From: Halorhabdus sp. BNX81
GTDB taxonomy: Archaea; Halobacteriota; Halobacteria; Halobacteriales; Haloarculaceae
NCBI RefSeq assembly: GCF_029229925.1
Contig: NZ_CP107254.1
Location: 992,001 to 1,056,000, forward strand
Reading direction: 5' to 3'
Length of the DNA: 64,000 nt
Program-made: the position numbers and the translations under genes
Part shown: positions 1 through 64,000 of the stretch, piece after piece
Numbering within the stretch: the stretch's first letter is position 1
Layout: the number at the start of each line of letters is the position of its first letter
Notes under the pieces: model-generated
Told to the model about the DNA's origin: nothing
Database searches by the model: none
Seen by the model: the letters and a program-made list of their open reading frames with translations, nothing else

Positions 1-1
1 G

Positions 2-256
2 CTCTGGGCGCTCGCGGCAGGGTGCGTCGGCATCGTCGAGTACCAGGCCGAATCGAGCGCCCACGAGTTGATCGAGAACCATCCGCGGAGTTTCCACGTG
101 ACCGATCCTCAGGAACTCGCCGATGCGATCGTCTCGGCCGGCGACATCGAGCGACGGACGATCGACGACGCCTTCGAATCCTACGACAACGACGCGATCC
201 TGGAGTCGTATCTCGACCTTTATCGCCGAGTGCAGGAGTCTCACGGGTTGTTCTGA
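2..256 (+). CDS. Glycosyltransferase family 4, C-terminal fragment
   Basis: The reading frame is open from the window edge to a stop at 254-256, so only about 84 C-terminal residues are visible. They contain a GCVGIVEYQ stretch followed by an acidic pair and a DPQELADAI segment. That pattern fits the C-terminal Rossmann half of GT4 glycosyltransferases, where the donor nucleotide-sugar is bound and a late helix closes the active site. The internal TTG at 68 is not a start, because the family similarity continues upstream of it. The natural role would be transfer of a sugar to a lipid-linked or surface glycan, but acceptor and donor cannot be inferred. Family assignment is fairly sure; the N-terminal half lies outside the window. 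Confidence 0.7.
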   Translation, partial: LWALAAGCVGIVEYQAESSAHELIENHPRSFHVTDPQELADAIVSAGDIERRTIDDAFESYDNDAILESYLDLYRRVQESHGLF

Positions 257-411
257 CGTCGGTTACGGTTGCTATAGGTCCGATATCGCTTGGAGAACGA
301 TCGAGCCGTTTGTTTCAGGCCGCATATCTTGTACAGGTGGTTGCTCAGACTTCCCTGGCCGAATCGTCACAGCCAGACAAAGTATTTACCGAAGGCAGAT
401 TTTGAATCAAT

Positions 412-795
412 ATGGTAGGTCCCCTTTCACGAAGAGAGTACCTCCATTTATCAGGAGTAGCAGCGGTAGCCTTTTCGGGTTGTCTCGGGTTTGAGAATAA
501 CGATGTACCTGACTTAGCGATTTACAACTACCGGAATCAGGAAAGTACAATTACCACGGTGGTTACTCGACTTTCCGACAACCGGGAGATCCTAAACAAT
601 ACCATCACGATACCGAAAGATGGCAATCACGCATACGAAAATCCAATCAACAGCGAAGGGCTACATCAAATTCGGGTGTCCATTGAGGACGGCCACGAAG
701 ACCAGTATGAATGGAACACCCCCTCGGATGAAGCAAATGGCCTTCATATTACGATATATGAGGGAAATATAGAATTTAGTGAGGTTGTGGCGTGA
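412..795 (+). CDS. Small Tat-type lipoprotein of unknown function
   Basis: The 127-residue product begins with a twin-arginine signal (SRREYLHLSG) and a hydrophobic stretch ending in a lipobox (AFSGC), the usual haloarchaeal signature for Tat export and lipid anchoring on the outer face of the membrane. The mature part of about 100 residues is polar and probably beta-rich, with no catalytic motif I recognise. It resembles the many small haloarchaeal lipoproteins with an immunoglobulin-like or carboxypeptidase-regulatory-like fold. The gene is noticeably AT-richer than its neighbours, which hints at recent acquisition. It stands alone, with 155 bases upstream and 184 downstream that hold no other credible gene. 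Coding status is likely; function is unknown. Confidence 0.65.
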   Translation: MVGPLSRREYLHLSGVAAVAFSGCLGFENNDVPDLAIYNYRNQESTITTVVTRLSDNREILNNTITIPKDGNHAYENPINSEGLHQIRVSIEDGHEDQYEWNTPSDEANGLHITIYEGNIEFSEVVA

Positions 796-979
796 TTTCA
801 CAGTCCTGACCGGAAGCTCGGCTTGAGAGTGGACAAATTTGACACCATCCTCAAACTCACTTATTGCTGAGGTAGCCGAGTGGTACGCGAGGCTCTGTAC
901 CCGCCGATTCATCGACTGTCTGGGTGAGAAAATAATGTAGGGATTTCGATACGTTTCCCTTCACAGATATCTCACCGGA

Positions 980-3421
980 TCAATCCTCAAACGATCCGGG
1001 ATCGTCCGCTGCCTCCACGATGTCGACCGCTGCGACGTTCGCCGCCACGTCGTGCACCCGGATCACGTCCGCACCGCGCTCCGCGGCGAGTGCCGTCGCC
1101 GCCACCGTGGGCTCGTAACGCTCATCCGGGCCTCGATCGATCATCTCGAACATCGACTTGTGCGAGTGGCCGACCAGCAGCGGACAGCCGAGCGCTTCGA
1201 ACTCTCCGAGGCGATCGAGAACTTCGAAGTTCTCGGCGTCGGTCTTCCCGAAGCCCAGGCCGGGATCGACGAGGATCTGAGAGCGATCCAGACCGGCCTT
1301 CTCGGCGAGCAGGACACGCTCGGTCAACTCCTCGATGACGTCCTCGACCACGTCGTCGTAGTGGACCTCGTGGTCTGGATCGACCGGCGTGTCGATGGAG
1401 TGCATCACGACGATCGGGACGTCGTGTTCGGCGGCGAGGTGAGCCATCGCCGGGTCGTCGAGCCCGGTGACGTCGTTGAGGATGTCCGCGCCGGCCGCCA
1501 GGGCGGCCTCGGCGACGTCGACCTTCCGGGTGTCGATCGAGATAGTCATGTCCTCGCTTGCGAGGCGCTCGATCACTGGAACGACCCGATCGCGTTCCTC
1601 CTCGACTGGGACTGGGTCGGCTCCGGGGCGGGTGCTCTCGCCGCCGACGTCGACGATGTCGACGCCCGCCGCGATCATCTCCTCGGCGCGCTCGATCGCC
1701 TCGTCGACGGCGTTGTGCTCGCCGCCGTCGTGGAAGCTGTCGGGCGTGACGTTCAGGATGCCCATGACCGCGGTGCCATCCTCCCAGGGGTAGCCGCGCT
1801 CGTCCGGCGCGACGCCGATCTCGAGGGATTCTCTGATCTCGTCGGCAAAGGGCGAGAGGCCGTAGGGCTGGCCGTCGAGCTTCCCGGCGAGGCGCTTGAA
1901 CTGCGCGAGCGTGCCCATCATGACGGCGTCGACGTGCTCGCGATCCTGGTCCCCGAGGCCGGAGACCGCACACTCCCCGCCGAGCGAGAGCAGCTCCTCT
2001 TTGAGATACTGGGCTTGCCGTGGCTGGACGCGGGTCTTGAGCACGCGATGGACGCCCTTGCCACGCATCCGCCAGGTGCCGGCCTCGGTGACGTGGGCAC
2101 CTTCGAGGACCGCCTCGGCGTCGGGGATCGATTCGACGCGCTTGGGGACGTTCGGTCGCGTCCAGCGCGTCCGGGCCTCCCGGACGGCATAGAGCGATCC
2201 CGAGACGAGCACGGCGTCGTCCGGCCCGGCTGCGTCGAGCGTATCTGCGAGCGCGCCCGCGACATCCGAGCGCGTCCGGACGTCCGCTTCCGTCTCGGAT
2301 TCGAAAGCGTGGGCGACCACCTGCTCGTCCTCGGCGCGGTCGACGTCCGGGTGGGTGGCGGTGACGTGATCGGGAGCCGGAAGCGCGTCCGCGATGCCGT
2401 GGTGGTCCTTGTCGCACATCGCGCCGACGACCAGGTACAACTCGTCGTACTCGAAGGTGTCGAGCGTCTCGGCGACACGTTCGCAGCCGCCGGGATTGTG
2501 AGCGCCGTCGAGGACGACTAAGGGCTCGCGATCGAGCACCTCGAACCGGCCCGGCCAGTGGGCGCGACGCAGGCCGGTAGCCAGTGTTTCGTCAGCCACG
2601 TCGGCGACCTGTCGTGCGAGGGCGGCCGCGACACCGGCGTTGCGTGCCTGATGCTCGCCCAGCAGTGGGAGTCGCGTCTCGACGTGCCATTCTTGCCCCG
2701 ACAGCGTGATCGGACTCTCGATCCCGTCGCGTCCCCCGTGCTCGACCGTCAGGTCGGCGTCCTCGTCCGGGCTCCCTATACGAATGACGTCCTCGACTTC
2801 GTCGTGGATGGCAGCCAGCGCGTCGCCGGTCGCGGCCGTCACGAGCGGCGCGTCCGTGGGGGCGACGGCAGCCTTGTCCCGGGCGATCTCGTCGACGGTA
2901 TCGCCCAGGAGGTCGGTGTGTTCGAGCGTGACGCTCGTGACGGCGCTCGCGATCGGGTCGACGACGCTCGTGGCGTCGTAGCGTCCCCCGATCCCCACTT
3001 CGAGGATGGCGACGTCGACGTTCTGGCGGTCGAACTCCCAGCACGCCAGCGCGGTCAGCGTCTCGAAGAACGTCGGCGAGTCGCCGGCTGCGGCCCGGTC
3101 GGTGGCGTAGGGCTCGACTTCCTCGATGAATTCGACGAGCGCCGCTTTCGGAATCTTCCGGCCATTCACCCGGACGCGCTCGCGAACGTCGTCGAGATGC
3201 GGCGAGGTGTACAGCCCCACGTCGAGGCCCGCCTCTCTGAGGACGGCTTCGAGCATCCGTGCGGTCGAGCCTTTGCCGTTCGACCCGGCGATCTGGACGG
3301 CCGAGATCGACTCGTGTGGATCGTCCAGTGCCGCAAGTAACTCGCGAGTGGCGTCAGTCCCCGGTCTGGGGGCAAACCGCCGCAGATCGAAGAGAAAGTT
3401 TGCGGCCTCGTGATAGTGCAT
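980..3421 (-). CDS. folCP: Bifunctional folylpolyglutamate/dihydrofolate synthase - dihydropteroate synthase
   Basis: This 813-residue fusion carries two steps of folate synthesis. Residues 1 to about 420 are a Mur-ligase-type FolC, with an ATP loop (GSNGKGST, residues 46-53) and a late DGAHNPGG motif. Residues from about 550 are a TIM-barrel FolP, opening with MGILNVTPDSFHDGG and continuing with GGESTRPGA and DPGLGFGK. FolP condenses the pterin pyrophosphate with p-aminobenzoate, and FolC adds glutamate. The order FolC then FolP is the known haloarchaeal arrangement. A linker of about 110 residues (roughly 430-540) belongs to neither standard domain. Upstream, CCTAAAAC lies about 30 bases before the ATG, so the mRNA is probably leaderless. 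It stands as a single gene. Confidence 0.93.
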   Translation of the reverse strand: MHYHEAANFLFDLRRFAPRPGTDATRELLAALDDPHESISAVQIAGSNGKGSTARMLEAVLREAGLDVGLYTSPHLDDVRERVRVNGRKIPKAALVEFIEEVEPYATDRAAAGDSPTFFETLTALACWEFDRQNVDVAILEVGIGGRYDATSVVDPIASAVTSVTLEHTDLLGDTVDEIARDKAAVAPTDAPLVTAATGDALAAIHDEVEDVIRIGSPDEDADLTVEHGGRDGIESPITLSGQEWHVETRLPLLGEHQARNAGVAAALARQVADVADETLATGLRRAHWPGRFEVLDREPLVVLDGAHNPGGCERVAETLDTFEYDELYLVVGAMCDKDHHGIADALPAPDHVTATHPDVDRAEDEQVVAHAFESETEADVRTRSDVAGALADTLDAAGPDDAVLVSGSLYAVREARTRWTRPNVPKRVESIPDAEAVLEGAHVTEAGTWRMRGKGVHRVLKTRVQPRQAQYLKEELLSLGGECAVSGLGDQDREHVDAVMMGTLAQFKRLAGKLDGQPYGLSPFADEIRESLEIGVAPDERGYPWEDGTAVMGILNVTPDSFHDGGEHNAVDEAIERAEEMIAAGVDIVDVGGESTRPGADPVPVEEERDRVVPVIERLASEDMTISIDTRKVDVAEAALAAGADILNDVTGLDDPAMAHLAAEHDVPIVVMHSIDTPVDPDHEVHYDDVVEDVIEELTERVLLAEKAGLDRSQILVDPGLGFGKTDAENFEVLDRLGEFEALGCPLLVGHSHKSMFEMIDRGPDERYEPTVAATALAAERGADVIRVHDVAANVAAVDIVEAADDPGSFED

Positions 3422-3508
3422 ATCTGTGGGAACCGGTCCGGCGCGTTTTAGGTTATCGGAGTCTGTCGGCTCTCGAAACAGCGGATTGACATCCGGGGCT
3501 CGGGCTTC

Positions 3509-4936
3509 TCAGTCGTCCGCCTTCGGCAATTCGATCCGTATTTGTCCGGCGTCCGGAGACGTGACGGCCGTGTTGTCGACAAGGCTTTCGTTGCCCAACA
3601 GGAGCACGGTTATTCGGTCGGTTGGACTGTGGAGGGTCGCCGTGGCGTTTCCGAGCGACCAGCCCTTCTCCAGTCGGTCGCCACGTTCGTCGAGGAAGTT
3701 CCGGAGCGCCCGCTCGAACTCCGTCGCGTTCGCCGCGTCGTCCCATCGGAACGTCCAGGCGTAACTCGAATCACCCCCTGACGTCGGCCGGAGATAATAC
3801 AATCGATCGACTCCCCAGCCGGCGGCCGCTTCAGCCGCCCGATCTGGAGCGACGCCGTTCTCCAGAGCGTACCGGACGAACGCCTCGCCGAGCCGATCGG
3901 AGCCGCCGGACCGCCAGGCTCCGCTCGCATTGACGGTAACGTTCAGCTCCGCGGGTGGTTCCGCATCCGGCGCGTATCCGTGGATGACCTGCTCGCTCGT
4001 CCGTGGTGGGTTCTCGAAGACAGTATCGAGGTCGGCAGGATCGTCGATTCGGTCAGCCACGTATCGGTAGCCAAAGGCGTACTGGCTGAAGCCGTATCGG
4101 TCGATCTCACCGGGCGACACTGCCGCAAGGAGCCGGTCGTACAGCGGGGCCGTCGGCTCGGTTCGGTTGCCGTGCCGGGAGAGGTAGGCGTCCGTCGTTA
4201 GAATCGTCGCTCCCTCACGGACCGCCCGCACGACGTAGCGCTCGTCGGTAGTCCGGCCAAGCTTCGACTGGAGGGTCGTGACGCGGTCCAATCTGAGGTT
4301 GATGTAGTGGCCGAACTCGTGGGCGAGGACCCACTCGGTACTTCCCGGATCGCCGTCCGGACTCTTCAGAATGTAGATGAACCCGCTGTTGAACGTGAGG
4401 CCGTTCTCCATGCGCTCGAACGCAGTCCCGTTCAGTCCCTCGCCCGGCTCGAGACCCAGAAGCTCGTAGAATCGGGGGACTCCGGCGGTACCGCCGCCGA
4501 GGACGTCCGCAAGCTCGCTCTCGTTTTCGAGGACGGTCACCTGTTCGGGCGCGGTTACGTCGCCAGCCATGACGTCCCGGACGTCAGCGAAAATACGATC
4601 GGCGGACAGCGACAGGTTCCCACCCGCAACGGCGATGGAGTTGTTCCCGTCAGTCTCGTTCGGCGGTGGAGATTCTGTCGTTTCGGCAGGCGTCGATGTC
4701 GGTGACGCGGAGTCTGTCGGCTTCGTTCGGTCGGTATCGGCTGTGTGTGTCTCTGTGGGCTCTGGTTCGGCAGTGTCGGCGTGACTGTCCGACGGCGATA
4801 CGTCCGGGTTTCCGGTCCCGGTTCCGTCGGGACCGATCACGGGGGCCTGACAGCCGGCGAGGGCGACGAGTGCAGTCACCACGGCGAGGACGACCGTTCG
4901 TTTTCCCCGTCGCGGAGACATCGCTGACCGAGGCAT
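3509..4936 (-). CDS. Lipoprotein with zinc-protease-like HEFGH motif (Hvo_1808-like family)
   Basis: The 475-residue product starts with a basic stretch, a hydrophobic segment and a lipobox (VALAGC), then a Ser/Thr/Glu-rich linker to about residue 110, so it is an exported lipid-anchored protein. A WVLAHEFGHYINL segment near residue 209 matches the HExxH zinc-binding motif of metallopeptidases, and the folded domain has several Asn-x-Thr/Ser sites suited to archaeal N-glycosylation. The overall pattern resembles the haloarchaeal Hvo_1808 surface protein family, but I recognise that from memory only. An in-frame ATG five codons downstream is an alternative start. Whether it is an active protease is unproven, as the third zinc ligand cannot be assigned by eye. 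Confidence 0.6.
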   Translation of the reverse strand: MPRSAMSPRRGKRTVVLAVVTALVALAGCQAPVIGPDGTGTGNPDVSPSDSHADTAEPEPTETHTADTDRTKPTDSASPTSTPAETTESPPPNETDGNNSIAVAGGNLSLSADRIFADVRDVMAGDVTAPEQVTVLENESELADVLGGGTAGVPRFYELLGLEPGEGLNGTAFERMENGLTFNSGFIYILKSPDGDPGSTEWVLAHEFGHYINLRLDRVTTLQSKLGRTTDERYVVRAVREGATILTTDAYLSRHGNRTEPTAPLYDRLLAAVSPGEIDRYGFSQYAFGYRYVADRIDDPADLDTVFENPPRTSEQVIHGYAPDAEPPAELNVTVNASGAWRSGGSDRLGEAFVRYALENGVAPDRAAEAAAGWGVDRLYYLRPTSGGDSSYAWTFRWDDAANATEFERALRNFLDERGDRLEKGWSLGNATATLHSPTDRITVLLLGNESLVDNTAVTSPDAGQIRIELPKADD

Positions 4937-4950
4937 GTTCTCTCGCTCTC

Positions 4951-5820
4951 TCAGTTGGCGGTGCTGTTCAACGACACGGCCGAGTCAGCTCCGTCAGGGA
5001 GTGTTACAGTCACTTCCTCATACGATAACTCGGTCGTGATCGTCCGCTCGAAGTCGACGGGCTGGCCCTGGATCGTCTGCGTGCCGATGACCGTCCGATC
5101 GACACGGAGCGGGCGTTTCGTCTCGGTATCGATCCAGAATGTCGACGTCACGTTGGTCCCTGCAGAGACAGCCTGGGAGGCGTTGGCCGACAGGTTGAGG
5201 CTGGATCGAATCGCGTCGTTTAACTTGGTGGTGTTGACGTCGGCCGCGACGCGATAGGTCTCGGTCCCGTCGACGGTTGTCGCCTCGACCGAAGAAAGCG
5301 AGGCACTGTCGAGCGTAAATTCGTACCGCCAGAGTTGATCGCGCAAGTTGAACTGTTGCGTAAAGTTCTCCGAAACGTTCTCCGTGACCCATTCGGAGCC
5401 GTACCGCTGGACGTACTGATCGCTTCGCTGATAGAGACGCTCGTCGGAGAGATACGTATCGATCACCGTTTCCGTGCCCAACTGCGTCACTGTCCGATGG
5501 GATTCCAGTGCTTTCGCGTCTCGATTTGCCGCGTATTCGATCTCGATGTTCGTCGTCACCTCCTGGTTGTTCGTCGTCTGTACCGTGGTGACGTTCTGGG
5601 CCATTCGATAGGAGACGACGTCGCTCATCGCCTCGATCGTGTCCGCCTGTAGGGTCGCCGTATCGATCTGGACAGGAGTGGTGGTCTCTACCGGTTCGGT
5701 AGTCGACTCAGTCGGTTCAGACGTTTCGATCGGCGTGTCTGTATCAGTCGTTTCCCCACTGCACCCCGCGAGGACCACGAGGCCGGCGAGGGCCAGGAGG
5801 ACAAGCCATTTTCTTCGCAT
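4951..5820 (-). CDS. Lipoprotein, LppX/LolA-like haloarchaeal family
   Basis: A 289-residue exported lipoprotein. A short basic N-terminus and leucine-rich segment end in the lipobox VLAGC, followed by a Thr/Glu-rich low-complexity linker of about 35 residues. The remainder alternates hydrophobic and polar residues, with repeated Asn-x-Thr/Ser sequons and stretches such as LDSASLSSVEATTVDG. This suggests the curved beta-sheet of the LppX/LolA family, which carries lipids or other hydrophobic molecules. It lies 14 bases upstream of the next lipoprotein gene on the same strand, so the two may be co-transcribed. A T-rich element (CTTTTTAGG) lies 30-38 bases before the ATG. The family call is tentative and its ligand is unknown. 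Confidence 0.6.
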   Translation of the reverse strand: MRRKWLVLLALAGLVVLAGCSGETTDTDTPIETSEPTESTTEPVETTTPVQIDTATLQADTIEAMSDVVSYRMAQNVTTVQTTNNQEVTTNIEIEYAANRDAKALESHRTVTQLGTETVIDTYLSDERLYQRSDQYVQRYGSEWVTENVSENFTQQFNLRDQLWRYEFTLDSASLSSVEATTVDGTETYRVAADVNTTKLNDAIRSSLNLSANASQAVSAGTNVTSTFWIDTETKRPLRVDRTVIGTQTIQGQPVDFERTITTELSYEEVTVTLPDGADSAVSLNSTAN

Positions 5821-5953
5821 CAGTCTACGTAATCCTCTCCGTCAAATACCTAAAAAGGATCGTATTTCTATTCTATCGAAACGGTTGCCACGTCGTTTCC
5901 AATCCCGCGCTACAGGTAGACCGAAGCCGCTGGCGATCAGGGATTTCTCTCCG

Positions 5954-7534
5954 CTAGTCGTGCCGGAACGCTCGCGAGCCGGTGAATACCATCGCGATGT
6001 CGAGTTCGTCGGCCCGCTCGATCACGTCGTCGTCGTTGACGCTGCCCCCAGGCTGGATGACCGCCTCGATGCCTGCCTCGTCGGCCGCGTCGATGCCGTC
6101 CGGGAACGGGAAGAAGGCATCGGAGGCCATCACGGCCCCGTCGGCATCTTTGCCCTCGGCGTCACTCGCGGCCTTCATCTTCGCGATCTCGACGGCGTCG
6201 ACCCGGGAGACTTGCCCGGCACCGACGCCGACGGTTTCCGTCCCTTTCGCGAAGACGATCGCGTTGGACTTGACGTGTTTGATCGTCTGCCAGGCAAAGC
6301 GCATCGCTTCGAGCTGTTCGTCGGTCGGCTCGCGCTCGGTGACCACTTCGAGATCGTCCTCGGTGACTGTCTGGAGGTCCCGATCCTGAACCAATCGGCC
6401 GCCGACGATCGGCTTCTCGGTCAGGGGGTCCGTGGGATCGTACTGGTTGCTGACATCCAACACGCGGAGATTGTCCTTCTCGAAGAGCACGTCCAACGCG
6501 TCGTCGGTGTACCCCGGCGCGACGACGACCTCCTTGAACGACTCGATGATCTGTTCGGCCGTTGCGGCGTCACACTCACGATTGAGGGCGACGATGCCGC
6601 CGAAGGCGCTCTTGGGATCGGTCGCCAGCGCATCGGCGTAGGCCTCGCTGATCGAGTCGGCGACCGCACAGCCCGCCGGGTTGGTGTGCTTGATGACTGC
6701 GCAGGCAGGATCGTCGAATTCCTTGACGAGGTTGAGGGCCGCGTCGGTGTCGTTGTAGTTGTTGTAGCCCATCCCCTTCGCCCCGTCGTTGAGCTGGGGG
6801 GCGTCGACGACGTTCGCTTCCTCACAGGTTCGATCCGCGTACAGCGCGGCGTCCTGATGGGGGTTCTCGCCGTAGCGCAACTCCCGGACGCGGTCGTCGC
6901 TCTCGATCCGGCGCTCGGGATAGGCTCCGCCGTCGTCGCCTTCGACGGCGACCGTGCCTTCCTCCCAGTCGATTTCGACGCGATCCTCGGCGAACCACTG
7001 GATCGCACGGGGATAGGCTGTGAACTCGCCCTCGTAGAGGACGCGCTCCTTGAGATCCTCGACGGTGTCGCCCTCCCGGACGGGGACCGGCTCCTGGGTG
7101 ACGATCGGGCCGTCGTCGACGCTCTCGTCCACGACGTGGACGGTACAGCCCGTCATGCTGACCCCTGCGTCGAGAACGTCCTCGTGAACGTCCATGCCCT
7201 TGAACGCGGGCAGGAGTGCGGGATGGACGTTCAGTGTTGTCGGTGTCTCCTCGAGAATCGTCTCCGTCAGGATCCGCATGTATCCGTCGAGGGCGACCAG
7301 ATCGAACTCGTAATCGGCGAGTGCTTCGAGGACGCGTTGCTCGTGGGCTTCACGTGACTCGCTCGCCTCGTGCTCGACGACTTCCGTCGGGATACCGCGA
7401 TCCTGGGCTTTCTCCAGGACGGGTGCGTCGGCGTCGTTCGTCAGGACGACGGACAACTCGGCCCCTCCCGGCGTGCGGTCGGCGAGGTTCATGAGGTTGC
7501 GACCTCTGTTCGAGGCCATTCCGGCTACCTTCAT
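5954..7534 (-). CDS. purNH: Fused GAR formyltransferase - AICAR formyltransferase
   Basis: A two-domain purine enzyme of about 526 residues. The N-terminal 190 or so residues form a formyltransferase domain with the triad motifs LNVHPALLPAFKG and, after it, a conserved Asp in DESVDDGP. They correspond to PurN, which formylates GAR using 10-formyl-THF. The remainder, opening with RYGENPHQ and including KHTNPAG and QPGGSVND, is the AICAR transformylase half of PurH. The IMP cyclohydrolase (MGS-like) half of bacterial PurH is absent, as in archaea that use PurO for that step. I chose the ATG at 7534 because residues before MKVAGMASNRG in the longer frame are unlike the family and the Rossmann strand begins there. 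Confidence 0.9.
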   Translation of the reverse strand: MKVAGMASNRGRNLMNLADRTPGGAELSVVLTNDADAPVLEKAQDRGIPTEVVEHEASESREAHEQRVLEALADYEFDLVALDGYMRILTETILEETPTTLNVHPALLPAFKGMDVHEDVLDAGVSMTGCTVHVVDESVDDGPIVTQEPVPVREGDTVEDLKERVLYEGEFTAYPRAIQWFAEDRVEIDWEEGTVAVEGDDGGAYPERRIESDDRVRELRYGENPHQDAALYADRTCEEANVVDAPQLNDGAKGMGYNNYNDTDAALNLVKEFDDPACAVIKHTNPAGCAVADSISEAYADALATDPKSAFGGIVALNRECDAATAEQIIESFKEVVVAPGYTDDALDVLFEKDNLRVLDVSNQYDPTDPLTEKPIVGGRLVQDRDLQTVTEDDLEVVTEREPTDEQLEAMRFAWQTIKHVKSNAIVFAKGTETVGVGAGQVSRVDAVEIAKMKAASDAEGKDADGAVMASDAFFPFPDGIDAADEAGIEAVIQPGGSVNDDDVIERADELDIAMVFTGSRAFRHD

Positions 7535-7635
7535 GTGCGAGGAGGGGACGGCACGGAGCAAAGTAGTTGCGGAACGTCGGAGTCTTGAAAATCTGAACGC
7601 TGTCGACACGACCCGAAGCGAAGACCGACTCTGCG

Positions 7636-8019
7636 TTATTCGAGATCGAACGCGATGTAGCGCTCGCCGTTCGTCTCGCTGACGTCAGTGCCGATCGAGA
7701 CGGTGTCGCCGACCTCCACGTCTTCGCTGTCGGCGCGAACCTGACCGGTCAGGCGGACGTCGCCGAACTCGGCGATCCCGAGGACGAACGGCACGTCGTC
7801 GGCGAACTCCGGCGTCGGGACGTGCGTGACGTTGTACGTCAGCAGCTCGCCCGTCTCGGCCAGCGGTGCCTCGCCGAGGTCGTCGGTTGCACATTCCGGG
7901 CAGAGTCGCCGCGGCGGCAGTGAGGCGTGGCCGTTCGCACATTCGACGTAGTAGGGCTCGCCCTCCTCCAAGGCGTCCATGAAGTCGTCGTAGCCATCGT
8001 CACGGACTTCGTCGCTCAT
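7636..8019 (-). CDS. Zn-ribbon/OB-fold (DUF35) subunit of a thiolase
   Basis: The product has 127 residues. It opens with a rubredoxin-like zinc ribbon whose Cys residues fall in ECANGH and CPECATD, and continues as an OB fold (PFVLGIAEFGDVRLTG). Proteins of this DUF35 type bind acyl-CoA or act as the small subunit of archaeal thiolases and HMG-CoA synthase complexes. Its start overlaps the stop of the thiolase gene by four bases, so the two are translationally coupled and almost certainly form one complex. In Haloferax mediterranei a comparable catalytic-plus-OB-fold pair has been described as a two-subunit beta-ketothiolase; extension to this pair is by analogy. Confidence 0.85.
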   Translation of the reverse strand: MSDEVRDDGYDDFMDALEEGEPYYVECANGHASLPPRRLCPECATDDLGEAPLAETGELLTYNVTHVPTPEFADDVPFVLGIAEFGDVRLTGQVRADSEDVEVGDTVSIGTDVSETNGERYIAFDLE

Positions 8020-9179
8020 TGTTCCACCTCCAGAACGTGCACGACAGCTGAAGCCACTGTCCCACCGGCGTTGTGCGTGAGTCCGACTTCGGCGTCTTCC
8101 ACGACGTCACTGTTGACGTGATCACCGCGGAACAGCTTCGTCATCTCACTGATCTGGGCGAGCCCGGTCGCGCCGACCGGGTGCCCCTTGGCTTTCAGGC
8201 CCCCCGAGAGATTGACGGGCAACTCGCCGTCGGCAGTCGTCTCGCCCTCGCGGGCGGCGGTGATCGCTTCGCCTTCGTCGTAGAGTCCCAATCCTTCGAG
8301 CGCCAGGACTTCAGCGATCGTAAAGCAGTCGTGGACCTCGAGGAAGTCGACGTCGTCTGCGTCGATGCCGGCGTCGGTGTAGGCTTCCGCGGCGGCGTCG
8401 GCCGTCGCGGGCGTCCAGGTGATCGAGTCGCGGTGCTGGAGCGCGAGATCGTCGGTCCCCTGGCCGGTGCCCGTGATCGATACCGGCGCGTCGAGGTCGT
8501 GCTCGGCGGCATAGTCTTCGCTGACGATGATCGCCGCGGCCGCGCCGTCGGTGATCGGACTCGCGTCAAAGAGTCCCAGCGGATCGGCGACCGGGAACGC
8601 GTCGAGGACCTTCTCGATCGTGATCTCGGTCTGGTACTGGGCAAGCGGGTTGTTCGCGGCGTTCGCGTGGTTCTTGACCGCGATCTCGGCGAGGTCCTCG
8701 CGGTCGCCGCCGTGGGTCTCGAAGTATCGCTTCGCCATTAGGGCGTACGCGCCGGGGAAGGTGATCCCGTGTTTGATTTCCCAGAGATCGTCGGCCGCGA
8801 CCGAGAGCCCGCCGGTCGCGCCGGTGGTTCCCATGTTGTGCATCCGCTCGACCCCGCCGACGAGGACGATGTCGGCAGTGCCGGCACGCACAGCCTGAAT
8901 GCCCTGTCGGACGGCCATCCCGCCCGAGGCACAGGCGCTTTCGACGCGCGTTGCAGGGACGTCCAACCCGAGCATTTTGGCCATCAACGGACCCATGTGG
9001 CCCTGGCGCTCGGAGAGTTCACCCATGAAATTCCCGAGATAGAGCGCGTCGATCTCTCCGCGGTCGATTCCCGCGTCTTCGATTGCTGTCTCGCCGGCTT
9101 CGGCGAACAGATCCCGACCCGTCCGGTCGGCCATTTCGCCGAACTTCGTCATTCCGACTCCAGCGATCGGTGTGGACAT
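8016..9179 (-). CDS. Thiolase (acetyl-CoA acetyltransferase-like), catalytic subunit
   Basis: A 387-residue thiolase-superfamily enzyme that forms or cleaves a 3-ketoacyl-CoA. The likely nucleophile is Cys83 in ESACASGG. The two His-containing motifs are VHDCFTIAE and GGLKAKGHPVGATG, and the C-terminal THNAGGT follows. The layout is closer to the SCP2/archaeal thiolases than to classical PhaA. I chose the ATG at 9179 because it gives the usual STPIAGVGMT N-terminus, and a GGAGG ribosome-binding sequence sits about 10 bases before it with a TATA-like AAATATAT further up. It is the first gene of a two-gene operon with the OB-fold subunit. Degradation of fatty or branched acids and PHA precursor supply are both possible roles. 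Confidence 0.88.
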   Translation of the reverse strand: MSTPIAGVGMTKFGEMADRTGRDLFAEAGETAIEDAGIDRGEIDALYLGNFMGELSERQGHMGPLMAKMLGLDVPATRVESACASGGMAVRQGIQAVRAGTADIVLVGGVERMHNMGTTGATGGLSVAADDLWEIKHGITFPGAYALMAKRYFETHGGDREDLAEIAVKNHANAANNPLAQYQTEITIEKVLDAFPVADPLGLFDASPITDGAAAAIIVSEDYAAEHDLDAPVSITGTGQGTDDLALQHRDSITWTPATADAAAEAYTDAGIDADDVDFLEVHDCFTIAEVLALEGLGLYDEGEAITAAREGETTADGELPVNLSGGLKAKGHPVGATGLAQISEMTKLFRGDHVNSDVVEDAEVGLTHNAGGTVASAVVHVLEVEQ

Positions 9180-9521
9180 ATATTTGTGATCCTCCGTTCG
9201 GTCACTCGTACGTCTCAGTGATATATTTTGAGTCCGACGGTTGTCGAACATTCACCGGTAAAACCGGTAGACGACGCCTCGGTCAATCGTTCCCCGCTGG
9301 AGACGAATGGGAGTGTCCGGTCACGTCACCGGCATTTTGCCCACCCCCGACGATTGTAGTAGCCCACACGGCCGCCCGTTCACTGACGGGTCCCGAGCGC
9401 AACCTCTACATATTGCGGAACCGTCATATCCCGGAAAAACACGTTGGGAAACGGGCTATACCGGGCCAAATTGAGCCTAACAACAGCTAATTAAACCCGT
9501 GTTCCGTACCGCCGTACATCA

Positions 9522-10106
9522 ATGGTCGAGGTACTGGGCATCGCTCTCGGGATCGGATTCACGGTGACTGCGGTGTTATTACATTATGCGAAGGGGACCG
9601 GTTGGGAACCTGCCGAAGACATCTCTGCCGCGCTGCTGGAACGGCGTGGGGCCGCAGTCCCGGAGACGGACTTTCCGGAGCCGATGAACCGGTCGATCGG
9701 TGGTGGCGGCGCGGCAATCCCGGCGGGAGCGGGCGATGCAGACGGCGAACTCGCTGACGGCGAAGCCACGGAGGCTGATGCCGGGTTCGATCCCGAGGCC
9801 ATCCCCGAAGACGAAGTCGAACACTACGAGATCGAATTTGCGAAGGAGGGTGAGACGATCGAGGTGGCCAACAACGAGACGATCCTGGAGGCCGGTGAGG
9901 ACGAGGACTGGGATCTGCCGTACTCCTGTCGCCAGGGCCAGTGCCTGTCGTGTTCGGGCCACGTCGAGGACGGGGCGGCCGAGGACTTCGTCAAGCACTC
10001 GAACAACGACACGCTGAGCGAGGAGGAGATGGAAAACGGCTACTGTCTGACCTGCACGGCCCACCCGACTTCGGACTTCACCATCGAGACCAGCGAGACG
10101 CCCTGA
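9522..10106 (+). CDS. Membrane-anchored [2Fe-2S] ferredoxin
   Basis: A 194-residue protein with one N-terminal transmembrane helix (from MVEVLGIALG, about residues 2-22), an acidic Ala/Gly-rich linker to about residue 100, and a C-terminal plant-type ferredoxin domain. The cluster ligands are visible in SCRQGQCLSCSGH (C-x4-C-x2-C), and a fourth Cys lies in YCLTCTAH. It would carry single electrons at the inner face of the membrane. The soluble haloarchaeal ferredoxin used by 2-oxoacid oxidoreductases lacks such an anchor, so this copy probably serves a membrane enzyme. TAATTAAAC lies about 30 bases before the ATG. It is a single gene upstream of tRNA-Arg. Confidence 0.87.
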   Translation: MVEVLGIALGIGFTVTAVLLHYAKGTGWEPAEDISAALLERRGAAVPETDFPEPMNRSIGGGGAAIPAGAGDADGELADGEATEADAGFDPEAIPEDEVEHYEIEFAKEGETIEVANNETILEAGEDEDWDLPYSCRQGQCLSCSGHVEDGAAEDFVKHSNNDTLSEEEMENGYCLTCTAHPTSDFTIETSETP

Positions 10107-10168
10107 CGGCGGATCGCGTTGTCCCGGCGACCCGCTTCGTCGTTGGTCTTCGACTCAGTCCACAACCG

Positions 10169-10175
10169 TTTTATC
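10169..10175 (+). promoter_or_regulatory. TATA box of tRNA-Arg
   Basis: TTTTATC is centred about 28 bases before the first base of the tRNA, the position expected for an archaeal TBP site. Confidence 0.6.
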
Positions 10176-10199
10176 CGCCTGTCCGGAACGATCCAGTGA

Positions 10200-10272
10200 G
10201 GGCGCGTAGCTCAGTGGACAGAGTTCTTGGTTCCGGACCAAGATGTCGAGGGTTCAAATCCCTTCGCGCCCG
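10200..10272 (+). tRNA. tRNA-Arg (anticodon CCG)
   Basis: The 73-base sequence folds as a full cloverleaf. The acceptor stem is GGGCGCG paired with CGCGCCC at 10265-10271, with discriminator G at 10272 and no encoded CCA. The D arm contains GCTCAGTGGACAGAG. The anticodon stem CTTGG/CCAAG encloses the loop TTCCGGA, and the T arm is GAGGG-TTCAAAT-CCCTT. The anticodon CCG reads CGG, and the G discriminator fits arginine. No intron is visible. Its 3' part, from the T loop to the end, recurs three more times downstream (see the repeat entries), which marks this gene as a likely integration target. Confidence 0.95.
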
Positions 10273-10532
10273 TGCAGCGAGTTTTCGAACGAAGTGAGGA
10301 AACGAGCGAACCGGCACGAAGGGATTTTGAATCAGGGAGTGGGAGGTGAGCGAGCGAAGCGAGCGAACGGGAGCGACTGTGGTTCAAATCCCTTCGCGCC
10401 CGTAACATTTTGCTGCGAGCATCCCGCGAGCAGCAAATGTGCCATCGAGGGGATTTGAACCCAGGCAGTCGCAGCCCGCGCAACGAAGTGAGCAGGAACG
10501 TCTGCATCCGGTTCAAATCCCCTCGCGCCCGT
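10251..10532 (+). repeat. Alternating direct and inverted copies of the tRNA-Arg 3' end
   Basis: The last 23 bases of the tRNA region (10251-10273, GGTTCAAATC through CGCGCCCGT) recur exactly at 10381-10403 and with one change at 10510-10532. Inverted copies of their first 16 bases lie at 10317-10333 (imperfect) and 10446-10461, the latter an exact reverse complement of 10510-10525. Copies alternate at 64-65 base steps, so the direct copies are about 129-130 bases apart. Each inverted/direct pair could form a long stem with a 47-48 base loop. A smaller hairpin (ACATT/AATGT plus TGCTGC/GCAGCA) fills 10405-10440. No protein-coding gene is credible here. The arrangement resembles stacked att sites left by integrations at a tRNA 3' end. 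Confidence 0.85.
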
Positions 10533-10581
10533 CCACCTTTTTACGTCGTCGGGGTTCCTCGCGCACCGTCGGACTCGCGTT

Positions 10582-11078
10582 GCTCGTCTGACGAGCCTTG
10601 CCTCGCTCCGCTCGGCAAGAAGCCTTCGGCTCGCTGCGGGAACCCGCTCTGCTCACGGACGCGAAGCGTCCGAATGCTCGCGGGCCGTGCGCGGCGCTAC
10701 GCGCCGCGACTTCGAGGCGGTTGAAAAACCGCCTCGCTGCCCGCTCGCACTATCCGTGGGAGCCAAGCTCCCACGCTATTCCCACGGTCAGCGGGACTTT
10801 TGGTCCCGCTCGACTCGCAAAAAGCTGTCCTGCAGAGCAAAGCGAAGCAGGTCTCGGTAGACGAGCGAAGCGAGTCTACCGGTGGACCAAAAACACCTCG
10901 ACCTCGCTGCTCACGGCTCCCGCTGGTCGCCGTTCGCAATTCCGAGGCTCTCCCTTCGTTCGAGCCTTGCAACACTCGGTCGAGAGAAACGGCTCGCTCT
11001 GCTCGCCGTACACTAGCATCTCTTCGCGCCCGTGGCGGATTTTTGCGGTCGTAATCACCCGACAGCATCGGGGTGATT
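10582..11078. repeat. Array of short perfect hairpins, non-coding
   Basis: At least nine near-adjacent inverted repeats with stems of 6-10 bases and mostly short loops fill this stretch. Clear ones are 10582-10596, 10597-10619, 10656-10672 (loop GAA), 10690-10708 (loop TAC), 10713-10736 (10-base stem, loop GAAA), 10755-10775 (loop CAA), 10790-10810, 10855-10881 and 11053-11078. The motif GAGCGAAGCGAG and its variants recur. A 12-base match to the tRNA 3' end (CTTCGCGCCCGT, 11022-11033) lies near the far end, so the block from 10533 is bracketed by tRNA-tail copies. Long frames are open on both strands here only because stop codons are rare in this base composition. The last stretch to 11235 has no gene I can support. 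Confidence 0.8.
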
Positions 11079-11235
11079 TCCGACCGAACAGAGCGCCGGA
11101 TGCTTTCGTTCGATGGACGAGCGGCCGAGTGGGTGTCACGAGTAAAGAACTTCCCGCGAAAGCGACACAACCTTCGCGACCGGTGTGATAATCCGATCGT
11201 AATCGATACAAGGCTCCCGGAAGGTGGGGTGACAC

Positions 11236-11841
11236 ATGTCCGAAATAGCGCGGACGTATTCGGCGGTGTTTGCCCCCGAAATCTTCGTGTTGCTCTGTAG
11301 CCTCTGTCTCATCGGATACGAGTGGCGCACGTCCGCCAGTAACTCCCTCGTGGGACTCGGCAAGCGTCTCGGAGTCCTTGGGTTTGGCTGGGTCGTGGCA
11401 TTCGTCATCTATCAGGGGGTCCCGCACGTCGTGGGCCCACTCCCGGAGTGGGGGGCTGACGCAACGGGCAGTGCGGGGTTGGCCATCGGCATGCTGGCAA
11501 TTTGGGCGGGGTGGCGCGTCTGGAACTGGGGGGACATCATGCCCGAGTTCGCGCTCCTTCTCGTGGCGGTGACGATCCCGCACCTTCTCATCACGCCGTT
11601 CTGGGATATTTCGAGCCACGTCCTGTATGCGATGGCACCGGCCGGCTACCTGTTGTTGGTTGATCGACGATTTGTTCCGCTCAGTATCGTGGCGCTCGGT
11701 ATGGTCGTCGCTCGCCCACTCGCCGATGCACATACGTGGCTCCAGTCAATCGGCGGATTGGTGCTCGCATTGGCGTTCTTCATTGCTCTTGCTCGAGTCG
11801 GCTCTCGGGACGGGTCGACACTTGCTCTGGTCGGGGAGTGA
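11236..11841 (+). CDS. Multi-pass membrane protein of unknown function
   Basis: The 201-residue product is almost entirely hydrophobic, with about six predicted membrane segments (for instance around IFVLLCSLCLIG, GFGWVVAFVIYQG and FALLLVAVTIPHLLI) joined by short loops. Conserved-looking polar residues inside or next to the helices include a His-Val-Val-Gly in the second loop, a Trp-Asn-Trp-Gly-Asp stretch and a Pro-His pair. I do not recognise the family. The ATG at 11236 was chosen as the only one before the first helix. It begins about 160 bases after the hairpin array and is not in an operon. A GC-rich haloarchaeal codon pattern supports a real gene. Confidence 0.6.
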   Translation: MSEIARTYSAVFAPEIFVLLCSLCLIGYEWRTSASNSLVGLGKRLGVLGFGWVVAFVIYQGVPHVVGPLPEWGADATGSAGLAIGMLAIWAGWRVWNWGDIMPEFALLLVAVTIPHLLITPFWDISSHVLYAMAPAGYLLLVDRRFVPLSIVALGMVVARPLADAHTWLQSIGGLVLALAFFIALARVGSRDGSTLALVGE

Positions 11842-11912
11842 CGCCCTACGAGCACACCGGTATATCGTGCGGATTGCTTTTCCGTGAATCATTTCGGCGT
11901 CGCATCTGCTGG

Positions 11913-12122
11913 TCACCTACCGTCGCTGGTGTCCCGCAAATCACGTCGATTCAGCACGTACCAGAGAGAGACACCCAGTCCGATGACCGGAAAGATCCCG
12001 GCGACTGCGAACCACCGTAGATCGCCGTTCTCGGACCGTTTGACGTCGATCTCCATACCGACCCAGAGGAAAAACTGCAGGAGTAGCAGGACGATGAAAC
12101 CCGAGGTCACGATACCACTCAT
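11913..12122 (-). CDS. Small two-helix membrane protein
   Basis: A 69-residue protein with two membrane helices (from GFIVLLLLQFFLW and WFAVAGIFPVIGLGVSLWYV) separated by a charged loop. A longer frame extends upstream, but its extra residues are unlike a membrane protein, and a TATA-like AATATTTATC lies about 30 bases before the ATG at 12122. That fits a leaderless transcript starting there. No family is recognised. The C-terminus is short and basic/acidic (NRRDLRDTSDGR), probably cytoplasmic. The 256 bases between this gene and the next contain an inverted repeat CGCTTCG/CGAAGCG (12212-12234) and four AATATT motifs (12299-12365), but no further gene. Confidence 0.55.
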   Translation of the reverse strand: MSGIVTSGFIVLLLLQFFLWVGMEIDVKRSENGDLRWFAVAGIFPVIGLGVSLWYVLNRRDLRDTSDGR

Positions 12123-12378
12123 TTCCGTGACTATTTTCGTTTGGATAGCTGATAAATATTCGTCACGGTGATGAGCGGTGTGCTCGGATCTGGCATGGGT
12201 GGGACAGGGCTCGCTTCGGAAAAACAACGAAGCGGAACTGACTACCACACTGATTGTGGCAAAGGGAGTATAGCCGGATATATCACTGGCTGTTGTGGCA
12301 ATATTTTTCTTTCTAGCCCTGAATATTCACATTCGAATATTATCCCGTTTCCCGCTGAAAATATTGCCCCTATAACAT

Positions 12379-13110
12379 TCATCCGGCGTCCTCGGTATTG
12401 TCCCCGTCGTCAGCGTCCTCGTACCGTTCGCGGGCCATCTCGAACCCGCGTTCGGCCTGTTCGTACGTCTCCCGGAGGTCCTTGATCGGCGTCTCGGTCG
12501 CGTCCACACGGAGGTCGTTGTAATAGGGGTCCATCGAGCGGTCTTCGGTCGTTTCGACGATCATCGCGGCGCTTTGGACGGGCAACTCCTCGCGTTTGTC
12601 GCCACCCTCGGCGTGCCCGGCCGCCAGCGCGTCGATCAATCGCGCCGCAAGTGGACGGTCGACGTCCGCGTCGGGGCCGAGTGGCGGCGCGCTGTCTTCG
12701 TAGGCAGTCGCTACCTCCTCGATGACCGACTCGCCCGTCAGGAGGTTCCCGGCGACGGTGAAATTGTCACCGACGCGGTCGCCATACCAGGGCTTGCACT
12801 CCTCGCCCGAGAACGCGAACTCCCCCGCTGTGCCGACGCCGTGGACCTGGCGCTGTGGCCGTCCGTCGTCTGCGCTGAGCAGCGCTTCGAGCGCATCCTC
12901 GACGGCAAGCCCGTCGTCGAGATACTCGACGCCTTTCCGGCCAAGTTCGACGTTGACGTGACTCTGGGTCGCGACGGCCCCGTGTTCGCTGGCGAACGGA
13001 CACAGCGTTCCGACTCCCGGGAGACGTGTCGTCACGGCCACCCCGAATCGAGTCTGGTCGCTCCCGCTCTCGTCGGTGTACCGTTCGCGAACACAGATGC
13101 TGAACGTCAT
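12379..13110 (-). CDS. DUF1028 family protein (Ntn-hydrolase-like)
   Basis: A 243-residue member of DUF1028. The N-terminal TFSICVRE, the following RFGVAVTTRLPGVGTLCPFA and the AVATQSHVN motif are the hallmarks of this family, whose fold resembles N-terminal-nucleophile amidohydrolases such as the proteasome subunit. The middle contains the family's TVAGNLLTG segment. The biochemical reaction is not established for the family; relatives often sit in amino-acid or peptide catabolism loci. Here the gene is single, 166 bases from the divergent glutamate dehydrogenase gene. That proximity allows, but does not prove, a link to amino-acid degradation. The acidic C-terminal tail of about 25 residues is typical halophile decoration. 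Confidence 0.82.
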   Translation of the reverse strand: MTFSICVRERYTDESGSDQTRFGVAVTTRLPGVGTLCPFASEHGAVATQSHVNVELGRKGVEYLDDGLAVEDALEALLSADDGRPQRQVHGVGTAGEFAFSGEECKPWYGDRVGDNFTVAGNLLTGESVIEEVATAYEDSAPPLGPDADVDRPLAARLIDALAAGHAEGGDKREELPVQSAAMIVETTEDRSMDPYYNDLRVDATETPIKDLRETYEQAERGFEMARERYEDADDGDNTEDAG

Positions 13111-13276
13111 GTGTGTGGACTCAAGCGGCCGCCCCCTCAGTGTTTGGGACCGCTCCAGTGTCCCCGATGGGTCATTCCGTTCGAGTGGGTGACCACCGAC
13201 CGGGAAGAAGCGGCAACATATGTGAGTGCCTGATCGACAACGATGGACTTAACAGTACCCTCCCGGAAGTGGACGT

Positions 13277-14533
13277 ATGTCAAATTCGGTCAATCCGTTC
13301 GAGAGCTTACAGTCACAGATCGACGACGCGTCGGCGTCCCTCGATGCCGGCGACGACGTCCTGGAGAGCCTGAAACACCCCCAGCGCGTCCTGGAGACGA
13401 CGCTCACCGTCGAAATGGACGACGGGAGCCTCGAGACGTTCAAAGCGTTCCGATCGCAGTTCAACGACGCCCGCGGCCCGTACAAGGGTGGCATCCGCTA
13501 TCATCCGGGCGTCAACCGCGACGAGGTCAAGGCACTGTCGGGCTGGATGGTTTATAAGTGTGCGACGGTCGGAATCCCGCTCGGCGGCGGCAAGGGCGGC
13601 ATCGTCATCGACCCGAGCGAGTATTCGGAGAGTGAACTCGAACGCATCACGCGAGCCTTCGCGGTGGAACTTCGGCCGCTGATCGGTGAGGATCGAGACG
13701 TTCCTGCGCCGGACGTCAACACCGGCCAGCGCGAGATGAACTGGATCAAGGACACCTACGAGACACTGGAGAACACCACCGAACCCGGTGTCGTCACCGG
13801 GAAGTCCCTCGACAGTGGCGGCAGCGAGGGTCGCGTCGAGGCGACCGGTCGCTCGTCGATGCTGGTCGCCCGCGAGGCCTTTTCGTACCTCGATCGGGAC
13901 ATCAGCGAGGCGACCGTCGCGGTCCAGGGCTACGGGAACGCCGGCTGGATCACGGCCGATCTGCTCGAAGATCTCGGGGCCTCGATCGTCGCCGTCTCGG
14001 ACTCCTCGGGTGCGATCCGGACCGACGGCGAATTCGATGCTCGCGCGGTCAAAGACCACAAGCGAGAGACGGGCAGCGTCGTCGGCTACGCCGGTGCCGA
14101 CGAGGAACTCACCAACGACGAACTCCTGACGCTGGACGTCGATATTCTGGTGCCGGCGGCACTCGAAAACGCCATCGACGAGGAACTCGCCGCCGATGTC
14201 ACGGCGGACGTCATCGTCGAAGCAGCCAACGGGCCGCTGACCCCCAAAGCTGACGAAGTGCTCGCAGACGAGGACGTCCTGGTCATTCCGGACATTCTGG
14301 CGAACGCGGGCGGCGTCACCGTCTCCTACTTCGAGTGGGTGCAGAACCGCCAGCGCAACTACTGGAGCGAGGAGCGCGTCAACGAGGAACTCGAAGACGT
14401 GATCGTCACTGCCTTCGATGATCTCGTGTCCGCTTACGAGGACGAAGACCTGCCGACGCTGCGGGTCGCAGCTTACGTCGTTGCCCTCCGTCGCGTCCTC
14501 TCGGCGAGTGAGCAGGCAGGCCACTGGGGCTAA
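13277..14533 (+). CDS. gdh: Glutamate dehydrogenase (Glu/Leu/Phe/Val family)
   Basis: A 418-residue enzyme that reversibly deaminates glutamate to 2-oxoglutarate with NAD(P). The substrate site is visible in [13 protein letters not shown], the catalytic Lys in [19 protein letters not shown] and the Asp in DVPAPDVNT. The nucleotide-binding Rossmann motif is [11 protein letters not shown], followed by VSDSSGAI. Length and motifs match hexameric archaeal enzymes. Haloarchaea carry several paralogues of opposite direction and coenzyme preference, and I cannot tell which this is. Upstream, ACTTAACAG is about 28 bases before the ATG, consistent with a leaderless transcript. The gene is monocistronic. 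Confidence 0.93.
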
Positions 14534-14610
14534 CACGGCTACTTTCACTCACCACGGTCGATCCGCTGAGCCGCCCGTGACGTTTTGGCGATCCGCCTCC
14601 TAACTGGTGT

Positions 14611-15102
14611 ATGTCTGTCTACGAGCGATCAGTCCACGTCGACGCCCCGTTCGAGGACGTCTGGGAGTTTCACTCGACGATCGACGGGCTGGACGCCCTG
14701 ACGCCGGGCTGGGTCAATCTCCGAGCCGAATCCGTCCGTGGCCCCGACGGCGAGGACGATCCCGACGAAATGATCGTCGGCACGACGGCGATCGTGTCGC
14801 TTCGCCCGTTCGGCGTCGGGCCACGCCAGAAGTCGACGACACGGATCGTCGAGCGCGAACGGACGGGCGGCGATGGGCGGGAGACGGGCTACTTTGTCGA
14901 CGAGATGTCCGGCGGCCCGTTCGCCCACTGGCGACACACCCACCGTTTCGAGGCCGTCGAGGGTGGGACGCGAATCACTGATCACGTCGAGTACCGACTG
15001 GCTGGTGGCGCGCTCGGCAGGCTCGCGAGCCCGCTCGCAGTGGTCGGCTTCGCGCCGATGTTCCGGTATCGCCATCGACAGACGAAGCAGCTTCTGGAGT
15101 GA
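14611..15102 (+). CDS. SRPBCC (START-like) family protein
   Basis: A 163-residue single-domain protein. The N-terminus VYERSVHVDAPFEDVWEFH is the characteristic first strand and helix of the SRPBCC hydrophobic-pocket fold, and the later THRFEAVEGGTRITDHVEY is the matching family segment with the long C-terminal helix after it. Members bind hydrophobic ligands or act as cyclase/dehydrase-like proteins. In prokaryotes most are uncharacterised, and none of the visible residues define a ligand. The gene lies 73 bases before the EamA transporter gene on the same strand, so a short transcription unit is possible. The fold is confident; the function is open. Confidence 0.82.
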   Translation: MSVYERSVHVDAPFEDVWEFHSTIDGLDALTPGWVNLRAESVRGPDGEDDPDEMIVGTTAIVSLRPFGVGPRQKSTTRIVERERTGGDGRETGYFVDEMSGGPFAHWRHTHRFEAVEGGTRITDHVEYRLAGGALGRLASPLAVVGFAPMFRYRHRQTKQLLE

Positions 15103-15174
15103 GAAGCCTCCAGCGGGCCGCCGTCGGCATCGGCAACCCGCAAGGCGTAAGCGAATTGCCCGCGATCACCCGGC

Positions 15175-16083
15175 GTGTCGCGTTCGTTCGTCGATCGGAT
15201 CGAAAGCGCCCCGCCGCTCGCGGGGCTGTCGGTCGCGGTGCTTGCGGTCTCGACCAGTGCCATTCTGATCCGCTGGAGCGCCGCCCCGTCGATCGTCGCT
15301 GCGTTCTATCGTGTGCTTTTCACCACGCTGTTGCTTACGCCCGTGGCGATCTGGCGACAGCCATCGGCGTTCGCCCGGCTCTCGTGGCGGGACGCGGGCG
15401 GTGCGGCCCTGGCCGGGGTCGCGCTGGCGATCCACTTCGCCGCCTGGTTCGAGAGTCTGGCGTGGACGAGCGTGGCTGCCTCGGTGACGCTCGTCCAGGC
15501 CCAACCGCTGTTCGTCGCTTTCGCCGCCCCGCTCCTGCTCGACGAACGGGTCGGCCCGCGGACCGTCGCCGGCATAGTGCTCGCCGTCGCCGGAATTGCC
15601 GTCATGTCGGCAGCGGATCTCCTCGGCGCAGGCGTCCTCGGGCCGAATCCGCTCTACGGGAACGCGCTGGCGCTGCTCGGCGCGCTCGCGATGGCGGGGT
15701 ACGTCCTCGCCGGGCGATCGATCCGCCAGCGATTGCCCCTGCTCCCGTACGTGATCGTGGTCTATACGGTGGCCGCAGTCACGCTGCTTGTCATTCTCGG
15801 TGTGCAGCGTGTGCCGCTACTCGCGTATCCGCCGGCCGAGTGGGTGCTCTTTTTCGCCATGGCGGTCGGTCCGGGCGTGTTCGGTCATACGGTTCTCAAC
15901 TGGGCACTGGCGCACCTCGAATCGAGCGTCGTCAGTGTGTCGCTGTTGGGGGAACCGGTCGGCTCGACGCTGTTGGCACTCGTGCTGCTCGGAGAGATAC
16001 CGGGGATCGTGACGGCGCTCGGCGGTGTCGTCGTCCTTTCCGGGATCGTACTGACTGCCCGGGCGCGCCAACAGGGGGCGTGA
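15175..16083 (+). CDS. EamA (DMT superfamily) transporter
   Basis: A 302-residue membrane protein with ten hydrophobic segments in two repeated EamA halves. The first half includes AILIRWSAAPSIVAAFYRVLFTTLLL and the second VFGHTVLNWALAHLESSVVSVSLLGEP, both typical signature regions of the drug/metabolite transporter superfamily. Such proteins export metabolites or amino acids with proton exchange, or act as nucleotide-sugar or cofactor carriers; the substrate here cannot be predicted. The GTG start at 15175 was kept because the hydrophobic region begins shortly after it, and the next ATG lies inside the repeat. It ends in a convergent intergenic region with a hairpin and T-tract. Confidence 0.85.
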   Translation: MSRSFVDRIESAPPLAGLSVAVLAVSTSAILIRWSAAPSIVAAFYRVLFTTLLLTPVAIWRQPSAFARLSWRDAGGAALAGVALAIHFAAWFESLAWTSVAASVTLVQAQPLFVAFAAPLLLDERVGPRTVAGIVLAVAGIAVMSAADLLGAGVLGPNPLYGNALALLGALAMAGYVLAGRSIRQRLPLLPYVIVVYTVAAVTLLVILGVQRVPLLAYPPAEWVLFFAMAVGPGVFGHTVLNWALAHLESSVVSVSLLGEPVGSTLLALVLLGEIPGIVTALGGVVVLSGIVLTARARQQGA

Positions 16084-16131
16084 CCTCGCGTCTACAGGTG
16101 GGTTGATACTGCGTCTACAAGTGGCCGCCGT

Positions 16132-16180
16132 GTCCGGATCGAAAATACCGGACCGTCCCTCCCGACCAGCCGGGTTTTTC
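16132..16180 (+). terminator. Probable terminator after the EamA gene
   Basis: GTCCGG (16132-16137) pairs with CCGGAC (16148-16153) around a 10-base loop, and a T5 run lies at 16175-16179. It stands between convergent genes and could serve the plus-strand one. T-runs alone are the main archaeal signal, so the hairpin's role is uncertain. Confidence 0.4.
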
Positions 16181-16209
16181 GAGGGGCGGGATTCACGGAC
16201 TGGAATCCG

Positions 16210-17040
16210 TCACACCGTCGCCAGGAACTTCCGAAGTTCCTCGGTGGCGCGCTCGCGTTCGTCCCAGAAGACGCAGTGTCCGGCGTCCTCGATGTGTACG
16301 ATACGCCCGTCCGGGAGGAGGGAAGCGATCTCCTGTTCGCGCTCGCGTTCGCTCTCGTCGGCGTCGGCTTTCAGGATGAGCGTCGGTGTCTCGATATCGC
16401 CGTAGGTCTCGGTCGGATCGACAAATTCCCCTTCGGACACGCGGCCGATCTCGGGTCGGAGTCGCTGTCTGGCTTCGGCCACGCGGCGGGCGAGGTCGGG
16501 CTGTCCGCGCTCGGCGAGGTCGCTGAACATGGGGTCGGCTTCGAGGAGTTCTTCGACGCTGTGATCGCGCCACCACGCGATCTGCTCGGCGATATCCGCA
16601 CCCGGATCTTCCTCGATCACTTCGTTGACTCCCTCGAGCATCCAGACGGGGTCCTCGAGGATGACGGCTCGCGGTCGGTCCGGTTGCGTAGCCGCCGCTT
16701 TTGTGACCGTATCGGCACCCATGGAGTGGCCGAACAGGATCGGGTCCTCGAGGGCGAGCGCATCGAGCACGCCGAGTAAGTCAGCCGCTCGCTCGGACGG
16801 GCCGTACCCCTCGTCGGGGGCGGCCGAGCGGCCGTGCCCGCGAGCGTCGTACAGCACGACGTCGAAGTCGTCGCCGAGTTCGCGGGCGAGGTCGAGCCGA
16901 CAGTACCCGTCGTCGGTGAAGCCGTGGGAGACGACGACGGGCGGGCCAGACCCGTTCGTGCGGCAGTAGTGTAACTCGATGCCGTTCGCCTCGACGAATC
17001 CGCGCACCCACTGGTCCGGAATCTCAGTCTCTGCACTCAT
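16210..17040 (-). CDS. Alpha/beta hydrolase
   Basis: A 276-residue alpha/beta-hydrolase-fold enzyme. The nucleophile elbow is GHSMGAD (Ser as nucleophile), the oxyanion strand is VVVSHGFTDDG, the YDARGHGRS motif precedes the elbow, and the catalytic His is in EDAGHCVFW. The acid is probably the Asp in LILKADADES. The family covers esterases, haloperoxidase-like and C-C bond hydrolases, and the substrate cannot be read from the sequence. It is a single gene convergent with the EamA transporter and 35 bases downstream of the RIO-like kinase on the same strand. The length is normal and no key residue is missing. Confidence 0.87.
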   Translation of the reverse strand: MSAETEIPDQWVRGFVEANGIELHYCRTNGSGPPVVVSHGFTDDGYCRLDLARELGDDFDVVLYDARGHGRSAAPDEGYGPSERAADLLGVLDALALEDPILFGHSMGADTVTKAAATQPDRPRAVILEDPVWMLEGVNEVIEEDPGADIAEQIAWWRDHSVEELLEADPMFSDLAERGQPDLARRVAEARQRLRPEIGRVSEGEFVDPTETYGDIETPTLILKADADESEREREQEIASLLPDGRIVHIEDAGHCVFWDERERATEELRKFLATV

Positions 17041-17075
17041 TAGGGCAGACCTCGCGGCCGGGGCAGAAAAATCTT

Positions 17076-17873
17076 CTATCCGGTGGTAATCTTCTCGATC
17101 TCGCCTTTGACGGCTGCCGCGTCGAAGTCGTGATCCGGCCGGATCGTCACGAAATCGAGGAACTCCCGGGCGGCAAGCAGCGTCTCGGCTCCGACGACCT
17201 CAATCGCGAGTTCCACCGTTTCGCCAGGACCGAGTAGCGGCGACAGGACGCCAAGCGCGCACGCGACATCGTACGCTCGGGCCTCTGCGATGTCGCCGCG
17301 GACGCTCGTCGCGTCGATGAAGTACAGTTCGCCCTCGACGACGAGGACGTTCTCGCTTCGGAGGTCGCCGTGGGCGAGTCCCCCCTGGTGCATTTGATCG
17401 AGGGCGGCGAACAGGTCAGGTGCGAGATCGCGAGCGGTAGACACCCCGACCGCTTCGAGCGTCCGAAATGCGGGAACGTATTCGAAGACGAGAACGCCAT
17501 AGCCCTCCACCTCGAAGGCTTCCACCGGTTCGGGGACGTTGACGCCCACCGACTGCATCCGCTGGGCTGCCTCGAACTCATGTTCGGCCATCTCCACCGG
17601 TGTCCCGAAGTGTTCGAAAAAGCCTTCGGTCCCGCTGGTGAACGCGCCGAGGTTGCGGCCGGTCGTCAACAGTGCGTGAACCAGCGAGTGCTGTTGGGAG
17701 ATGATCTTCACGAAATAGCGGTCGTTGACGACCAGCGGCACCGACAGCCAGTTGTTGGCGTCCAAAAACTCGATGCGGCCCGCCGGCTCGTCGTAGCGGT
17801 CCAGGACGGCCTCGACGATGGTTTCGAGCTGTGGCCAGGCGATCTGCCCGCGCAACAACCGACGGACGGCCAT
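17076..17873 (-). CDS. RIO-type atypical protein kinase-like
   Basis: A 265-residue kinase-like protein. The catalytic loop LAHGDLRSENVLV has the Asp and Asn of protein kinases, the metal-binding DFG equivalent is the Asp in YFIDATSV, and the ATP-anchoring Lys is probably in DRYFVKIISQQ. The overall order and the short lobes resemble the RIO1/RIO2 family rather than canonical kinases. Archaeal RIO proteins act in 30S ribosome maturation, but this member lacks the winged-helix N-terminus of RIO2 and is probably a lateral haloarchaeal paralogue. A target cannot be named. It ends 35 bases before the hydrolase gene and starts 39 bases after the GNAT gene, all on one strand. Confidence 0.75.
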   Translation of the reverse strand: MAVRRLLRGQIAWPQLETIVEAVLDRYDEPAGRIEFLDANNWLSVPLVVNDRYFVKIISQQHSLVHALLTTGRNLGAFTSGTEGFFEHFGTPVEMAEHEFEAAQRMQSVGVNVPEPVEAFEVEGYGVLVFEYVPAFRTLEAVGVSTARDLAPDLFAALDQMHQGGLAHGDLRSENVLVVEGELYFIDATSVRGDIAEARAYDVACALGVLSPLLGPGETVELAIEVVGAETLLAAREFLDFVTIRPDHDFDAAAVKGEIEKITTG

Positions 17874-17912
17874 ACTAAAACGCCGGCACCCAGGGTCAAA
17901 TGCCTTCTGTCG

Positions 17913-18449
17913 TCACTCGGCGTCGGCCCCGAACTCCTTGGCCAACAACCCGTAGCGATACACGTCGACGCGCTCGCCCCGGACGAAAGCGTGGTCACGG
18001 AAGACGCCTTCGCGTTCGAACCCGACGGATTCAAGCACGGCTTGGGAGGCGTCGTTATCTTCGTAGACGTTCGCATACACCTTCGCCAGCCGGTGATCCT
18101 CGAAGCCGTACCGAACGAGCCGTCGGGCGGCATCACTCGCGTAACCGTTCCCCTGAGCGTCGGGGTGGAGGTAGTAGCCGAGTTCGGCCGTCCCCCAGAC
18201 GTCGAACATCTCGTTGAGGCCGATCGTCCCGACTGGCTCGTCGTCCGCACAGATCAGCAAGTGGATATCGTCGCTGTCGCCGAGACTCTCGATCCATTCG
18301 CGCTCCTGCTGGTCGTTCAATGGATCGTACGCTCCAAGCGCCGGCCAGACATCGGGGTGGTTGATGGTCTCGGCGAGGAACTCGGCGTCGTCAGCTTCGA
18401 TCGGTCGTAACGTGATGTCGTCACCGCGCAGGAACGTGTGGCCCGGCAT
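17913..18449 (-). CDS. GNAT family N-acetyltransferase
   Basis: A 178-residue acetyltransferase of the RimJ/RimL type. The N-terminal LRPIEADDAEFLAETIN, the acetyl-CoA pyrophosphate loop around HPDAQGNGYASDAARRLV, and ANVYEDNDASQAVLESVGF are the standard sub-motifs of the fold. It transfers an acetyl group to an amine on a protein N-terminus, amino acid or antibiotic; which one is not predictable. I used the ATG at 18449 because the longer upstream frame has no family similarity, and the normal length of these enzymes is 170-190. Divergent nth begins 104 bases away, so the intergenic segment probably carries two promoters. Confidence 0.85.
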   Translation of the reverse strand: MPGHTFLRGDDITLRPIEADDAEFLAETINHPDVWPALGAYDPLNDQQEREWIESLGDSDDIHLLICADDEPVGTIGLNEMFDVWGTAELGYYLHPDAQGNGYASDAARRLVRYGFEDHRLAKVYANVYEDNDASQAVLESVGFEREGVFRDHAFVRGERVDVYRYGLLAKEFGADAE

Positions 18450-18553
18450 GGATTTCCGATCTAGTTGATCGATCACAAAACTATCGGTTTCGGGCTCCCG
18501 GCAGTGGCCGCCGAACCCGACACCGCAAAGAGTGACCCACCGGTAACACGCAT

Positions 18554-19240
18554 ATGGGAACGCCGCTGGAACCGCGTTCGGCACAGGCCACGGAAGTCAT
18601 CGACCGATTGCACGACGCCTACCCCGATGCCACAATTTCGCTCACCTTCTCGAACCGGCTTGAACTGCTCGTCGCCGTTGTCCTCTCGGCACAGTGTACC
18701 GACGAGCGCGTCAACGAAACGACGCCGGACCTCTTCGAGACGTACCAGACGCCCGAAGACTACGCCGCCGCGGAGGAAGGCGAACTCGCCGAGGACATCT
18801 ACGGCATCACCTTCCACAACAACAAAGCGGGGTATCTGAAGGGGATCGGCGAGCGCCTCGTCGAGGAGCACGACGGCGAGGTGCCGGACACGATGGACGC
18901 GCTGACCGACCTTCCGGGCGTCGGTCGGAAGACCGCGAACGTCGTCCTCCAGCACGGTCACGACGTTGTCGAGGGGATCGTCGTCGACACACACGTCCAG
19001 CGGCTCACCCGTCGCCTGGGGCTCACCGAGGAGGAGCGGCCCGACGCCATCGAGGACGATCTGATGGAGATCATCCCCGAAGACGAGTGGCAGGCATTTA
19101 CCCACCTCATGATTAGCCACGGCCGAGCGGTCTGTACGGCGCGGAATCCTGACTGTGGGGAGTGTGAACTCGAAGATGTTTGTCCCTCCTCGAAACGCGA
19201 CAGTGACGTGGATCTTGCGAGCGGCGAGGACTGGGAGTGA
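18554..19240 (+). CDS. nth: Endonuclease III
   Basis: A 228-residue base-excision repair enzyme that removes oxidised pyrimidines and nicks the abasic site. The helix-hairpin-helix is LPGVGRKTANVV with the catalytic Lys126, the essential Asp is Asp145 in VVDTHVQR, and the [4Fe-4S] ligands Cys194, Cys201, Cys204 and Cys210 follow the C-x6-C-x2-C-x5-C rule exactly. All active-site residues are intact. It is divergent from the GNAT gene and convergent with the small membrane protein gene, 30 bases apart. In haloarchaea I know it is often close to the cytochrome bc cluster, as here, probably without a functional reason. Confidence 0.95.
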   Translation: MGTPLEPRSAQATEVIDRLHDAYPDATISLTFSNRLELLVAVVLSAQCTDERVNETTPDLFETYQTPEDYAAAEEGELAEDIYGITFHNNKAGYLKGIGERLVEEHDGEVPDTMDALTDLPGVGRKTANVVLQHGHDVVEGIVVDTHVQRLTRRLGLTEEERPDAIEDDLMEIIPEDEWQAFTHLMISHGRAVCTARNPDCGECELEDVCPSSKRDSDVDLASGEDWE

Positions 19241-19270
19241 CGTGCGGACGCTTGGGTACGATCCGGCTGG

Positions 19271-19768
19271 TCACCCGAGTGGCTGGTACTTGATGACGTA
19301 TCGGATGATCCCCGTCAGGAAGGCAAGCAGCCAGAAGACGGTGTACCCGACGACGCCGATCCGGAGGCGAGCGCGCCAGTGACCCAGATCCAGGTCTTCG
19401 GTCTCCGCTTCGAGGGCGTCCAGATCGAAGGACGACGACCGACGATACGCCTCGGAGGCCCACTTCGCCCGGAGAATCCGAACGATCCCGGTCGCGGCCA
19501 GCGTAAAGAAGGCGTAGGCTTGCAGGCCGAGGAACGCGTGGATGACCGCGAAGCCGGTGAACTGGCTCCAGAGCTTCGGGATCATCCAGCCCACGAGCGG
19601 GACGGTCGTCAACCCGAGGCCGAGCCCGACGACCGCAAGATGGGTTCGAAGCACGCGCCAGGTGATCGGATCGTGGACGAGCATCAGCCAGGCACCGTAG
19701 AGGAAACAGGGCAGACTCAGTGAGACGGCAAGCACCACCAGCGTGGCAGTCGTCCCATCAGTGACCAT
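19271..19768 (-). CDS. Four-helix haloarchaeal membrane protein (possibly DUF7321)
   Basis: A 165-residue membrane protein with four or five hydrophobic helices. These start at about residue 8 (TLVVLAVSLSLPCFLYGAW) and continue with VVGLGLGLTTVPLVGW, AVIHAFLGLQAYAFFTL and VGYTVFWLLAFLTGIIRY. Several His residues face the membrane region, which could allow heme binding as in b561-like four-helix proteins, though the number and spacing are not diagnostic. It lies between nth and the cytochrome bc-type cluster, and I believe the family is conserved in that position in haloarchaea. It is transcribed away from that cluster. Its role is unknown. Confidence 0.62.
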   Translation of the reverse strand: MVTDGTTATLVVLAVSLSLPCFLYGAWLMLVHDPITWRVLRTHLAVVGLGLGLTTVPLVGWMIPKLWSQFTGFAVIHAFLGLQAYAFFTLAATGIVRILRAKWASEAYRRSSSFDLDALEAETEDLDLGHWRARLRIGVVGYTVFWLLAFLTGIIRYVIKYQPLG

Positions 19769-19916
19769 CGAGCCGTCTTTCGGCGGGCGGCCGTTAAAAC
19801 GCGTCGGAGCCGGGGAGACGATGCGGTGCTTGGCAAGTCAGTCGCTCGTTCCACCGCAGGGACAGACGCTACCGTGGGCAGAAACGGTAAGCGTCCACGG
19901 GTCGTAGGCGACGGCG

Positions 19917-20735
19917 ATGGCGCCCGCCGAGTCCACGGACGACGCTGTCGACAGCGACCCCTCGCTGTCGGACCTCCGCGAGCAGGTCGAGGAGACGTAC
20001 GATTTCGAGTCGTTTGGCCCCGCGGAGATGGACGAAATGGACCGCGAGGAATGGGAGGCGGCCTTCGACGCGGAGACGTGGATTACCGGCGCGGAACTGC
20101 TCGACCGCCTGGAGGCCGACCTCCGACAACGCGTCGCCGACCGGGATGTCTTCGCCCGGATCGAGCGCGAGAACGATCGACTGCTGGCCTATTCGGACGA
20201 GAGTTACGCCGTCGTCTACCCCGACGGCACCGTCGAGGGTGAGGGGACAGTGCGCCGCGATGTCGAACCCTCCGTGGCACTCTGTTCGATGGAATCCTAC
20301 GACGTGCCCGAGCCCCCTGCGGGTGACGTGCTTCCTGACCCCGACGAGGTGGCGGAGGGCGATGGCGAACTCGGCAATATCATGGTCCAATTGCTCTCGG
20401 TCGTTCAACTGCTTGCCGGCGTGGTCCTGCTCGGGTACGGTTTTCTGGGCAACGGGATCGCGTTCGTGGCCGGTCTGGGACTGACCGGTATCGGCCTGTT
20501 CCTGCTGGTGGTGGTTGCCAACGCCCGACTTTCGGAAGCTTTCCGGGCCGACGCATACCGAACCCGCCTTCGGGAGATGGGGGCCGAGGGTGACGAACGG
20601 CCGGCGTTCGTTCCCGACAGCGAAACGGCTGCGGATGGCCCTGGACAGACGAACGAACGAAATCGGAGCCGTGACCGGGTACGGCCACCGGAGACGGCCG
20701 ACGGCAGGGACGCCGGGCAAGCCGATGACGGGTGA
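19917..20735 (+). CDS. Cytochrome bc cluster-associated membrane protein (DUF7319-like)
   Basis: A 272-residue protein with a strongly acidic soluble N-terminal part of about 145 residues, two adjacent hydrophobic helices around residues 148-195 (LLSVVQLLAGVVLLGYG and FVAGLGLTGIGLFLLVVV), and a hydrophilic C-terminal tail. The acidic part contains no metal or cofactor motif I recognise. It is the first gene of the cytochrome b/Rieske cluster and sits 127 bases before halocyanin 1. I recall a family with this layout as DUF7319, always linked to the same genes. It may help assemble or anchor the complex, but this is inference from position alone. Confidence 0.65.
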   Translation: MAPAESTDDAVDSDPSLSDLREQVEETYDFESFGPAEMDEMDREEWEAAFDAETWITGAELLDRLEADLRQRVADRDVFARIERENDRLLAYSDESYAVVYPDGTVEGEGTVRRDVEPSVALCSMESYDVPEPPAGDVLPDPDEVAEGDGELGNIMVQLLSVVQLLAGVVLLGYGFLGNGIAFVAGLGLTGIGLFLLVVVANARLSEAFRADAYRTRLREMGAEGDERPAFVPDSETAADGPGQTNERNRSRDRVRPPETADGRDAGQADDG

Positions 20736-20828
20736 CGAGACCGATCGATCGGCCGTGCGGACGAACGACCGGGCCGGGGCAGTCTCGATTCGCCGGGGGC
20801 AACCGGTAAATGGCACCGTAATTGGCGG

Positions 20829-20836
20829 TTTTATAC
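20829..20836 (+). promoter_or_regulatory. TATA box of halocyanin 1
   Basis: TTTTATAC is centred about 30 bases before the ATG at 20863, so the transcript should begin at or next to the start codon and lack a leader. It makes halocyanin 1 the likely head of the operon that continues through the Rieske and cytochrome b genes. Confidence 0.7.
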
Positions 20837-20862
20837 AAACACAACTCCGAGTGTCGGTACAC

Positions 20863-21501
20863 ATGCATAGACGGGACTTTCTCCGATCTGCCGGGACGGT
20901 GACCGGCGGGGCGGCAGCCGCGGGGGCGGTTGGCTCCGTCGCCGCCCAGGAAGACGGCTCGGGCGGCGCCCAGCCGGATTATGGCGGGTGGTTCTCGAAC
21001 GTGAGCAACTTTTCATCGACAGTCGACCGCCGTGGCGAGGACGAGATTACGGTCGAAGTCGGCGTCGAGGCCAACACCAACTACTACGGGTTTGGCCCGG
21101 CGGCCGTGTGGGTCGACCCGGACACGACCGTCATCTGGGAGTGGACTGGTCGGGGGAATGCCCACAACGTCGTCGCCGACGACGACTCGTTCACCTCGGG
21201 GTCGGCCGTTGCCGAGGCAGGCACGACCTACGAACGGACGTTCTCAGAGGCCGGCATCCACAAGTACTACTGCCAGCCCCACGAACTGAGCGGCATGAAA
21301 GGGGCGATCGTCGTCGGTGACGACGTGCCGACGGTCGCTGCCGACGCATCGACACCGGTCAACCCAGAGCACATGGGCGTCCCCTTCCAGCCCCATTACG
21401 TCGGGATCGCCACGCTGCTGGGTATCTCCTCGACGCTCGCGTTCACGTTTTACCTGCTGAAGTACGGCGAATCCGCACACTCGAAAGGGGGGAGCGACTG
21501 A
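20863..21501 (+). CDS. hcp: Halocyanin 1 (membrane-anchored blue copper protein)
   Basis: A 212-residue electron carrier. It begins with a Tat signal (HRRDFLRSAG, then an Ala/Gly-rich hydrophobic stretch). The cupredoxin domain follows, with copper ligands His101 (GNAHNV), Cys137 and His140 (YYCQPH) and Met145 (SGMKG). A membrane helix near residues 180-200 and a short charged end close it. It probably receives electrons from the Rieske protein encoded two genes later and passes them to a terminal oxidase. The ATG at 20863 was chosen because the Tat signal and a TATA box fit it, whereas the frame upstream is read-through. Its copper domain is about 95% identical in DNA to halocyanin 2 at 27491-28120. 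Confidence 0.92.
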   Translation: MHRRDFLRSAGTVTGGAAAAGAVGSVAAQEDGSGGAQPDYGGWFSNVSNFSSTVDRRGEDEITVEVGVEANTNYYGFGPAAVWVDPDTTVIWEWTGRGNAHNVVADDDSFTSGSAVAEAGTTYERTFSEAGIHKYYCQPHELSGMKGAIVVGDDVPTVAADASTPVNPEHMGVPFQPHYVGIATLLGISSTLAFTFYLLKYGESAHSKGGSD

Positions 21502-21899
21502 TGTCCTCCTCGGGCAGCACCTACGGCGACATCCACCGGTACGAGCCGCCACGCGAGAGTGCGGCCGCGGCCCTTGGGATCGTCCTGTTGACGCTTGTCG
21601 AGATCGTGTTGGTGGGGATGTTCACCTACGGCCTCATCAACGGCTGGGGCATCGCCGCGAACGACGGCGGGTTCGGGAACATGTTCCTCGGGACCGTTCT
21701 CGCGACGATGTTCGTCAACCTCGCCTTTATCCTGCTTTTGTACCGCAAGGAGTTTCTCCCCGATGTCATGATCGTCAAGAAGCGACGCCGCAAGTGGGAG
21801 GATCTCTACATCCGTGAGGAGGACGCCGACGGCGAGTCGCTGACTGACGGCGCAACGGAGAGTTTCAAACGCGCGATCTACCCCTATTACAAACGATAA
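21501..21899 (+). CDS. Small cluster-specific membrane protein (DUF7318-like)
   Basis: A 132-residue protein with two helices (ALGIVLLTLVEIVLVGMFTYG and MFLGTVLATMFVNLAFILLL) and a basic tail (KKRRRKWEDL). The start codon shares one base with the stop of halocyanin 1 (TGATG), and the Rieske gene follows after two bases, so it is translated with the complex. Its small size, tight operon position and lack of cofactor motifs suggest a supernumerary subunit of the cytochrome b-type complex. I recall the family as DUF7318, found only in haloarchaea with the same neighbours. Function has not been shown to my knowledge. Confidence 0.72.
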   Translation: MSSSGSTYGDIHRYEPPRESAAAALGIVLLTLVEIVLVGMFTYGLINGWGIAANDGGFGNMFLGTVLATMFVNLAFILLLYRKEFLPDVMIVKKRRRKWEDLYIREEDADGESLTDGATESFKRAIYPYYKR

Positions 21900-21901
21900 C
21901 C

Positions 21902-22771
21902 ATGTCACACGAAGACAAGTATCCGGAAGAATCAGGCCGACGCCGCTTCGTCAAGGGCGTCGTCGGATCGGCCGTTCTCGGCACCGTCGCGACCGGCGGC
22001 GCGACCGCGATCGGGCTGACGACGGCACCGTCGGGCGTCGGCGGCGGGATCACGCCGTATATCGGCATCAAGAACACCGACGGCCCGGCCCCACGCGGGA
22101 TGCCGATCGTCCCGGTCGAGATCCAGGACGACGGCACGATCGCCGGCGTCTGGCCGGACACCGAGGAAAAGACCGTCCAGGGACAGACCGTCACCGTCGC
22201 CGAGATGGATATGGGTGGGACGACCTACAGTTCGACGTGGTTCCAGTACTGTGGCGTCCAGACGTACGCCGGCATCAGTCCAGACGCCGATCAGGACGAC
22301 GCCTTTCGCTCGTCCTCGGGGACCTACGACTGGCAAAGCGACATCGAGGACGGGCAGGCGCTTACCCTGTCTGATTTCGATGATTACGAGGAATGGGGCA
22401 ACGACATCGGCGAGTCCGGCCTCGGGAAGCCGGCGTCGGCGGGCTGGCGCTCGGAGGGTGACAACGTCCAGACGATCCCGGTCCAGGTGCTCCGCAGCCC
22501 TGAAGTCTCGAAGATGGTCAACGGGGAAGGCGATTACAGTGACCTCTCGTCCGGTGTCCGCTCGTTCCTCGACGCCGCGACCGAGGACGACGTGATGGCC
22601 TGGCTCAACAAGTGTACACACTTCTGCTGTGTGCCTGGGTTCAAGGCGTACGGCGGGAGCGAACGCTTCAACGCCGAGAACGAAGTGTACTGTCAGTGCC
22701 ACCAGTCGGTGTACGACCCGTTCCAACCAGTCCAGCGACAGTTCACGGCGCTGCCGCGCCCGGGGGAATGA
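21902..22771 (+). CDS. petA: Rieske iron-sulfur protein
   Basis: A 289-residue Rieske subunit. It starts with a twin-arginine signal-anchor (GRRRFVKGVVGSAVLG) that remains as the membrane helix. The soluble domain has the two cluster loops CTHFCC (Cys238, His240 and disulfide Cys243) and CQCHQS about 20 residues from the end of the fold. Here the residue before the disulfide Cys is another Cys instead of the usual Gly. The protein oxidises quinol at the outer face and hands the electron to halocyanin. A long insertion (about residues 60-200) is unlike bacterial petA. The gene is two bases after the small membrane subunit and four bases before cytochrome b. Confidence 0.92.
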   Translation: MSHEDKYPEESGRRRFVKGVVGSAVLGTVATGGATAIGLTTAPSGVGGGITPYIGIKNTDGPAPRGMPIVPVEIQDDGTIAGVWPDTEEKTVQGQTVTVAEMDMGGTTYSSTWFQYCGVQTYAGISPDADQDDAFRSSSGTYDWQSDIEDGQALTLSDFDDYEEWGNDIGESGLGKPASAGWRSEGDNVQTIPVQVLRSPEVSKMVNGEGDYSDLSSGVRSFLDAATEDDVMAWLNKCTHFCCVPGFKAYGGSERFNAENEVYCQCHQSVYDPFQPVQRQFTALPRPGE

Positions 22772-22775
22772 CCCG

Positions 22776-23579
22776 ATGAGTCTCGAACGTCCCGACGATC
22801 ACGACCACGACGCCTGGATGGAACAGCGGGACTTCTCGCGGGTCGAACGCATGTACCTGACAGTCCTCATCTGGTTCGACAAGCGCCTCCGGATCGTCGA
22901 CTACCTTGAGATCCTGGAGGGGCTGTACTACAAGGTCAACATGCAGATGCCAAAGAGCCACACCGAGCAGTACGGGCTCGACAACAAGTTCTGGTACTGG
23001 TATCCGCTGTACGCGCTGGGGTCGTTCTCGACGCTCGCGTACATCGTGGCGGCGATCTCGGGTGCCCTGCTCGGGTTTTACTACTCGCCGGGTGCGCTGG
23101 GCTCGTCGGGCGATCCGACGATCGCCTACGAGTCACTCACGTTCATCATGACCGACCTGAACTTCGGGTTCATGCTCCGGAGTATCCACCGGTGGGCGGC
23201 CCAGGTCATGGTCGCCGCTGTCTTCCTCCACATGCTGCGGGTCTACTTCACCGGCGCGTACAAGGAGCCACGGGAGCTCAACTGGCTGCTCGGCATCGTC
23301 CTGATCAGCCTGACGCTGCTGTTTGGCTACTCGGGGTACCTGCTGCCCTGGGACCAACTCGCCTTCTGGGCCGGCCAGATCGGCGTCGAGATGTCATTAT
23401 CGATCCCACTCATCGGTGAGTGGGTCGCCCAGCTCATCTTCGGTGGGTTCACACCGAACCCGGCGACGCTCCAGCGGATGTACATCCTCCACGTGTTCTT
23501 CCTCCCGTTCGTGGTCACCACGTTGATCGCCGTTCACATCGCAATCGTCTGGATGCAGGGCATCGCCGAACCGCACTAA
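22776..23579 (+). CDS. petB: Cytochrome b, N-terminal (b6-like) subunit
   Basis: The 267-residue subunit contains four main helices and binds two b-type hemes. The ligands are His138 and His152 in SIHRWAAQVMVAAVFLH, and His239 and His254 in ILHVFFLPFVVTTLIAVH. The second pair has 14 residues between the histidines, as in cytochrome b6, and the first 13. The GYLLPWDQLAFWA segment is the quinol-site region. The ATG at 22776 fits because the frame upstream lies inside the Rieske gene, and the protein opens with a hydrophilic part of about 25 residues. It forms the core of the quinol-oxidising complex with the next gene product. Confidence 0.94.
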   Translation: MSLERPDDHDHDAWMEQRDFSRVERMYLTVLIWFDKRLRIVDYLEILEGLYYKVNMQMPKSHTEQYGLDNKFWYWYPLYALGSFSTLAYIVAAISGALLGFYYSPGALGSSGDPTIAYESLTFIMTDLNFGFMLRSIHRWAAQVMVAAVFLHMLRVYFTGAYKEPRELNWLLGIVLISLTLLFGYSGYLLPWDQLAFWAGQIGVEMSLSIPLIGEWVAQLIFGGFTPNPATLQRMYILHVFFLPFVVTTLIAVHIAIVWMQGIAEPH

Positions 23580-23581
23580 CC

Positions 23582-24424
23582 ATGACCGAGCACGATTCAC
23601 CCGACGACGGAGTCAGCGAGCAACCGACCGACGAGGACCCCGTCCGGGCCGACGAGGGGCCAGCCCGGACCGGCGAGGAGCGTGTCCGGACCGACGGCGG
23701 CGAGACGGGCATCGTCCCGCCGGACGACGAGACGCCGACCTGGAGCGAGCGCAAGGAGCGCCGACAGGGGCTCGCCAGGACGACGTACGAGTATTTCGAA
23801 CGCTCACGCCGCGAAGACCAGGATCTCCGTGAGGAATCCGACTACGTCGAACGCGACGTGCTGGGCTTTCCGACCTGGCCCCACGAGGTCGTTCGGAACC
23901 TCGCGCTGACGAGCTTCTTCGTCGGCATGCTGGTGTTCCTGGCGGCGGCGCTGCCGCCACACATCGGCGCGCCGGCCAACTCCGGGGTCACGCCCCCGAC
24001 GATCCTGCCTGACTGGTATCTCTACTGGTCGTTTGGCCTGCTGAAACTCGGGCCGCTGAACCCCGACCTGGCGTTGCTGGGGGGCCAGAAGCTCATGGCC
24101 GACCGGACCTTCGGCGTGATGGCCAACCTCGTCGTCGTCGGTGCGATCGCCGTCGTGCCGTTCATCAACAAGGGCAGCGCCCGTCGCCCGGTCGAACAGC
24201 CGTTCTGGGCGGCCGTTGGGGTCTTCGGCGTCATCCTCTCGGTGACGCTCGCAGCGCTGTCGATCAAGAACCTCCTTCCCCTCGACTCGCATCTCCTGTT
24301 CGACCTGACGTTCCTGCTGCCGTTCGTGGGTGCGTTCATCACCTACGCGGCGCTGAAGTCGATGCGGGAGGGCTACATGTTCGAACTCAACCGCCGGTAC
24401 TACCGGCTTCGTCCACCAAAATGA
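23582..24424 (+). CDS. petD: Cytochrome b, C-terminal (subunit IV-like) subunit
   Basis: The 280-residue subunit starts with an unusual acidic, disordered extension of about 75 residues, then has three helices as in subunit IV of b6f. The quinol-oxidation motif reads PDWY (about residues 143-146) in place of the PEWY of most b6f complexes. The PDWY form is often found with menaquinone-type quinones, which haloarchaea use. The gene starts two bases after the previous stop and ends in a four-base overlap (ATGA) with the next small gene. Together with the preceding gene it makes a split cytochrome b. Confidence 0.92.
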   Translation: MTEHDSPDDGVSEQPTDEDPVRADEGPARTGEERVRTDGGETGIVPPDDETPTWSERKERRQGLARTTYEYFERSRREDQDLREESDYVERDVLGFPTWPHEVVRNLALTSFFVGMLVFLAAALPPHIGAPANSGVTPPTILPDWYLYWSFGLLKLGPLNPDLALLGGQKLMADRTFGVMANLVVVGAIAVVPFINKGSARRPVEQPFWAAVGVFGVILSVTLAALSIKNLLPLDSHLLFDLTFLLPFVGAFITYAALKSMREGYMFELNRRYYRLRPPK

Positions 24425-24792
24425 CAATGACGTACGCAACTCAATCCGCCGGGACGCCGACCGAATCGACGGCGACTGACGCCGGTGCCGAGACCGATCA
24501 CGCCGAGAGTACTGGAAGCAGCGATGCGGGCCGCCGGGATGTCGTCGTCCCGCTACGAGTGTACAAGGCCGTGACGGTCTTCTCGACGCTGTTTGCGATT
24601 CTGGCCATCGTCGTCGGGTTCGTCGTGCTCGATACGGCGACCAACCGCGGTATGGCTGCCGTTTCGGCGATCGATCCGCTGCTGGCGCTGTTGGGGCTCG
24701 GCTCGATCCTCTTCGGTGCGGTCGTCTACGCGTTCTCGACACGGTTCCGTACCGAGGGCATGGCCGGCGAGGGAGGTGAGACGGATGGCTGA
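24421..24792 (+). CDS. Small cluster-specific membrane protein (DUF7315-like)
   Basis: A 123-residue protein with a Thr/Ala/Glu-rich N-terminus of about 45 residues and two helices (VFSTLFAILAIVVGFVVLD and LLALLGLGSILFGAVVYAF). Its start overlaps the cytochrome b C-terminal gene by four bases and its own end overlaps the next gene, so it belongs to the same operon. A second ATG two codons on is an alternative start. No cofactor motif is visible. I recall the family as DUF7315. A subunit or assembly role in the cytochrome b-type complex is inferred from the tight coupling. Confidence 0.7.
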   Translation: MTMTYATQSAGTPTESTATDAGAETDHAESTGSSDAGRRDVVVPLRVYKAVTVFSTLFAILAIVVGFVVLDTATNRGMAAVSAIDPLLALLGLGSILFGAVVYAFSTRFRTEGMAGEGGETDG

Positions 24793-25048
24793 CGAGTTCA
24801 TGAAAGGGTTCGGTATCCTGGTGACGGCCGGGCTCGGGTGGTTGGTCGTCGCCGGCTGGTACAAGACGCCGTCCTTCCAGGGACCACAGCTCCTTGGCAC
24901 CTACCCGGAGAACCCCGACTTCTACACCCAGATCGCCATGGTCGTCGGCGAAGGGCTGTTTTACTTCGCGATCCTGGGGGCACTCGCCTTCTGGGTGCTC
25001 GTTCCCGCGATCAATCAGGCCCGCGCGGCCTACGCCGATCGAAAATAA
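24785..25048 (+). CDS. Small cluster-specific membrane protein (DUF7314-like)
   Basis: An 87-residue protein with two hydrophobic helices (GILVTAGLGWLVVAGWY and LFYFAILGALAFWVLVPAI) joined by a polar loop with a Phe-Gln-Gly-Pro-Gln segment. The ATG at 24785 overlaps the end of the previous gene by eight bases; the longer frame upstream would lie inside that gene. It is the last gene of the operon in this direction. I recall the family as DUF7314. The likely role is a supernumerary subunit of the complex. Confidence 0.7.
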   Translation: MADEFMKGFGILVTAGLGWLVVAGWYKTPSFQGPQLLGTYPENPDFYTQIAMVVGEGLFYFAILGALAFWVLVPAINQARAAYADRK

Positions 25049-25074
25049 GACGGCTGTCTCCGTTTCTGGACCGG

Positions 25075-25209
25075 CTATCGGAGTCTCTCGATGGGTCGAA
25101 GCCACAGCCAGAGGCCAATCAGGAGGGTCGCGACGACGCCTCCGAGAAGGGGCCACGGGGAATGTAACGTCACCCAGGCGACAACCAGCCCGAGGAGAAA
25201 CGAGTCAAA
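25075..25209 (-). pseudogene. Possible 3' remnant of a membrane protein gene
   Basis: On the minus strand a frame of 44 codons (F-D-S-F-L-L-G-L through to P-I-E-R-L-R and a stop) encodes a convincing pair of membrane helices rich in Leu, Val, Gly and Trp. It is preceded by a stop and has no ATG, GTG or TTG at a sensible place. It begins right at the stop of the next gene upstream (25205). It could be a degraded gene, a frameshifted C-terminal extension of that gene, or a small protein with an unusual start. Confidence 0.3.
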
Positions 25210-25738
25210 CTAGCCGGAGGCTCCAGTCCCCCGAGCGGATCCGCAACAGCCCAATCGTTGTCACCACAATACCGAGCAGGAAGATCGGTCCAACGATCAT
25301 GATGCCCCAGCCGAGCCCCGCATCGTGGGCCAGCATCGCGTAACACTCCCCCTGGTATTCGATCGGCGTTCGCATGATGGCGTCTGTCACGTACTCGAAA
25401 TCCGGAGCCGACTGCACCGAATAATAGCTCCCATCGGCTTCCAGCGTACTCTTGAAGATGTCCTGCCCGGTCGCCGAAAGGTTCGAATACGTCGTGTTGT
25501 TGCCGAAGCTCATCCAGTCCTCACAGTCCCCAAGTTCATACGAATACTGTGCGGCACGGAACGTGTACCATGCTGCGGCGAGAAACAGGAGCACACCGAC
25601 GGCGACAGCCGCGATCCCTGTCTTGGCTTTGCGTGCCGTTTGAATGGGATTGCGAGCCCGAGACAGGAGGCCCACCCCGGCAAGGACCGCAAGCCCGGCA
25701 GCGCCCAGACATATATACGTCAGTGTGAACGATGGCAT
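25205..25738 (-). CDS. Membrane protein of unknown function
   Basis: A 177-residue protein with two N-terminal helices (TYICLGAAGLAVLAGVGLL and GIAAVAVGVLLFLAAAWYTF), an exported loop of about 80 residues with two Cys that could pair, several Asn-x-Thr/Ser sequons, and a C-terminal helix (GIMIVGPIFLLGIVVTTIGLL). I do not recognise the family. The ATG at 25738 is chosen because TTATAC lies 25-30 bases before it, which fits a leaderless transcript; the longer frame has no support. The gene has lower GC than its cytochrome cluster neighbours, so it may be a later insertion between the operon and the next conserved gene. Confidence 0.6.
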   Translation of the reverse strand: MPSFTLTYICLGAAGLAVLAGVGLLSRARNPIQTARKAKTGIAAVAVGVLLFLAAAWYTFRAAQYSYELGDCEDWMSFGNNTTYSNLSATGQDIFKSTLEADGSYYSVQSAPDFEYVTDAIMRTPIEYQGECYAMLAHDAGLGWGIMIVGPIFLLGIVVTTIGLLRIRSGDWSLRLV

Positions 25739-25762
25739 GAAAACTGAACGACACCAACTCGG

Positions 25763-25768
25763 TATAAG
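25763..25768 (-). promoter_or_regulatory. TATA box
   Basis: TTATAC on the minus strand lies 25-30 bases before the ATG at 25738 and supports that start. Confidence 0.55.
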
Positions 25769-25818
25769 TTTTCTGTCTGACGAATCGTCGTCGAGAAAAA
25801 TCGACACCCGCTACCGGA

Positions 25819-26256
25819 TCAGATGACTGCGTTCCAGGCCGGCGCGACGACGAAGAACAGGCTCTGGTAGCCGACGTATCCGAGCATCAACAGCGACGCG
25901 GTGATCGCGCCTTTCGGCCGGTCGAGGTCGACCTCGCGGCGGGCTTCGGCCTTACGTGCCTCGAATTCGAAGAAGTCCGTCAGGAAGAGTCCGAGCACAA
26001 GCACCGTGGTGACGAACCCGCCGTGATGGTGTAGCGTCAGGTAGTAAAACGACGCCAGGATGAGCAGGACGTTCGAGACGACGTGGGGCAGGAATCGCGA
26101 CACTGCATCGGCTCCGCCACTCGCCGCCTGGCTGACGTGACGTCTGTGGGCTAGTATTCGCGTGACCATGTTGACGACAGCCAGCACCAGCAAAAGATAC
26201 ACAACGTTGTTCCCAAGGAGTGTGTCCAGTGGCCCGAACAGCGAAACGGATACCAT
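25819..26256 (-). CDS. Haloarchaeal membrane protein (DUF7313-like)
   Basis: A 145-residue protein with four helices (including YLLLVLAVVNMVTRIL, VVSNVLLILASFYYL, FVTTVLVLGLFLTDFF and ASLLMLGYVGYQSLFFVV). A Tyr-x-x-Leu-Thr-Leu-His-His-His segment lies between the second and third helices. Three histidines in a row next to a membrane helix could bind a metal or heme. Position beside the cytochrome b-type cluster, on the opposite strand, matches what I recall of DUF7313. I chose the ATG at 26256 over a GTG four codons upstream because it leaves only a short polar N-terminus. No experimental function is known to me. Confidence 0.62.
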   Translation of the reverse strand: MVSVSLFGPLDTLLGNNVVYLLLVLAVVNMVTRILAHRRHVSQAASGGADAVSRFLPHVVSNVLLILASFYYLTLHHHGGFVTTVLVLGLFLTDFFEFEARKAEARREVDLDRPKGAITASLLMLGYVGYQSLFFVVAPAWNAVI

Positions 26257-26427
26257 GGTTGAGCCCACGTGCGGTGTTCATTAGAGTGTTTTCAAACCGG
26301 TACTCTTGCCGGCAAGTCGAGTGACCGCTCCCGTGAACCGTTCGACTTTCACTGGAACTGAACACGACGAACGCTCTCTAGCCGCTATCAGGACATGATT
26401 GTCTTGACGCCTTCGGCAAGTGGCTGC

Positions 26428-27204
26428 TCAGGTACGATCACGATCGATGTCGAACGGCGGGTCACTTTCCGGGAGCGACACCACAGAAAGCGTCTCGCCC
26501 CGGACGAGCGAGAGCCGATCCGACGGCCCGACCCGACCGTAGGTCCGATCGTCAACCAGGAGCGACACTGGTGCTTCGTCGCGCTTGATCGACATTGACA
26601 GGGCAGGGCCGCTGTCGGGGAGCGATAGCGTCCAGTGATCTTTGGTCGTCGAGAACATGCCGACTGGCACGGCAGCGAGGATCTCAGCAGCCGGATCGAG
26701 GACCGGGCCGCCCACGCGACGGGCATAGCCACGACTCCCTGTCGGTGTCGCGATCACGACGCCGTCGGCCCGGAACGTGGCGACGGATTCGGCGGGCGTC
26801 GAGAGCGAATACTCCGAGATGTGGGCCGGTTCGCTGGTCACCAGCATCACGTCAGCCAGGGCCGTCTCGACGTGTGCATCGTTGACGTACACATCGAGCG
26901 TTGTGATTTCCCGGATGGCGTAGTTTCCGTCACGAACCCGTTCGATGGCGGACTGGAGGGTGTCTGCAGGAACGCCGCCGAGTCCGCCGTCGACTGCCAC
27001 CGGGAGGACTGGTATCGAACACCCTCGCTGGGCGAGTTTGAGGATCGGTGTCTCGCCCACGGCAATCACCGCCGTCGCGTGCTCGTCGATCTCGGTGGGT
27101 GTCCCCGGCACCACCTGGACCCCGACCGATCTGACGAGTTCAGCGACCACGCCGGCGTCGTCGCCGACGACGGCGACTGGCCCGTCTCGCAGGTCCTCGC
27201 TCAT
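26428..27204 (-). CDS. NAD kinase-like protein with altered nucleotide motif
   Basis: A 258-residue protein of the ATP-NAD kinase fold. The second half is well conserved: DGVVIATPTGSRGYA corresponds to the NAD-binding motif of NAD kinases, followed by a glycine-rich GGPVLDP. The first motif, normally GGDGTxL with the metal-binding Asp, is replaced by AVGETPILKLA, so ATP or phosphate-donor binding is doubtful. I start at 27204 because the longer frame only adds residues without similarity. It lies between the DUF7313-like gene and halocyanin 2. It may be a non-catalytic NAD(P)-binding paralogue, or use a different phosphoryl donor. The haloarchaeal orthodox NAD kinase must be elsewhere. Confidence 0.72.
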   Translation of the reverse strand: MSEDLRDGPVAVVGDDAGVVAELVRSVGVQVVPGTPTEIDEHATAVIAVGETPILKLAQRGCSIPVLPVAVDGGLGGVPADTLQSAIERVRDGNYAIREITTLDVYVNDAHVETALADVMLVTSEPAHISEYSLSTPAESVATFRADGVVIATPTGSRGYARRVGGPVLDPAAEILAAVPVGMFSTTKDHWTLSLPDSGPALSMSIKRDEAPVSLLVDDRTYGRVGPSDRLSLVRGETLSVVSLPESDPPFDIDRDRT

Positions 27205-27457
27205 CACACGAACTGTCGCCGGTCGGGGGCAAAAACCCTCCGCACCAGGGTGATCTCCCCGTTGGCCGTTCTCTGGAGAGTACACCGTCTCCCGAAGCGA
27301 CGGGCGAATTTGGATACGCTGGTTGTCGAGTGCTGGGTCTCGAGAAACTGAGCGGCGATGTCTCGGGGTTGTGGATGTCTCCCCTCTGGAGCCACGCAGA
27401 CCGCTCGAAGCTCCCCGATTCGACCGGGCGCCAACCGGAGACTATTGTTGGGGCCAA

Positions 27458-27466
27458 CATATATAC
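27458..27466 (+). promoter_or_regulatory. TATA box of halocyanin 2
   Basis: CATATATAC is centred about 29 bases before the ATG at 27491 and supports a leaderless, separately transcribed halocyanin 2. Confidence 0.7.
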
Positions 27467-27490
27467 TACCGGTGGGACCAAACTGTCGCT

Positions 27491-28120
27491 ATGACCGACG
27501 ATAGTGTCGAATTCTCGCGTCGGGCGCTTCTTCGTGCCAGTGGAACGGCCGCCGGCGGGGCGGCGGCCATCGGCGCGGTCGGCTCCGCCGCGGCCCAGGA
27601 GAGTGGCGGCGGTCAGGTCGATTATGGCGGGTGGTTCTCGGACGTGAGTAATTTCTCGTCGACAGTCGACCGCCGTGGCGAGGACGAAATCACGGTCGAG
27701 GTTGGTGTCGAAGCCAACCAGGGCTACTACGGGTTTGGCCCGGCGGCCGTGTGGGTCGACCCGGACACGACCGTCACCTGGGAGTGGACTGGTCGGGGGA
27801 ATGCCCACAACGTCGTCGCCGACGACGATTCGTTCTCCTCGGGGTCGGCCGTTGCCGAGGCGGGTACCACGTACGAACGGACGTTCTCCGAGGCCGGCAT
27901 CCACAAGTACTACTGCAGCCCTCACGAACTGAACGGTATGAAAGGGGCGATCGTCGTCGGTGACGACGTGCCGACTGTCGAGGTCGAAGGTCCGAGCGGC
28001 CCGGTCGTGCCCGAAAGTGCGAAGCTGTTCGGCGTGACGTCCGGATTTGTGATGACTGCCGTGTTGGGCCTGGTGTACTTCTTCATGAAGTACGGCGGCG
28101 ATTACGGGGACGTCGAGTGA
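27491..28120 (+). CDS. hcp: Halocyanin 2 (membrane-anchored blue copper protein)
   Basis: A 209-residue blue copper protein with a Tat signal (SRRALLRASG), a cupredoxin domain (copper ligands His106, Cys142, His145, Met150) and a C-terminal helix (FGVTSGFVMTAVLGLVYFFM). Residues 44-160 match halocyanin 1 almost perfectly, even at silent codon positions, while signal peptide and tail differ. That indicates a recent copy or gene conversion. It has its own promoter, so the two carriers may be expressed under different conditions and link the same quinol-oxidising complex to different oxidases. It is the last gene of the respiratory region. Confidence 0.92.
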   Translation: MTDDSVEFSRRALLRASGTAAGGAAAIGAVGSAAAQESGGGQVDYGGWFSDVSNFSSTVDRRGEDEITVEVGVEANQGYYGFGPAAVWVDPDTTVTWEWTGRGNAHNVVADDDSFSSGSAVAEAGTTYERTFSEAGIHKYYCSPHELNGMKGAIVVGDDVPTVEVEGPSGPVVPESAKLFGVTSGFVMTAVLGLVYFFMKYGGDYGDVE

Positions 28121-28414
28121 CGGCACGAACTGTCAGTCACCGTCACCGACGCCTCCCGCGGGTCGTTTTGTGCGGTCGTCTTCGATCCACCCTTTCGGTT
28201 TACTTTTTCGTATGTTGATATTTCGTCTGTCGAAGTGAAATCTCCCCGATGGCGAGCAGATGACACATAGCTAAGAACCTCCTCGGGTGTTATCATCTTC
28301 AATAACTTGCCAGGAAGCTTTATGCCGTGATAGGGCGAATGTTTGGTAAGCGCCGTCCGTTCAGCGGATCCCGACCAGCCCGCCCGGTGACGGCGACATA
28401 CAAACTGATAATCC

Positions 28415-28792
28415 ATGAAGCTCAAACCATTCCTGTTCGACGACGAATCGGGCGTCTCACCAGTCATTGGGGTGATCCTGATGGTCGCCATCACGGTTAT
28501 CCTGGCGGCTGTCATCGCGACGTTCGTCCTCGGCCTGGGCGAACAGATCAGTGACACGTCACCGCAAGCGAGTTTCGAGTTGCAAGATGATGGCAATACC
28601 CTCGTTCACGCTGGTGGCCAAGAATTGCCGGGTGAGGGGACTTTGACTTGGACGGCCACCAAAAACGGGTCCCTCGCGAACAGCCAAGGACCATATAGCG
28701 CTGGCGATCCGGTTGTTGATGGTGGGACATACGGAAAACTCACCTGGAGCAACGGCGATACGTCTGCAATCCTCTACGACGGTACCAACTAA
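28415..28792 (+). CDS. pilA: Type IV pilin 1
   Basis: A 125-residue archaeal type IV pilin. The N-terminus LFDDESGVSPVIGVILMVA contains the prepilin peptidase recognition site and the start of the hydrophobic assembly helix, which runs to about residue 45. The rest is a short, polar, beta-rich head. Such proteins are cleaved by PibD and polymerise into adhesion pili. The first 145 or so bases are nearly identical to those of the next gene, but the heads are unrelated, as if heads were exchanged behind a fixed assembly helix. The next pilin follows after 24 bases. No TATA box at the leaderless position is clear, so a 5' leader is possible. Confidence 0.88.
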   Translation: MKLKPFLFDDESGVSPVIGVILMVAITVILAAVIATFVLGLGEQISDTSPQASFELQDDGNTLVHAGGQELPGEGTLTWTATKNGSLANSQGPYSAGDPVVDGGTYGKLTWSNGDTSAILYDGTN

Positions 28793-28816
28793 CGACTCGC
28801 AAAAGACGATCAAACC

Positions 28817-29323
28817 ATGAAGCTCAAACCATTCCTGTTCGACGACGAATCGGGCGTCTCACCAGTCATCGGGGTAATCCTGATGGTCGCCATCACGGTC
28901 ATCCTGGCGGCTGTCATCGCGACGTTCGTCCTCGGTCTGGGTGAACAGATCAGCGAGACATCCCCGAGTGCGACGATTTCAGTCGAGTGGGACGGTCAAA
29001 CGAATCCCGCTACGGATCCGGTGTTGACCCTCTCTCACGAGGGTGGACAGGCAGTCGATCCATCGAATGTGGAGTTCAGTGGAGCTTTGTCCGATATTAA
29101 CACTTCCGCATGGTCAGGTAGTGCTTGGGCCAGTGGCGGAGACATCTCTGCCGGCGATACGATGACAATTGGATTTGATAGCAATCTTGACGTTGATATT
29201 TCAGAGACTGGTGGTGGCGAAGTCTCGGAGGGTGACACCCTCACGGTGACGTGGAACAAAGAAGATACGTCGGCCATCCTCAAGTCGACCGAGGCTCCGC
29301 AGGCCTACGATAGTAACGCCTAA
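28817..29323 (+). CDS. pilA: Type IV pilin 2
   Basis: A 168-residue pilin with the same N-terminal 45-50 residues as pilin 1, down to most silent positions, and a different, larger head of about 115 residues rich in Ser, Gly, Asp and Thr. Haloarchaea often encode several pilins that share the conserved assembly helix but present different surfaces. It follows pilin 1 by 24 bases on the same strand and is presumably in the same mRNA. No pilus motor genes are present nearby, so assembly must use components elsewhere. The end has no terminator hairpin that I can see. Confidence 0.88.
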   Translation: MKLKPFLFDDESGVSPVIGVILMVAITVILAAVIATFVLGLGEQISETSPSATISVEWDGQTNPATDPVLTLSHEGGQAVDPSNVEFSGALSDINTSAWSGSAWASGGDISAGDTMTIGFDSNLDVDISETGGGEVSEGDTLTVTWNKEDTSAILKSTEAPQAYDSNA

Positions 29324-29505
29324 TTTCACACCGCCGCTGTTTGCGGTCGGATTCTGTCCGGTGCACGTTCGTTTCGCTCGTGTCTGGGCTTTCTCGCTCC
29401 TAACTTTCTTGTGGAATCAAGATCACTTTTCTGCGAGCGTAAGTCGCCGGCCTGGAAGCCATCGATTTCGGTACTCATATTATTGTCACCACGAACCACA
29501 CACCA

Positions 29506-30669
29506 ATGGCAGAGCACTCCGACGATCCCGGGACGTTTGGCGACTACGGCGGTCGCCACGTGCCCGAACCGCTGCTGGAACCGCTTGCTCACCTCGCCGC
29601 CGCGTTCGAGGAGGTCGCGCTCAGCGACGACTTTCAGGACGAGTTTCGCGCGCATCTCCAACACTTCGCCGGGCGACCGACGCCGCTGTATCACGCCAAA
29701 CGATTATCCGAGGCCTACGGCGCTGAGATCTACCTCAAGCGTGAGGACCTCCTCCACGGCGGCGCACACAAGCTGAACAACACGCTCGGGCAGGCGCTGC
29801 TGGCGAAGAAGGCCGGCAAGGACCGACTGATCGCCGAGACTGGAGCCGGGCAACACGGCACCGCGACGGCGATGGTCGGCGCAATGCTTGATCTCGACAC
29901 GGAAGTCTACATGGGTGAGAAGGACGTCGCCCGCCAGCGGATGAACGTCTTCCGGATGCGACTGATGGGCGCGGAGGTCAAGGAGGTCTCCCGCGGCGGG
30001 AAAGGGTTGGCCGACGCCGTCGACGCAGCGCTTGAGGACTTCGCGGAGAACGTTGAGGATACCCACTATCTCGTCGGTTCGGTCGTCGGTCCCGATCCGT
30101 TCCCGCGGATGGTTCGGGAGTTCCAGTCAGTCATCGGCGAGGAGGCACGCGAGCAGATGCAAGCGCAGATCGGCGGGTTGCCCGACGCCGCAGTCGCCTG
30201 TGTCGGCGGCGGGTCGAACGCGATCGGGCTGTTCGACGCGTTCCGTGACGACGACGTGGCCTTTTACGGTGCGGAGGGCGGCGGTGAAGGTGCTGACTCG
30301 AACCGACACGCCGCGCCCCTGGCCGATGGGGAAGACGATGTGCTCCACGGAATGAAGACCCGTGTCATCGACGAGGAGACGGAGGTCCACTCCGTTTCGG
30401 CCGGACTGGACTACCCGGGCGTCGGTCCTGAGCACGCGATGTTCAAGGCTGTGGGGCGGTGTGACTACCGGGGTATCACTGACGATGAAGCCCTGGAAGC
30501 CTTCCGGGAGCTGAGCATGTTTGAGGGGATCATTCCGGCGCTGGAGACGAGCCACGGACTTGCCCTGGCGAAACAGATCGCCGACGAGCACGACACGATC
30601 CTGGTCAATTTGAGTGGCCGCGGCGACAAGGACATGGAGACTGCCGCCGAGCACTTCGATCTGAGCTAA
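29506..30669 (+). CDS. trpB: Tryptophan synthase beta subunit (TrpB), isolated
   Basis: A 387-residue PLP enzyme that joins indole and serine to make tryptophan. The PLP lysine is Lys89 in HGGAHKLNNT, the phosphate-binding loop is in CVGGGSNAIG, and the substrate loop is in ETGAGQHGTATA. It belongs to the classical TrpB1 branch by these motifs. Here it stands alone; haloarchaea usually keep trpC, trpB and trpA together. Either the rest of the pathway is elsewhere or this is an extra copy. CATATTAT is about 26 bases before the ATG, so the mRNA is probably leaderless. Confidence 0.93.
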   Translation: MAEHSDDPGTFGDYGGRHVPEPLLEPLAHLAAAFEEVALSDDFQDEFRAHLQHFAGRPTPLYHAKRLSEAYGAEIYLKREDLLHGGAHKLNNTLGQALLAKKAGKDRLIAETGAGQHGTATAMVGAMLDLDTEVYMGEKDVARQRMNVFRMRLMGAEVKEVSRGGKGLADAVDAALEDFAENVEDTHYLVGSVVGPDPFPRMVREFQSVIGEEAREQMQAQIGGLPDAAVACVGGGSNAIGLFDAFRDDDVAFYGAEGGGEGADSNRHAAPLADGEDDVLHGMKTRVIDEETEVHSVSAGLDYPGVGPEHAMFKAVGRCDYRGITDDEALEAFRELSMFEGIIPALETSHGLALAKQIADEHDTILVNLSGRGDKDMETAAEHFDLS

Positions 30670-30740
30670 CGCGGCCGGTCATCGTACCGAGAGCTCCCCG
30701 TTGGGAGAAGATCTATACTTTGATGGGTGAAATTTGACCC

Positions 30741-30989
30741 ATGGTTACGCCGACTGGAACGGATCTCTGGCGGATCGTCGTCTCGACGATCGGGTTTGCA
30801 CTCGTCCTGTTCGTTCCTGCAATGGTTCTGAAGGAAATGTACCTGGCGCCGGTTAGTCCGCTGGCCAAAGTTGGGATCCAGCTCGGAATCCTCCTCAGTG
30901 CTATTTTCCTTGCAATCTTCGTGGTGCGGTCAGACGATATCCCTTGGCCAGGCGACGAGGAGGGCATGACAGGTCGATCAGTACGGTAA
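30741..30989 (+). CDS. Small two-helix membrane protein
   Basis: An 82-residue protein with helices IVVSTIGFALVLFVPAMVL and VGIQLGILLSAIFLAIFVV separated by a short loop, and a polar, acidic tail. No family is recognised. TCTATACTT lies about 26 bases before the ATG, which supports transcription and this start. It follows trpB by 71 bases but has its own promoter. Function unknown. Confidence 0.6.
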   Translation: MVTPTGTDLWRIVVSTIGFALVLFVPAMVLKEMYLAPVSPLAKVGIQLGILLSAIFLAIFVVRSDDIPWPGDEEGMTGRSVR

Positions 30990-31219
30990 CGTGTGTCCGT
31001 TCTGAGCTATGATTACATCGATTCCGCGCCTCCTGGAGTGATTTTGTGACTGTGGTACGTCACCGAAACCGTGAATTGCAACCAGAACGGATCGCTTTCG
31101 ACTCTTGCTAGGGGAAGCGACTCATACCAATTCCACGTCGGGTACACCGATGACGCATCGGGCCTTTTGACAGTATTCTGACGTCGGGATATATGCTTAC
31201 AGCCCACGAGAGCCTTGGC

Positions 31220-31429
31220 ATGAGTCTGAAAGACACTGCTGATACGCCATGGACTAGCTGGGCGATCATGGTGATTGGGGCGATTCTTGGTGCTGTCACC
31301 ACGGCGGCCGCACTTTACTTCCTCTTTCAGCTGGATCTTCCGCGGGTGCTTGCCGTCGCCGTTGGGTTGCTGTTCGTCGGACTCGGCGTCGGTCGGTTTT
31401 ACGTCGTCGCCAAGCACGAACTACGCTGA
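31220..31429 (+). CDS. Small two-helix membrane protein
   Basis: A 69-residue protein with two helices (AIMVIGAILGAVTTAAALYFL and VLAVAVGLLFVGLGVGRFYVV) between short charged ends. The ATG at 31220 is preferred to one nine codons upstream because GATATATGC lies about 28 bases before it, the leaderless position. No family is recognised. The 230 bases between the previous gene and this one hold no other gene that I can support. Confidence 0.6.
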   Translation: MSLKDTADTPWTSWAIMVIGAILGAVTTAAALYFLFQLDLPRVLAVAVGLLFVGLGVGRFYVVAKHELR

Positions 31430-31517
31430 AGGGGCGGACACGTGTGTTCGATGTCCGTCGATTACGGTCGGTCCACCGTTGCGGTGGCTTCTTACACATT
31501 GCAATCGAATCCTCGCT

Positions 31518-32678
31518 ATGCTCGAAGACACGAACGTCGTCCTGGGTGTGACGGGGTCGATCGCGGCGGTCAAGACCGTCGAGTTGGCCCACGAACTCCG
31601 CCGACGCGGGGCGACGGTTCGGGCGGTCATGACCGGGTCGGCGACGAACATCATTCATCCCTGGGCGGTCGAGTTGGCGACCGATGGCGAGGTCGTCACC
31701 GAGATCGGGGGCAGCGTCGAGCACGTCACCTTCTTCGGCGAGGATCCGTGGGGTGACGTGCTCCTGATCGCACCATCGACGGCCAATACTGTCGGGAAGA
31801 TTGCGAGCGCAATTGACGACACGCCGGTGACCACCTGCGCGACGACAGCGTTGGGTGCCGGCATTCCGGTCGTCATCGCACCCGCGATGCACGAGCCGAT
31901 GTACGATCATCCGGGTGTCCTTGAGGCGATCGAGCGACTCGAATCGTGGGGCGTCTCCTTCGCTGACCCACGGATCGAGGAATCGAAAGCCAAGATCGCC
32001 AGCGAGGAATCGATTGTTTTGGAGACGGCCCGGGCGGCCGGCGAGCGGCCCCTGGAAGGGAAGGAGGTCGTCGTCACCAGCGGCGCGACGACGGAGTCGA
32101 TCGACGCGATTCGAACGCTGTCGAACCGCGCCTCGGGGACGACTGGCCGGGCGATCGCGAAAGCCTGCTACGTCCGCGGGGCCGATGTGACACTCCTTCA
32201 CGACGGGCCGAATGTGCCCTATGCCACAGTCGAATCAGTCGAGAGCGCGGCGGAGATGGTGGCGGCTGCCGAGGAGCATGCGCCGGCGGCGGACGCGCTC
32301 GTCTCTGCGGCCGCGATCGGTGACTACACCGTCGAGCAGCGGGCGGGGAAGATCACGTCGGGACAGGACGATCTCACACTCGATCTGAAACCGACACCGA
32401 AGCTCCTCGATCGGGTTCGAAAGCGCGCGCCGGACCTGCCGATGGTCGGGTTCAAACTGGAGGCTGACGCCGACGACGAATCGCTGACCTCGGCAGCGCG
32501 CGATCTGCTGTCGCGGGTCGATCTGTCGTTTGTGGTCGCTAACGATGCGGGGGCCGCTGGTGGGGCAGAGACGCGGGCATTGCTCGTCCGGCCGGAGACG
32601 ACTGAGGAGTTCCAGGGGTCGAAAGCGTCACTCGGTGGGCGGATCGCCGAGGAACTCGCAGTCGAACTTCCGGAATAA
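31518..32678 (+). CDS. coaBC: Bifunctional phosphopantothenoylcysteine synthetase/decarboxylase
   Basis: A 386-residue enzyme for two steps of coenzyme A synthesis. The N-terminal flavoprotein domain (CoaC, about residues 1-180) starts with LGVTGSIAAVKT and contains the PAMHEPM motif. The C-terminal domain (CoaB) opens with VVVTSGATTE and carries SAAAIGDY and a later substrate Lys in TPKLLD. CoaB joins cysteine to 4'-phosphopantothenate, and CoaC decarboxylates the product. In archaea the pantothenate precursor is made by a distinct route, but these two steps are conserved. The ATG at 31518 gives the normal N-terminus; the longer frame is not supported. Convergent with the antiporter operon. 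Confidence 0.93.
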   Translation: MLEDTNVVLGVTGSIAAVKTVELAHELRRRGATVRAVMTGSATNIIHPWAVELATDGEVVTEIGGSVEHVTFFGEDPWGDVLLIAPSTANTVGKIASAIDDTPVTTCATTALGAGIPVVIAPAMHEPMYDHPGVLEAIERLESWGVSFADPRIEESKAKIASEESIVLETARAAGERPLEGKEVVVTSGATTESIDAIRTLSNRASGTTGRAIAKACYVRGADVTLLHDGPNVPYATVESVESAAEMVAAAEEHAPAADALVSAAAIGDYTVEQRAGKITSGQDDLTLDLKPTPKLLDRVRKRAPDLPMVGFKLEADADDESLTSAARDLLSRVDLSFVVANDAGAAGGAETRALLVRPETTEEFQGSKASLGGRIAEELAVELPE

Positions 32679-32709
32679 CCGTCGCCAGGCTGATCGTCGC
32701 CAGCCTGCG

Positions 32710-33069
32710 TCAGTCTGTTTCTCCCTGTTCGTCACCGTCGTCCGGCACTGGCCAGGAGACACCCTCGACGAACGGGACGCCGATCTTCTGGGCCGACCGG
32801 GAGATCATGTGTGCGCCGGTCGGGGCCGTCAGAAACAGGAAGACGATCCCGACAAGCGAGATCAGCCCCGCTCCGCGTGGGCCAAAGTAGACGAACCCGG
32901 CGAGAAACAGCGAGGCAGCGCCGAGTGTCGTCGCCTTGCTCGTCGCGTGCAACCGGTTGTACACGTTGGGGAGCCGGAGCAGGCCGATCGTCCCGATGAG
33001 GAGGAAAAACGTCCCTGTCACGACCAGTACGCCGACGACGACGGCCTGCAGTGTCTGGAGCAGCGTCAT
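32710..33069 (-). CDS. mnhG: Na+/H+ antiporter subunit MnhG
   Basis: A 119-residue membrane subunit with three helices, beginning VVVGVLVVTGTFFLLIGTIG. The segment LPNVYNRLHATSKATTLG is the family's signature. It is the seventh and last gene of the Mnh (Mrp) antiporter operon and overlaps mnhF by four bases. The multi-subunit antiporter exports Na+ in exchange for protons, essential for keeping internal sodium low in a salt-in-strategy cell. A moderately acidic C-terminal tail is typical for halophiles. Confidence 0.92.
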   Translation of the reverse strand: MTLLQTLQAVVVGVLVVTGTFFLLIGTIGLLRLPNVYNRLHATSKATTLGAASLFLAGFVYFGPRGAGLISLVGIVFLFLTAPTGAHMISRSAQKIGVPFVEGVSWPVPDDGDEQGETD

Positions 33070-33356
33070 TGGATGATGTCCCCCTCTGTGATGAAGCGAG
33101 CGACAGTGATCGTGCTGATGAACCCGATGATGGCGAGTACCAGCCCGACAGTGATGAACAGCCCCGTATCGGTCGTGAGCGCGAACAGGATCGCGATGGC
33201 GACGACGTTCGTCCCGATCGTATCCAGGGCGACGACGCGGTCCGGGACGGTCGGCCCGCGGATGACGCGGTAGGCTGCCAAGAGGGTCACTGCGCTCGCG
33301 ATGATCAGGGCTGCATCGAGCACTGTGGCGAGCAACGCCGGGAATTCACTTGCCAT
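33066..33356 (-). CDS. mnhF: Na+/H+ antiporter subunit MnhF
   Basis: A 96-residue subunit with three helices. The conserved YRVIRGPTVPDRVVALD lies between the first two, as in all MnhF proteins. I chose the ATG at 33356 (MASEFPAL), which overlaps mnhE by 11 bases; a start nine codons earlier is possible but would lengthen the overlap. MnhF is an integral component required for complex assembly. Confidence 0.92.
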   Translation of the reverse strand: MASEFPALLATVLDAALIIASAVTLLAAYRVIRGPTVPDRVVALDTIGTNVVAIAILFALTTDTGLFITVGLVLAIIGFISTITVARFITEGDIIQ

Positions 33357-33942
33357 TGGATTCACCTCCGTCTGTGTCTCCATTCGGAGTCTCTTCAGTA
33401 TCTGCGTCCGGATCCGGGACTGGATCGGTCGGTGATCGCTCCTCGTCGAAGATCCGAAGCGCGTACCCTTCCCACTGGCGGATCGGGGCGACCACGAGAT
33501 CGCGCTCGCGGCCGGCGATCGCGTGGACGTACAGCGAGTTTCGATCCCCGTCGTAGTCCATCGTGAGCGTCCCCGGGGTCAGTGAGATGCTGTTTGCGAT
33601 CGTCGTGATCGCGGCGTCGGACTCGACACGGAGCGGGATTTCGATCACTGCGGGTTCGATCGGCATCGACGGGGCGAGTACCCGGTAGGCCACGTCGACG
33701 TTCGCGGTGATGAGTTCCGTCAGGAACAGGACGAGGTAGATTACCGTCGCCGGGATCGACCGGAGCAATCCGCCGATGGCGATCTCGCTCGCGTAGAACC
33801 GACGGAAGAGGTACGCGATCGGCATCCCGACGGCGAGGCCGGAGAGCGCCGCGCCGGCGAGTGGCATGGGGGCTGGTTCGACGCCGTTGACGAACAGCCA
33901 CAGGACTGCAAGCGCCGCGCCGATGACCGGCCAGCGTCTCAT
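33346..33942 (-). CDS. mnhE: Na+/H+ antiporter subunit MnhE
   Basis: A 198-residue subunit with two N-terminal helices and a hydrophilic C-terminal domain containing SISLTPGTLTMDYD, the typical MnhE segment, and an extended acidic tail of about 35 residues that is a halophilic addition. The start overlaps mnhD by four bases (ATGA). MnhE is needed for complex assembly but does not itself carry the ion. A frame open far upstream on the same strand is read-through of antisense to mnhD and not part of the gene. Confidence 0.9.
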   Translation of the reverse strand: MRRWPVIGAALAVLWLFVNGVEPAPMPLAGAALSGLAVGMPIAYLFRRFYASEIAIGGLLRSIPATVIYLVLFLTELITANVDVAYRVLAPSMPIEPAVIEIPLRVESDAAITTIANSISLTPGTLTMDYDGDRNSLYVHAIAGRERDLVVAPIRQWEGYALRIFDEERSPTDPVPDPDADTEETPNGDTDGGESNGK

Positions 33943-35558
33943 TGTCCCACCTCCGGACCCACGGCATCGACGTAGCCGGCGTGGTCGATGGCGGCGTGTG
34001 CTGCTGTCTCCGCCACTCGATAGACTGGATCGAACCCGACGCCCAGCGCGACGACCAGCAGCGAGAACCCGGCGACGATCGCGACGAGCGTCGTCGGCCG
34101 ATAGGCGTGGGCGACTGGCTCGGTCTGGCTCCCCCAGAACACCTGACTCCAGGCACGGGACATGTAGATGATCGTCAGGATCGCACCGAGGAGTGCGGCC
34201 CCGAGTGCAAGTTCGGCGAACGGAACGCCCGCCTCGAGTGCCCGGCCAGCCGAATCGAACACGAGGAGCTTGCCGAAGAACCCGGTCAACGGCGGGATGC
34301 CGATCATCGCGAGTGCGCCCAGGAAGAACGACCCGGCGAGAATCGGCCGCCGGGCGGCGAGGCCACCCACCGCGCTGAACCGCGTCGAACCGACGCTCTC
34401 CTGGATCACCCCGCTGATCAGGAACAGTAGGGACTTGGCGATCGCGTGATTCAGCGAGTAGACGAGCACGGCGATCAGCGAGACGGTCCTGATCGGCCCT
34501 TCTGTCCCAGCGGCAAGCGCGATGGCGAGGACGATGAACCCGACCTGCCCGATGCTCGAATACGCGAGGACGCCATCGAGATCGTTGCGCGAGACGGCAC
34601 CCAGCCCGCCGACGAAGATACTCCCGACGGCCATGATGAACAGGACGGGACCCAGGAAGTCGCTGAAGGCCGACCCCGAGAGCCCGAGTCCGAGCGCGCT
34701 GTCGAGGCTGGCACCGCCAAGAACTGTAAACACCAACCGGACGATCGCGTAGACGCCGACCTTCTTCGTGACGCCGGCGAGCATGGCCGAGATCGGAGCC
34801 GGTGCGGCCTTGTAGGCGGCCGGCACCCAGAACTGGAACGGAACGATGCCGGCCTTGAGCGCGAAGACCGCGAGCAGGATGCCACTCAGTCCGAGCACTG
34901 GCGCGGGATCGATGCCGTACTGGCTCGCGTGGGTGAGGCGGCGTGACATATCCGCCATGTTGAGTGTCCCCGTCGTCGCGTAGAGCCCGCCGATCGCGAC
35001 CAGCATGAGCGCACTGCCCAGGAGGTTGAGCACCGTGTACTGCAGCGCCGCGCGGGTGTGCTCGCTGCGTCCGTAGAACACGACGAGGACGTAACTCGGC
35101 ATGAGCATGACCTCGAACCACACAAAGAGGTTGAAGATGTCGCCGGTCAGGAACGCTCCGGTGACACCCGTCAGCATGAAGTGAAACAGCGAATGGTAGG
35201 CGACGCGCTGGCCGTACTCGGTGACGTACCGTGCTGAGAACACCAGCGCAGCGACCGAGACGATCGCCGCGAGCACGAGCATGAACGCCGAGAGTGCGTC
35301 GGCCACCAGCGAGATACCGAAGGGCGCTCCCCAGTCCGACAGCTGATAGGTCAGCGTCGTCGTCTCCCCGCTTGCTCCGGTGAGCACGTCGATCGAAAAG
35401 ACCCGACTGGCGATGGCCCCGACAGCCAGAACGTAGCCACCGATGCCCAGCAGGCTGATCGCGCGCTGGAGTCGGCCGTAGCGCCTCGTCAACAGCGTCA
35501 GAATCGCCGTTGCCAGCGTGATCACGAGCGGTGCCACGACGACGTGTGCAAGCGCCAT
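33939..35558 (-). CDS. mnhD: Na+/H+ antiporter subunit MnhD
   Basis: A 539-residue, roughly fourteen-helix subunit of the proton-translocating NuoL/M/N family. Visible landmarks are the HTRAALQYTVLNLLGS segment, a conserved Lys in GILLAVFALKAGIVPFQFW, and the ITKKVGVYAIVRL-like stretch (VTKKVGVYAIVR). Charged residues in the helices form the ion path. It overlaps both mnhC and mnhE by one to four bases, so it is translationally coupled. MnhD and MnhA are the two subunits most likely to transport ions. Confidence 0.93.
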   Translation of the reverse strand: MALAHVVVAPLVITLATAILTLLTRRYGRLQRAISLLGIGGYVLAVGAIASRVFSIDVLTGASGETTTLTYQLSDWGAPFGISLVADALSAFMLVLAAIVSVAALVFSARYVTEYGQRVAYHSLFHFMLTGVTGAFLTGDIFNLFVWFEVMLMPSYVLVVFYGRSEHTRAALQYTVLNLLGSALMLVAIGGLYATTGTLNMADMSRRLTHASQYGIDPAPVLGLSGILLAVFALKAGIVPFQFWVPAAYKAAPAPISAMLAGVTKKVGVYAIVRLVFTVLGGASLDSALGLGLSGSAFSDFLGPVLFIMAVGSIFVGGLGAVSRNDLDGVLAYSSIGQVGFIVLAIALAAGTEGPIRTVSLIAVLVYSLNHAIAKSLLFLISGVIQESVGSTRFSAVGGLAARRPILAGSFFLGALAMIGIPPLTGFFGKLLVFDSAGRALEAGVPFAELALGAALLGAILTIIYMSRAWSQVFWGSQTEPVAHAYRPTTLVAIVAGFSLLVVALGVGFDPVYRVAETAAHAAIDHAGYVDAVGPEVGQ

Positions 35559-35941
35559 TATTCACTCACCTCCGAGAGATCGATCGTCCCATGTTCCTCA
35601 TAGACTCTGAGCGTCAACACGAGCGCGAAGGCGGTCGTCCCGAAGCCGATGACGATCGCCGTCAGGACGAGGGCCTGGACCAGCGGGTCCGTCGGCGTTC
35701 CGTGACCGCCACCGCCGTGACTCACGATCGGGACGCTGCCACGGAGGCCGCCCATCGTCACCAGGTAGACGTTCGCCGCCTGGCTGATGATCGACACACC
35801 CCAGACGACCCGGACGACGTCGCGCCGGAGGATCAGGAACGTCCCCAGCGCGAACAGGAGGCCGAGCACGACGGCCAGAATGATCTGTGGCTCGCCACCG
35901 CTCGTCGCCCCGCCGGATGCTGAAAGCAGTGTCTCGATCAT
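35558..35941 (-). CDS. mnhC: Na+/H+ antiporter subunit MnhC
   Basis: A 127-residue three-helix subunit related to NuoK. The VVWGVSIISQAANVYLVTMGG and DPLVQALVLTAIVIGFGTTAF segments match the family, including the conserved Pro-Leu-x-Gln-Ala-Leu-x-Leu-Thr-Ala-Ile-Val-Ile signature. The start overlaps the mnhB stop by four bases. A glycine/histidine-rich external loop is an oddity of this copy. Confidence 0.92.
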   Translation of the reverse strand: MIETLLSASGGATSGGEPQIILAVVLGLLFALGTFLILRRDVVRVVWGVSIISQAANVYLVTMGGLRGSVPIVSHGGGGHGTPTDPLVQALVLTAIVIGFGTTAFALVLTLRVYEEHGTIDLSEVSE

Positions 35942-36495
35942 TCGTTACCCACCACCGCGAGGATCGTGAGGAGGCCACCGACGACCACGACGTAGACGCC
36001 CAGGTCGAAGACGAGCGCGCTTGCGATCTCGACCTCGCCGTAGATCGGGAGGTGTTCGAGGAACACGACAGCCTGCGTGAGGAACGGATATCCCAACGCC
36101 ATCGCGGCCACGCCGCCACCGGCCGCAATAATCAGCCCGATCGTGAACACCTCGCCGAACTCCTTGGTGATCGACGCGGAACTTTCAGAGCCAGTGTCAC
36201 CGACGTCCAGCGGGAACGACCGCGGCAGTATCGTCCCCGACAACAGGTTGTCCTCGACGTAATGCAACCCGTAGATGATGTACACGAGTGCGATCCCCGT
36301 CGTCGTCAATACGCCCGCGATGAAGCCACCACCTGGCTGGTTGTGGCCCTGGAGCAGGAGCGCGATCGCCACCAGCAGGATGATCGGGACGACGATGCGG
36401 ACGACCGTCCGTGCGATGACTGTCGTATCCCCGTCGGTCACCTGCGGGACTGCTGTCTCCGCATCGGTCGTTGTCGGGGTCGACTCACCACTCAT
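35938..36495 (-). CDS. mnhB: Na+/H+ antiporter subunit MnhB
   Basis: A 185-residue subunit with four helices, including VRIVVPIILLVAIALLLQGH and the GHNQPGGGFIAGVL signature. An extra N-terminal hydrophilic part of about 30 residues precedes the first helix. The start overlaps mnhA by four bases. MnhB in other species can occur fused to MnhA; here it is separate. Confidence 0.92.
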   Translation of the reverse strand: MSGESTPTTTDAETAVPQVTDGDTTVIARTVVRIVVPIILLVAIALLLQGHNQPGGGFIAGVLTTTGIALVYIIYGLHYVEDNLLSGTILPRSFPLDVGDTGSESSASITKEFGEVFTIGLIIAAGGGVAAMALGYPFLTQAVVFLEHLPIYGEVEIASALVFDLGVYVVVVGGLLTILAVVGNE

Positions 36496-38897
36496 TGTGT
36501 CTCACCTCGTTGCCGCATCGCGATCATCGTAATGATCGAGAGCGCAGCCATGGCGACGACGGAGATTTCCCCCATCGTATCGAAGGCCCGGAAGTCGACG
36601 AGGATGACGTTCACGATGTTGCTCCCGCCACCCCACTCGAGCAGCCACTGGCCGTGCTCTGTGGGGACCCCACCGCGTTCGAGGAAGTACGTGTAGATCG
36701 GCTTCCCCGGCGTTGCGGCCGTCGAGACGAGCACTGTCAGGAAGACGGTCACGCCGACGACTCCCGAGACGATGGTGTCCGTGACTATCTGGCGGCGTTT
36801 CAGATCGCCGTAGAACGCCGGCAGCTTGTTCAACACGAGCAGGAACAGGACGAGCACGAGCGTCTCGATGACGAGCTGAGTCAGCGCCAGATCCGGCGCG
36901 TTCGCCAGGATGTAGAAGATGGCGACCATGAACCCGAGGATCGACAGCGTCAGGACGCCGGCGACGTGGGAGGGTGCGATCGTCACGGCGAGTGCCGCCA
37001 CGACGGCGACGCCCAGCACGATGACGATCGGGGCAGCCAGCGTAATCGAGGAGAGCGCGGGCAGGACGACGCCGGCGGCGACGTACCCACCGATCGTGAG
37101 TGCGGCGACGCCGACCAGTAGCCAACTCGCGTACGTTCGAATTCGGCCGGTGTGGAGGCGTTCGGCGACAACGCCCGTCCGGTCGAGCCAGTTCATGATC
37201 CCGTCGTAGTACCAGTTCGGCGACAGCGGCTTGATCGACGCCAACCGATCGACGACGGCCGCGAGCCGATCGTAGTAGGGATAGGCGACTGCGCCGACAC
37301 CGACCGTAATCGCGCTCATGCCCGCCGCTGGCGTGAGCGAGGTCGGGAGGTAGTAGCCAAAGTGCGGATTGGAAGCCCCCACGCTTTCGAGGATCCGGTT
37401 GATGAACGCTTCGAGCGGCCAGAAGTGGATACCGAGTGTCCCACCGATACCGCCGAGCCCGATCACGCCCGCCAGCGTGGCGAGAATGACCGGCGGCGCG
37501 AGCATCGGGAGGGGCGGCGAGTGGACGTGCTCGAGGGCGTCCGGCCGGTCGCCGAAGAACAGCGAGAGGAACTTGATCGAATACAGGAACGTGAAGATAC
37601 TCCCGAAGACCGCGACAACGGGAAGCAGCCACCACAGCCCACCTGCGTGTTCGGCCGCGTGGAAGGTCGCTTCAAACAGCAACTCCTTCGAGTAAAAACC
37701 GTTGAACGGCGGGAGGCCGGCCATGCCGAGAGCCGCCACGACGGCCACGGCGGCGGTGATCGGGAGGTCACGCCAGAGGCCGCCGAGTTCCGACAGCAAC
37801 CGACTGCCGGCCTCGTGGGCGACGATCCCGGCGACGAGGAACAGCGCCGCCTTGAACAGCGCGTGATTCAGGATGTGGAACGCGCCCGTCTCCGCGCCGT
37901 ATTTGTACTGTATGCCGAATCCGGCGACGATGAGGCCGAGATGCGAGGCCGTCGAGTACGCGAGCAGTTCCTTGATGTCGTCGGCCTTGATCGCGAGCAT
38001 CGCGCCGACGGTCATCGTCAGCAGGCCGAGACTGGCAAACAGGAGTTCCCACTCGGCCGAGCCAAGCAGCGGCCGGAACCGGCCGATGAGATACACGCCG
38101 GCTTTGACCATCGTCGCCGAGTGGAGGAAGGCCGAGACCGGTGTCGGGGCCTCCATGGCGTTGGGTAGCCAGATGTGCAGCGGTACCTGCGCGGATTTCG
38201 CCGCGGCACCGACCGCGAGCAGCGCCAGGACGGGCACGAACAGTCCCGCCGACCGAAGTCCCTCCCGCATCGCCCCGGCGTTTTCGATCATTGAGCCCTC
38301 GCCGGCCAGCCGGAACGTGGCTGTGCCCATAACGTCGGCTGAGACGGTATGCAACAGGAGGAAAGCGATAAGCAAGAACAGCCCGCCGGCGACCGTGATG
38401 ACCATCGCCTTCCGGGCGGCATATTGCGAATCCGGGTCGTCCTGATAGTGGCCAATCAGAATGAACGACGAGACGCTCGTGAGTTCCCAGAAGACGAACA
38501 GCGCGAGCAGGTCGGCGGCGAAGGCGACTCCGAGCATCGCGCCCATGAACACGAGCAACGTCGTGTAGAACTTCGCTTTCCCCGGTTCGTCGTGCATGTA
38601 CCCGCCCGAATACGTGAAAATCAGGATACCGATCCCGCTGACGACGAACCCGAGCAACAGCGAGAGGCCATCGACGTACAGGGCGAGCGAGACATCTAGC
38701 GATGGGATCCATGGTATCGAGACGACCCCCTCAGTTCCGTACTGGGTGCCGATCAGCCCAAAGGCGACTGCCGCGACCGCCGCCCCGAAGTAGGCGACGC
38801 GCTCGCCGGCCAGCCGATAAACCAGCGGCGCGATCGCTGCCGCCAGAAACGGCAACGCCAGCACGACAAGGAGGACGCTCTGACTCGGTGATTGCAC
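36492..38897 (-). CDS. mnhA: Na+/H+ antiporter subunit MnhA
   Basis: An 801-residue subunit, the longest of the operon. The N-terminal part is NuoL-like with about fourteen helices and the signature HDEPGKAKFYTTLLVFMGAM together with LPNAMEAPTPVSAFLHSATM. The C-terminal 250 residues carry the extra MbhD/DUF4040-like helices characteristic of MnhA. A GTG start at 38897 is used because an ATG two bases upstream is in a different frame. GATTAAG lies about 27 bases before the start, so the whole mnhABCDEFG operon is probably transcribed from here as a leaderless mRNA. All seven subunits needed for activity are present in order. Confidence 0.93.
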   Translation of the reverse strand: MQSPSQSVLLVVLALPFLAAAIAPLVYRLAGERVAYFGAAVAAVAFGLIGTQYGTEGVVSIPWIPSLDVSLALYVDGLSLLLGFVVSGIGILIFTYSGGYMHDEPGKAKFYTTLLVFMGAMLGVAFAADLLALFVFWELTSVSSFILIGHYQDDPDSQYAARKAMVITVAGGLFLLIAFLLLHTVSADVMGTATFRLAGEGSMIENAGAMREGLRSAGLFVPVLALLAVGAAAKSAQVPLHIWLPNAMEAPTPVSAFLHSATMVKAGVYLIGRFRPLLGSAEWELLFASLGLLTMTVGAMLAIKADDIKELLAYSTASHLGLIVAGFGIQYKYGAETGAFHILNHALFKAALFLVAGIVAHEAGSRLLSELGGLWRDLPITAAVAVVAALGMAGLPPFNGFYSKELLFEATFHAAEHAGGLWWLLPVVAVFGSIFTFLYSIKFLSLFFGDRPDALEHVHSPPLPMLAPPVILATLAGVIGLGGIGGTLGIHFWPLEAFINRILESVGASNPHFGYYLPTSLTPAAGMSAITVGVGAVAYPYYDRLAAVVDRLASIKPLSPNWYYDGIMNWLDRTGVVAERLHTGRIRTYASWLLVGVAALTIGGYVAAGVVLPALSSITLAAPIVIVLGVAVVAALAVTIAPSHVAGVLTLSILGFMVAIFYILANAPDLALTQLVIETLVLVLFLLVLNKLPAFYGDLKRRQIVTDTIVSGVVGVTVFLTVLVSTAATPGKPIYTYFLERGGVPTEHGQWLLEWGGGSNIVNVILVDFRAFDTMGEISVVAMAALSIITMIAMRQRGETQ

Positions 38898-39116
38898 ATC
38901 TCAGTGTTCCCGGGAGAGTCGACTTAATCCTTCTCAAATACCCCGATCCTGTCACTCGGTACGAGGGCCATCACGAAGGGTGTCTGTGGCGGTCACGTCC
39001 GAAACACGGTTTGGATCTATGCGATCCGGACGGTCAGTACCGTTCAATAATCGGATGAGAGACCATCGGCTGGTCGATTACGTGCAGCTTTTAATTACGG
39101 GGGCAGTACCGCCGCC

Positions 39117-39686
39117 ATGGATCGGCTCAAACAGTCGTTGCTCGACGCCCCGGTAATCGAAAAGGAGGAGTACCAGTATTTCGTCCATCCGATCAGCGAC
39201 GGCGTCCCGATGCTCCGTCCCGAGCTCCTGCGTGAGATCGTCATCCGGATCATCCGGAAGGCCGAGCTGGAAGATGTCGACAAAATTGTCACGCCCGCGG
39301 CGATGGGAATCCACATCTCGACGGCTGTTTCGCTGATGACTGATATCCCGCTGGTGGTCATCCGCAAGCGTCAGTACGGGCTCGAAGGCGAGGTGTCCCT
39401 CCAGCAGGTCACCGGTTACTCCGAGAGCGAGATGTACGTCAACGACGTCTACGAGGGCGACAAGGTGCTTGTGCTGGACGACGTTCTTTCGACGGGTGGG
39501 ACACTCGCCGGCATCACTGGGGCGCTCGAAGAGATCGGCGCGGACATCGTCGACATCGTCGCGGTCATCAAGAAAGTCGGCGGCGAGAACAAGATCGATG
39601 ACTCCGATTTCGACGTCAAGACACTGATCAACGTCGACGTCGAGGACATGGAAGTCATCATCGTCGACGAACAGGGCGACGGGTAA
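39117..39686 (+). CDS. hpt: Hypoxanthine/guanine phosphoribosyltransferase
   Basis: A 189-residue purine-salvage enzyme that makes IMP or GMP from the base and PRPP. The PRPP-binding motif is [14 protein letters not shown] with the two acidic residues, and the base-binding region follows. Length and N-terminal sequence match the haloarchaeal family of this type, which resembles adenine phosphoribosyltransferases in fold. CTTTTAATTA lies about 25 bases before the ATG, consistent with a leaderless start. It is transcribed alone, divergent from the antiporter operon. Confidence 0.9.
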
Positions 39687-39718
39687 TTCCAGCAGGAAAA
39701 CAGCCCTCAGGCGTCCGA

Positions 39719-40105
39719 CTATCCTTTCTTGAAGCCGACCAGAAAGCCACCGGTGAAGCCGGCACCGACCGGCACCGTCGAGAGGACGCTCATCACCCAC
39801 GACGGGGGCTGAGCGGCTGCAGCACCACCGGCTGTCGAGTTGTTGACCGCTCCGGTCGCGTTGGTCGCAACGCCAGTCGCGTTTTCGGCGGCACCCGAAA
39901 TCGCATCCCAGTTCACCTCCAGGATACCCCTGGTTTCGAGGAATTTGAACAGCGCGAGTTCCAGGCCGATAATGATCGCGATGAGTTTCGCGACTTTCTT
40001 GGCCGCGAATCCGATGACGCCGCCGATAACTGCACCACCACCAACTTCGAGCCCGAGCTGCTGTGGGTTGTCCAACCCGAGTTGGAGCGGATTTATGTCT
40101 ACCAT
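39719..40105 (-). CDS. FUN14 domain-containing membrane protein
   Basis: A 128-residue protein with a FUN14 domain: a glycine-rich helix (GGGAVIGGVIGFAAKKVAKLIAI) followed by a second helix and, near the end, VGAGFTGGFLVGFKKG. In eukaryotes FUNDC1 is a mitochondrial outer-membrane mitophagy receptor and interacts with cytochrome b5-like proteins; the archaeal homologues have no known function. Two Asn-x-Thr/Ser sequons lie in the loop. GTCTTAACTG is about 29 bases before the ATG. It is a single gene, convergent with hpt. Confidence 0.82.
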   Translation of the reverse strand: MVDINPLQLGLDNPQQLGLEVGGGAVIGGVIGFAAKKVAKLIAIIIGLELALFKFLETRGILEVNWDAISGAAENATGVATNATGAVNNSTAGGAAAAQPPSWVMSVLSTVPVGAGFTGGFLVGFKKG

Positions 40106-40156
40106 ACGCGATGGATCACAGCCGTCAGTTAAGACTCTTGTGGGAGGCCGCCCAGC

Positions 40157-41143
40157 TTACGCGACCTGCTGGCTACCGGCCGATTTAGCCTCGAGAAGCT
40201 CCTTGTAGCGGTTCCGGATCGTCACTTCGGAGATGTCCGCGACCTCGGAAATGTCTCCCTGGGTCACTCGCTCGTTGCTCAACAGCGCGGCCGCATAGAT
40301 CGCGGCCGCGGCGATTCCGACTGGACTCTTCCCGCTGAGAATACCGGATTCACGCGCGGAATCGACGAGTTCGCGAGCCTGCCGGGAAACTTCCTCGCTC
40401 AGGTTGAGATCGGAGACGAACCGCGGAATGTAACTTTCGGGGTCGGCGGGCTTGACCTCCAGATTCAACTCCCGGACGACGTAGCGATACGTCCGTGTGA
40501 GCTCCATCCGGTCGATCCGGGAGACGCGTTCGATCTCGTCGAGACTGCGGGGGTTGCCGGCCTGTCGGGCGGCGGCGTACAACGACGCCGTCGAGACACC
40601 CTCGATGGAGCGGCCGGGCAGGAGGTTCTCGTCCAGCGCGCGGCGATAGATGACGCTTGCCGTCTCCCGAACGTTTTCGGGCAGACCGAGCGCCGAGGCC
40701 ATGCGGTCGATCTCGCCGAGTGCCTGCTTGAGATTACGCTCTTTGGAGTCCCGCGTCCGGAAGCGCTCGTTCCAGGTGCGCAACCGCTGCATTTTCTCGC
40801 GCTGGCGGCTGGACAGCGAATTCCCGTAGGCGTCTTTGTCCTGCCAGCCGATGTTGGTCGAGAGCCCCTTGTCGTGCATCATGTTCGTCGTCGGTGCGCC
40901 GACACGGGACTTTTCGTCTTTTTCCGCAGCGTCGAAGGCCCGCCACTCCGGGCCGGGATCGATTTCGTCCTCTTCGACGACGAGGCCACACTCGCCACAG
41001 ACGGTCTCGCCGCGCTCGGAATCCGTTACCAGGTTGCCACCACACTCCGGACAGACCTGTGTCTCGTCGTGGTCGATCCGCTCGTCCGCTGTGCGTTCGC
41101 TAGTTTCTTCTACGGGCCGTGATCGGGTTGAAGTTTCGCTCAT
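40157..41143 (-). CDS. tfb: Transcription initiation factor TFB (TFIIB)
   Basis: A 328-residue general transcription factor. The N-terminal zinc ribbon has Cys31, Cys34, Cys49 and Cys52. The B-reader region follows (EWRAFDAAEKDEKSRVG), then two cyclin repeats of about 90 residues each, ending with a helix-turn-helix that would contact BRE (the segment GDISEVADISEVTIRNRY). Haloarchaea have many TFB paralogues with different promoter preferences, and I cannot tell which one this is. AAATATTA-type TATA sequences lie about 35 bases and, at 41226-41236, about 90 bases upstream, so more than one start site is possible. Confidence 0.93.
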   Translation of the reverse strand: MSETSTRSRPVEETSERTADERIDHDETQVCPECGGNLVTDSERGETVCGECGLVVEEDEIDPGPEWRAFDAAEKDEKSRVGAPTTNMMHDKGLSTNIGWQDKDAYGNSLSSRQREKMQRLRTWNERFRTRDSKERNLKQALGEIDRMASALGLPENVRETASVIYRRALDENLLPGRSIEGVSTASLYAAARQAGNPRSLDEIERVSRIDRMELTRTYRYVVRELNLEVKPADPESYIPRFVSDLNLSEEVSRQARELVDSARESGILSGKSPVGIAAAAIYAAALLSNERVTQGDISEVADISEVTIRNRYKELLEAKSAGSQQVA

Positions 41144-41390
41144 GATGGGGGATATCGGGTAACCGCGGGAGACAAAATATTAACGCGCTGAGTTACCCTT
41201 TGTGAGATGAAGTAAGTGTTGGAAGTATTTAAACCTTGGCCTAAGGCTTATGTATGTAGCGTCTCCATGGCAGGGATGTTCATACCAAAAGAGTACGTTT
41301 CACTTCCCACAAGACCCCGGTAGGTGACGGCGGTGTATGTCCTCTATCACCCCCCTGCAGACCACCCCGTCCGGGCTGGAAACCGAAGCT

Positions 41391-41675
41391 TCAGACAGTA
41401 AAGAGGTGTCCGTCTTCGGGAACGTCAAAGAGGCCGATTCGCGCGCCGGCGTCGAGCCAGGCGTGGCCGTAGGAAAACGCTGCGAGGGCGTTGACCAGAT
41501 CATCATCGTCACGAAAGTGACGGCCGTCTTCGAGATACGACTGGGCCATCTCTTCGAACTCCGCGGCCGCGTCCCCGAGCGGCGTCCCGTCCGGTGGCCG
41601 AACGGTGGCCGCATCGAGAGCTTCGGAAAGCAATCGCTCGTAGCGATCGGTCTTCTCGACGAGATCGGCTGGCAT
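41391..41675 (-). CDS. DUF357 family protein
   Basis: A 94-residue helical protein. The ETDRYERLLSEAL-like start, and YLEDGRHFRDDDDLVNALAAFSYGHAWLDAGARIGL, are the hallmark of DUF357, a small euryarchaeal family with TPR-like helical packing. Function is unknown; in many euryarchaea the gene stays close to translation or transcription genes. Here it is 247 bases downstream-side of the TFB gene, on the same strand, and 65 bases after the AMMECR1 gene. Confidence 0.82.
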   Translation of the reverse strand: MPADLVEKTDRYERLLSEALDAATVRPPDGTPLGDAAAEFEEMAQSYLEDGRHFRDDDDLVNALAAFSYGHAWLDAGARIGLFDVPEDGHLFTV

Positions 41676-41740
41676 AGGCTGACGTTCACGCGGTTGCCTC
41701 CTGAGTCTGTCGGCTATTGGTCGCCGGCTACATCCGGCGG

Positions 41741-42364
41741 TTACTCGGCCGCCTGGACCTGGGTGTAATCCTCGACGGTTACGGTCCCGTCAGGCGACGT
41801 CTCTGCAAAAACCTGCGCGGAAAAGCGTTTGACGATCGCTTTCTCACGTTCCCAGGCATCTGGCGGTAATCCGGCCTTCCGGGCCGTCTCACGGAGAAAC
41901 TGCGTGGCGGTCCAGTCCCGCTCGGCAGCGACCTGGGGCAGCAACAACCCGCTCTGTCGCCCCTGGGTGACGATCAAGCCGTCCCGACCGACGACGATGT
42001 CCTCCGACTCGACGTCCGGCAGGGACTCCGGCGGCGTCAAGATACTCACCGAGACGGTGATCGAATCGAGTTCGTCCGGCGAAACCCGTGGGAACCGTGG
42101 GTCCGCTGTCGCCGCCTCGACCGCTGCCGCTTGCAGGGCTTGCCCGAGCGCTTGTTCGGGGCGGGGCCGACCGATGCAACCCCGCAAATCGCCATCCGTC
42201 TTCAGCGTGACGAACGTTCCCCGCTGCTCCGAAAGGACTGGCAAATCGGGTGCCGTGGGTGTCGGCTCGTCGGTAACGGCGGCTTCGATGATCCTCCGTG
42301 CGTATTCGAGAAGCCGTTTCCCCGTTTCCGTGTCGAGACGTGGCGTGTTCTCGCCCGTCGCCAT
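41741..42364 (-). CDS. AMMECR1 domain protein
   Basis: A 207-residue protein of the AMMECR1 family, with the invariant LRGCIG motif in its first third (TLKTDGDLRGCIGRPRP) and the second half containing LLLPQVAAERDWTATQFL and the metal-bearing region. The family is found across all domains of life; in humans it is linked to a developmental syndrome, and in archaea the biochemical role is unknown. The ATG at 42364 was chosen over a GTG two codons earlier. In many archaea AMMECR1 is near a MEMO/DUF52 gene, but none is seen here. Confidence 0.87.
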   Translation of the reverse strand: MATGENTPRLDTETGKRLLEYARRIIEAAVTDEPTPTAPDLPVLSEQRGTFVTLKTDGDLRGCIGRPRPEQALGQALQAAAVEAATADPRFPRVSPDELDSITVSVSILTPPESLPDVESEDIVVGRDGLIVTQGRQSGLLLPQVAAERDWTATQFLRETARKAGLPPDAWEREKAIVKRFSAQVFAETSPDGTVTVEDYTQVQAAE

Positions 42365-42460
42365 CGACACGACCTTGGGACTCGACCGCCCTACGCTGGA
42401 ACCCCCACCATTGAGGGCCTTTAGATGAGCCAGTCCGGCGGAACGGTTCGGCCGAAGGCC

Positions 42461-44212
42461 TCAGCCGGACCATTCGGCGTCCGAAAGCGTCCGCTGGACC
42501 GCCTGCTCGCCGACGGCGGCAGCCAACGTTCGAAACCCGCCACGTTCGCTTCGATCGTCGGCATCGGCGACGAGTCGCGAGACAATGAATTCCGGCGTCG
42601 AGCGGCCGACGGTCCCAAAGCGTGGCTGGTAGTCGACTTCGAGTTCGAGATCCGTCGTCAACCCCTCGGCGAAGATGCCGTCAGTTCGGGCTGCGGCCGG
42701 TAACGGTTCCAGATCGTCGGCCAGGTGCGTGACGAACACGCCGAGCGCCGGCTGGTCGACGGTCAGCGTTACCAGGCCGTGAAGGAGATCGGCGGCGCTG
42801 CCGGGTTCGGTGATCGCCTCGAACTCGTCGACCAACATTAACGTTCGGCCCTCGTCGGTCAGCGGCGGGACGACTGTCCGCAGGGTCGATTCGAGGACGC
42901 CCGCGTTGAAGCTCGCGTGTCGGCGGTGGAAAACGACGGCGTCGACGATCCCGACTTCGGCGGCATCCGCTGGCACGGGCAGCCCCATCTGTGCGAGCAA
43001 CTGGACCTGCGCGAGCGTCTCCAGCAGCGTCGTCTTCCCGCCGCTGTTGGCTCCTGTCAGGACCGCAACCCGATCGCCCCGTGGCGGTTCGTTCGCGCCG
43101 GCGACGGACAATGAATGGTCCCCGATCCCGTAGGTGACGGCCTGGACGGACTGGTCTGCACCGATCAGTTCCAGGTTACGCGCGTTCTCGACCGCCAGCA
43201 CGCGCCCTTCGCGGTACGTCGGCGCGGTGAGATCGAACTCGTGAGCGAACCGGGCCAGCGAGACGTCGCGTGCGATCTCGTCGACGACGTCGACGGCGGC
43301 GTCGACATCCGCGCGGGCCAGTTCCAGGCTGGCCTGCAGTCGCTCGCGGACCTCGGCCTCGCGTTCGTCGACGGCTTCCCGACGATCCGCGGCAAGGTCT
43401 CGAAGCGTTTCCGAGACGAAATCAGTCACGTCCGGGGCATCGGCGACCATCGCCTCCCTGACGGCTCCCACGTCGACGCCGGTTTCGCTGACGACGTGGT
43501 CGACGAATCGCTCGCGGAACTCGTCGCCGCCCCGGACGCCAGCATCGCGGATCGTGGCGATCACCGACTCGGCGTCGGCGGCCATGTCCTCGATCGCTCC
43601 AAGCTGCATTTTGAGATCGTCGAGACGGTCGTCAGCACCGGCCGCGACGCCGTCCGCCTCGAGCGCGGCGAGCGCGTCGGCCGCGGCCTCGAGCTGTTCG
43701 ACGTCGAGGTCTGCGAGCGGCGCGAACACACCGTCGGTGACACCGGTCTCCCGCAATGCCAGTGCGGTCCGGACGCCGGCGAGATCGCCGCCTTCGACGC
43801 TGTCGTAAGCCTCGAAGGCCTCGATGATGCGCTCCCGGGTCGCTTCGTCGAGGTCGTCCCAGACAGCCGCGGCGTCCATGACAGTTTCGAGGCGCGACTC
43901 CATGGCTGCCTGCGAATCGAGGGGCGTGAGCAGCCGGATGCTGTTTGTGGCGTGACGAGTTACCGCGTACTCACTCGCCAGATCGAGCACAGACTTATAA
44001 ACTGATCGGGCGTCGCGGGTCGAAAGCACGTCCATCGCCCCGCCCTGGGCCCGGCGGAGAATCCGCGTCGCCCGCCCGCGGCTCAACCCGGCCTCGGTCA
44101 ACGTCCGGAGATCGCCCGATTCGATGGCTTCGATCGCGGTTTCCAGCCCCAGCGACTCGGCGAGGAGCTCACGGGTCTTCGGCCCGACGCCCCAGTAGTC
44201 CGCTACGTCCAT
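42461..44212 (-). CDS. MutS-family ATPase with N-terminal helix-hairpin-helix
   Basis: A 583-residue protein. The N-terminus (DYWGVGPKTRELLAESLG) has helix-hairpin-helix character. The middle is a long helical coiled-coil lever, and the C-terminus is a MutS ATPase with Walker A GANSGGKTT (from about residue 387), Walker B LMLVDEFEAITE and a switch His in FVTHLADDL. It lacks the mismatch-recognition domain I of MutS1. It fits the haloarchaeal MutS5-type paralogues, more closely related to MutS2. MutS2 proteins can act on recombination intermediates or stalled ribosomes, but this member also lacks the Smr nuclease domain. The role is therefore open. Confidence 0.85.
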   Translation of the reverse strand: MDVADYWGVGPKTRELLAESLGLETAIEAIESGDLRTLTEAGLSRGRATRILRRAQGGAMDVLSTRDARSVYKSVLDLASEYAVTRHATNSIRLLTPLDSQAAMESRLETVMDAAAVWDDLDEATRERIIEAFEAYDSVEGGDLAGVRTALALRETGVTDGVFAPLADLDVEQLEAAADALAALEADGVAAGADDRLDDLKMQLGAIEDMAADAESVIATIRDAGVRGGDEFRERFVDHVVSETGVDVGAVREAMVADAPDVTDFVSETLRDLAADRREAVDEREAEVRERLQASLELARADVDAAVDVVDEIARDVSLARFAHEFDLTAPTYREGRVLAVENARNLELIGADQSVQAVTYGIGDHSLSVAGANEPPRGDRVAVLTGANSGGKTTLLETLAQVQLLAQMGLPVPADAAEVGIVDAVVFHRRHASFNAGVLESTLRTVVPPLTDEGRTLMLVDEFEAITEPGSAADLLHGLVTLTVDQPALGVFVTHLADDLEPLPAAARTDGIFAEGLTTDLELEVDYQPRFGTVGRSTPEFIVSRLVADADDRSERGGFRTLAAAVGEQAVQRTLSDAEWSG

Positions 44213-44292
44213 GGTTGCATGCTCTCCCGGGTGTCCTTAAGGTGTTACCCCTCCGGTCGAACACAATCCGATTCGGCGGCACAGACCACGGA

Positions 44293-44544
44293 CTATCCGT
44301 TGGCGTCGATCCAGTTGCAGAACGCGTCAAAATCGTTCGCGCCCGCGCTCTGAGCGATCTCCCGAAGCGTCCCCGTCCGGAGCTCGTCATGCAATGGGAC
44401 GGTGACGCGTCGACGATCGTTCTCGTTCGTCGGATGTTCGTAATACAGCTGTGCGTGGTCACCGGCCGTCCGACGCCATTCGAATCCGCCAGTATTGACT
44501 AGCACTTTGATGACTTCCATTCCGGAAAAGGTCTGTCGACCCAT
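44293..44544 (-). CDS. hicA: HicA-type toxin (mRNA interferase)
   Basis: An 83-residue protein of the double-stranded-RNA-binding-like HicA fold. The N-terminal SGMEVIKVLVNTGGFEWRR, the catalytic His in the AGDHAQL motif, and VTVPLHDELRTGTLREIA are the family signature. HicA cuts mRNA unless bound by HicB. The start abuts the HicB stop with no gap, so it is the second gene of the pair. In the usual order the toxin is first; here antitoxin comes first. Both halves are intact, so the system may be active. Confidence 0.87.
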   Translation of the reverse strand: MGRQTFSGMEVIKVLVNTGGFEWRRTAGDHAQLYYEHPTNENDRRRVTVPLHDELRTGTLREIAQSAGANDFDAFCNWIDANG

Positions 44545-44814
44545 CTATTCGAGCACGTCTGGCGGGGTCTCGCCTCCGGTCCTGTTTTTGCCCGGATCGA
44601 TTCCCAGTTCGCGTAACTCTTCATTGGTTGGTTCGTGTCCGACCTCGTCGGCCTGCAGTGCGACCGCTTCGTCGAGATTGGAGAGCGCAGCCTCCCTACT
44701 TCGACCTTGCGTCGTGACATCGGTCTCGATGTCCTTCGCGATCCACCAGTCGTCCTCCCGCCATAGGTGGATTTCGTCGTCGTGGGGATCGTTATCAACC
44801 GTCGAACTAGCCAT
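44545..44814 (-). CDS. hicB: HicB-type antitoxin
   Basis: An 89-residue antitoxin. The segment LWREDDWWIAKDIETDVTTQGRSREAALSNLDEAV is the partially degraded RNase H-like HicB fold that binds HicA. The C-terminus is acidic, with no clear DNA-binding domain, so the repressor function may come from a ribbon-helix-helix-like region I cannot see or from the HicA-HicB complex. It is the first gene of the pair. An inverted repeat between the TATA box and the start (44819-44830) would suit autorepression. Confidence 0.8.
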   Translation of the reverse strand: MASSTVDNDPHDDEIHLWREDDWWIAKDIETDVTTQGRSREAALSNLDEAVALQADEVGHEPTNEELRELGIDPGKNRTGGETPPDVLE

Positions 44815-44818
44815 CGTA

Positions 44819-44850
44819 CCTATAGATAGGACCGCTCTCGCATAAAAAGT
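44819..44850 (-). promoter_or_regulatory. hicBA promoter with candidate operator
   Basis: On the minus strand the TATA-like ACTTTTTATG lies at 44841-44850. The inverted repeat CCTAT-AG-ATAGG (44819-44830) sits between it and the hicB ATG at 44814, near the expected transcription start. A protein bound there would block initiation, which matches the autoregulation known for hicBA systems. Confidence 0.5.
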
Positions 44851-44949
44851 TGCTCACGAGATGGCTTTGAGAGCGTTCTCGGAGTACCTGACAGGCACGC
44901 TGAGCCTCCGGCCGGCAGTATGAAATACCTCGCTCGACAATTTCGGTTG

Positions 44950-45558
44950 ATGAGTGCGCCCGACGATGGAGCGTGTCCACGATGCGAAACGCCGCTCGCG
45001 GGTGCGGATGAATGTCCAGAGTGTGGGCTCACGATCCGGACGGGCGAGGACGGCCTCACATCGGAAGCAGCCGACGCGATCGTCGAGCGGACCTTGTCGA
45101 ACGCGTCGGCACGGCGACAGCCGTCCAGCCAGACGCTTCCATATCCACTCAGGCTGGCGTCGGCCCTCGCGATCAGTATCCCGTTTGCCCCGCTGTCGGC
45201 GTTTGCCCTGACGAGTCTCGTTCCCGCCCATCCGATCATCGTCATTCTTGTGGGGATGCTCTCCTGGATGGCACCCGCTGCCGTACTTGCCCGGACGCCC
45301 GTTCCCTCGCTGATCGTCGGCCGGGGGCTGACCGTGATGGGGGCGGTCGTCGCCGTGACGCCGCTGGTCGTCGCCGGCGGCCGGGCGCTCGTCGGCACTG
45401 CCGCGACCACGAACCCCCCGATCGACGGGACCCAGACCATTTACGGGTCGTTTCTACTCTTTGGCCTGGTGATTATAGCTGCCGGAATGGCCGTCTCACG
45501 GGTCGCCGGCCGGAAACGTGACGCCTGGCAGGACGCCAGCCCCCGCCATCGAGAGTGA
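44950..45558 (+). CDS. Zinc-ribbon membrane protein
   Basis: A 202-residue protein with an N-terminal zinc ribbon (CPRCETPL and CPECGLTI, two CPxC knuckles) and four membrane helices in the C-terminal two-thirds, including IVILVGMLSWMAPAAVL and IYGSFLLFGLVIIAAGMAV. A start ten codons upstream (44920) is also possible; 44950 is favoured because ATGAAATAC lies about 27 bases before it. Zinc ribbons on membrane proteins are common in haloarchaea and may bind nucleic acid or protein partners. No family is recognised. Confidence 0.62.
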   Translation: MSAPDDGACPRCETPLAGADECPECGLTIRTGEDGLTSEAADAIVERTLSNASARRQPSSQTLPYPLRLASALAISIPFAPLSAFALTSLVPAHPIIVILVGMLSWMAPAAVLARTPVPSLIVGRGLTVMGAVVAVTPLVVAGGRALVGTAATTNPPIDGTQTIYGSFLLFGLVIIAAGMAVSRVAGRKRDAWQDASPRHRE

Positions 45559-45581
45559 TTTCAGCCGGGAACCGCCAGCTG

Positions 45582-48413
45582 TCACTCCCAGAACGACCGC
45601 GTCCGGGCGTACTCGCGTTCCCGGGCGAGGATGTCCCGGTAGAAATCGTCCTCGTTCTCCCGGAGTTTGTTGATGATGCGGGCCGCGTTCGTCGGGCCGA
45701 CGCCGCGACCCGCCAGCGCGATGATCGCCTGCTTGCCGTGGCTCTGGACGAGGTCGGCGGCCTGGTGGGCGCGTTTCGTCCGGCGCTCCTGCTCGTCGTC
45801 CTTCTCGTCGGCCTTGACTGCGGTGACGGTCTCCTCGTCCCACGGGTTCAGCGCCGCGATCCGGGTCGACCCACACTCCGGGCACTTCGGCCGGTCGCGC
45901 ACTCGCTTGACCGGCTTGGTGGTCGTATAGGACTCACAGTGAACGCAGAACAGGATGACGCGGTCCTCCTGGATCCGGTCTTTCAGCGTCTGGATCACGC
46001 TCGCGTCGGCGTTCTCGGGGGCGAGGAGTTCCTTGCTGCCCGAGCGACCGCCGCGACCGATCGCCGTCCGGCCGCCGACGGTCTCGACAGCGATGTCGCC
46101 CGACTGGATCTCCCGAAGTAACTCGCTCGTCCGGCCGATGGCGAGTTTCTCGTGGATCAACTCCCGCAGGGCCTCGTCGTAGATCGGAGTGTCCTCCAGG
46201 GCCTCAAGCAGGCGATCCCGGCCGAAGCGGCTGCTCCCCCGTCCACGCCAGTTCTTGAGCGCGCCGAACTTGGTGGCGACCTGCGCGAGTCGGAACTTCA
46301 GCGCGTCGGCGTTCTTCAGACTGAGCTCGATCAACCCCTCGACGTGAGCGGGATCGGTCGATTCGAGTACGTCGACGACGTCGCCGGCGGTGACGTTTCG
46401 GGGCACCTCCAGAGAGATCCGATAGGGATCGACGTCGAGGCCGACCGACGAGCCCGTCCGCTGGCCGAGCAGCGCCGAGAGGAGTCGACCGAGTGTCTCG
46501 TTGACCTTGTGGCCGAAGGCGGCATTGAGCACGATGTCCCGCCCCTCGAACTCCACGACGATCCGGTCGGGGCCGGGAACCGGTCCCTCGTGATATTCGA
46601 TCTGTTCGAGCGCGGACCGGATCGTCGCCTCGGCGGCATCGTATCTTCCAGCGAGGTGCCGGGCGACGCTTTCGGGCTCGCCCCCGGCCCGGAGTTGCTC
46701 GGCGGCGACCCCCCGGATCTCGGCGACTTCCTGCGCCACGTCGTAGGGCACCGGGATCTCCTGGCCGGTCCAGGAGGGGACTTCACCCGCTGGATCGCCG
46801 ACCGGCGTGACGTGGACCGTCTCCTCGTCCTCGTCGATCTCGGTGATCCGCCACATCTCGCCGCCCTGGATGAACACCTCCCCCGGCGCGGCGAAGTTGA
46901 CGACGAAGCGTTCATCGAGCGTCCCGACCTGCCGGCCGCTCGTGCCGTCGGCGACGTCGTAGGTCGCCTCGTCGGGGATCATCGAGAGGTTGTGATAGAA
47001 GTACTGCCAGGTCCCCCGGCGTTTGCTGAGCTCGTCGTCGTCCTCCTCGAGCCAGACAACTCGATTGTCGGCGAGCTCACGCACGATCTCCCGGAAGACA
47101 GCTTCGGAAATATCGCCAAAGGGGTAGGCCCGCGTGACGATCTCGTAGGTGCGGCGGGCGTCGACCTCTCCCAGGTCCATGACGACGCCCGCGATCTGGT
47201 TGGCGACGGTGTCCCGACTCCCGTGGTGGATCGCTGCCGGTTCGACCTCGCCGGCCCGGGCCATTCGCGCAATGGCGAGCGCCTCGAAGGTCTCGTCGGG
47301 GCTCGTCGTGACGATCGTCCCTGCGGACGTTCGATCCCGGCGGTGGCCCGCCCGCCCGATGCGCTGGAGCAACCGGGAGACTTGCCGGGGGCTATTGTAC
47401 TGGACGACGTGATCCACGCGCCCGACGTCGATCCCGAGCTCCATCGAGGAGGTACACAGCAACGCGTCCAGGTCGCCCGCCTTGAACGCGTCCTCGACCT
47501 CGACGCGAGTGTCCGAGGCCAGCGACCCGTGGTGGATGCCAACGTCCGTGCCGTACTCCTTGAGTCGCGAGCCCAACGCTTCGGCCGTCTGGCGGGTGTT
47601 GACAAACACCAGCGTCGACTCGTGGGTTTCGATCAGTTCGTCGATCTGCCTGACGTGACTGGCGACCTCGGCATCGGTGACGATTTCGCCGGCGACGTTC
47701 TCGTCGCGCTCCTCGATCGAAGGGCGGACGACGTCGATCTCGATGTCGCTGCCGGCGTCGATCTCGACGATCGAACACCCGCGATCGCCAGTCAGAAACC
47801 GCCCGACTTCCGCGGGATCGCCGACGGTCGCCGAGAGCCCGATCCGCTGGAACGGGCCGGCGAGTTCCCGGAGTCGTTCGAGGCCGACGGTCAACTGTGC
47901 GCCGCGTTTTGCGGCCGCGAGTTCGTGGACCTCGTCGACGACGACGTGGGCGACGTCTGCGAGCCCCTCCCGGAGTTTCTCGCCGGTCAGGATCGCCTGG
48001 AGCGTTTCTGGGGTGGTGACGAGGACGTCCGGCGGATCCTCGGCCTGTTGCTGGCGGCGGTATTGGGTGGTGTCGCCGTGGCGGACGTCGATCTCGAGGT
48101 CAAGTGTCTCACCCCACCATTCCAGGCGATCCCGCATGTCGCGATTGAGTGCCCGCAGCGGCGTGACGTACAGCGCGGCGATCCCCTCGGGCGGATCCCC
48201 TTCGATGGCGTCGAAGACCGGGAGCATCGCGGTCTCGGTCTTGCCGCTGCCGGTCGGGGCGATCACCAGCGCGTCCTCACCGTCGGCGATCGGGGGGATC
48301 GCGCGACGCTGTGGCTCGGTCGGCGTCGTGAACCCGCGATCGGACAGCGCCGATCGGACGGCCTCACCGAGGTGCGCGAAGACGGCGTCACCCTCGCGCG
48401 TCGCCTCGCTCAT
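45582..48413 (-). CDS. lhr: Lhr-type superfamily 2 helicase
   Basis: A 943-residue ATP-dependent helicase. Motif I is IAPTGSGKT (residues 51-59), motif II is VVVDEVHEL, motif III LSATVGD, and motif VI QRIGRAGHRRD. The C-terminal half holds the Lhr winged-helix and core domains, and near the end a zinc ribbon with FCVHCES and CPECGSTR. Lhr family members unwind forked DNA and RNA-DNA hybrids and take part in recombination and replication-fork repair. The ATG at 48413 is used because a leaderless promoter (TTTAAT, about 26 bases before it) fits and the longer frame has no similarity. It is divergent from the creatininase-like gene. Confidence 0.93.
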   Translation of the reverse strand: MSEATREGDAVFAHLGEAVRSALSDRGFTTPTEPQRRAIPPIADGEDALVIAPTGSGKTETAMLPVFDAIEGDPPEGIAALYVTPLRALNRDMRDRLEWWGETLDLEIDVRHGDTTQYRRQQQAEDPPDVLVTTPETLQAILTGEKLREGLADVAHVVVDEVHELAAAKRGAQLTVGLERLRELAGPFQRIGLSATVGDPAEVGRFLTGDRGCSIVEIDAGSDIEIDVVRPSIEERDENVAGEIVTDAEVASHVRQIDELIETHESTLVFVNTRQTAEALGSRLKEYGTDVGIHHGSLASDTRVEVEDAFKAGDLDALLCTSSMELGIDVGRVDHVVQYNSPRQVSRLLQRIGRAGHRRDRTSAGTIVTTSPDETFEALAIARMARAGEVEPAAIHHGSRDTVANQIAGVVMDLGEVDARRTYEIVTRAYPFGDISEAVFREIVRELADNRVVWLEEDDDELSKRRGTWQYFYHNLSMIPDEATYDVADGTSGRQVGTLDERFVVNFAAPGEVFIQGGEMWRITEIDEDEETVHVTPVGDPAGEVPSWTGQEIPVPYDVAQEVAEIRGVAAEQLRAGGEPESVARHLAGRYDAAEATIRSALEQIEYHEGPVPGPDRIVVEFEGRDIVLNAAFGHKVNETLGRLLSALLGQRTGSSVGLDVDPYRISLEVPRNVTAGDVVDVLESTDPAHVEGLIELSLKNADALKFRLAQVATKFGALKNWRGRGSSRFGRDRLLEALEDTPIYDEALRELIHEKLAIGRTSELLREIQSGDIAVETVGGRTAIGRGGRSGSKELLAPENADASVIQTLKDRIQEDRVILFCVHCESYTTTKPVKRVRDRPKCPECGSTRIAALNPWDEETVTAVKADEKDDEQERRTKRAHQAADLVQSHGKQAIIALAGRGVGPTNAARIINKLRENEDDFYRDILAREREYARTRSFWE

Positions 48414-48549
48414 TACAGCAGTATTGGGTGCTGAGCCGATTAAACGCGTTGGAAGGTGTGTCCACAGATGCCACTTTGGTACTCCTTGATCGTTCACGTG
48501 CAATCGCACATGGGGACACGTTCTTGCCCTCGAAACCCGTTGGAGGTGT

Positions 48550-49332
48550 ATGTACCTCGCCGACGCCGCGTGGCCGGATCTGGAGTCGTACTTCGAGTCG
48601 GAGTCGATCGCACTCGTCCCGCTGGGTTCGACCGAGCAACACGGCCCACATCTGCCGGAGGGGACTGACCACCTCATCGCCGAGGCGTTCGCCACGGAGG
48701 TCGCCGACCGGACTGGATTCCTGCGAACGCCGCCAGTCCGGATCGGCGTGAGTCCCCATCATCAGCAGTTCCCGGGGACGATGTCCGTCGATCCGCCCGC
48801 GTTCCGAGACTACGTCGAGAGCTTCACCCGGAGTCTCACCACGCACGGCATCGACCGGGTGATCTACGTCAACGCCCACGGCGGCAACATAACCCATCTC
48901 AGAGAGGTCGGTCGGCGACTCCGCGAGGACGGGACCGCCTTCGCTGTCGAGTGGATGTGGGACGAGAGCATTCCCGAGCAGGTCACCGATGCGTTCGAAC
49001 ACAACGGGCCACACGGCGGCCCCAAGGAGACCGCACTCATCCAGCACCTCCATCCGGATCTCGTCCACGAGGATCGACTCGAGGAGGCGCGTGACACCGG
49101 CCTGGTCGAAGTGAGCGAGGACGTCGGTCGCGTCCACGGTGCTCGCACGTTCTACGACTCGATCGAGAACAGCGAGAACGGGGTTTTCGGGGACCAAACT
49201 GAGGCGACCGCCGAGATCGGTGCGGAGCTGTTCGAGGCAGCCAGCGACGAACTCGTCGCACTCGCCGAGTGGCTGGACGAACAGCCCTTCGAGGACCTCA
49301 TGCCGCGCGAGCACGTATCGACCAGATCGTAG
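48550..49332 (+). CDS. Creatininase family hydrolase, probably ArfB-like
   Basis: A 260-residue metal-dependent hydrolase. The metal ligands are in PLGSTEQHGPHLPEGTD and NAHGGN, the family signature. Archaeal ArfB, the second enzyme of archaeal riboflavin/F420 synthesis, belongs to this family and removes the formyl group from the product of ArfA. Since ArfC (53596-54258) is encoded 4.3 kb away on the same strand, ArfB activity is a reasonable inference. Other members cleave creatinine or mature mycofactocin, so the assignment is not certain. Confidence 0.78.
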   Translation: MYLADAAWPDLESYFESESIALVPLGSTEQHGPHLPEGTDHLIAEAFATEVADRTGFLRTPPVRIGVSPHHQQFPGTMSVDPPAFRDYVESFTRSLTTHGIDRVIYVNAHGGNITHLREVGRRLREDGTAFAVEWMWDESIPEQVTDAFEHNGPHGGPKETALIQHLHPDLVHEDRLEEARDTGLVEVSEDVGRVHGARTFYDSIENSENGVFGDQTEATAEIGAELFEAASDELVALAEWLDEQPFEDLMPREHVSTRS

Positions 49333-49405
49333 GCGGCGGTCATCTCGATCGAGGTATGCTGCCATCTGATACGACATGCTACCCCAGATACCAGTATCGA
49401 CTGCA

Positions 49406-49465
49406 GAAACTCGTCTTTCGGAAATCTGTATTTCTGAAATATCGATTTCGGGAATATTGATTTCT
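49406..49465 (+). repeat. Four tandem 15-bp units, each with internal dyad symmetry
   Basis: Positions 49406-49420, 49421-49435, 49436-49450 and 49451-49465 are degenerate copies of a 15-base unit of the form GAAAT-n5-TTTCG. The third copy, GAAATATCGATTTC, is a perfect inverted repeat (GAAAT/ATTTC around four bases). This AT-rich array lies in the 188 bases between the creatininase gene and a decayed gene, in a GC-rich genome. It could be a set of protein-binding iterons or a degenerate minisatellite. Confidence 0.7.
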
Positions 49466-49520
49466 TTATCGACTTCCGTGCATAGTGGTTTGCTACCAAT
49501 ACACGCGAAACGTTCAGACG

Positions 49521-49793
49521 ATGGTCGATCCGTCAACCGCGCCGCTCGTCGAGCTGATCGGTCACCTCGCGCTGGCGTTCGAGGTCGGCGCACTCGTCGG
49601 CTTAGAGCGGGGCAAAGCGAGTCCGGAGAGACCTTCGCCGGCAGTCGAACGTTCCCGCTGATCGCGCTCCACGGTAGGCTCGTGGCGGCGCTGCTGGTCG
49701 CCATCCTCGGCGCGATGACGATGCACTCCGATCGAAGTGCGACCGTCGCGATCGTCGTCGGGTTCGTCTCCTCGACAGCGACGACAGGTACGT
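49521..49793 (+). pseudogene. Decayed DUF4010/MgtC-like membrane protein gene
   Basis: From the ATG at 49521 the frame reads PLVELIGHLALAFEVGALVGLERG, the first helix of MgtC/DUF4010 proteins. It then ends prematurely at 49659. In the next frame the expected continuation appears as GETFAGSRTFPLIALHG, followed by a helix of Ala, Leu, Val and Gly. So one frameshift lies between about 49610 and 49630. The remaining few hundred residues of a full-length DUF4010 protein are missing; the sequence runs straight into the 3' end of the convergent phosphoesterase gene. This is a truncated, frameshifted remnant. Confidence 0.72.
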
Positions 49794-50549
49794 CTAGATC
49801 TGATCGTACGGTCCGAGTCGCGTCCCGTCCAGTAAATAGGCCGTCCCGTCAGCGAGCCCCTCGGGTAAAAAGGGGGAGAGGAACGACTGCCCCGCGACGT
49901 TGATCCAGGTGCCGCCCGAGAGGTCGTTGAACGCCGGGAACACGACGAGTTCGCCGTCGACTTGCAGACGCGTATCGTCGTCGTGCTCCCGAAAAGGGAC
50001 GGGATCGATCGCTCCGCGGAGCCAGACGCGTTCCTTCCGTCGGCCGCCGACCTCGTCTTCCAGCCGGACGACAGGGTGTTCGTGGCCGATGCAGACCGTT
50101 TCGGCGGCGAGGACGTCCGGTGCGGGCCAGGTGTGACCGTGAGCGAACCCGATCGATCCCAGCCGCACGCCCGATCCGTCAGTGATCGCCACGCCCTCGC
50201 GGTCGGCAAGCAGCGACTCGATCTCGCCGTCGTGGTTGCCCTTCACGAGCGTGAGCGGAATCCGATCGGTGACCGCCGAGACGAGACGGTCAATCTCCTC
50301 GCGCTCGTCTCGCTGTGGCGTCCCGATGGCATGACCCAGGTCGCCCAGGACAACCAACCGGTCCGGATCCGTCTCGGCTACCAGCGAGAGCACGTTCTCG
50401 CGCCGCTGGTCGGCCCCGGACGCGAGTTCGACCCCTTCTCGACGCAATCCGGCTTCGATGCCGGCGTGGACGTCCGCCACAACAAGGGCGCGTCCATCCG
50501 GAACCTCGACGATCGCTGCAGGTGCGCCGGGGACCGGTTCGACCGCCAT
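49794..50549 (-). CDS. rpe: RPA-associated metallophosphoesterase
   Basis: A 251-residue calcineurin-like phosphoesterase. The metal-binding motifs are DVHAG, GDLGH, GNHD, GHTW and GHEHP. In Haloferax the gene downstream of rpa1 and its partner rpap1 encodes such an enzyme and has been called rpe. Here the start shares one base with the rpap1 stop (TGATG), so the three genes form a coupled operon. Its substrate is unknown; a nucleotide or DNA end is plausible. The ATG at 50549 was preferred because the longer frame lies in rpap1. Confidence 0.86.
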   Translation of the reverse strand: MAVEPVPGAPAAIVEVPDGRALVVADVHAGIEAGLRREGVELASGADQRRENVLSLVAETDPDRLVVLGDLGHAIGTPQRDEREEIDRLVSAVTDRIPLTLVKGNHDGEIESLLADREGVAITDGSGVRLGSIGFAHGHTWPAPDVLAAETVCIGHEHPVVRLEDEVGGRRKERVWLRGAIDPVPFREHDDDTRLQVDGELVVFPAFNDLSGGTWINVAGQSFLSPFLPEGLADGTAYLLDGTRLGPYDQI

Positions 50550-52219
50550 CAGATCGACTTGAGCCGGCCGTCGCTGGGTTCGTAACACCGGCCGTTCATC
50601 AGCGCATCCTGGATCGCGTCCACGACATCGGCCGCATCGACGCCGTGGGCGTCCTGGACGCGCTCGATGACCGCCTCACGGTCGGCCCCGTCACCGTCGT
50701 CGAGCGTCGCCATCGCGTCCATCGCCGCGTCTTCGAGATCGATGTCCTCCGGCTCGGCCGCGGATTCGTCTGCTCCACTCGCCAGCTCTTCGGATCCCGG
50801 TTCCTCGGCAGCCGGTTCCGGCTCGCCTTCGGTCGCCGTATCCGTTTTCTCGGCTGCAGGAGCCGCTTCGTCGGCCGTCTCTTCGGTTGCAGGAGTCCCC
50901 CCGTCGTCTCCAGCCGTCTCCGGTTCGATCGGTTCGTCGGGCGTCTCGATACCGGCTTCGCCCGGCTCGTCGACCTCCGCGCCGGACGTGAACTCGGTCC
51001 CGAACTCGTCTTTGATCTGCTCACGCTCGTCCTCGTCGAGTTCGAATTCGCCATCGAAGTCTTCGAGGTCGGCCGTGTCCTCACTCGGCTCGTCGGTCGG
51101 GGTATCCGTCTCTGCCGCTGGGGTGTCCGTATCCGTTTCGCCCCCTTCCTCACTCGTCTCGGTCGCAGATTCGGCTTCAGGGGTTTCGTCGCTGTCGAAT
51201 CCATCGCCTTCGGCCGCGTCGCTCTCCCCGGACACGTCAGCCGTGGACGCAGACGCGCTCTCTTCAGACGCCGCCCCTGCGTCACTGTCCGCGGTCGTCG
51301 AAGCGGTGTCATCGGCCGATGGCGACGCGTCAGCTGTCGACGCCGATGTATCGAATGTAGATGTCGTCGCCCCGGTTGATGGCGTCTCCTCGTTCTCCGT
51401 CGCCGGACTCTCTCCCTGTTCGGCCGTCCCGGCAGTCACCCCCGTCGGTTCGCCGATCGACGCGGTCTCAGCAAGCGCGTCCAGATCAGCGTCGCCGCCC
51501 TGATCTGGGGACAGCGACAGGGATTCGACCTCGTCGCGCTCGCCCGCGACGACTTCCAGTGCCGACGTGGCCAGCGTTCGCATCGCCGCCAGGTACCCCG
51601 ATGTCGTCCCGTAGTGCTCTACGGCGAGCGGGATTCCGGCCGCCAGCCCTGGTTCGACACCTCGTTCGTCGAGTGCCGCCCGGAGTTCGTCGCCGCGGAC
51701 GTCGAGTTCCATCGCCGTCGCCATCGTCCCGACGCGTTCGAGCGTCGCCTCGGCGGCCCCGACCGTCCAGCGATCCCGGGTCACCTCGTCGACCTCGTTG
51801 AGACTCTCCGGACGGATCGAAGTGTAGACGACGTCGCTATCGTCGGGCTGGAAGGTCCGGGCCTTGCCCGTCACGGCGACGTAGGCCGGCGGTTCGGCGC
51901 GTTCGAGGAACGTCTGGGCGTCGGGCTGGTACTGGCCGGCGTAGACGACGAATGTTCCGGTTGGGTCTGCGATCCGCGCCCGGAGGACATCCTCGCCGGC
52001 CGGGCTGACCTCCGTCAGGACGCCCACGGCGAACAGGCGATTGACGCGCGCGCCGGTCGGCGTCACGACGTAGTTGGGCGCACGGTCGGCGTCGCTCTCG
52101 GAGTAATCGAAGTCGCTGTCGTCGAACTCGGCAGCGAACACCCGATAGGCGACCTCGCGACGGCCTGGACTGTCGTCCCCGCCGTCGTCAGCATCGCCGT
52201 TTCCGTTCTCGGCGCTCAT
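50549..52219 (-). CDS. rpap1: RPA-associated protein RpaP1
   Basis: A 556-residue protein. Residues about 20-145 form an OB fold (NYVVTPTGARVNRLFAVGVLTEV, then VYAGQYQPDAQTFLERAEPPAYVAVTGKA). A helical part follows to about residue 235. Then comes a disordered segment of about 220 residues made almost only of Glu, Asp, Ser, Thr and Ala. A compact C-terminal winged-helix-like domain of about 70 residues closes it (DREAVIERVQDAHGVDAADVVDAIQ). In Haloferax, RpaP proteins bind their cognate RPA. It overlaps rpa1 by four bases. The long acidic segment is likely to be fast evolving. Confidence 0.88.
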   Translation of the reverse strand: MSAENGNGDADDGGDDSPGRREVAYRVFAAEFDDSDFDYSESDADRAPNYVVTPTGARVNRLFAVGVLTEVSPAGEDVLRARIADPTGTFVVYAGQYQPDAQTFLERAEPPAYVAVTGKARTFQPDDSDVVYTSIRPESLNEVDEVTRDRWTVGAAEATLERVGTMATAMELDVRGDELRAALDERGVEPGLAAGIPLAVEHYGTTSGYLAAMRTLATSALEVVAGERDEVESLSLSPDQGGDADLDALAETASIGEPTGVTAGTAEQGESPATENEETPSTGATTSTFDTSASTADASPSADDTASTTADSDAGAASEESASASTADVSGESDAAEGDGFDSDETPEAESATETSEEGGETDTDTPAAETDTPTDEPSEDTADLEDFDGEFELDEDEREQIKDEFGTEFTSGAEVDEPGEAGIETPDEPIEPETAGDDGGTPATEETADEAAPAAEKTDTATEGEPEPAAEEPGSEELASGADESAAEPEDIDLEDAAMDAMATLDDGDGADREAVIERVQDAHGVDAADVVDAIQDALMNGRCYEPSDGRLKSI

Positions 52220-53487
52220 GCGTCCACCTCCGCGAGGACCTCGCGGGCACGGTCAGCGGGATCGTCACCGCGGGCAGCGAATTCGGTGGCGTTGAGCGTC
52301 GCGCCGAAGTCATCGACGCTCAGCGATCCGCGGACGCGGAACGCTCGCCCCACGATGGCCTCGCGGATCGCGTCGGTCACCACGTCCCGATCCATCGCGT
52401 CGCGGGCGTGGTCCCGAGCGTCCTCGAGCCCGCCGCCGTAGACCTCGGCGGTCAGTTCCTCGTCGAGGACGGCGGTGACGGTTCCCGTCCCGTCGTCGAG
52501 GATCGCCTTCGTCCGGAGGTCGTCCTCACCCTCGACCGCGCCGTGGCTCCGACACTGGCCGTTCTGGACGACCCGACCGCACTCGGGGCAGCGCTCGATG
52601 AGTCCCGAGCCGTCCCGGACTGCGATTGCGGTCCCGGTCACTTCCACGTCGAACAGCCCGCCGCCCTCGACAGCCTCGCGGATGGCCATTCGGGGGGCGT
52701 CGTCGGTCGCCTCGACCGTCCGATCGAGTGCGGTGACGGTCGAGAACTCCGAGACGTTGATCGCCGGCGCGCCGCGGAACTCCCTGACGAAGGCGTCCTC
52801 GATCCGGATCGACGCGCCTTCCTCGATCTCGGCGTGTGGATCCCAGTCGGTGAAGGGGAGCCGAGCAGTCTCATCGGCGAGGACGCCACTCAAGATCTCG
52901 GTCTCGCCGTCGCGGCCGTCGATGATCTTCTGCTCGCGTTCGAGGACCTGCACCTCGGCGTTGACGCCGCGGTCTCCCGGTGCGAGTGCCGCGAGCGTGC
53001 GATCCCCGCCGATCTCGTAGGGGACGTCGATCGCGTCGTCGCTGAGACGGACCGTGGTGCGCTCGCCGAGGTTCAACTCGGGTTCGCCGTCCCACTCACG
53101 GACGCCCGCGTTCTCGATCCGGACGACATCGCCGGGTTCGACGCCGAAGTCCTCCCAGGCCGTGTAGGAGATCTTGCCCGTTTCGTCGGCGAACTCGCCC
53201 TCGTGGATGACGTGATCCGAGCCCTGGTACCGGATCGAGCGTGTGCCGACGGTCAGGAAGACGCCGGTCACGGAGACGGCGTCGTCGCCAGTCGAGACCT
53301 CGGCGACGTCGGCTTCGGGGATTGACCCGCCACTGTCGTCGCTGTCGCCGTACTTCCGACGGAGGCTCTGTACTGCTTCCTCCAGCGGGACGCTGTAGGA
53401 GACGAGGTTCTGTAGGTCTTCTTTGACCTCCGCTTTGTCAACACCGAGGTCGGAGGCAAGCTCCTCGGCTTTGTCTTCGACGGACAT
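52216..53487 (-). CDS. rpa1: Single-stranded DNA-binding protein RPA1
   Basis: A 423-residue protein with three OB folds (roughly residues 60-160, 165-270 and 280-400) and a short N-terminal helical segment. A zinc-binding motif in the third fold has CPECGRVV and a following Cys and His (NGQCRSHG). It coats single-stranded DNA in replication and repair. The number of folds and the operon with rpap1 and a phosphoesterase fit RPA1 rather than RPA3 of haloarchaea. The ATG at 53487 gives the typical MSVEDKAEELASDL start. Confidence 0.9.
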   Translation of the reverse strand: MSVEDKAEELASDLGVDKAEVKEDLQNLVSYSVPLEEAVQSLRRKYGDSDDSGGSIPEADVAEVSTGDDAVSVTGVFLTVGTRSIRYQGSDHVIHEGEFADETGKISYTAWEDFGVEPGDVVRIENAGVREWDGEPELNLGERTTVRLSDDAIDVPYEIGGDRTLAALAPGDRGVNAEVQVLEREQKIIDGRDGETEILSGVLADETARLPFTDWDPHAEIEEGASIRIEDAFVREFRGAPAINVSEFSTVTALDRTVEATDDAPRMAIREAVEGGGLFDVEVTGTAIAVRDGSGLIERCPECGRVVQNGQCRSHGAVEGEDDLRTKAILDDGTGTVTAVLDEELTAEVYGGGLEDARDHARDAMDRDVVTDAIREAIVGRAFRVRGSLSVDDFGATLNATEFAARGDDPADRAREVLAEVDA

Positions 53488-53595
53488 GGTCGTCCGTTCG
53501 ATCGCAGCGGGTAAAAAGACACCCGTCGGTTGCCGTCACCACGTTCAGCCTAGCCCGGCGAAAGTGGCTTTTTGCTCCCGCGAGAAGCCCCCACG

Positions 53596-54258
53596 ATGCA
53601 CGTCGTCGTCAACGCCGCCATGAGCGCGGACGGCAAACTCTCGACGCACGACCGCGAGCAGGTCGCGATCAGCGGCGAGACGGACTTCGACCGCGTCGAC
53701 GGACTCCGGGCCGACAGCGACGCGGTCATGGTCGGCGTCGGGACCGTCCTCGCTGATGATCCCTCGCTCACGGTCGACGACCCCGATCGAATCGCTCAAC
53801 GGCGTGACCGTGGCGATCCATCCCAGCCCGCTCGCGTCGTCGCCGATTCACGTGCCCGGACACCACCCGACGCTCAGATTCTCGACGACGAGGCCGAGAC
53901 GTACCTGGTCGTTGGCGAACGCGCGGCGACGGAGAAGGTCGAGCGGCTCGAGTCCACGGGTGCGACAGTTATCCATGCCGGTCACGACCGCGCCGATCTC
54001 TCGGTGGGACTCGGCGCGCTCGAATCCCATGGGATCGACCGACTCATGGTCGAGGGCGGCGGCGAACTCATCTTCTCGTTGTTCGCGGACGACCTCGTCG
54101 ACGAACTCTCGGTGTTCGTCGGCCCGATGCTCATCGGCGGGCGCGATGCACCGACGCTCGCCGATGGCGACGGGTTCATCGAGGAGTTTCCGGCCCTCGA
54201 TCTACGGGATGTCGAGCAAATGGACGGCGGCGTCCTGTTGCGGTGGGACGTCGCCTGA
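53596..54258 (+). CDS. arfC: 2,5-diamino-6-(ribosylamino)pyrimidinone 5'-phosphate reductase (ArfC)
   Basis: A 220-residue enzyme of the RibD C-terminal/dihydrofolate-reductase fold. The N-terminal VVNAAMSADGKLST, the MVGVGTVLADDPSLTVD motif and MVEGGGELIFSLF bind NADPH and substrate. It makes the third step of archaeal riboflavin and F420 synthesis by reducing the ribose side chain. The ATG at 53596 gives the typical start; a GTG or other upstream codon is not needed. It is divergent from rpa1 by 108 bases and encoded on the same strand as the ArfB-like gene. Confidence 0.88.
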   Translation: MHVVVNAAMSADGKLSTHDREQVAISGETDFDRVDGLRADSDAVMVGVGTVLADDPSLTVDDPDRIAQRRDRGDPSQPARVVADSRARTPPDAQILDDEAETYLVVGERAATEKVERLESTGATVIHAGHDRADLSVGLGALESHGIDRLMVEGGGELIFSLFADDLVDELSVFVGPMLIGGRDAPTLADGDGFIEEFPALDLRDVEQMDGGVLLRWDVA

Positions 54259-54292
54259 GAAGCTGTATTGTGTCTTCGGGTAACTCAGTCGC

Positions 54293-54586
54293 TCAGTGGC
54301 TGTGTTCGATCAGATCCTCGTATCGCGTGTCGAAGCGTTCCTCGAAGCGATCCATCGTCGCGGCTTCGACTGCTTCGAGTTGCTCGTCCGGTTCGCCCTG
54401 GCTGTGATGGACGGCGGAGTGCATGCGCTGGGCGAACCCGAACATCGCGATGTCGGCGACGACGGTGGGCGTCGACTCGTCGCCCTCGGTCAGCAAGTCG
54501 ATGAGTTCGACCGGAAGCTCCATCTCGTCGGTCGCGTCGTCAGTTTCGAGCGTTACTGTCGTCGTCTCCAGATCTTCGGCTGCCAT
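54293..54586 (-). CDS. Small haloarchaeal acidic protein
   Basis: A 97-residue soluble acidic protein. The N-terminus MAAEDLETTTVTLETDD is extended, the middle (EMELPVELIDLLTEGDESTPTVVADIAMFGFAQRM) probably forms two helices, and the end is rich in Glu, Arg and His. I do not recognise a characterised family; it resembles small conserved haloarchaeal hypothetical proteins. The start at 54586 was chosen because the much longer open frame upstream is antisense to the ferredoxin and glycosyltransferase genes and not real. It is convergent with arfC. Confidence 0.62.
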   Translation of the reverse strand: MAAEDLETTTVTLETDDATDEMELPVELIDLLTEGDESTPTVVADIAMFGFAQRMHSAVHHSQGEPDEQLEAVEAATMDRFEERFDTRYEDLIEHSH

Positions 54587-54694
54587 GGCCCTCCGTTCGG
54601 TGACCGGCCTTAAGCCTCTATCGGGACAGACAGGCGGCCACGCCGCTCTTGGCTGTTCAGATTCCCCAAAAACCCGGCCCAGCCTGCCCGCTGA

Positions 54695-55057
<363 letters not shown>

Positions 55058-55132
55058 AATGAGCCCCACGTTTCGTTCTTGCCGCCCTGCTGAACGGAAA
55101 CCGTTTTCCTGACCGCTCCCGCACGTCTCGAC

Positions 55133-56095
55133 ATGCGCGTCTCCGTCGTCCTCTGTATACACACCCTCGACCGCTATGACGATTTCACCGAGGCGGTCGA
55201 GAGCGTCCGCGCCCAGACGTACGACGACGTCGAACTCGTCCTCGTCAGCGACGGCAGCGACGCGGTCTTCGAGCAGTTCCGGACCGACTTCGGCGAGGAC
55301 GACGACGCGACGCTCGTCAAGCTTGCGGAAAATCGGGGGTTGCTCGAGGCTCGAAACGCGGGTGCCGAGGCGGCCTCGGGCGATGTGGTTGCGTTCCTCG
55401 ACGACGACGCGATCGCCGCGCCCGACTGGATCGAACGTCTGGTTGCGGGCTACGAGAAGCGGGACGCGATTGCGGTCGGCGGGAAGATGACGCCGGAGTG
55501 GGTGGCGGGCAAGCCTGACTTTCTGCCGGCGGAGTTCTACTGGCTCGTCGGCGTAACCCATCGTGGGTTCGGGCCCGACGGAGATATGGACGCTGCCGGG
55601 GAAGTTCGGAACACCTTCGGGTCGAATATTTCGTTTCGACGGGACGTGTTTCTGGAACTTGGCGGGTTCGACACGAATATCGGAGGGCGGCAGGGCGACG
55701 CGAACCTCCAGGGCGGCGAGACGGAACTGTGTGCCCGACTCCGCGAGGAGTACACCGAGGGCGTCTGGTACGTCCCTGAAGCCGAGGTCGCCCACAAGGT
55801 GTTCGAGTACCGGACTGAGATAAGCTGGTTGCTCGATCGAGCGTTCTGGCAGGGGTACTCCAAGCGAGCGATGGAAGTGCTAGTTCCCGAATCCGGCAGT
55901 GAGGAGCGTGGATTTCTGAGTCTCCTCGCCGGCCGGTTTCTACCGATGCGTCTCCGGAAACTCGTGTCTGGGCCAAATCGCGAACGACTCCTGAAATGTA
56001 TGATGCTACTTGTGTTTACAGGGGTGGTCGGTGTGGGATATCTCTATGGAGGGATCAAATACAGTCGCCTATTCATGGATGGATCCGACCGATAA
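55133..56095 (+). CDS. AglG-like glycosyltransferase (GT2)
   Basis: A 320-residue GT2 enzyme. The nucleotide-binding site is in VSVVLCIHTLDRYDDF and the DxD motif is FLDDDAIAAPDW. The acceptor region includes TFGSNISFRRDVFLELGGFD, with GGETELCARLR for the catalytic base. A C-terminal membrane helix (CMMLLVFTGVVGVGYLYGG) anchors it. It resembles AglG of Haloferax, which transfers a glucuronic acid to the growing dolichol-linked glycan, but sugar specificity is not certain. It is the first gene of the surface-glycan island and is followed by a T9 tract. Confidence 0.85.
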   Translation: MRVSVVLCIHTLDRYDDFTEAVESVRAQTYDDVELVLVSDGSDAVFEQFRTDFGEDDDATLVKLAENRGLLEARNAGAEAASGDVVAFLDDDAIAAPDWIERLVAGYEKRDAIAVGGKMTPEWVAGKPDFLPAEFYWLVGVTHRGFGPDGDMDAAGEVRNTFGSNISFRRDVFLELGGFDTNIGGRQGDANLQGGETELCARLREEYTEGVWYVPEAEVAHKVFEYRTEISWLLDRAFWQGYSKRAMEVLVPESGSEERGFLSLLAGRFLPMRLRKLVSGPNRERLLKCMMLLVFTGVVGVGYLYGGIKYSRLFMDGSDR

Positions 56096-56149
56096 CCCAA
56101 GCGTCCGTGTATTTGGTAGTATTCAATCTGGTGTGATCGTGACTGCAAC

Positions 56150-56173
56150 CGTTTTTGCGGATCATTTTTTTTT
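56150..56173. terminator. T-rich terminator
   Basis: A T5 run at about 56152-56156 and a T9 run at 56165-56173 follow the plus-strand glycosyltransferase gene. Archaeal termination favours such T-tracts. The convergent sulfatase gene ends at 56199; for it the same tract reads as A's and would not act. Confidence 0.6.
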
Positions 56174-56198
56174 CACCTTATCTCAGCACGCCGAAATT

Positions 56199-57554
56199 TC
56201 ACTCTAAATATCCAAGATCTTTGAGCCGAGCTTCCGTTTCGTTGTCCATCGAAACGTTCGGAAGTGTCTCGTTGGTTTCTCGGAGCTCCTCTAAATGTTC
56301 GCGGAGTCGTTCCTGAAGGTTGTCCGCGATGTCCGGCTGGTCGTTGATTACATTCTGTGTCTCATCAGGATCTGATGCTAGATGATACAGCTCACGCACC
56401 CCTGCATCTCGATCCCATATGTATTTCCACTCGGGAGTGCGGACTGATAGCTTGTACTCGTCGTTTTGCCACGTCTCGCTGATAACGTCGACATCTTCTC
56501 CCGATCCGGCTGCAGCCAGCAACGAGCGTCCACGATATGAGTCAGGGGTCGGTACGTCGGCTAAGTCGGCGACGGTCGGGGCGATATCGAGCAGTTCGAC
56601 CTGTTCGTCCTGGTGGCCTGTTTCCTTGACATCGGCACCAGATACAATGATCGGAACGTGAAGCACCTCGTCGTACATCGTCGGCGTATGACTGAACTGG
56701 CCATGTTCACGGAACTCATCGCCGTGATCTGACGTGAGAACGACGGCTGTGTCTTCGTCCCCACCGTGTTGATTCGCTACATCGATCAACCGGCCAATAT
56801 GTGTGTCTGTGTACCGGATCTCGGTGTCGTAGAGGTCAACGAGGGTCTGATACTCGTCGTCCGAGATCTCCTCCGGTTCTTCGAGCATCTTCCGGCGAAG
56901 TTGGATGGCCTCGCGTTCGGAGACGCCGGGATCAATGCCTAGATCCGCACTGATCTTACTGTGTGGGACATACGGGTGATGAACGTCCATATAATGGACC
57001 CATACGAAAAAATCACCAGTCGTCGATTCGATCCACTCGATGGCTTCGTCGGTGATCGTTTCGGCGTCTTTGTAGGTCTGGCCGACGTCGACGCCCGCCT
57101 TTTCTTCGGTGACATCGTACAGGCGCTGGAGTGTGCGGTAGACGATACCGTCGTCGTCGAGGTTGAGCTTCACGAACGCCCGGAGCTTCGCCAACAGTGA
57201 GGGATCCGTTTTCGAATCATAAAACTGGTCGAACCCGCGCCCATAGTTGTAGTCCCGCGAAAGCCAGAGGTTCGAGTGGAACGCCGCAGTCTCGTAGTCA
57301 CCCTCACTCACTACTGATCCGACGGTTGTCCGCTGGTCCGAGAGATATTCAAACCCGCCAAATTCCAGCGGATACGTCGAAGTGATTATTGAAGGGAACG
57401 ATGCGCGTGTCCAGCTAGAATTTGCGTATGCATCAAAGGAGAGCCCATCGGCAGCGAGCGAATCGATAACCGGTGACGTTTCCCGGTCGTATCCATAGTA
57501 CCCCAGGTGATCTGCCCGGAGCGAATCGATCGTCACCAGAACGATATTAGTCAT
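56199..57554 (-). CDS. Sulfatase-family protein
   Basis: A 451-residue alkaline-phosphatase-superfamily protein. The N-terminal metal site is VLVTIDSLRADHLG, the second metal site is LTSDHGDEFREHG, and a His follows in the segment GQFSHTPTMYDEV. The canonical formylglycine motif (Cys/Ser-x-Pro-x-Arg) is absent: the corresponding region reads SWTRASFPS. The nucleophile would then be Ser or Thr, so it may be a phosphotransferase or a sulfatase with a different mechanism. It is common in haloarchaeal glycan clusters. It lies on the minus strand upstream of the AglG-like gene and downstream of the flippase. Confidence 0.82.
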   Translation of the reverse strand: MTNIVLVTIDSLRADHLGYYGYDRETSPVIDSLAADGLSFDAYANSSWTRASFPSIITSTYPLEFGGFEYLSDQRTTVGSVVSEGDYETAAFHSNLWLSRDYNYGRGFDQFYDSKTDPSLLAKLRAFVKLNLDDDGIVYRTLQRLYDVTEEKAGVDVGQTYKDAETITDEAIEWIESTTGDFFVWVHYMDVHHPYVPHSKISADLGIDPGVSEREAIQLRRKMLEEPEEISDDEYQTLVDLYDTEIRYTDTHIGRLIDVANQHGGDEDTAVVLTSDHGDEFREHGQFSHTPTMYDEVLHVPIIVSGADVKETGHQDEQVELLDIAPTVADLADVPTPDSYRGRSLLAAAGSGEDVDVISETWQNDEYKLSVRTPEWKYIWDRDAGVRELYHLASDPDETQNVINDQPDIADNLQERLREHLEELRETNETLPNVSMDNETEARLKDLGYLE

Positions 57555-57615
57555 ACGGGATTGTCGATGGAATTCGTGTAAATACTTGCTGATTCACTAC
57601 GCCATAGATGGTCAC

Positions 57616-59043
57616 TCACCCTTTCACGGGGACCGGAATATATTGGACCACCACCTCCCGGATATCCGGGTCAACGAGAACGAGCCCACTGTAGACGACG
57701 ACACCGAGAAGCACCACAACCGCTATGCGAACCATCGATGTCGGCTGAAAGACGGTGGCGAATCCGGCGATTGTCAGTCCCATTGCCACTGCGCTTCCGA
57801 GTTGCCAGGAGAGACTTTTGAGTGGAATCCGTAAGTCGAGCAGCGATCTGATCGCGATCCACTGGTATACTGTATCGACGAATTTCGAGGTGAGCGTCGC
57901 CACCGCGGCCCCGATAAGGCCGTACCGGGGGATTAATACTAGATTCAACACGATGGCTAATGTCACGCCGACAAGCCGGGAGCGAAACGGGATGTCAGCC
58001 CGGTCCATTCCTGTCAAAAGCGAATTGCCGACACGTTGGACCGACTCTACTGCCATGTACCCCGCTAGTATGACCAGTGGAATCGCCGCTTCGACGTATT
58101 CCGGCTGGTACACGACACGAAGGATGTCTTCACCGAGGACAGTCAGTCCAACCAGACCTGGAATCGGAAAGATGAGGCCGAATATGATTGCTCCCGGAAC
58201 GATACGCTCGATTTCGTCAAACTCGTCGTCGTTTGCCCATCGGGACACTTTCGGGAATATCGTCATATTTATCGCAGTCGTCGCGATGATGAGTACTCTG
58301 GTCGTTTGCCAGGCGACTTCGTAGGAACTCACTGCACCGTCCGCGAGAAAGACGCCGATGAGGAACGTATCCAGCCAGAAGTAGATGAAGTTCGTCGGGC
58401 CGAAGAACATTGTATACCTCGATATGCTGAACACCCGCCGAAAGTCCGATCGTGCGGGGATGGCTACGGACAAATTCGAGAGCGGGAACGCGATGATGAT
58501 CGTCGCCACGAAACCAGCGATGACACCGTACATCAGTCCTTTGGGACCGTATCCGACCGTGATGAGGGCGGCCCCGACTCCCACCCTCACGATGTCCTGA
58601 AGCAACTGGAGAAACCCGCTCGTCAGTACGCGGTCTTCGGCCTGCAGTGTTTTGATGAACAGATCTGCGACTAGCCACGTTCCCGTTGCCAGAGCGAGGA
58701 GCCCAGGGACCGATGCCCCAACGTAATTCGTGATCGGGTTCTCGAAGAAATGAAAGATAGCTGTAGCAAAAAGACTGACAACAGTGATGACGACGAGTCC
58801 AACTGTAAACAACTCAGAACGGCGCTCCCCCTCGCCAATACGCTGGACGAGCGCTTGTCCCATTCCCAGATTCCCCACCAGCGAGGACACCTGGATAACG
58901 AGGAAAAATAGGAAGTAGATGTCGAGCCTTGACTGGGGAATTACCTTCGTGAAGTAGACAAGTCCAAGAAATCCGACAATCCGTGCTGTGAACTGGATCC
59001 CGAACAACAGGATGCTCTGGCGTCCAGCATCGTTGTCAGTCAT
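57616..59043 (-). CDS. Polysaccharide flippase (MATE/Wzx-like, AglR-type)
   Basis: A 475-residue protein with about fourteen membrane helices, of the MOP exporter superfamily. Typical features are QFTARIVGFLGLVYFTKVI at the N-terminus and a repeated pair of six-helix halves. It would flip a lipid-linked oligosaccharide across the membrane; the Haloferax counterpart AglR is required for S-layer glycan assembly. The gene lies 61 bases upstream of the sulfatase-like gene on the same strand, and the two probably share an mRNA. The substrate is expected to be the glycan made by the neighbouring enzymes. Confidence 0.87.
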   Translation of the reverse strand: MTDNDAGRQSILLFGIQFTARIVGFLGLVYFTKVIPQSRLDIYFLFFLVIQVSSLVGNLGMGQALVQRIGEGERRSELFTVGLVVITVVSLFATAIFHFFENPITNYVGASVPGLLALATGTWLVADLFIKTLQAEDRVLTSGFLQLLQDIVRVGVGAALITVGYGPKGLMYGVIAGFVATIIIAFPLSNLSVAIPARSDFRRVFSISRYTMFFGPTNFIYFWLDTFLIGVFLADGAVSSYEVAWQTTRVLIIATTAINMTIFPKVSRWANDDEFDEIERIVPGAIIFGLIFPIPGLVGLTVLGEDILRVVYQPEYVEAAIPLVILAGYMAVESVQRVGNSLLTGMDRADIPFRSRLVGVTLAIVLNLVLIPRYGLIGAAVATLTSKFVDTVYQWIAIRSLLDLRIPLKSLSWQLGSAVAMGLTIAGFATVFQPTSMVRIAVVVLLGVVVYSGLVLVDPDIREVVVQYIPVPVKG

Positions 59044-59262
59044 CCGGGGACCACTCCTGTGAATCTATCAGCAACGCGGTGATGGGGAAATTCACGATTG
59101 TCTCTTGTGCTTCTGGCTCTCCAACCGAGTGGTAATCACGATTTCGACTCACCGGCGGAGCGACCGATAAACGTGATTCAAAACGTCTTTACGAAAAGTG
59201 TTTGGTTCCGCCGCGCTGGAAGTCCCAATCTTGAATAGGCACTTCTGTCTTTGTTCGAAGCG

Positions 59263-60168
59263 ATGACAGAGGACGATCTCCGGTTCGGGTATCTCGGATA
59301 CAGTTCCGTAACCAGGGAGATTCTGGATGGGATCGATGTTGATCCGGAACTCGTAATCTCGTTCACCGAGTCGGTAGAAGAAGAATACGGGCGTGGCGTG
59401 TCATACGAGGAGTATCCGGCCATCGAAGTTGAAACGATCAACTCCGAGAAAGCAAAGACAGCGATCGAGAACCACGAAATCGATGTCTTGCTCGTGATGG
59501 GGTGGCCCGAACTTCTCGAACCGGAACTGATCGATGCACCCGATGTCGGGTGTGTCGGCAGGCACCTTTCGATGCTCCCGGAACGACGGGGACGCGCTCC
59601 CGTCGCGTGGGCACTGATCCACGGCCTTGAGGAGACTGGCGTCTCGTTGTTCTGGATCGATGAGGGTGTCGACTCCGGAGCGTTGATCGATCAGCGTGTC
59701 GTTCCGATCGATCCGAGCGACCACGCCGCGGATCTTCACCACAACTGTACCCAGGCGACGATCCGACTCCTCAATGAGGATGTCTTACCCCGCTTCAAAA
59801 CGGGGGATTTTTCGGGCGAGCCTCAGGACGGGGAAGCGACCTACACCCATCCGAGACGACCGGATATGGGAATTATCGACTGGACAGACTCGGCATGGGA
59901 CATTCACAACTTCATCCGGGGGCAATCCCATCCCTATCCCGGAGCGTTCACGTACAACCGTATGGACAAGATCACGATGTGGAAGACACAGGTCGACCAT
60001 CCGACTGTGACCAAGGCCGCGCCAGGAACAGTACTCGCCACAGGCACGTGGGAGGACGAGAGCTGGCTCGTCCAGTGTGGGGAAGGAATCGTCGACGTTA
60101 CAGTTGAGTATGCAGATGGGGCGGATTCGATCGAGCAGGGTGACCGACTGGGGGCGATCCCGTACTGA
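59263..60168 (+). CDS. Formyltransferase-fold protein lacking the catalytic Asn
   Basis: A 301-residue protein with an N-terminal Rossmann-like formyltransferase domain and a C-terminal FMT_C-like beta barrel (WIDEGVDSGALIDQ to the end). His101 in RHLSMLPERRGRAP is the conserved catalytic His, and Asp137 is probably the third residue. The Asn that should be two residues before the His is Gly99. This is odd for an active formyltransferase; it might use another residue or be a binding paralogue. The ATG at 59263 fits the family start. It ends in a TGATG overlap with the PIG-L deacetylase gene, so the two are translated together. Confidence 0.82.
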   Translation: MTEDDLRFGYLGYSSVTREILDGIDVDPELVISFTESVEEEYGRGVSYEEYPAIEVETINSEKAKTAIENHEIDVLLVMGWPELLEPELIDAPDVGCVGRHLSMLPERRGRAPVAWALIHGLEETGVSLFWIDEGVDSGALIDQRVVPIDPSDHAADLHHNCTQATIRLLNEDVLPRFKTGDFSGEPQDGEATYTHPRRPDMGIIDWTDSAWDIHNFIRGQSHPYPGAFTYNRMDKITMWKTQVDHPTVTKAAPGTVLATGTWEDESWLVQCGEGIVDVTVEYADGADSIEQGDRLGAIPY

Positions 60169-60824
60169 TGAACGTTGTTTTTTTCGTCTGCCACGTCGAC
60201 GACGCCGTCCTCGGTGCCGGTGGCACAGCACAGCGGATGCTGGACGCGGGTCACACTATCGATGTCGTGTACGTGACCGAGGACTACAACTACCACCCCG
60301 AGAAGAACTACGATAACCGTGAGGAGGCCCGACAGGCCTGGAGTGTGCTCGGCCTTGACGAAGATCGTATCCACTTTCTCGACTTCCCGACGATGAAACT
60401 CGATACGGAAGCGCTGATCGACGTAAATATCGCCTTCGAGGAAACTGGACTACAGCCGGACGTGATCTTCACACTGGACGAGAGCGACGTGAACCAGGAC
60501 CACTGGACGGCCTACAACAGCGCGATGGTGGTCGGTCGTTCCATCGATCGCCAGATTGGGATTGTGACCATGGAAGTCCTCTCCTCGACGGAGTGGGGCG
60601 AAGGGGAGTTCCAGCCCAACTACTACGTCGACGTCGAGGGTCGCGTCGAAACAAAGATCGAAGCCATGTCGAACGTCGAGTCCGAGATGGAAGAGTGGCC
60701 TCACCCACGATCGGCGAAGGGCATCGAAACGAAAGCTCGCCAACGTGGGATGGAAGTCGGTTATGATTACGCTGAGGCATTTCGACTTGTTCGGTGGTTC
60801 GATTTTGCGGAACAGCTGGTTTAA
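60168..60824 (+). CDS. PIG-L family deacetylase
   Basis: A 218-residue zinc-dependent amidase of the LmbE/PIG-L family, which removes an acetyl group from an N-acetyl sugar. The usual HPDDE motif appears as HVDDA (His9, Asp11, Asp12), and the third zinc ligand is probably His112 in DVNQDHW. The ATG at 60168 overlaps the stop of the previous formyltransferase-like gene by one base. The pair deacetylase plus formyltransferase is a sensible route from an N-acetyl to an N-formyl amino sugar. The last Glu of the motif is missing; related enzymes can still work without it. Confidence 0.82.
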   Translation: MNVVFFVCHVDDAVLGAGGTAQRMLDAGHTIDVVYVTEDYNYHPEKNYDNREEARQAWSVLGLDEDRIHFLDFPTMKLDTEALIDVNIAFEETGLQPDVIFTLDESDVNQDHWTAYNSAMVVGRSIDRQIGIVTMEVLSSTEWGEGEFQPNYYVDVEGRVETKIEAMSNVESEMEEWPHPRSAKGIETKARQRGMEVGYDYAEAFRLVRWFDFAEQLV

Positions 60825-60857
60825 TCGCAGAACTGACACATTCTCCGAGGGTTTCGA

Positions 60858-61949
60858 TTATCCATCATCTGCTGTCGACACCTCGTCGAGCTGGCTCGCA
60901 AACTCGGTAATAAAGCGTCTACGGCTAAACCTATCGAATATTTCAGCATCTGGAGAATATTCAATATCGCCCGTCCGGAGAGCATGGATTGCATCGGCGA
61001 TACCTCCCGTGTTGTCCGGATGAACCACCGTTCCCAGGCCGTTGTCGTTTACAACATGCTGTATTCGGAAAGACGGATCGCCAATCACAAGTATCGGATT
61101 TCGTGAGGCAATGTAATCCCAGATTTTTGATGGGACGCTCAGCTTGTTTGCAGGATCAGCACTCGCGATGAATAACGTGACATCGGATCCCTTGAGAACG
61201 GGGATTATCTCTTCATGTGGGACGAATTCGTGGGTATACACGATCTCTTCCAGGTCACGTGCCTCAACAGCCCGTTGATATTCGTCGTTCCAGTCACCAT
61301 AAAACTGTATCCGTAAATCCCGTCCATACTGTTCAACATATTGTTCTAAACCATCGAGGAAATTATATGGCTCTATCCATCCTTCATAAAACGAACCAGC
61401 ATACGTGATGGTAAAGTCTTCGTACGCCGTCGTCTGGGCCTCCTCAAAGACACTTTTCTCGAAACCCAAAAAGGGTAGTTCGTGAAACTTTTCCTCGGAA
61501 ATGTGTGGATACGTTTCGGTAAAGTACTCTTTTTTCATCTGAATTCCATCCATCCACACAACACGATCCGCAACAGAGACAGTCGTTTTTTCAACGATCT
61601 TTGCGAGTTTGGTTACCAACGATCCTGCCTCTCTGTCCGGGTTGTTCACCATCGGATCACGAAATTCCGCAACCCATGGAATCCGCGCGAGCAATGAAAC
61701 AATAAGCCCGATTACCTGCAAATGCAACGGATTACTTATTGAATTTATCACATCGACATTTTCTCTCCGCGCGAGTTTCCAACACCGGAAAATACTCGGG
61801 AGAAATGAACGGATATACGGCTTAGGTACGTGTCCGATCACTACCTCCCAGTTTTCTTCGGTGAGTAATCGCGTTCTCGTGTCAATCTTTTCGGCGCGGC
61901 CACCTGTTTCATCCGGGGCCCGGTTAGTTATTAATAGGACCTTCTTCAT
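60858..61949 (-). CDS. GT4 family glycosyltransferase
   Basis: A 363-residue glycosyltransferase of two Rossmann domains. The N-terminal half has a sugar-acceptor surface and the start KKVLLITNRAPDETGGRA. The C-terminal half contains the nucleotide-sugar-binding residues in SVPSKIWDYIASRNPILV and Asn/Asp-rich loops (VNDNGLGTVVHPDNTGGI). The codon usage is AT-rich compared with the 30 kb before it. I chose the ATG at 61949: CTATATTT lies about 26 bases upstream, the leaderless position. The ATG at 61964 would leave only 10 bases to that TATA box. Sugar specificity is unknown. Confidence 0.85.
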   Translation of the reverse strand: MKKVLLITNRAPDETGGRAEKIDTRTRLLTEENWEVVIGHVPKPYIRSFLPSIFRCWKLARRENVDVINSISNPLHLQVIGLIVSLLARIPWVAEFRDPMVNNPDREAGSLVTKLAKIVEKTTVSVADRVVWMDGIQMKKEYFTETYPHISEEKFHELPFLGFEKSVFEEAQTTAYEDFTITYAGSFYEGWIEPYNFLDGLEQYVEQYGRDLRIQFYGDWNDEYQRAVEARDLEEIVYTHEFVPHEEIIPVLKGSDVTLFIASADPANKLSVPSKIWDYIASRNPILVIGDPSFRIQHVVNDNGLGTVVHPDNTGGIADAIHALRTGDIEYSPDAEIFDRFSRRRFITEFASQLDEVSTADDG

Positions 61950-61970
61950 TTTCGTACGCCTCATCTTTGG

Positions 61971-61978
61971 AAATATAG
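61971..61978 (-). promoter_or_regulatory. TATA box of the GT4 gene
   Basis: CTATATTT on the minus strand is centred about 26 bases before the ATG at 61949. It decides between that start and the one at 61964. Confidence 0.65.
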
Positions 61979-62000
61979 AGTCGTTTCGAATCCTGAGGAG

Positions 62001-62008
62001 TTATATAT
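62001..62008 (+). promoter_or_regulatory. TATA box of the second formyltransferase
   Basis: TTATATAT is centred about 25 bases before the ATG at 62030, on the plus strand. Together with the minus-strand box at 61971-61978 it makes a compact divergent promoter of about 80 bases. Confidence 0.65.
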
Positions 62009-62029
62009 TGAGGGAGTTATTGCTGTGGC

Positions 62030-62764
62030 ATGGTAGATGTAGCTTTCTTAGGGATCAACGACGTAGGAGAGCGGATCTACGACTGGCTGACAGAGCGTGA
62101 TGATGCGAATATCCTGGGTATATTTACCGAACGTGAGCAGCTTGATACCGTCCGAGAACTCGAACCTGAACTCATTCTCTCGGTGGGATATCGACATATC
62201 GTTCCGGAAGATGTTCTCGAAATTCCCGACCTCGGAGCGGTCAACCTGCACAAATCGTATCTACCCTACAATAGAGGGTTCAATCCAAACGTCTGGAGTA
62301 TCATCGAAGATAATCCTGCGGGAACGTCCCTCCACTATATGACTGCTGAGATAGATGAGGGGCCGATTATCGATAGACAAAAAGTACCCGTAAAGCCGGA
62401 TGATGACGGCCGGGACTTATACGAACGCCTCGAGGACGCACAGGTCGAGCAGTTTACGCGACACTGGGAGTCGATACGCGACGACGACGTGGACACAATC
62501 GAGCAGCAGTCCTCAGAAGGAACGTATCATTATAAACGGGAGTTTGTCGAGCAATGGGAGATCGATCCTGACGAAGAAGTGAGAATTGGTGATTTCATTG
62601 ATCGACTTCGTGCATTGACGTTTCCACCATATGACAACGCATACTTCGAGAAAGACGGCAAAAAGTACTATATCGACATCTCTATACGATCTGCACAAAA
62701 TGAGTCAGAGGCCTCTGTCGAAACGAAGAACGTTCCCACGTACTCGGAGGAAGACACGGAGTAG
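62030..62764 (+). CDS. Formyltransferase family protein with intact catalytic triad
   Basis: A 244-residue protein of the formyltransferase fold. Asn72 and His74 in VNLHKSYLPYNRG and Asp109 in DEGPII form the catalytic triad used by GART, FMT and sugar N-formyltransferases. The C-terminal part is not a standard FMT_C barrel and ends in an acidic, disordered tail. The gene is in the AT-rich end of the glycan island. Its nearest relatives by motif would be the N-formyltransferases that act on dTDP- or UDP-4-amino sugars or methionyl-tRNA; by location the sugar version is more likely. Confidence 0.82.
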   Translation: MVDVAFLGINDVGERIYDWLTERDDANILGIFTEREQLDTVRELEPELILSVGYRHIVPEDVLEIPDLGAVNLHKSYLPYNRGFNPNVWSIIEDNPAGTSLHYMTAEIDEGPIIDRQKVPVKPDDDGRDLYERLEDAQVEQFTRHWESIRDDDVDTIEQQSSEGTYHYKREFVEQWEIDPDEEVRIGDFIDRLRALTFPPYDNAYFEKDGKKYYIDISIRSAQNESEASVETKNVPTYSEEDTE

Positions 62765-62860
62765 TCGGGACCCTCCCGTATGTAGACGGGAGGGCTCCAG
62801 CATGGACGATCAGGTATCCGAACGGGGTAGCAAAACCACGGGGAATTCAAACTGGATTGA

Positions 62861-63853
62861 TTACATGTACGGGTATTCCGAGTTTCGGAAGCTGTCCCGC
62901 TCGTAGTCCGTGATATCCTCTTCTTTCATCCACTCTTTGATCTCTTGGACACCGTCCGCGATATCGTACTCCGCCTCCCAGCCCAGAATGTAGTTGATCT
63001 TGTCGAAGCTGACGCGGTAGGTGCGGTCGTCTTCCTTGTGTTCGACGAACCGGACTTCCGCATCCTCGACGTTATCTTCGACTATTTGACCGACTTTCTT
63101 GATCTGGTAGTTCAGGTCGTTGTCGCCAACGTTGAAGATCTGATGATCAACTTTCTCTTCGTCTGCTTCCAGTACGTCGACGAAGGCTCGTGCAGCATCG
63201 TGGACGTGGACGAGCGGCCGGTACTGCTCACCGCCATAGACGGGGATATCGTCTTCGAGTACTGCTTTCGCCGTGAGGAGATTTACGACGAGGTCAAAGC
63301 GCATCCGGCGTGACCATCCAAAGATTGTCCCGAGTCGGAGAATCGTCGCCGTAATCTTATTATCGGAAAATTGGTCATTCGTCTCGTGGAGAATAATCTC
63401 CTCGGAGTCGATTTTTGATTCCGCATACAGCGAGAGCGGGTTGAGATATGAGCCCTCGTTCAACTCCATCAGTTCACTTGCCCCATAGACGCTACAGGTA
63501 GAGGCAAAGATGAGTCGTTCGATGTCGTGGAGTTTTGCGACCTCAACGAGCGACTTCGTGGCTTCGACGTTGACCGATTGGGTCGCTTGTTCGTTGATGC
63601 CACAGGCAGGGTCGCCGACGATGCCGGCCATGTGGATGATCGCTTCGCAATTTTCAACCGCGTACGACAGATCCTCGATATGCCGAATATCACCTTCGTG
63701 GATTTCGAGATTCCCGTCACCTTTGAACGGATCTAGGGCGTCATCTCCCCACAACATCGAATCGAGAACGTGGACTTCGTGTCCGTTATCGAGTAATTCC
63801 TCGACGATATAATTCCCGATGTAGCCAGCCCCGCCAGTGACAAGCACGTGCAT
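62861..63853 (-). CDS. NAD-dependent epimerase/dehydratase (sugar-nucleotide)
   Basis: A 330-residue extended short-chain dehydrogenase/reductase. The NAD site is GGAGYIG (residues 7-13), the catalytic Ser and Tyr-x-x-x-Lys are in STCSVYG and YAESK, and a substrate-binding Arg is likely in GEQYRPLVHVHD. It may epimerise or dehydrate a UDP- or GDP-sugar that the neighbouring glycosyltransferases use. The ATG at 63853 was chosen because the frame upstream is outside the fold. It is convergent with the second formyltransferase gene, 96 bases away, and is the last complete gene of the window. Confidence 0.88.
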   Translation of the reverse strand: MHVLVTGGAGYIGNYIVEELLDNGHEVHVLDSMLWGDDALDPFKGDGNLEIHEGDIRHIEDLSYAVENCEAIIHMAGIVGDPACGINEQATQSVNVEATKSLVEVAKLHDIERLIFASTCSVYGASELMELNEGSYLNPLSLYAESKIDSEEIILHETNDQFSDNKITATILRLGTIFGWSRRMRFDLVVNLLTAKAVLEDDIPVYGGEQYRPLVHVHDAARAFVDVLEADEEKVDHQIFNVGDNDLNYQIKKVGQIVEDNVEDAEVRFVEHKEDDRTYRVSFDKINYILGWEAEYDIADGVQEIKEWMKEEDITDYERDSFRNSEYPYM

Positions 63854-64000
63854 TGACGTCGTGAGATTCACGAGGAAGAGACAAAAAGCGTTCCGTTTGT
63901 AATCCAGCGTCCTTCGACTCCCCAAACAGCGATGGCCGGCAGGTGTTGCGTAATGGAAACACTCTTCATCCTTATCAAATAAGCTGGATTCAATGGATCC

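Follow-up and report, generated by a model that had tools for sequence, protein, structure and literature searches.

Gene-free, hairpin-rich units carrying copies of the tRNA tail lie directly downstream of tRNA genes in Halobacteriales

Results

The tRNA-Arg(CCG) locus

The window analyzed here is a 64,000-nucleotide stretch of the genome of Halorhabdus sp. BNX81 (G000:C1:992001-1056000, where G000 is the host genome, contig 2,828,981 bp); coordinates without a genome label are window positions. The locus consists, in this order, of a tRNA-Arg(CCG) gene, two units of approximately 130 nt, a hairpin array and a degraded tRNA tail. The tRNA gene, with anticodon CCG, lies at 10200-10272 on the plus strand (ARAGORN; Rfam RF00005, 65.5 bits) and anchors the array. 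In each of the two units an anti-T-arm separates two hairpins, and the last 21 nt of the tRNA are repeated at the end.

Unit 1 (10273-10402, plus strand) is the newest by position. It contains hairpin 1, an anti-T-arm at approximately 10319-10331, hairpin 2 with what we call the type Y core, and a tail copy at 10382-10402 (plus strand), which reproduces tRNA positions 53-73 with 0 mismatches. Unit 2 (10403-10531, plus strand) has hairpin 1 at 10409-10437, an inverted T-arm of 16 nt at 10446-10461 (minus strand) that is 100% complementary to 10510-10525, a hairpin 2 carrying the type X core 'GCAGTCGCAGCCCG...CGTCTGC', and a tail copy at 10511-10531 with 1 mismatch to the tRNA tail. Beyond it lies the hairpin array, which we term the family-B element (10533-11017, no strand assigned); its skeleton is CCACCTTTTTAC ... 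TCGCAAAAAGCTG ... GGACCAAAAACACC ... GGCTCGCTCTGCTCGCC, with extra hairpins between these anchors. A degraded distal remnant of the tRNA-Arg tail follows at 11018-11032 (plus strand; ATCTCTTCGCGCCCGTG, 94%).

An earlier sequence-only reading had described a hairpin block at 10582-11078 bracketed by matches to the tRNA tail. The brackets are confirmed at 10511-10531 and 11018-11032, and nine hairpins of the block stand; the stem at 11053-11078 falls outside the array, and the key structure begins at the tRNA (10200) rather than at 10582. That reading did not include the two units before the block, the inverted T-arm, the matching of the tail to the tRNA, or the recurrence across the genome and the order.

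Hairpin density, folding and coding potential of the array

Positions 10582-11078 hold 10 non-overlapping perfect stems (6-10 bp, loops of 3-11; 76 paired bp), compared with 2.04 +/- 1.35 stems in 200 dinucleotide-preserving shuffles. The most found in any shuffle was 7, so that the excess over random which had been claimed for this block survives the comparison proposed for refuting it. The segment 10536-11034 gives a similar picture, with 9 perfect stems of at least 6 bp against 2.08 +/- 1.25 in dinucleotide shuffles (maximum 6, n=200). It ranks first in stem density among all 500-nt windows in the 64 kb, and its 68 paired bp compare with a median of 13 and a 99th percentile of 45 for such windows. 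RNA folding of the array gives -244.9 kcal/mol (z = -7.56), and 0 of 100 shuffles were equally stable.

The nine perfect hairpins found by the stem scan (no strand assigned) are at 10582-10596, 10597-10619, 10656-10672, 10690-10708, 10713-10736, 10755-10775, 10790-10810, 10855-10881 and 10945-10967. Their loops include GAA, GAAA and CAA, as had been stated. The block had also been described as free of genes, and this is borne out: a Pfam search of the ORFs across the array gave zero matches, and there is no credible protein in it. Rfam, at both gathering and relaxed thresholds, returned the tRNA only, plus sub-threshold noise.

We note that the segment second in stem density in the window, 1001-1750, is coding. 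It is covered by a long reverse-strand ORF (980-3421) that resembles folate-synthesis proteins, as judged by eye. Stem counts alone are therefore no marker of non-coding elements in this window.

Compared with the closest relative, G074, the array has substitutions at 0 of 112 stem positions and at 11 of 277 other positions (p = 0.04). The adjacent ferredoxin-like gene shows 10% substitutions in the same comparison.

Hairpin gain in the family-B element

The array is a modular element, and family-B copies are also found behind Arg-TCT, Pro-GGG, Ile-GAT and other tRNA genes. The spacing between anchors is 282 nt in the window copy and 207 nt in the G074 copy; in five other copies it is 39-60 nt and includes one hairpin. 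At Ile-GAT, a two-hairpin block present in G000 is missing from the relative G073. This block, and the larger spacing in the window and G074 copies, indicate that the array grew through hairpin gain, most of which predates the split of G000 and G074.

Perfect small hairpins also break up the distal tail copies at Asn-GTT, Gly-TCC, Val-TAC and Gln-TTG of G000. To judge from these sites, hairpins may have a preference for inserting into tRNA tails.

Units at tRNA genes in three genomes

The tRNA model identified 41 tRNA genes in G000. All of them were examined together with their flanks, as were those of two relatives, G074 (contig 3,116,795 bp) and G073 (contig 2,815,791 bp). A tail copy in G000 was accepted with up to 4 mismatches in 21, and most copies have none. 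Downstream tail copies occur at 23 of 41 tRNA genes in G000, 15 of 42 in G074 and 22 of 42 in G073; upstream copies occur at 0 of 41 in G000 and at 0 of the 125 tRNA genes in the three genomes together. The first copy usually lies 79-147 nt downstream of the tRNA. The copies have a sharp 3' boundary: identity drops from 1.00 at tRNA position 73 to 0.53 one base further on (background 0.46). At the 5' edge, identity fades across positions 50-53.

Each match to the core pattern in G000, G073, G074 and G072 is found immediately 3' of a tRNA and on its strand (coordinates compared by eye). Every unit whose position was examined directly follows a tRNA gene and bears the tail of that same tRNA, which does not fit the REP/BIME-like element that had been suggested for the block.

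The tail and anti-T-arm follow the host tRNA and the cores do not

Cores are common to units at different isoacceptors with different tails, in 282 pairs at E < 1e-4, all of them plus/plus. The type Y core, for example, is 95% identical over 55 nt between Arg-CCG and Lys-TTT. The anti-T-arm matches the host tRNA at positions 62, 63 and 64 with frequencies of 0.90, 0.76 and 0.57, compared with 0.65, 0.38 and 0.25 for other tRNAs; at position 65 the match is at background.

Tail matching was also evident at 66 loci in named genomes that have an identifiable upstream tRNA on the same strand. The 12 tail bases left free in the search have 0 mismatches to that tRNA at 46 of the 66 loci (mean 0.91), compared with a mean of 5.68 mismatches to other tRNAs and no exact matches. 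In G073, the T-stem of Ser-GGA differs from that of the relatives' tRNA, and the variant is present in the tail copy and the anti-T-arm as well.

A further case in G073 is the tRNA-Val CAC at G073:C2:227954, whose T-arm departs from that of each of the two relatives at several positions and has the loop TTCAACT. This unusual sequence recurs in the tail copy and the anti-T-arm, which gives the impression that tRNA and element were either rewritten jointly or acquired as a single locus.

Folding, strand bias and covariation

The mean folding z of 68 units is -4.2 for the tRNA-sense strand and -3.2 for the antisense strand. The cap GARC-GNA-GYGA was found 39 times on the sense strand and 0 times on the antisense strand, and a looser form of the cap 80 times and 0 times, respectively. 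Pairing was analyzed in 69 segments from 38 genomes using one helix register for all rows; the outer T-arm pairs, being fixed by the search, were excluded from the covariation evidence. In this fixed register, 74% of cells pair, compared with 51 +/- 3% in shuffled and 38-49% in slid alignments. At several helix positions, G-C, C-G, A-T and other pair types replace each other in a compensatory manner. This indicates that the folded strand is maintained, although covariation does not separate RNA from DNA and could be mimicked through palindrome correction by template switching.

Turnover between relatives

A tRNA has from 0 to 4 copies; for a given tRNA both their number and their content differ among close species, and each genome has many tRNAs with none. 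At Arg-CCG of G074, unit 1 is exactly missing from the orthologous locus: there is one tail copy, and unit 2 sits directly behind the tRNA. At Ile-GAT, G000 has a unit; in G073 there is none, and the shared flank CTATACCACC abuts the tRNA. Different units are found within identical flanks at Lys-TTT, the order and number of units vary between genomes in the Val-TAC arrays, and Ser-TGA has 1 unit in G000 compared with 3 in G074. Of the 22 arrays with several copies, 11 have the better-preserved copy on the tRNA side, 1 has it on the distal side and 10 are tied (sign test p = 0.006), which suggests growth at the tRNA end.

Distribution

The core pattern (at most 3 mismatches) was found in 94 of 148 genomes of the host's family and 198 of 394 of its order (63 of 95 genera); the reversed control pattern gave 0. 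A search for an anti-T-arm and a T-arm 30-60 nt apart, independent of the core, gave matches in 42 of 82 Halobacteriales genomes and in none of the 312 from other Halobacteriota, the 82/312 split having been counted from the genome list. Among the listed loci in named genomes, 71 of 80 are from Halobacteria by title. The repeat family specific to this lineage that the sequence-only reading had offered as one possibility is thus real: it recurs genome-wide and across Halobacteriales. The same architecture with unrelated cores is found in a Woesearchaeota MAG (L240) and in archaeon BMS3Abin16 (L243), and with a haloarchaeal-type core in Actinarchaeum halophilum (L280). No matching element was described in the open-access literature on tRNA tails and haloarchaeal repeats, subscription papers being outside the scope of the search.

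Exact core matches numbered 0 in IMG/VR, and the phage collection gave none. A looser T-arm palindrome was present in 15 viral contigs, 0 of them with the haloarchaeal core, and these matches are unrelated or bacterial-looking. Plasmids gave five weak matches, of which four were inspected: one, on a Natrinema megaplasmid, consists of a tRNA-like sequence with a unit behind it, and in the remaining three the core hairpin occurs in different contexts.

The type X core hairpin is present in other non-coding elements of haloarchaeal plasmids (L187:3890-4090, L188:3890-4080 and L189:3990-4050). L187 and L188 share a conserved element of about 200 nt, GGCGGACTCAGAAAGGGCGAGG...GAGGGCTTTC, that contains it, and the L187 element has no Rfam match. 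Separately, bacterial genomes and proviruses contain near-perfect palindromes in which inverted and direct copies of a tRNA 3' half, apparently that of tRNA-Met, surround a centre of about 12 nt. The carriers are Bifidobacterium, a Verrucomicrobia MAG and IMG/VR contigs (L228, L229, L227, L198, L200, L201, L204).

Recombinases and integrase elements

PF01797 (Y1) matches number 0 in G000, 2 in G074 and 4 in G073; the genome with the most units of the three is thus the one without a Y1 gene. The proposal that the hairpins are IS200/IS605-type ends, for which a matching transposase elsewhere was to be sought, is therefore not supported in the window's own genome. Each of the three genomes has one cas1 gene. 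Of the two tyrosine recombinases in G000, one is part of the 9.3-kb Val-GAC element. The second, which is XerA-like, matches the archaeal XerA/integron model below cut-off and has a frame of the same length in G074. Candidate enzymes for the units are a tyrosine recombinase (XerA-like in G000) or a target-duplicating integrase of the Cas1/casposase kind.

Two integrase elements were delimited, one of 9.3 kb at tRNA-Val(GAC) with a tail repeat of about 20-25 nt (G000:C1:2620305-2629586, L206) and one of 14 kb at tRNA-Arg(TCG) with a 43-nt repeat (G074:C1:93225-107299, L208). Their ends lack the anti-T-arm hairpin. In both, the distal tail is followed by sequence like the first hairpin of a unit, as seen by eye. 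The units therefore appear to be older than the integrase elements and displaced by them.

Discussion

The reading that we favor, with a probability of about 0.5, is that the units are non-autonomous mobile cassettes inserting directly 3' of tRNA genes, and that the hairpin array is the old distal end of a tandem stack. The architecture of the units, their position, the matching of their tails, their variation between species, their strand bias and their covarying stems are observed. Mobility is what we infer as the best account of them, with the variation between species taken to be mostly insertion rather than loss.

A cassette would be a gene-free segment of about 80-150 bp in which a capped hairpin is followed by an anti-T-arm, another hairpin and, last, a tRNA tail. 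A new cassette would enter beside the tRNA and leave it intact, its far side acquiring a second copy of the last 20-22 nt or so, from the T-loop to nucleotide 73. Older cassettes would be pushed downstream and then decay; the hairpin array with its eroded tail (10533-11032) would be the oldest layer, having gained extra hairpins. The recombinase may recognize the folded tRNA-sense strand via the T-loop motif, in a manner resembling integron attC sites.

Several points weigh against this. Recombination between tail repeats could explain part of the variation as loss, and the strong structure and strand bias also fit a functional RNA. The two genuine integrase elements at tRNAs have no hairpin ends. 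Conservative integration does not explain how a core that has moved to a different tRNA comes to have a changed tail. Neither an autonomous partner nor a circle was observed, and inspection of the listed units by eye revealed no terminal inverted repeats beyond the T-arm.

The main rival is that the units are structured 3'-trailer RNAs, transcribed with the tRNA and acting in cis in termination, 3' processing or as a switch, the anti-T-arm pairing with the T-arm of its own tRNA in one state and with the downstream copy in the other. The confinement of the caps to the tRNA-sense strand, the stronger folding of that strand, the tandem sheared-GA and GNA-type caps with covarying stems, the ability of either neighbor to pair with the anti-T-arm, and the array stems free of substitutions are all as this reading would have them. 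A fixed regulator is not expected to swap modules between tRNAs, however, nor to vary in copy number and content at the same tRNA among close species and be missing from many tRNAs; on balance we think it rather unlikely.

It is quite unlikely that the units are relics of integrated viruses or plasmids, with the tail repeats as attL/attR scars and the insert deleted to about 100 bp. Haloarchaeal proviruses do leave tRNA-tail repeats of 22 and 43 nt (PMC3119063), and the Val-GAC and Arg-TCG elements use the same tails. The inserts are however uniform in length and architecture, unlike random deletion products, and units were not found in haloviruses. An apparently pre-existing unit lies behind the distal tail of the real elements. 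The simple form of this model was rejected on the two genuine elements, which have no unit-like ends.

Template switching or recombination at T-arm palindromes might instead duplicate tails and perfect hairpins with no mobile element involved. The nested perfect hairpins inside family B and the tail copies suit such host-made repeats, as does the ability of palindrome correction to imitate covariation. Conserved caps, strand bias, cores common to distant tRNAs and the boundary at nucleotide 73 are left unexplained, and we regard this origin as very improbable. Movement by a Y1 transposase, as for IS200/IS605, PATE or REP/RAYT elements, would suit the hairpins, the strand-specific features and the existence of haloarchaeal PATEs and SMRs (PMC3119063), but is largely refuted for the window's genome by the missing PF01797 gene, and the duplication of about 21 nt of tail, which PATEs and IS605 elements do not cause (PMC3119063), leaves it scarcely credible.

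Comparison of the favored cassettes with known systems gives partial likenesses only. Integron arrays hold tandem cassettes at one anchor, keep structure while the sequence drifts, and carry their features on one strand. The units are likewise tandem and structure-conserved, with strand-specific hairpins; unlike integrons, they contain no coding cassettes, and their repeat is the tRNA tail. No IntI was found, G000 having the XerA-like recombinase that scores below the cut-off of the archaeal XerA/integron model, and no GTTRRRY core was seen by eye.

Elements with tyrosine integrases that target tRNA genes have the same target, a tail repeat ending at the tRNA 3' end and an intact tRNA (PMC8371274; PMC3119063). 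The units share the tail repeat that reconstitutes the tRNA and differ in being gene-free, 80-150 bp long, without integrase or cargo, and stacked 1-4 deep, with an inverted T-arm inside and cores common to different tRNAs.

A tRNA gene, at its 3' end, is also the target of the Aciduliprofundum boonei casposase, which duplicates this target and needs the T-loop motif TCAAATC in the 'leader' next to it (PMC6614799). It is a precedent for T-loop recognition with target duplication. Casposons bear genes and terminal inverted repeats, whereas the units, which are too short for genes, carry no PolB or Cas1 and showed no such repeats by eye, and their duplication is of about 20-22 nt ending at nucleotide 73.

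The PATEs and SMRs of Haloquadratum are also short, non-coding, palindrome-rich haloarchaeal repeats, in which small repeats are nested in palindromes in a manner similar to the hairpin gain in the array (PMC3119063). PATEs are related to IS605 ends, and neither type duplicates its target (PMC3119063). In contrast to the units, none is described there as tRNA-anchored or as carrying the tail of its target.

A more specific and more tentative possibility is that the units form a new archaeal chromosomal cassette system. In such a system the tRNA would serve as a leader or attI-like anchor, gene-free cassettes would be added tRNA-proximally with the tail of that tRNA, and recognition would be of the folded sense strand by pairing of T-arm and anti-T-arm. 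Any tRNA could be targeted, and the array would log past insertions.

About half of the host's tRNA genes are followed by these elements, which recur throughout an archaeal order, and no description of them was found in the open-access literature. As cassettes, they would provide a natural archive of insertions that hit essential genes repeatedly and with site precision, and both the enzyme that reads the T-loop and the means by which a mobile unit acquires a host-matched tail become testable. They also confound annotation, since the tail copies resemble virus attachment scars or tRNA pseudogenes. If the units are trailer RNAs instead, archaeal tRNA transcripts would carry a new and large class of cis-acting RNA.
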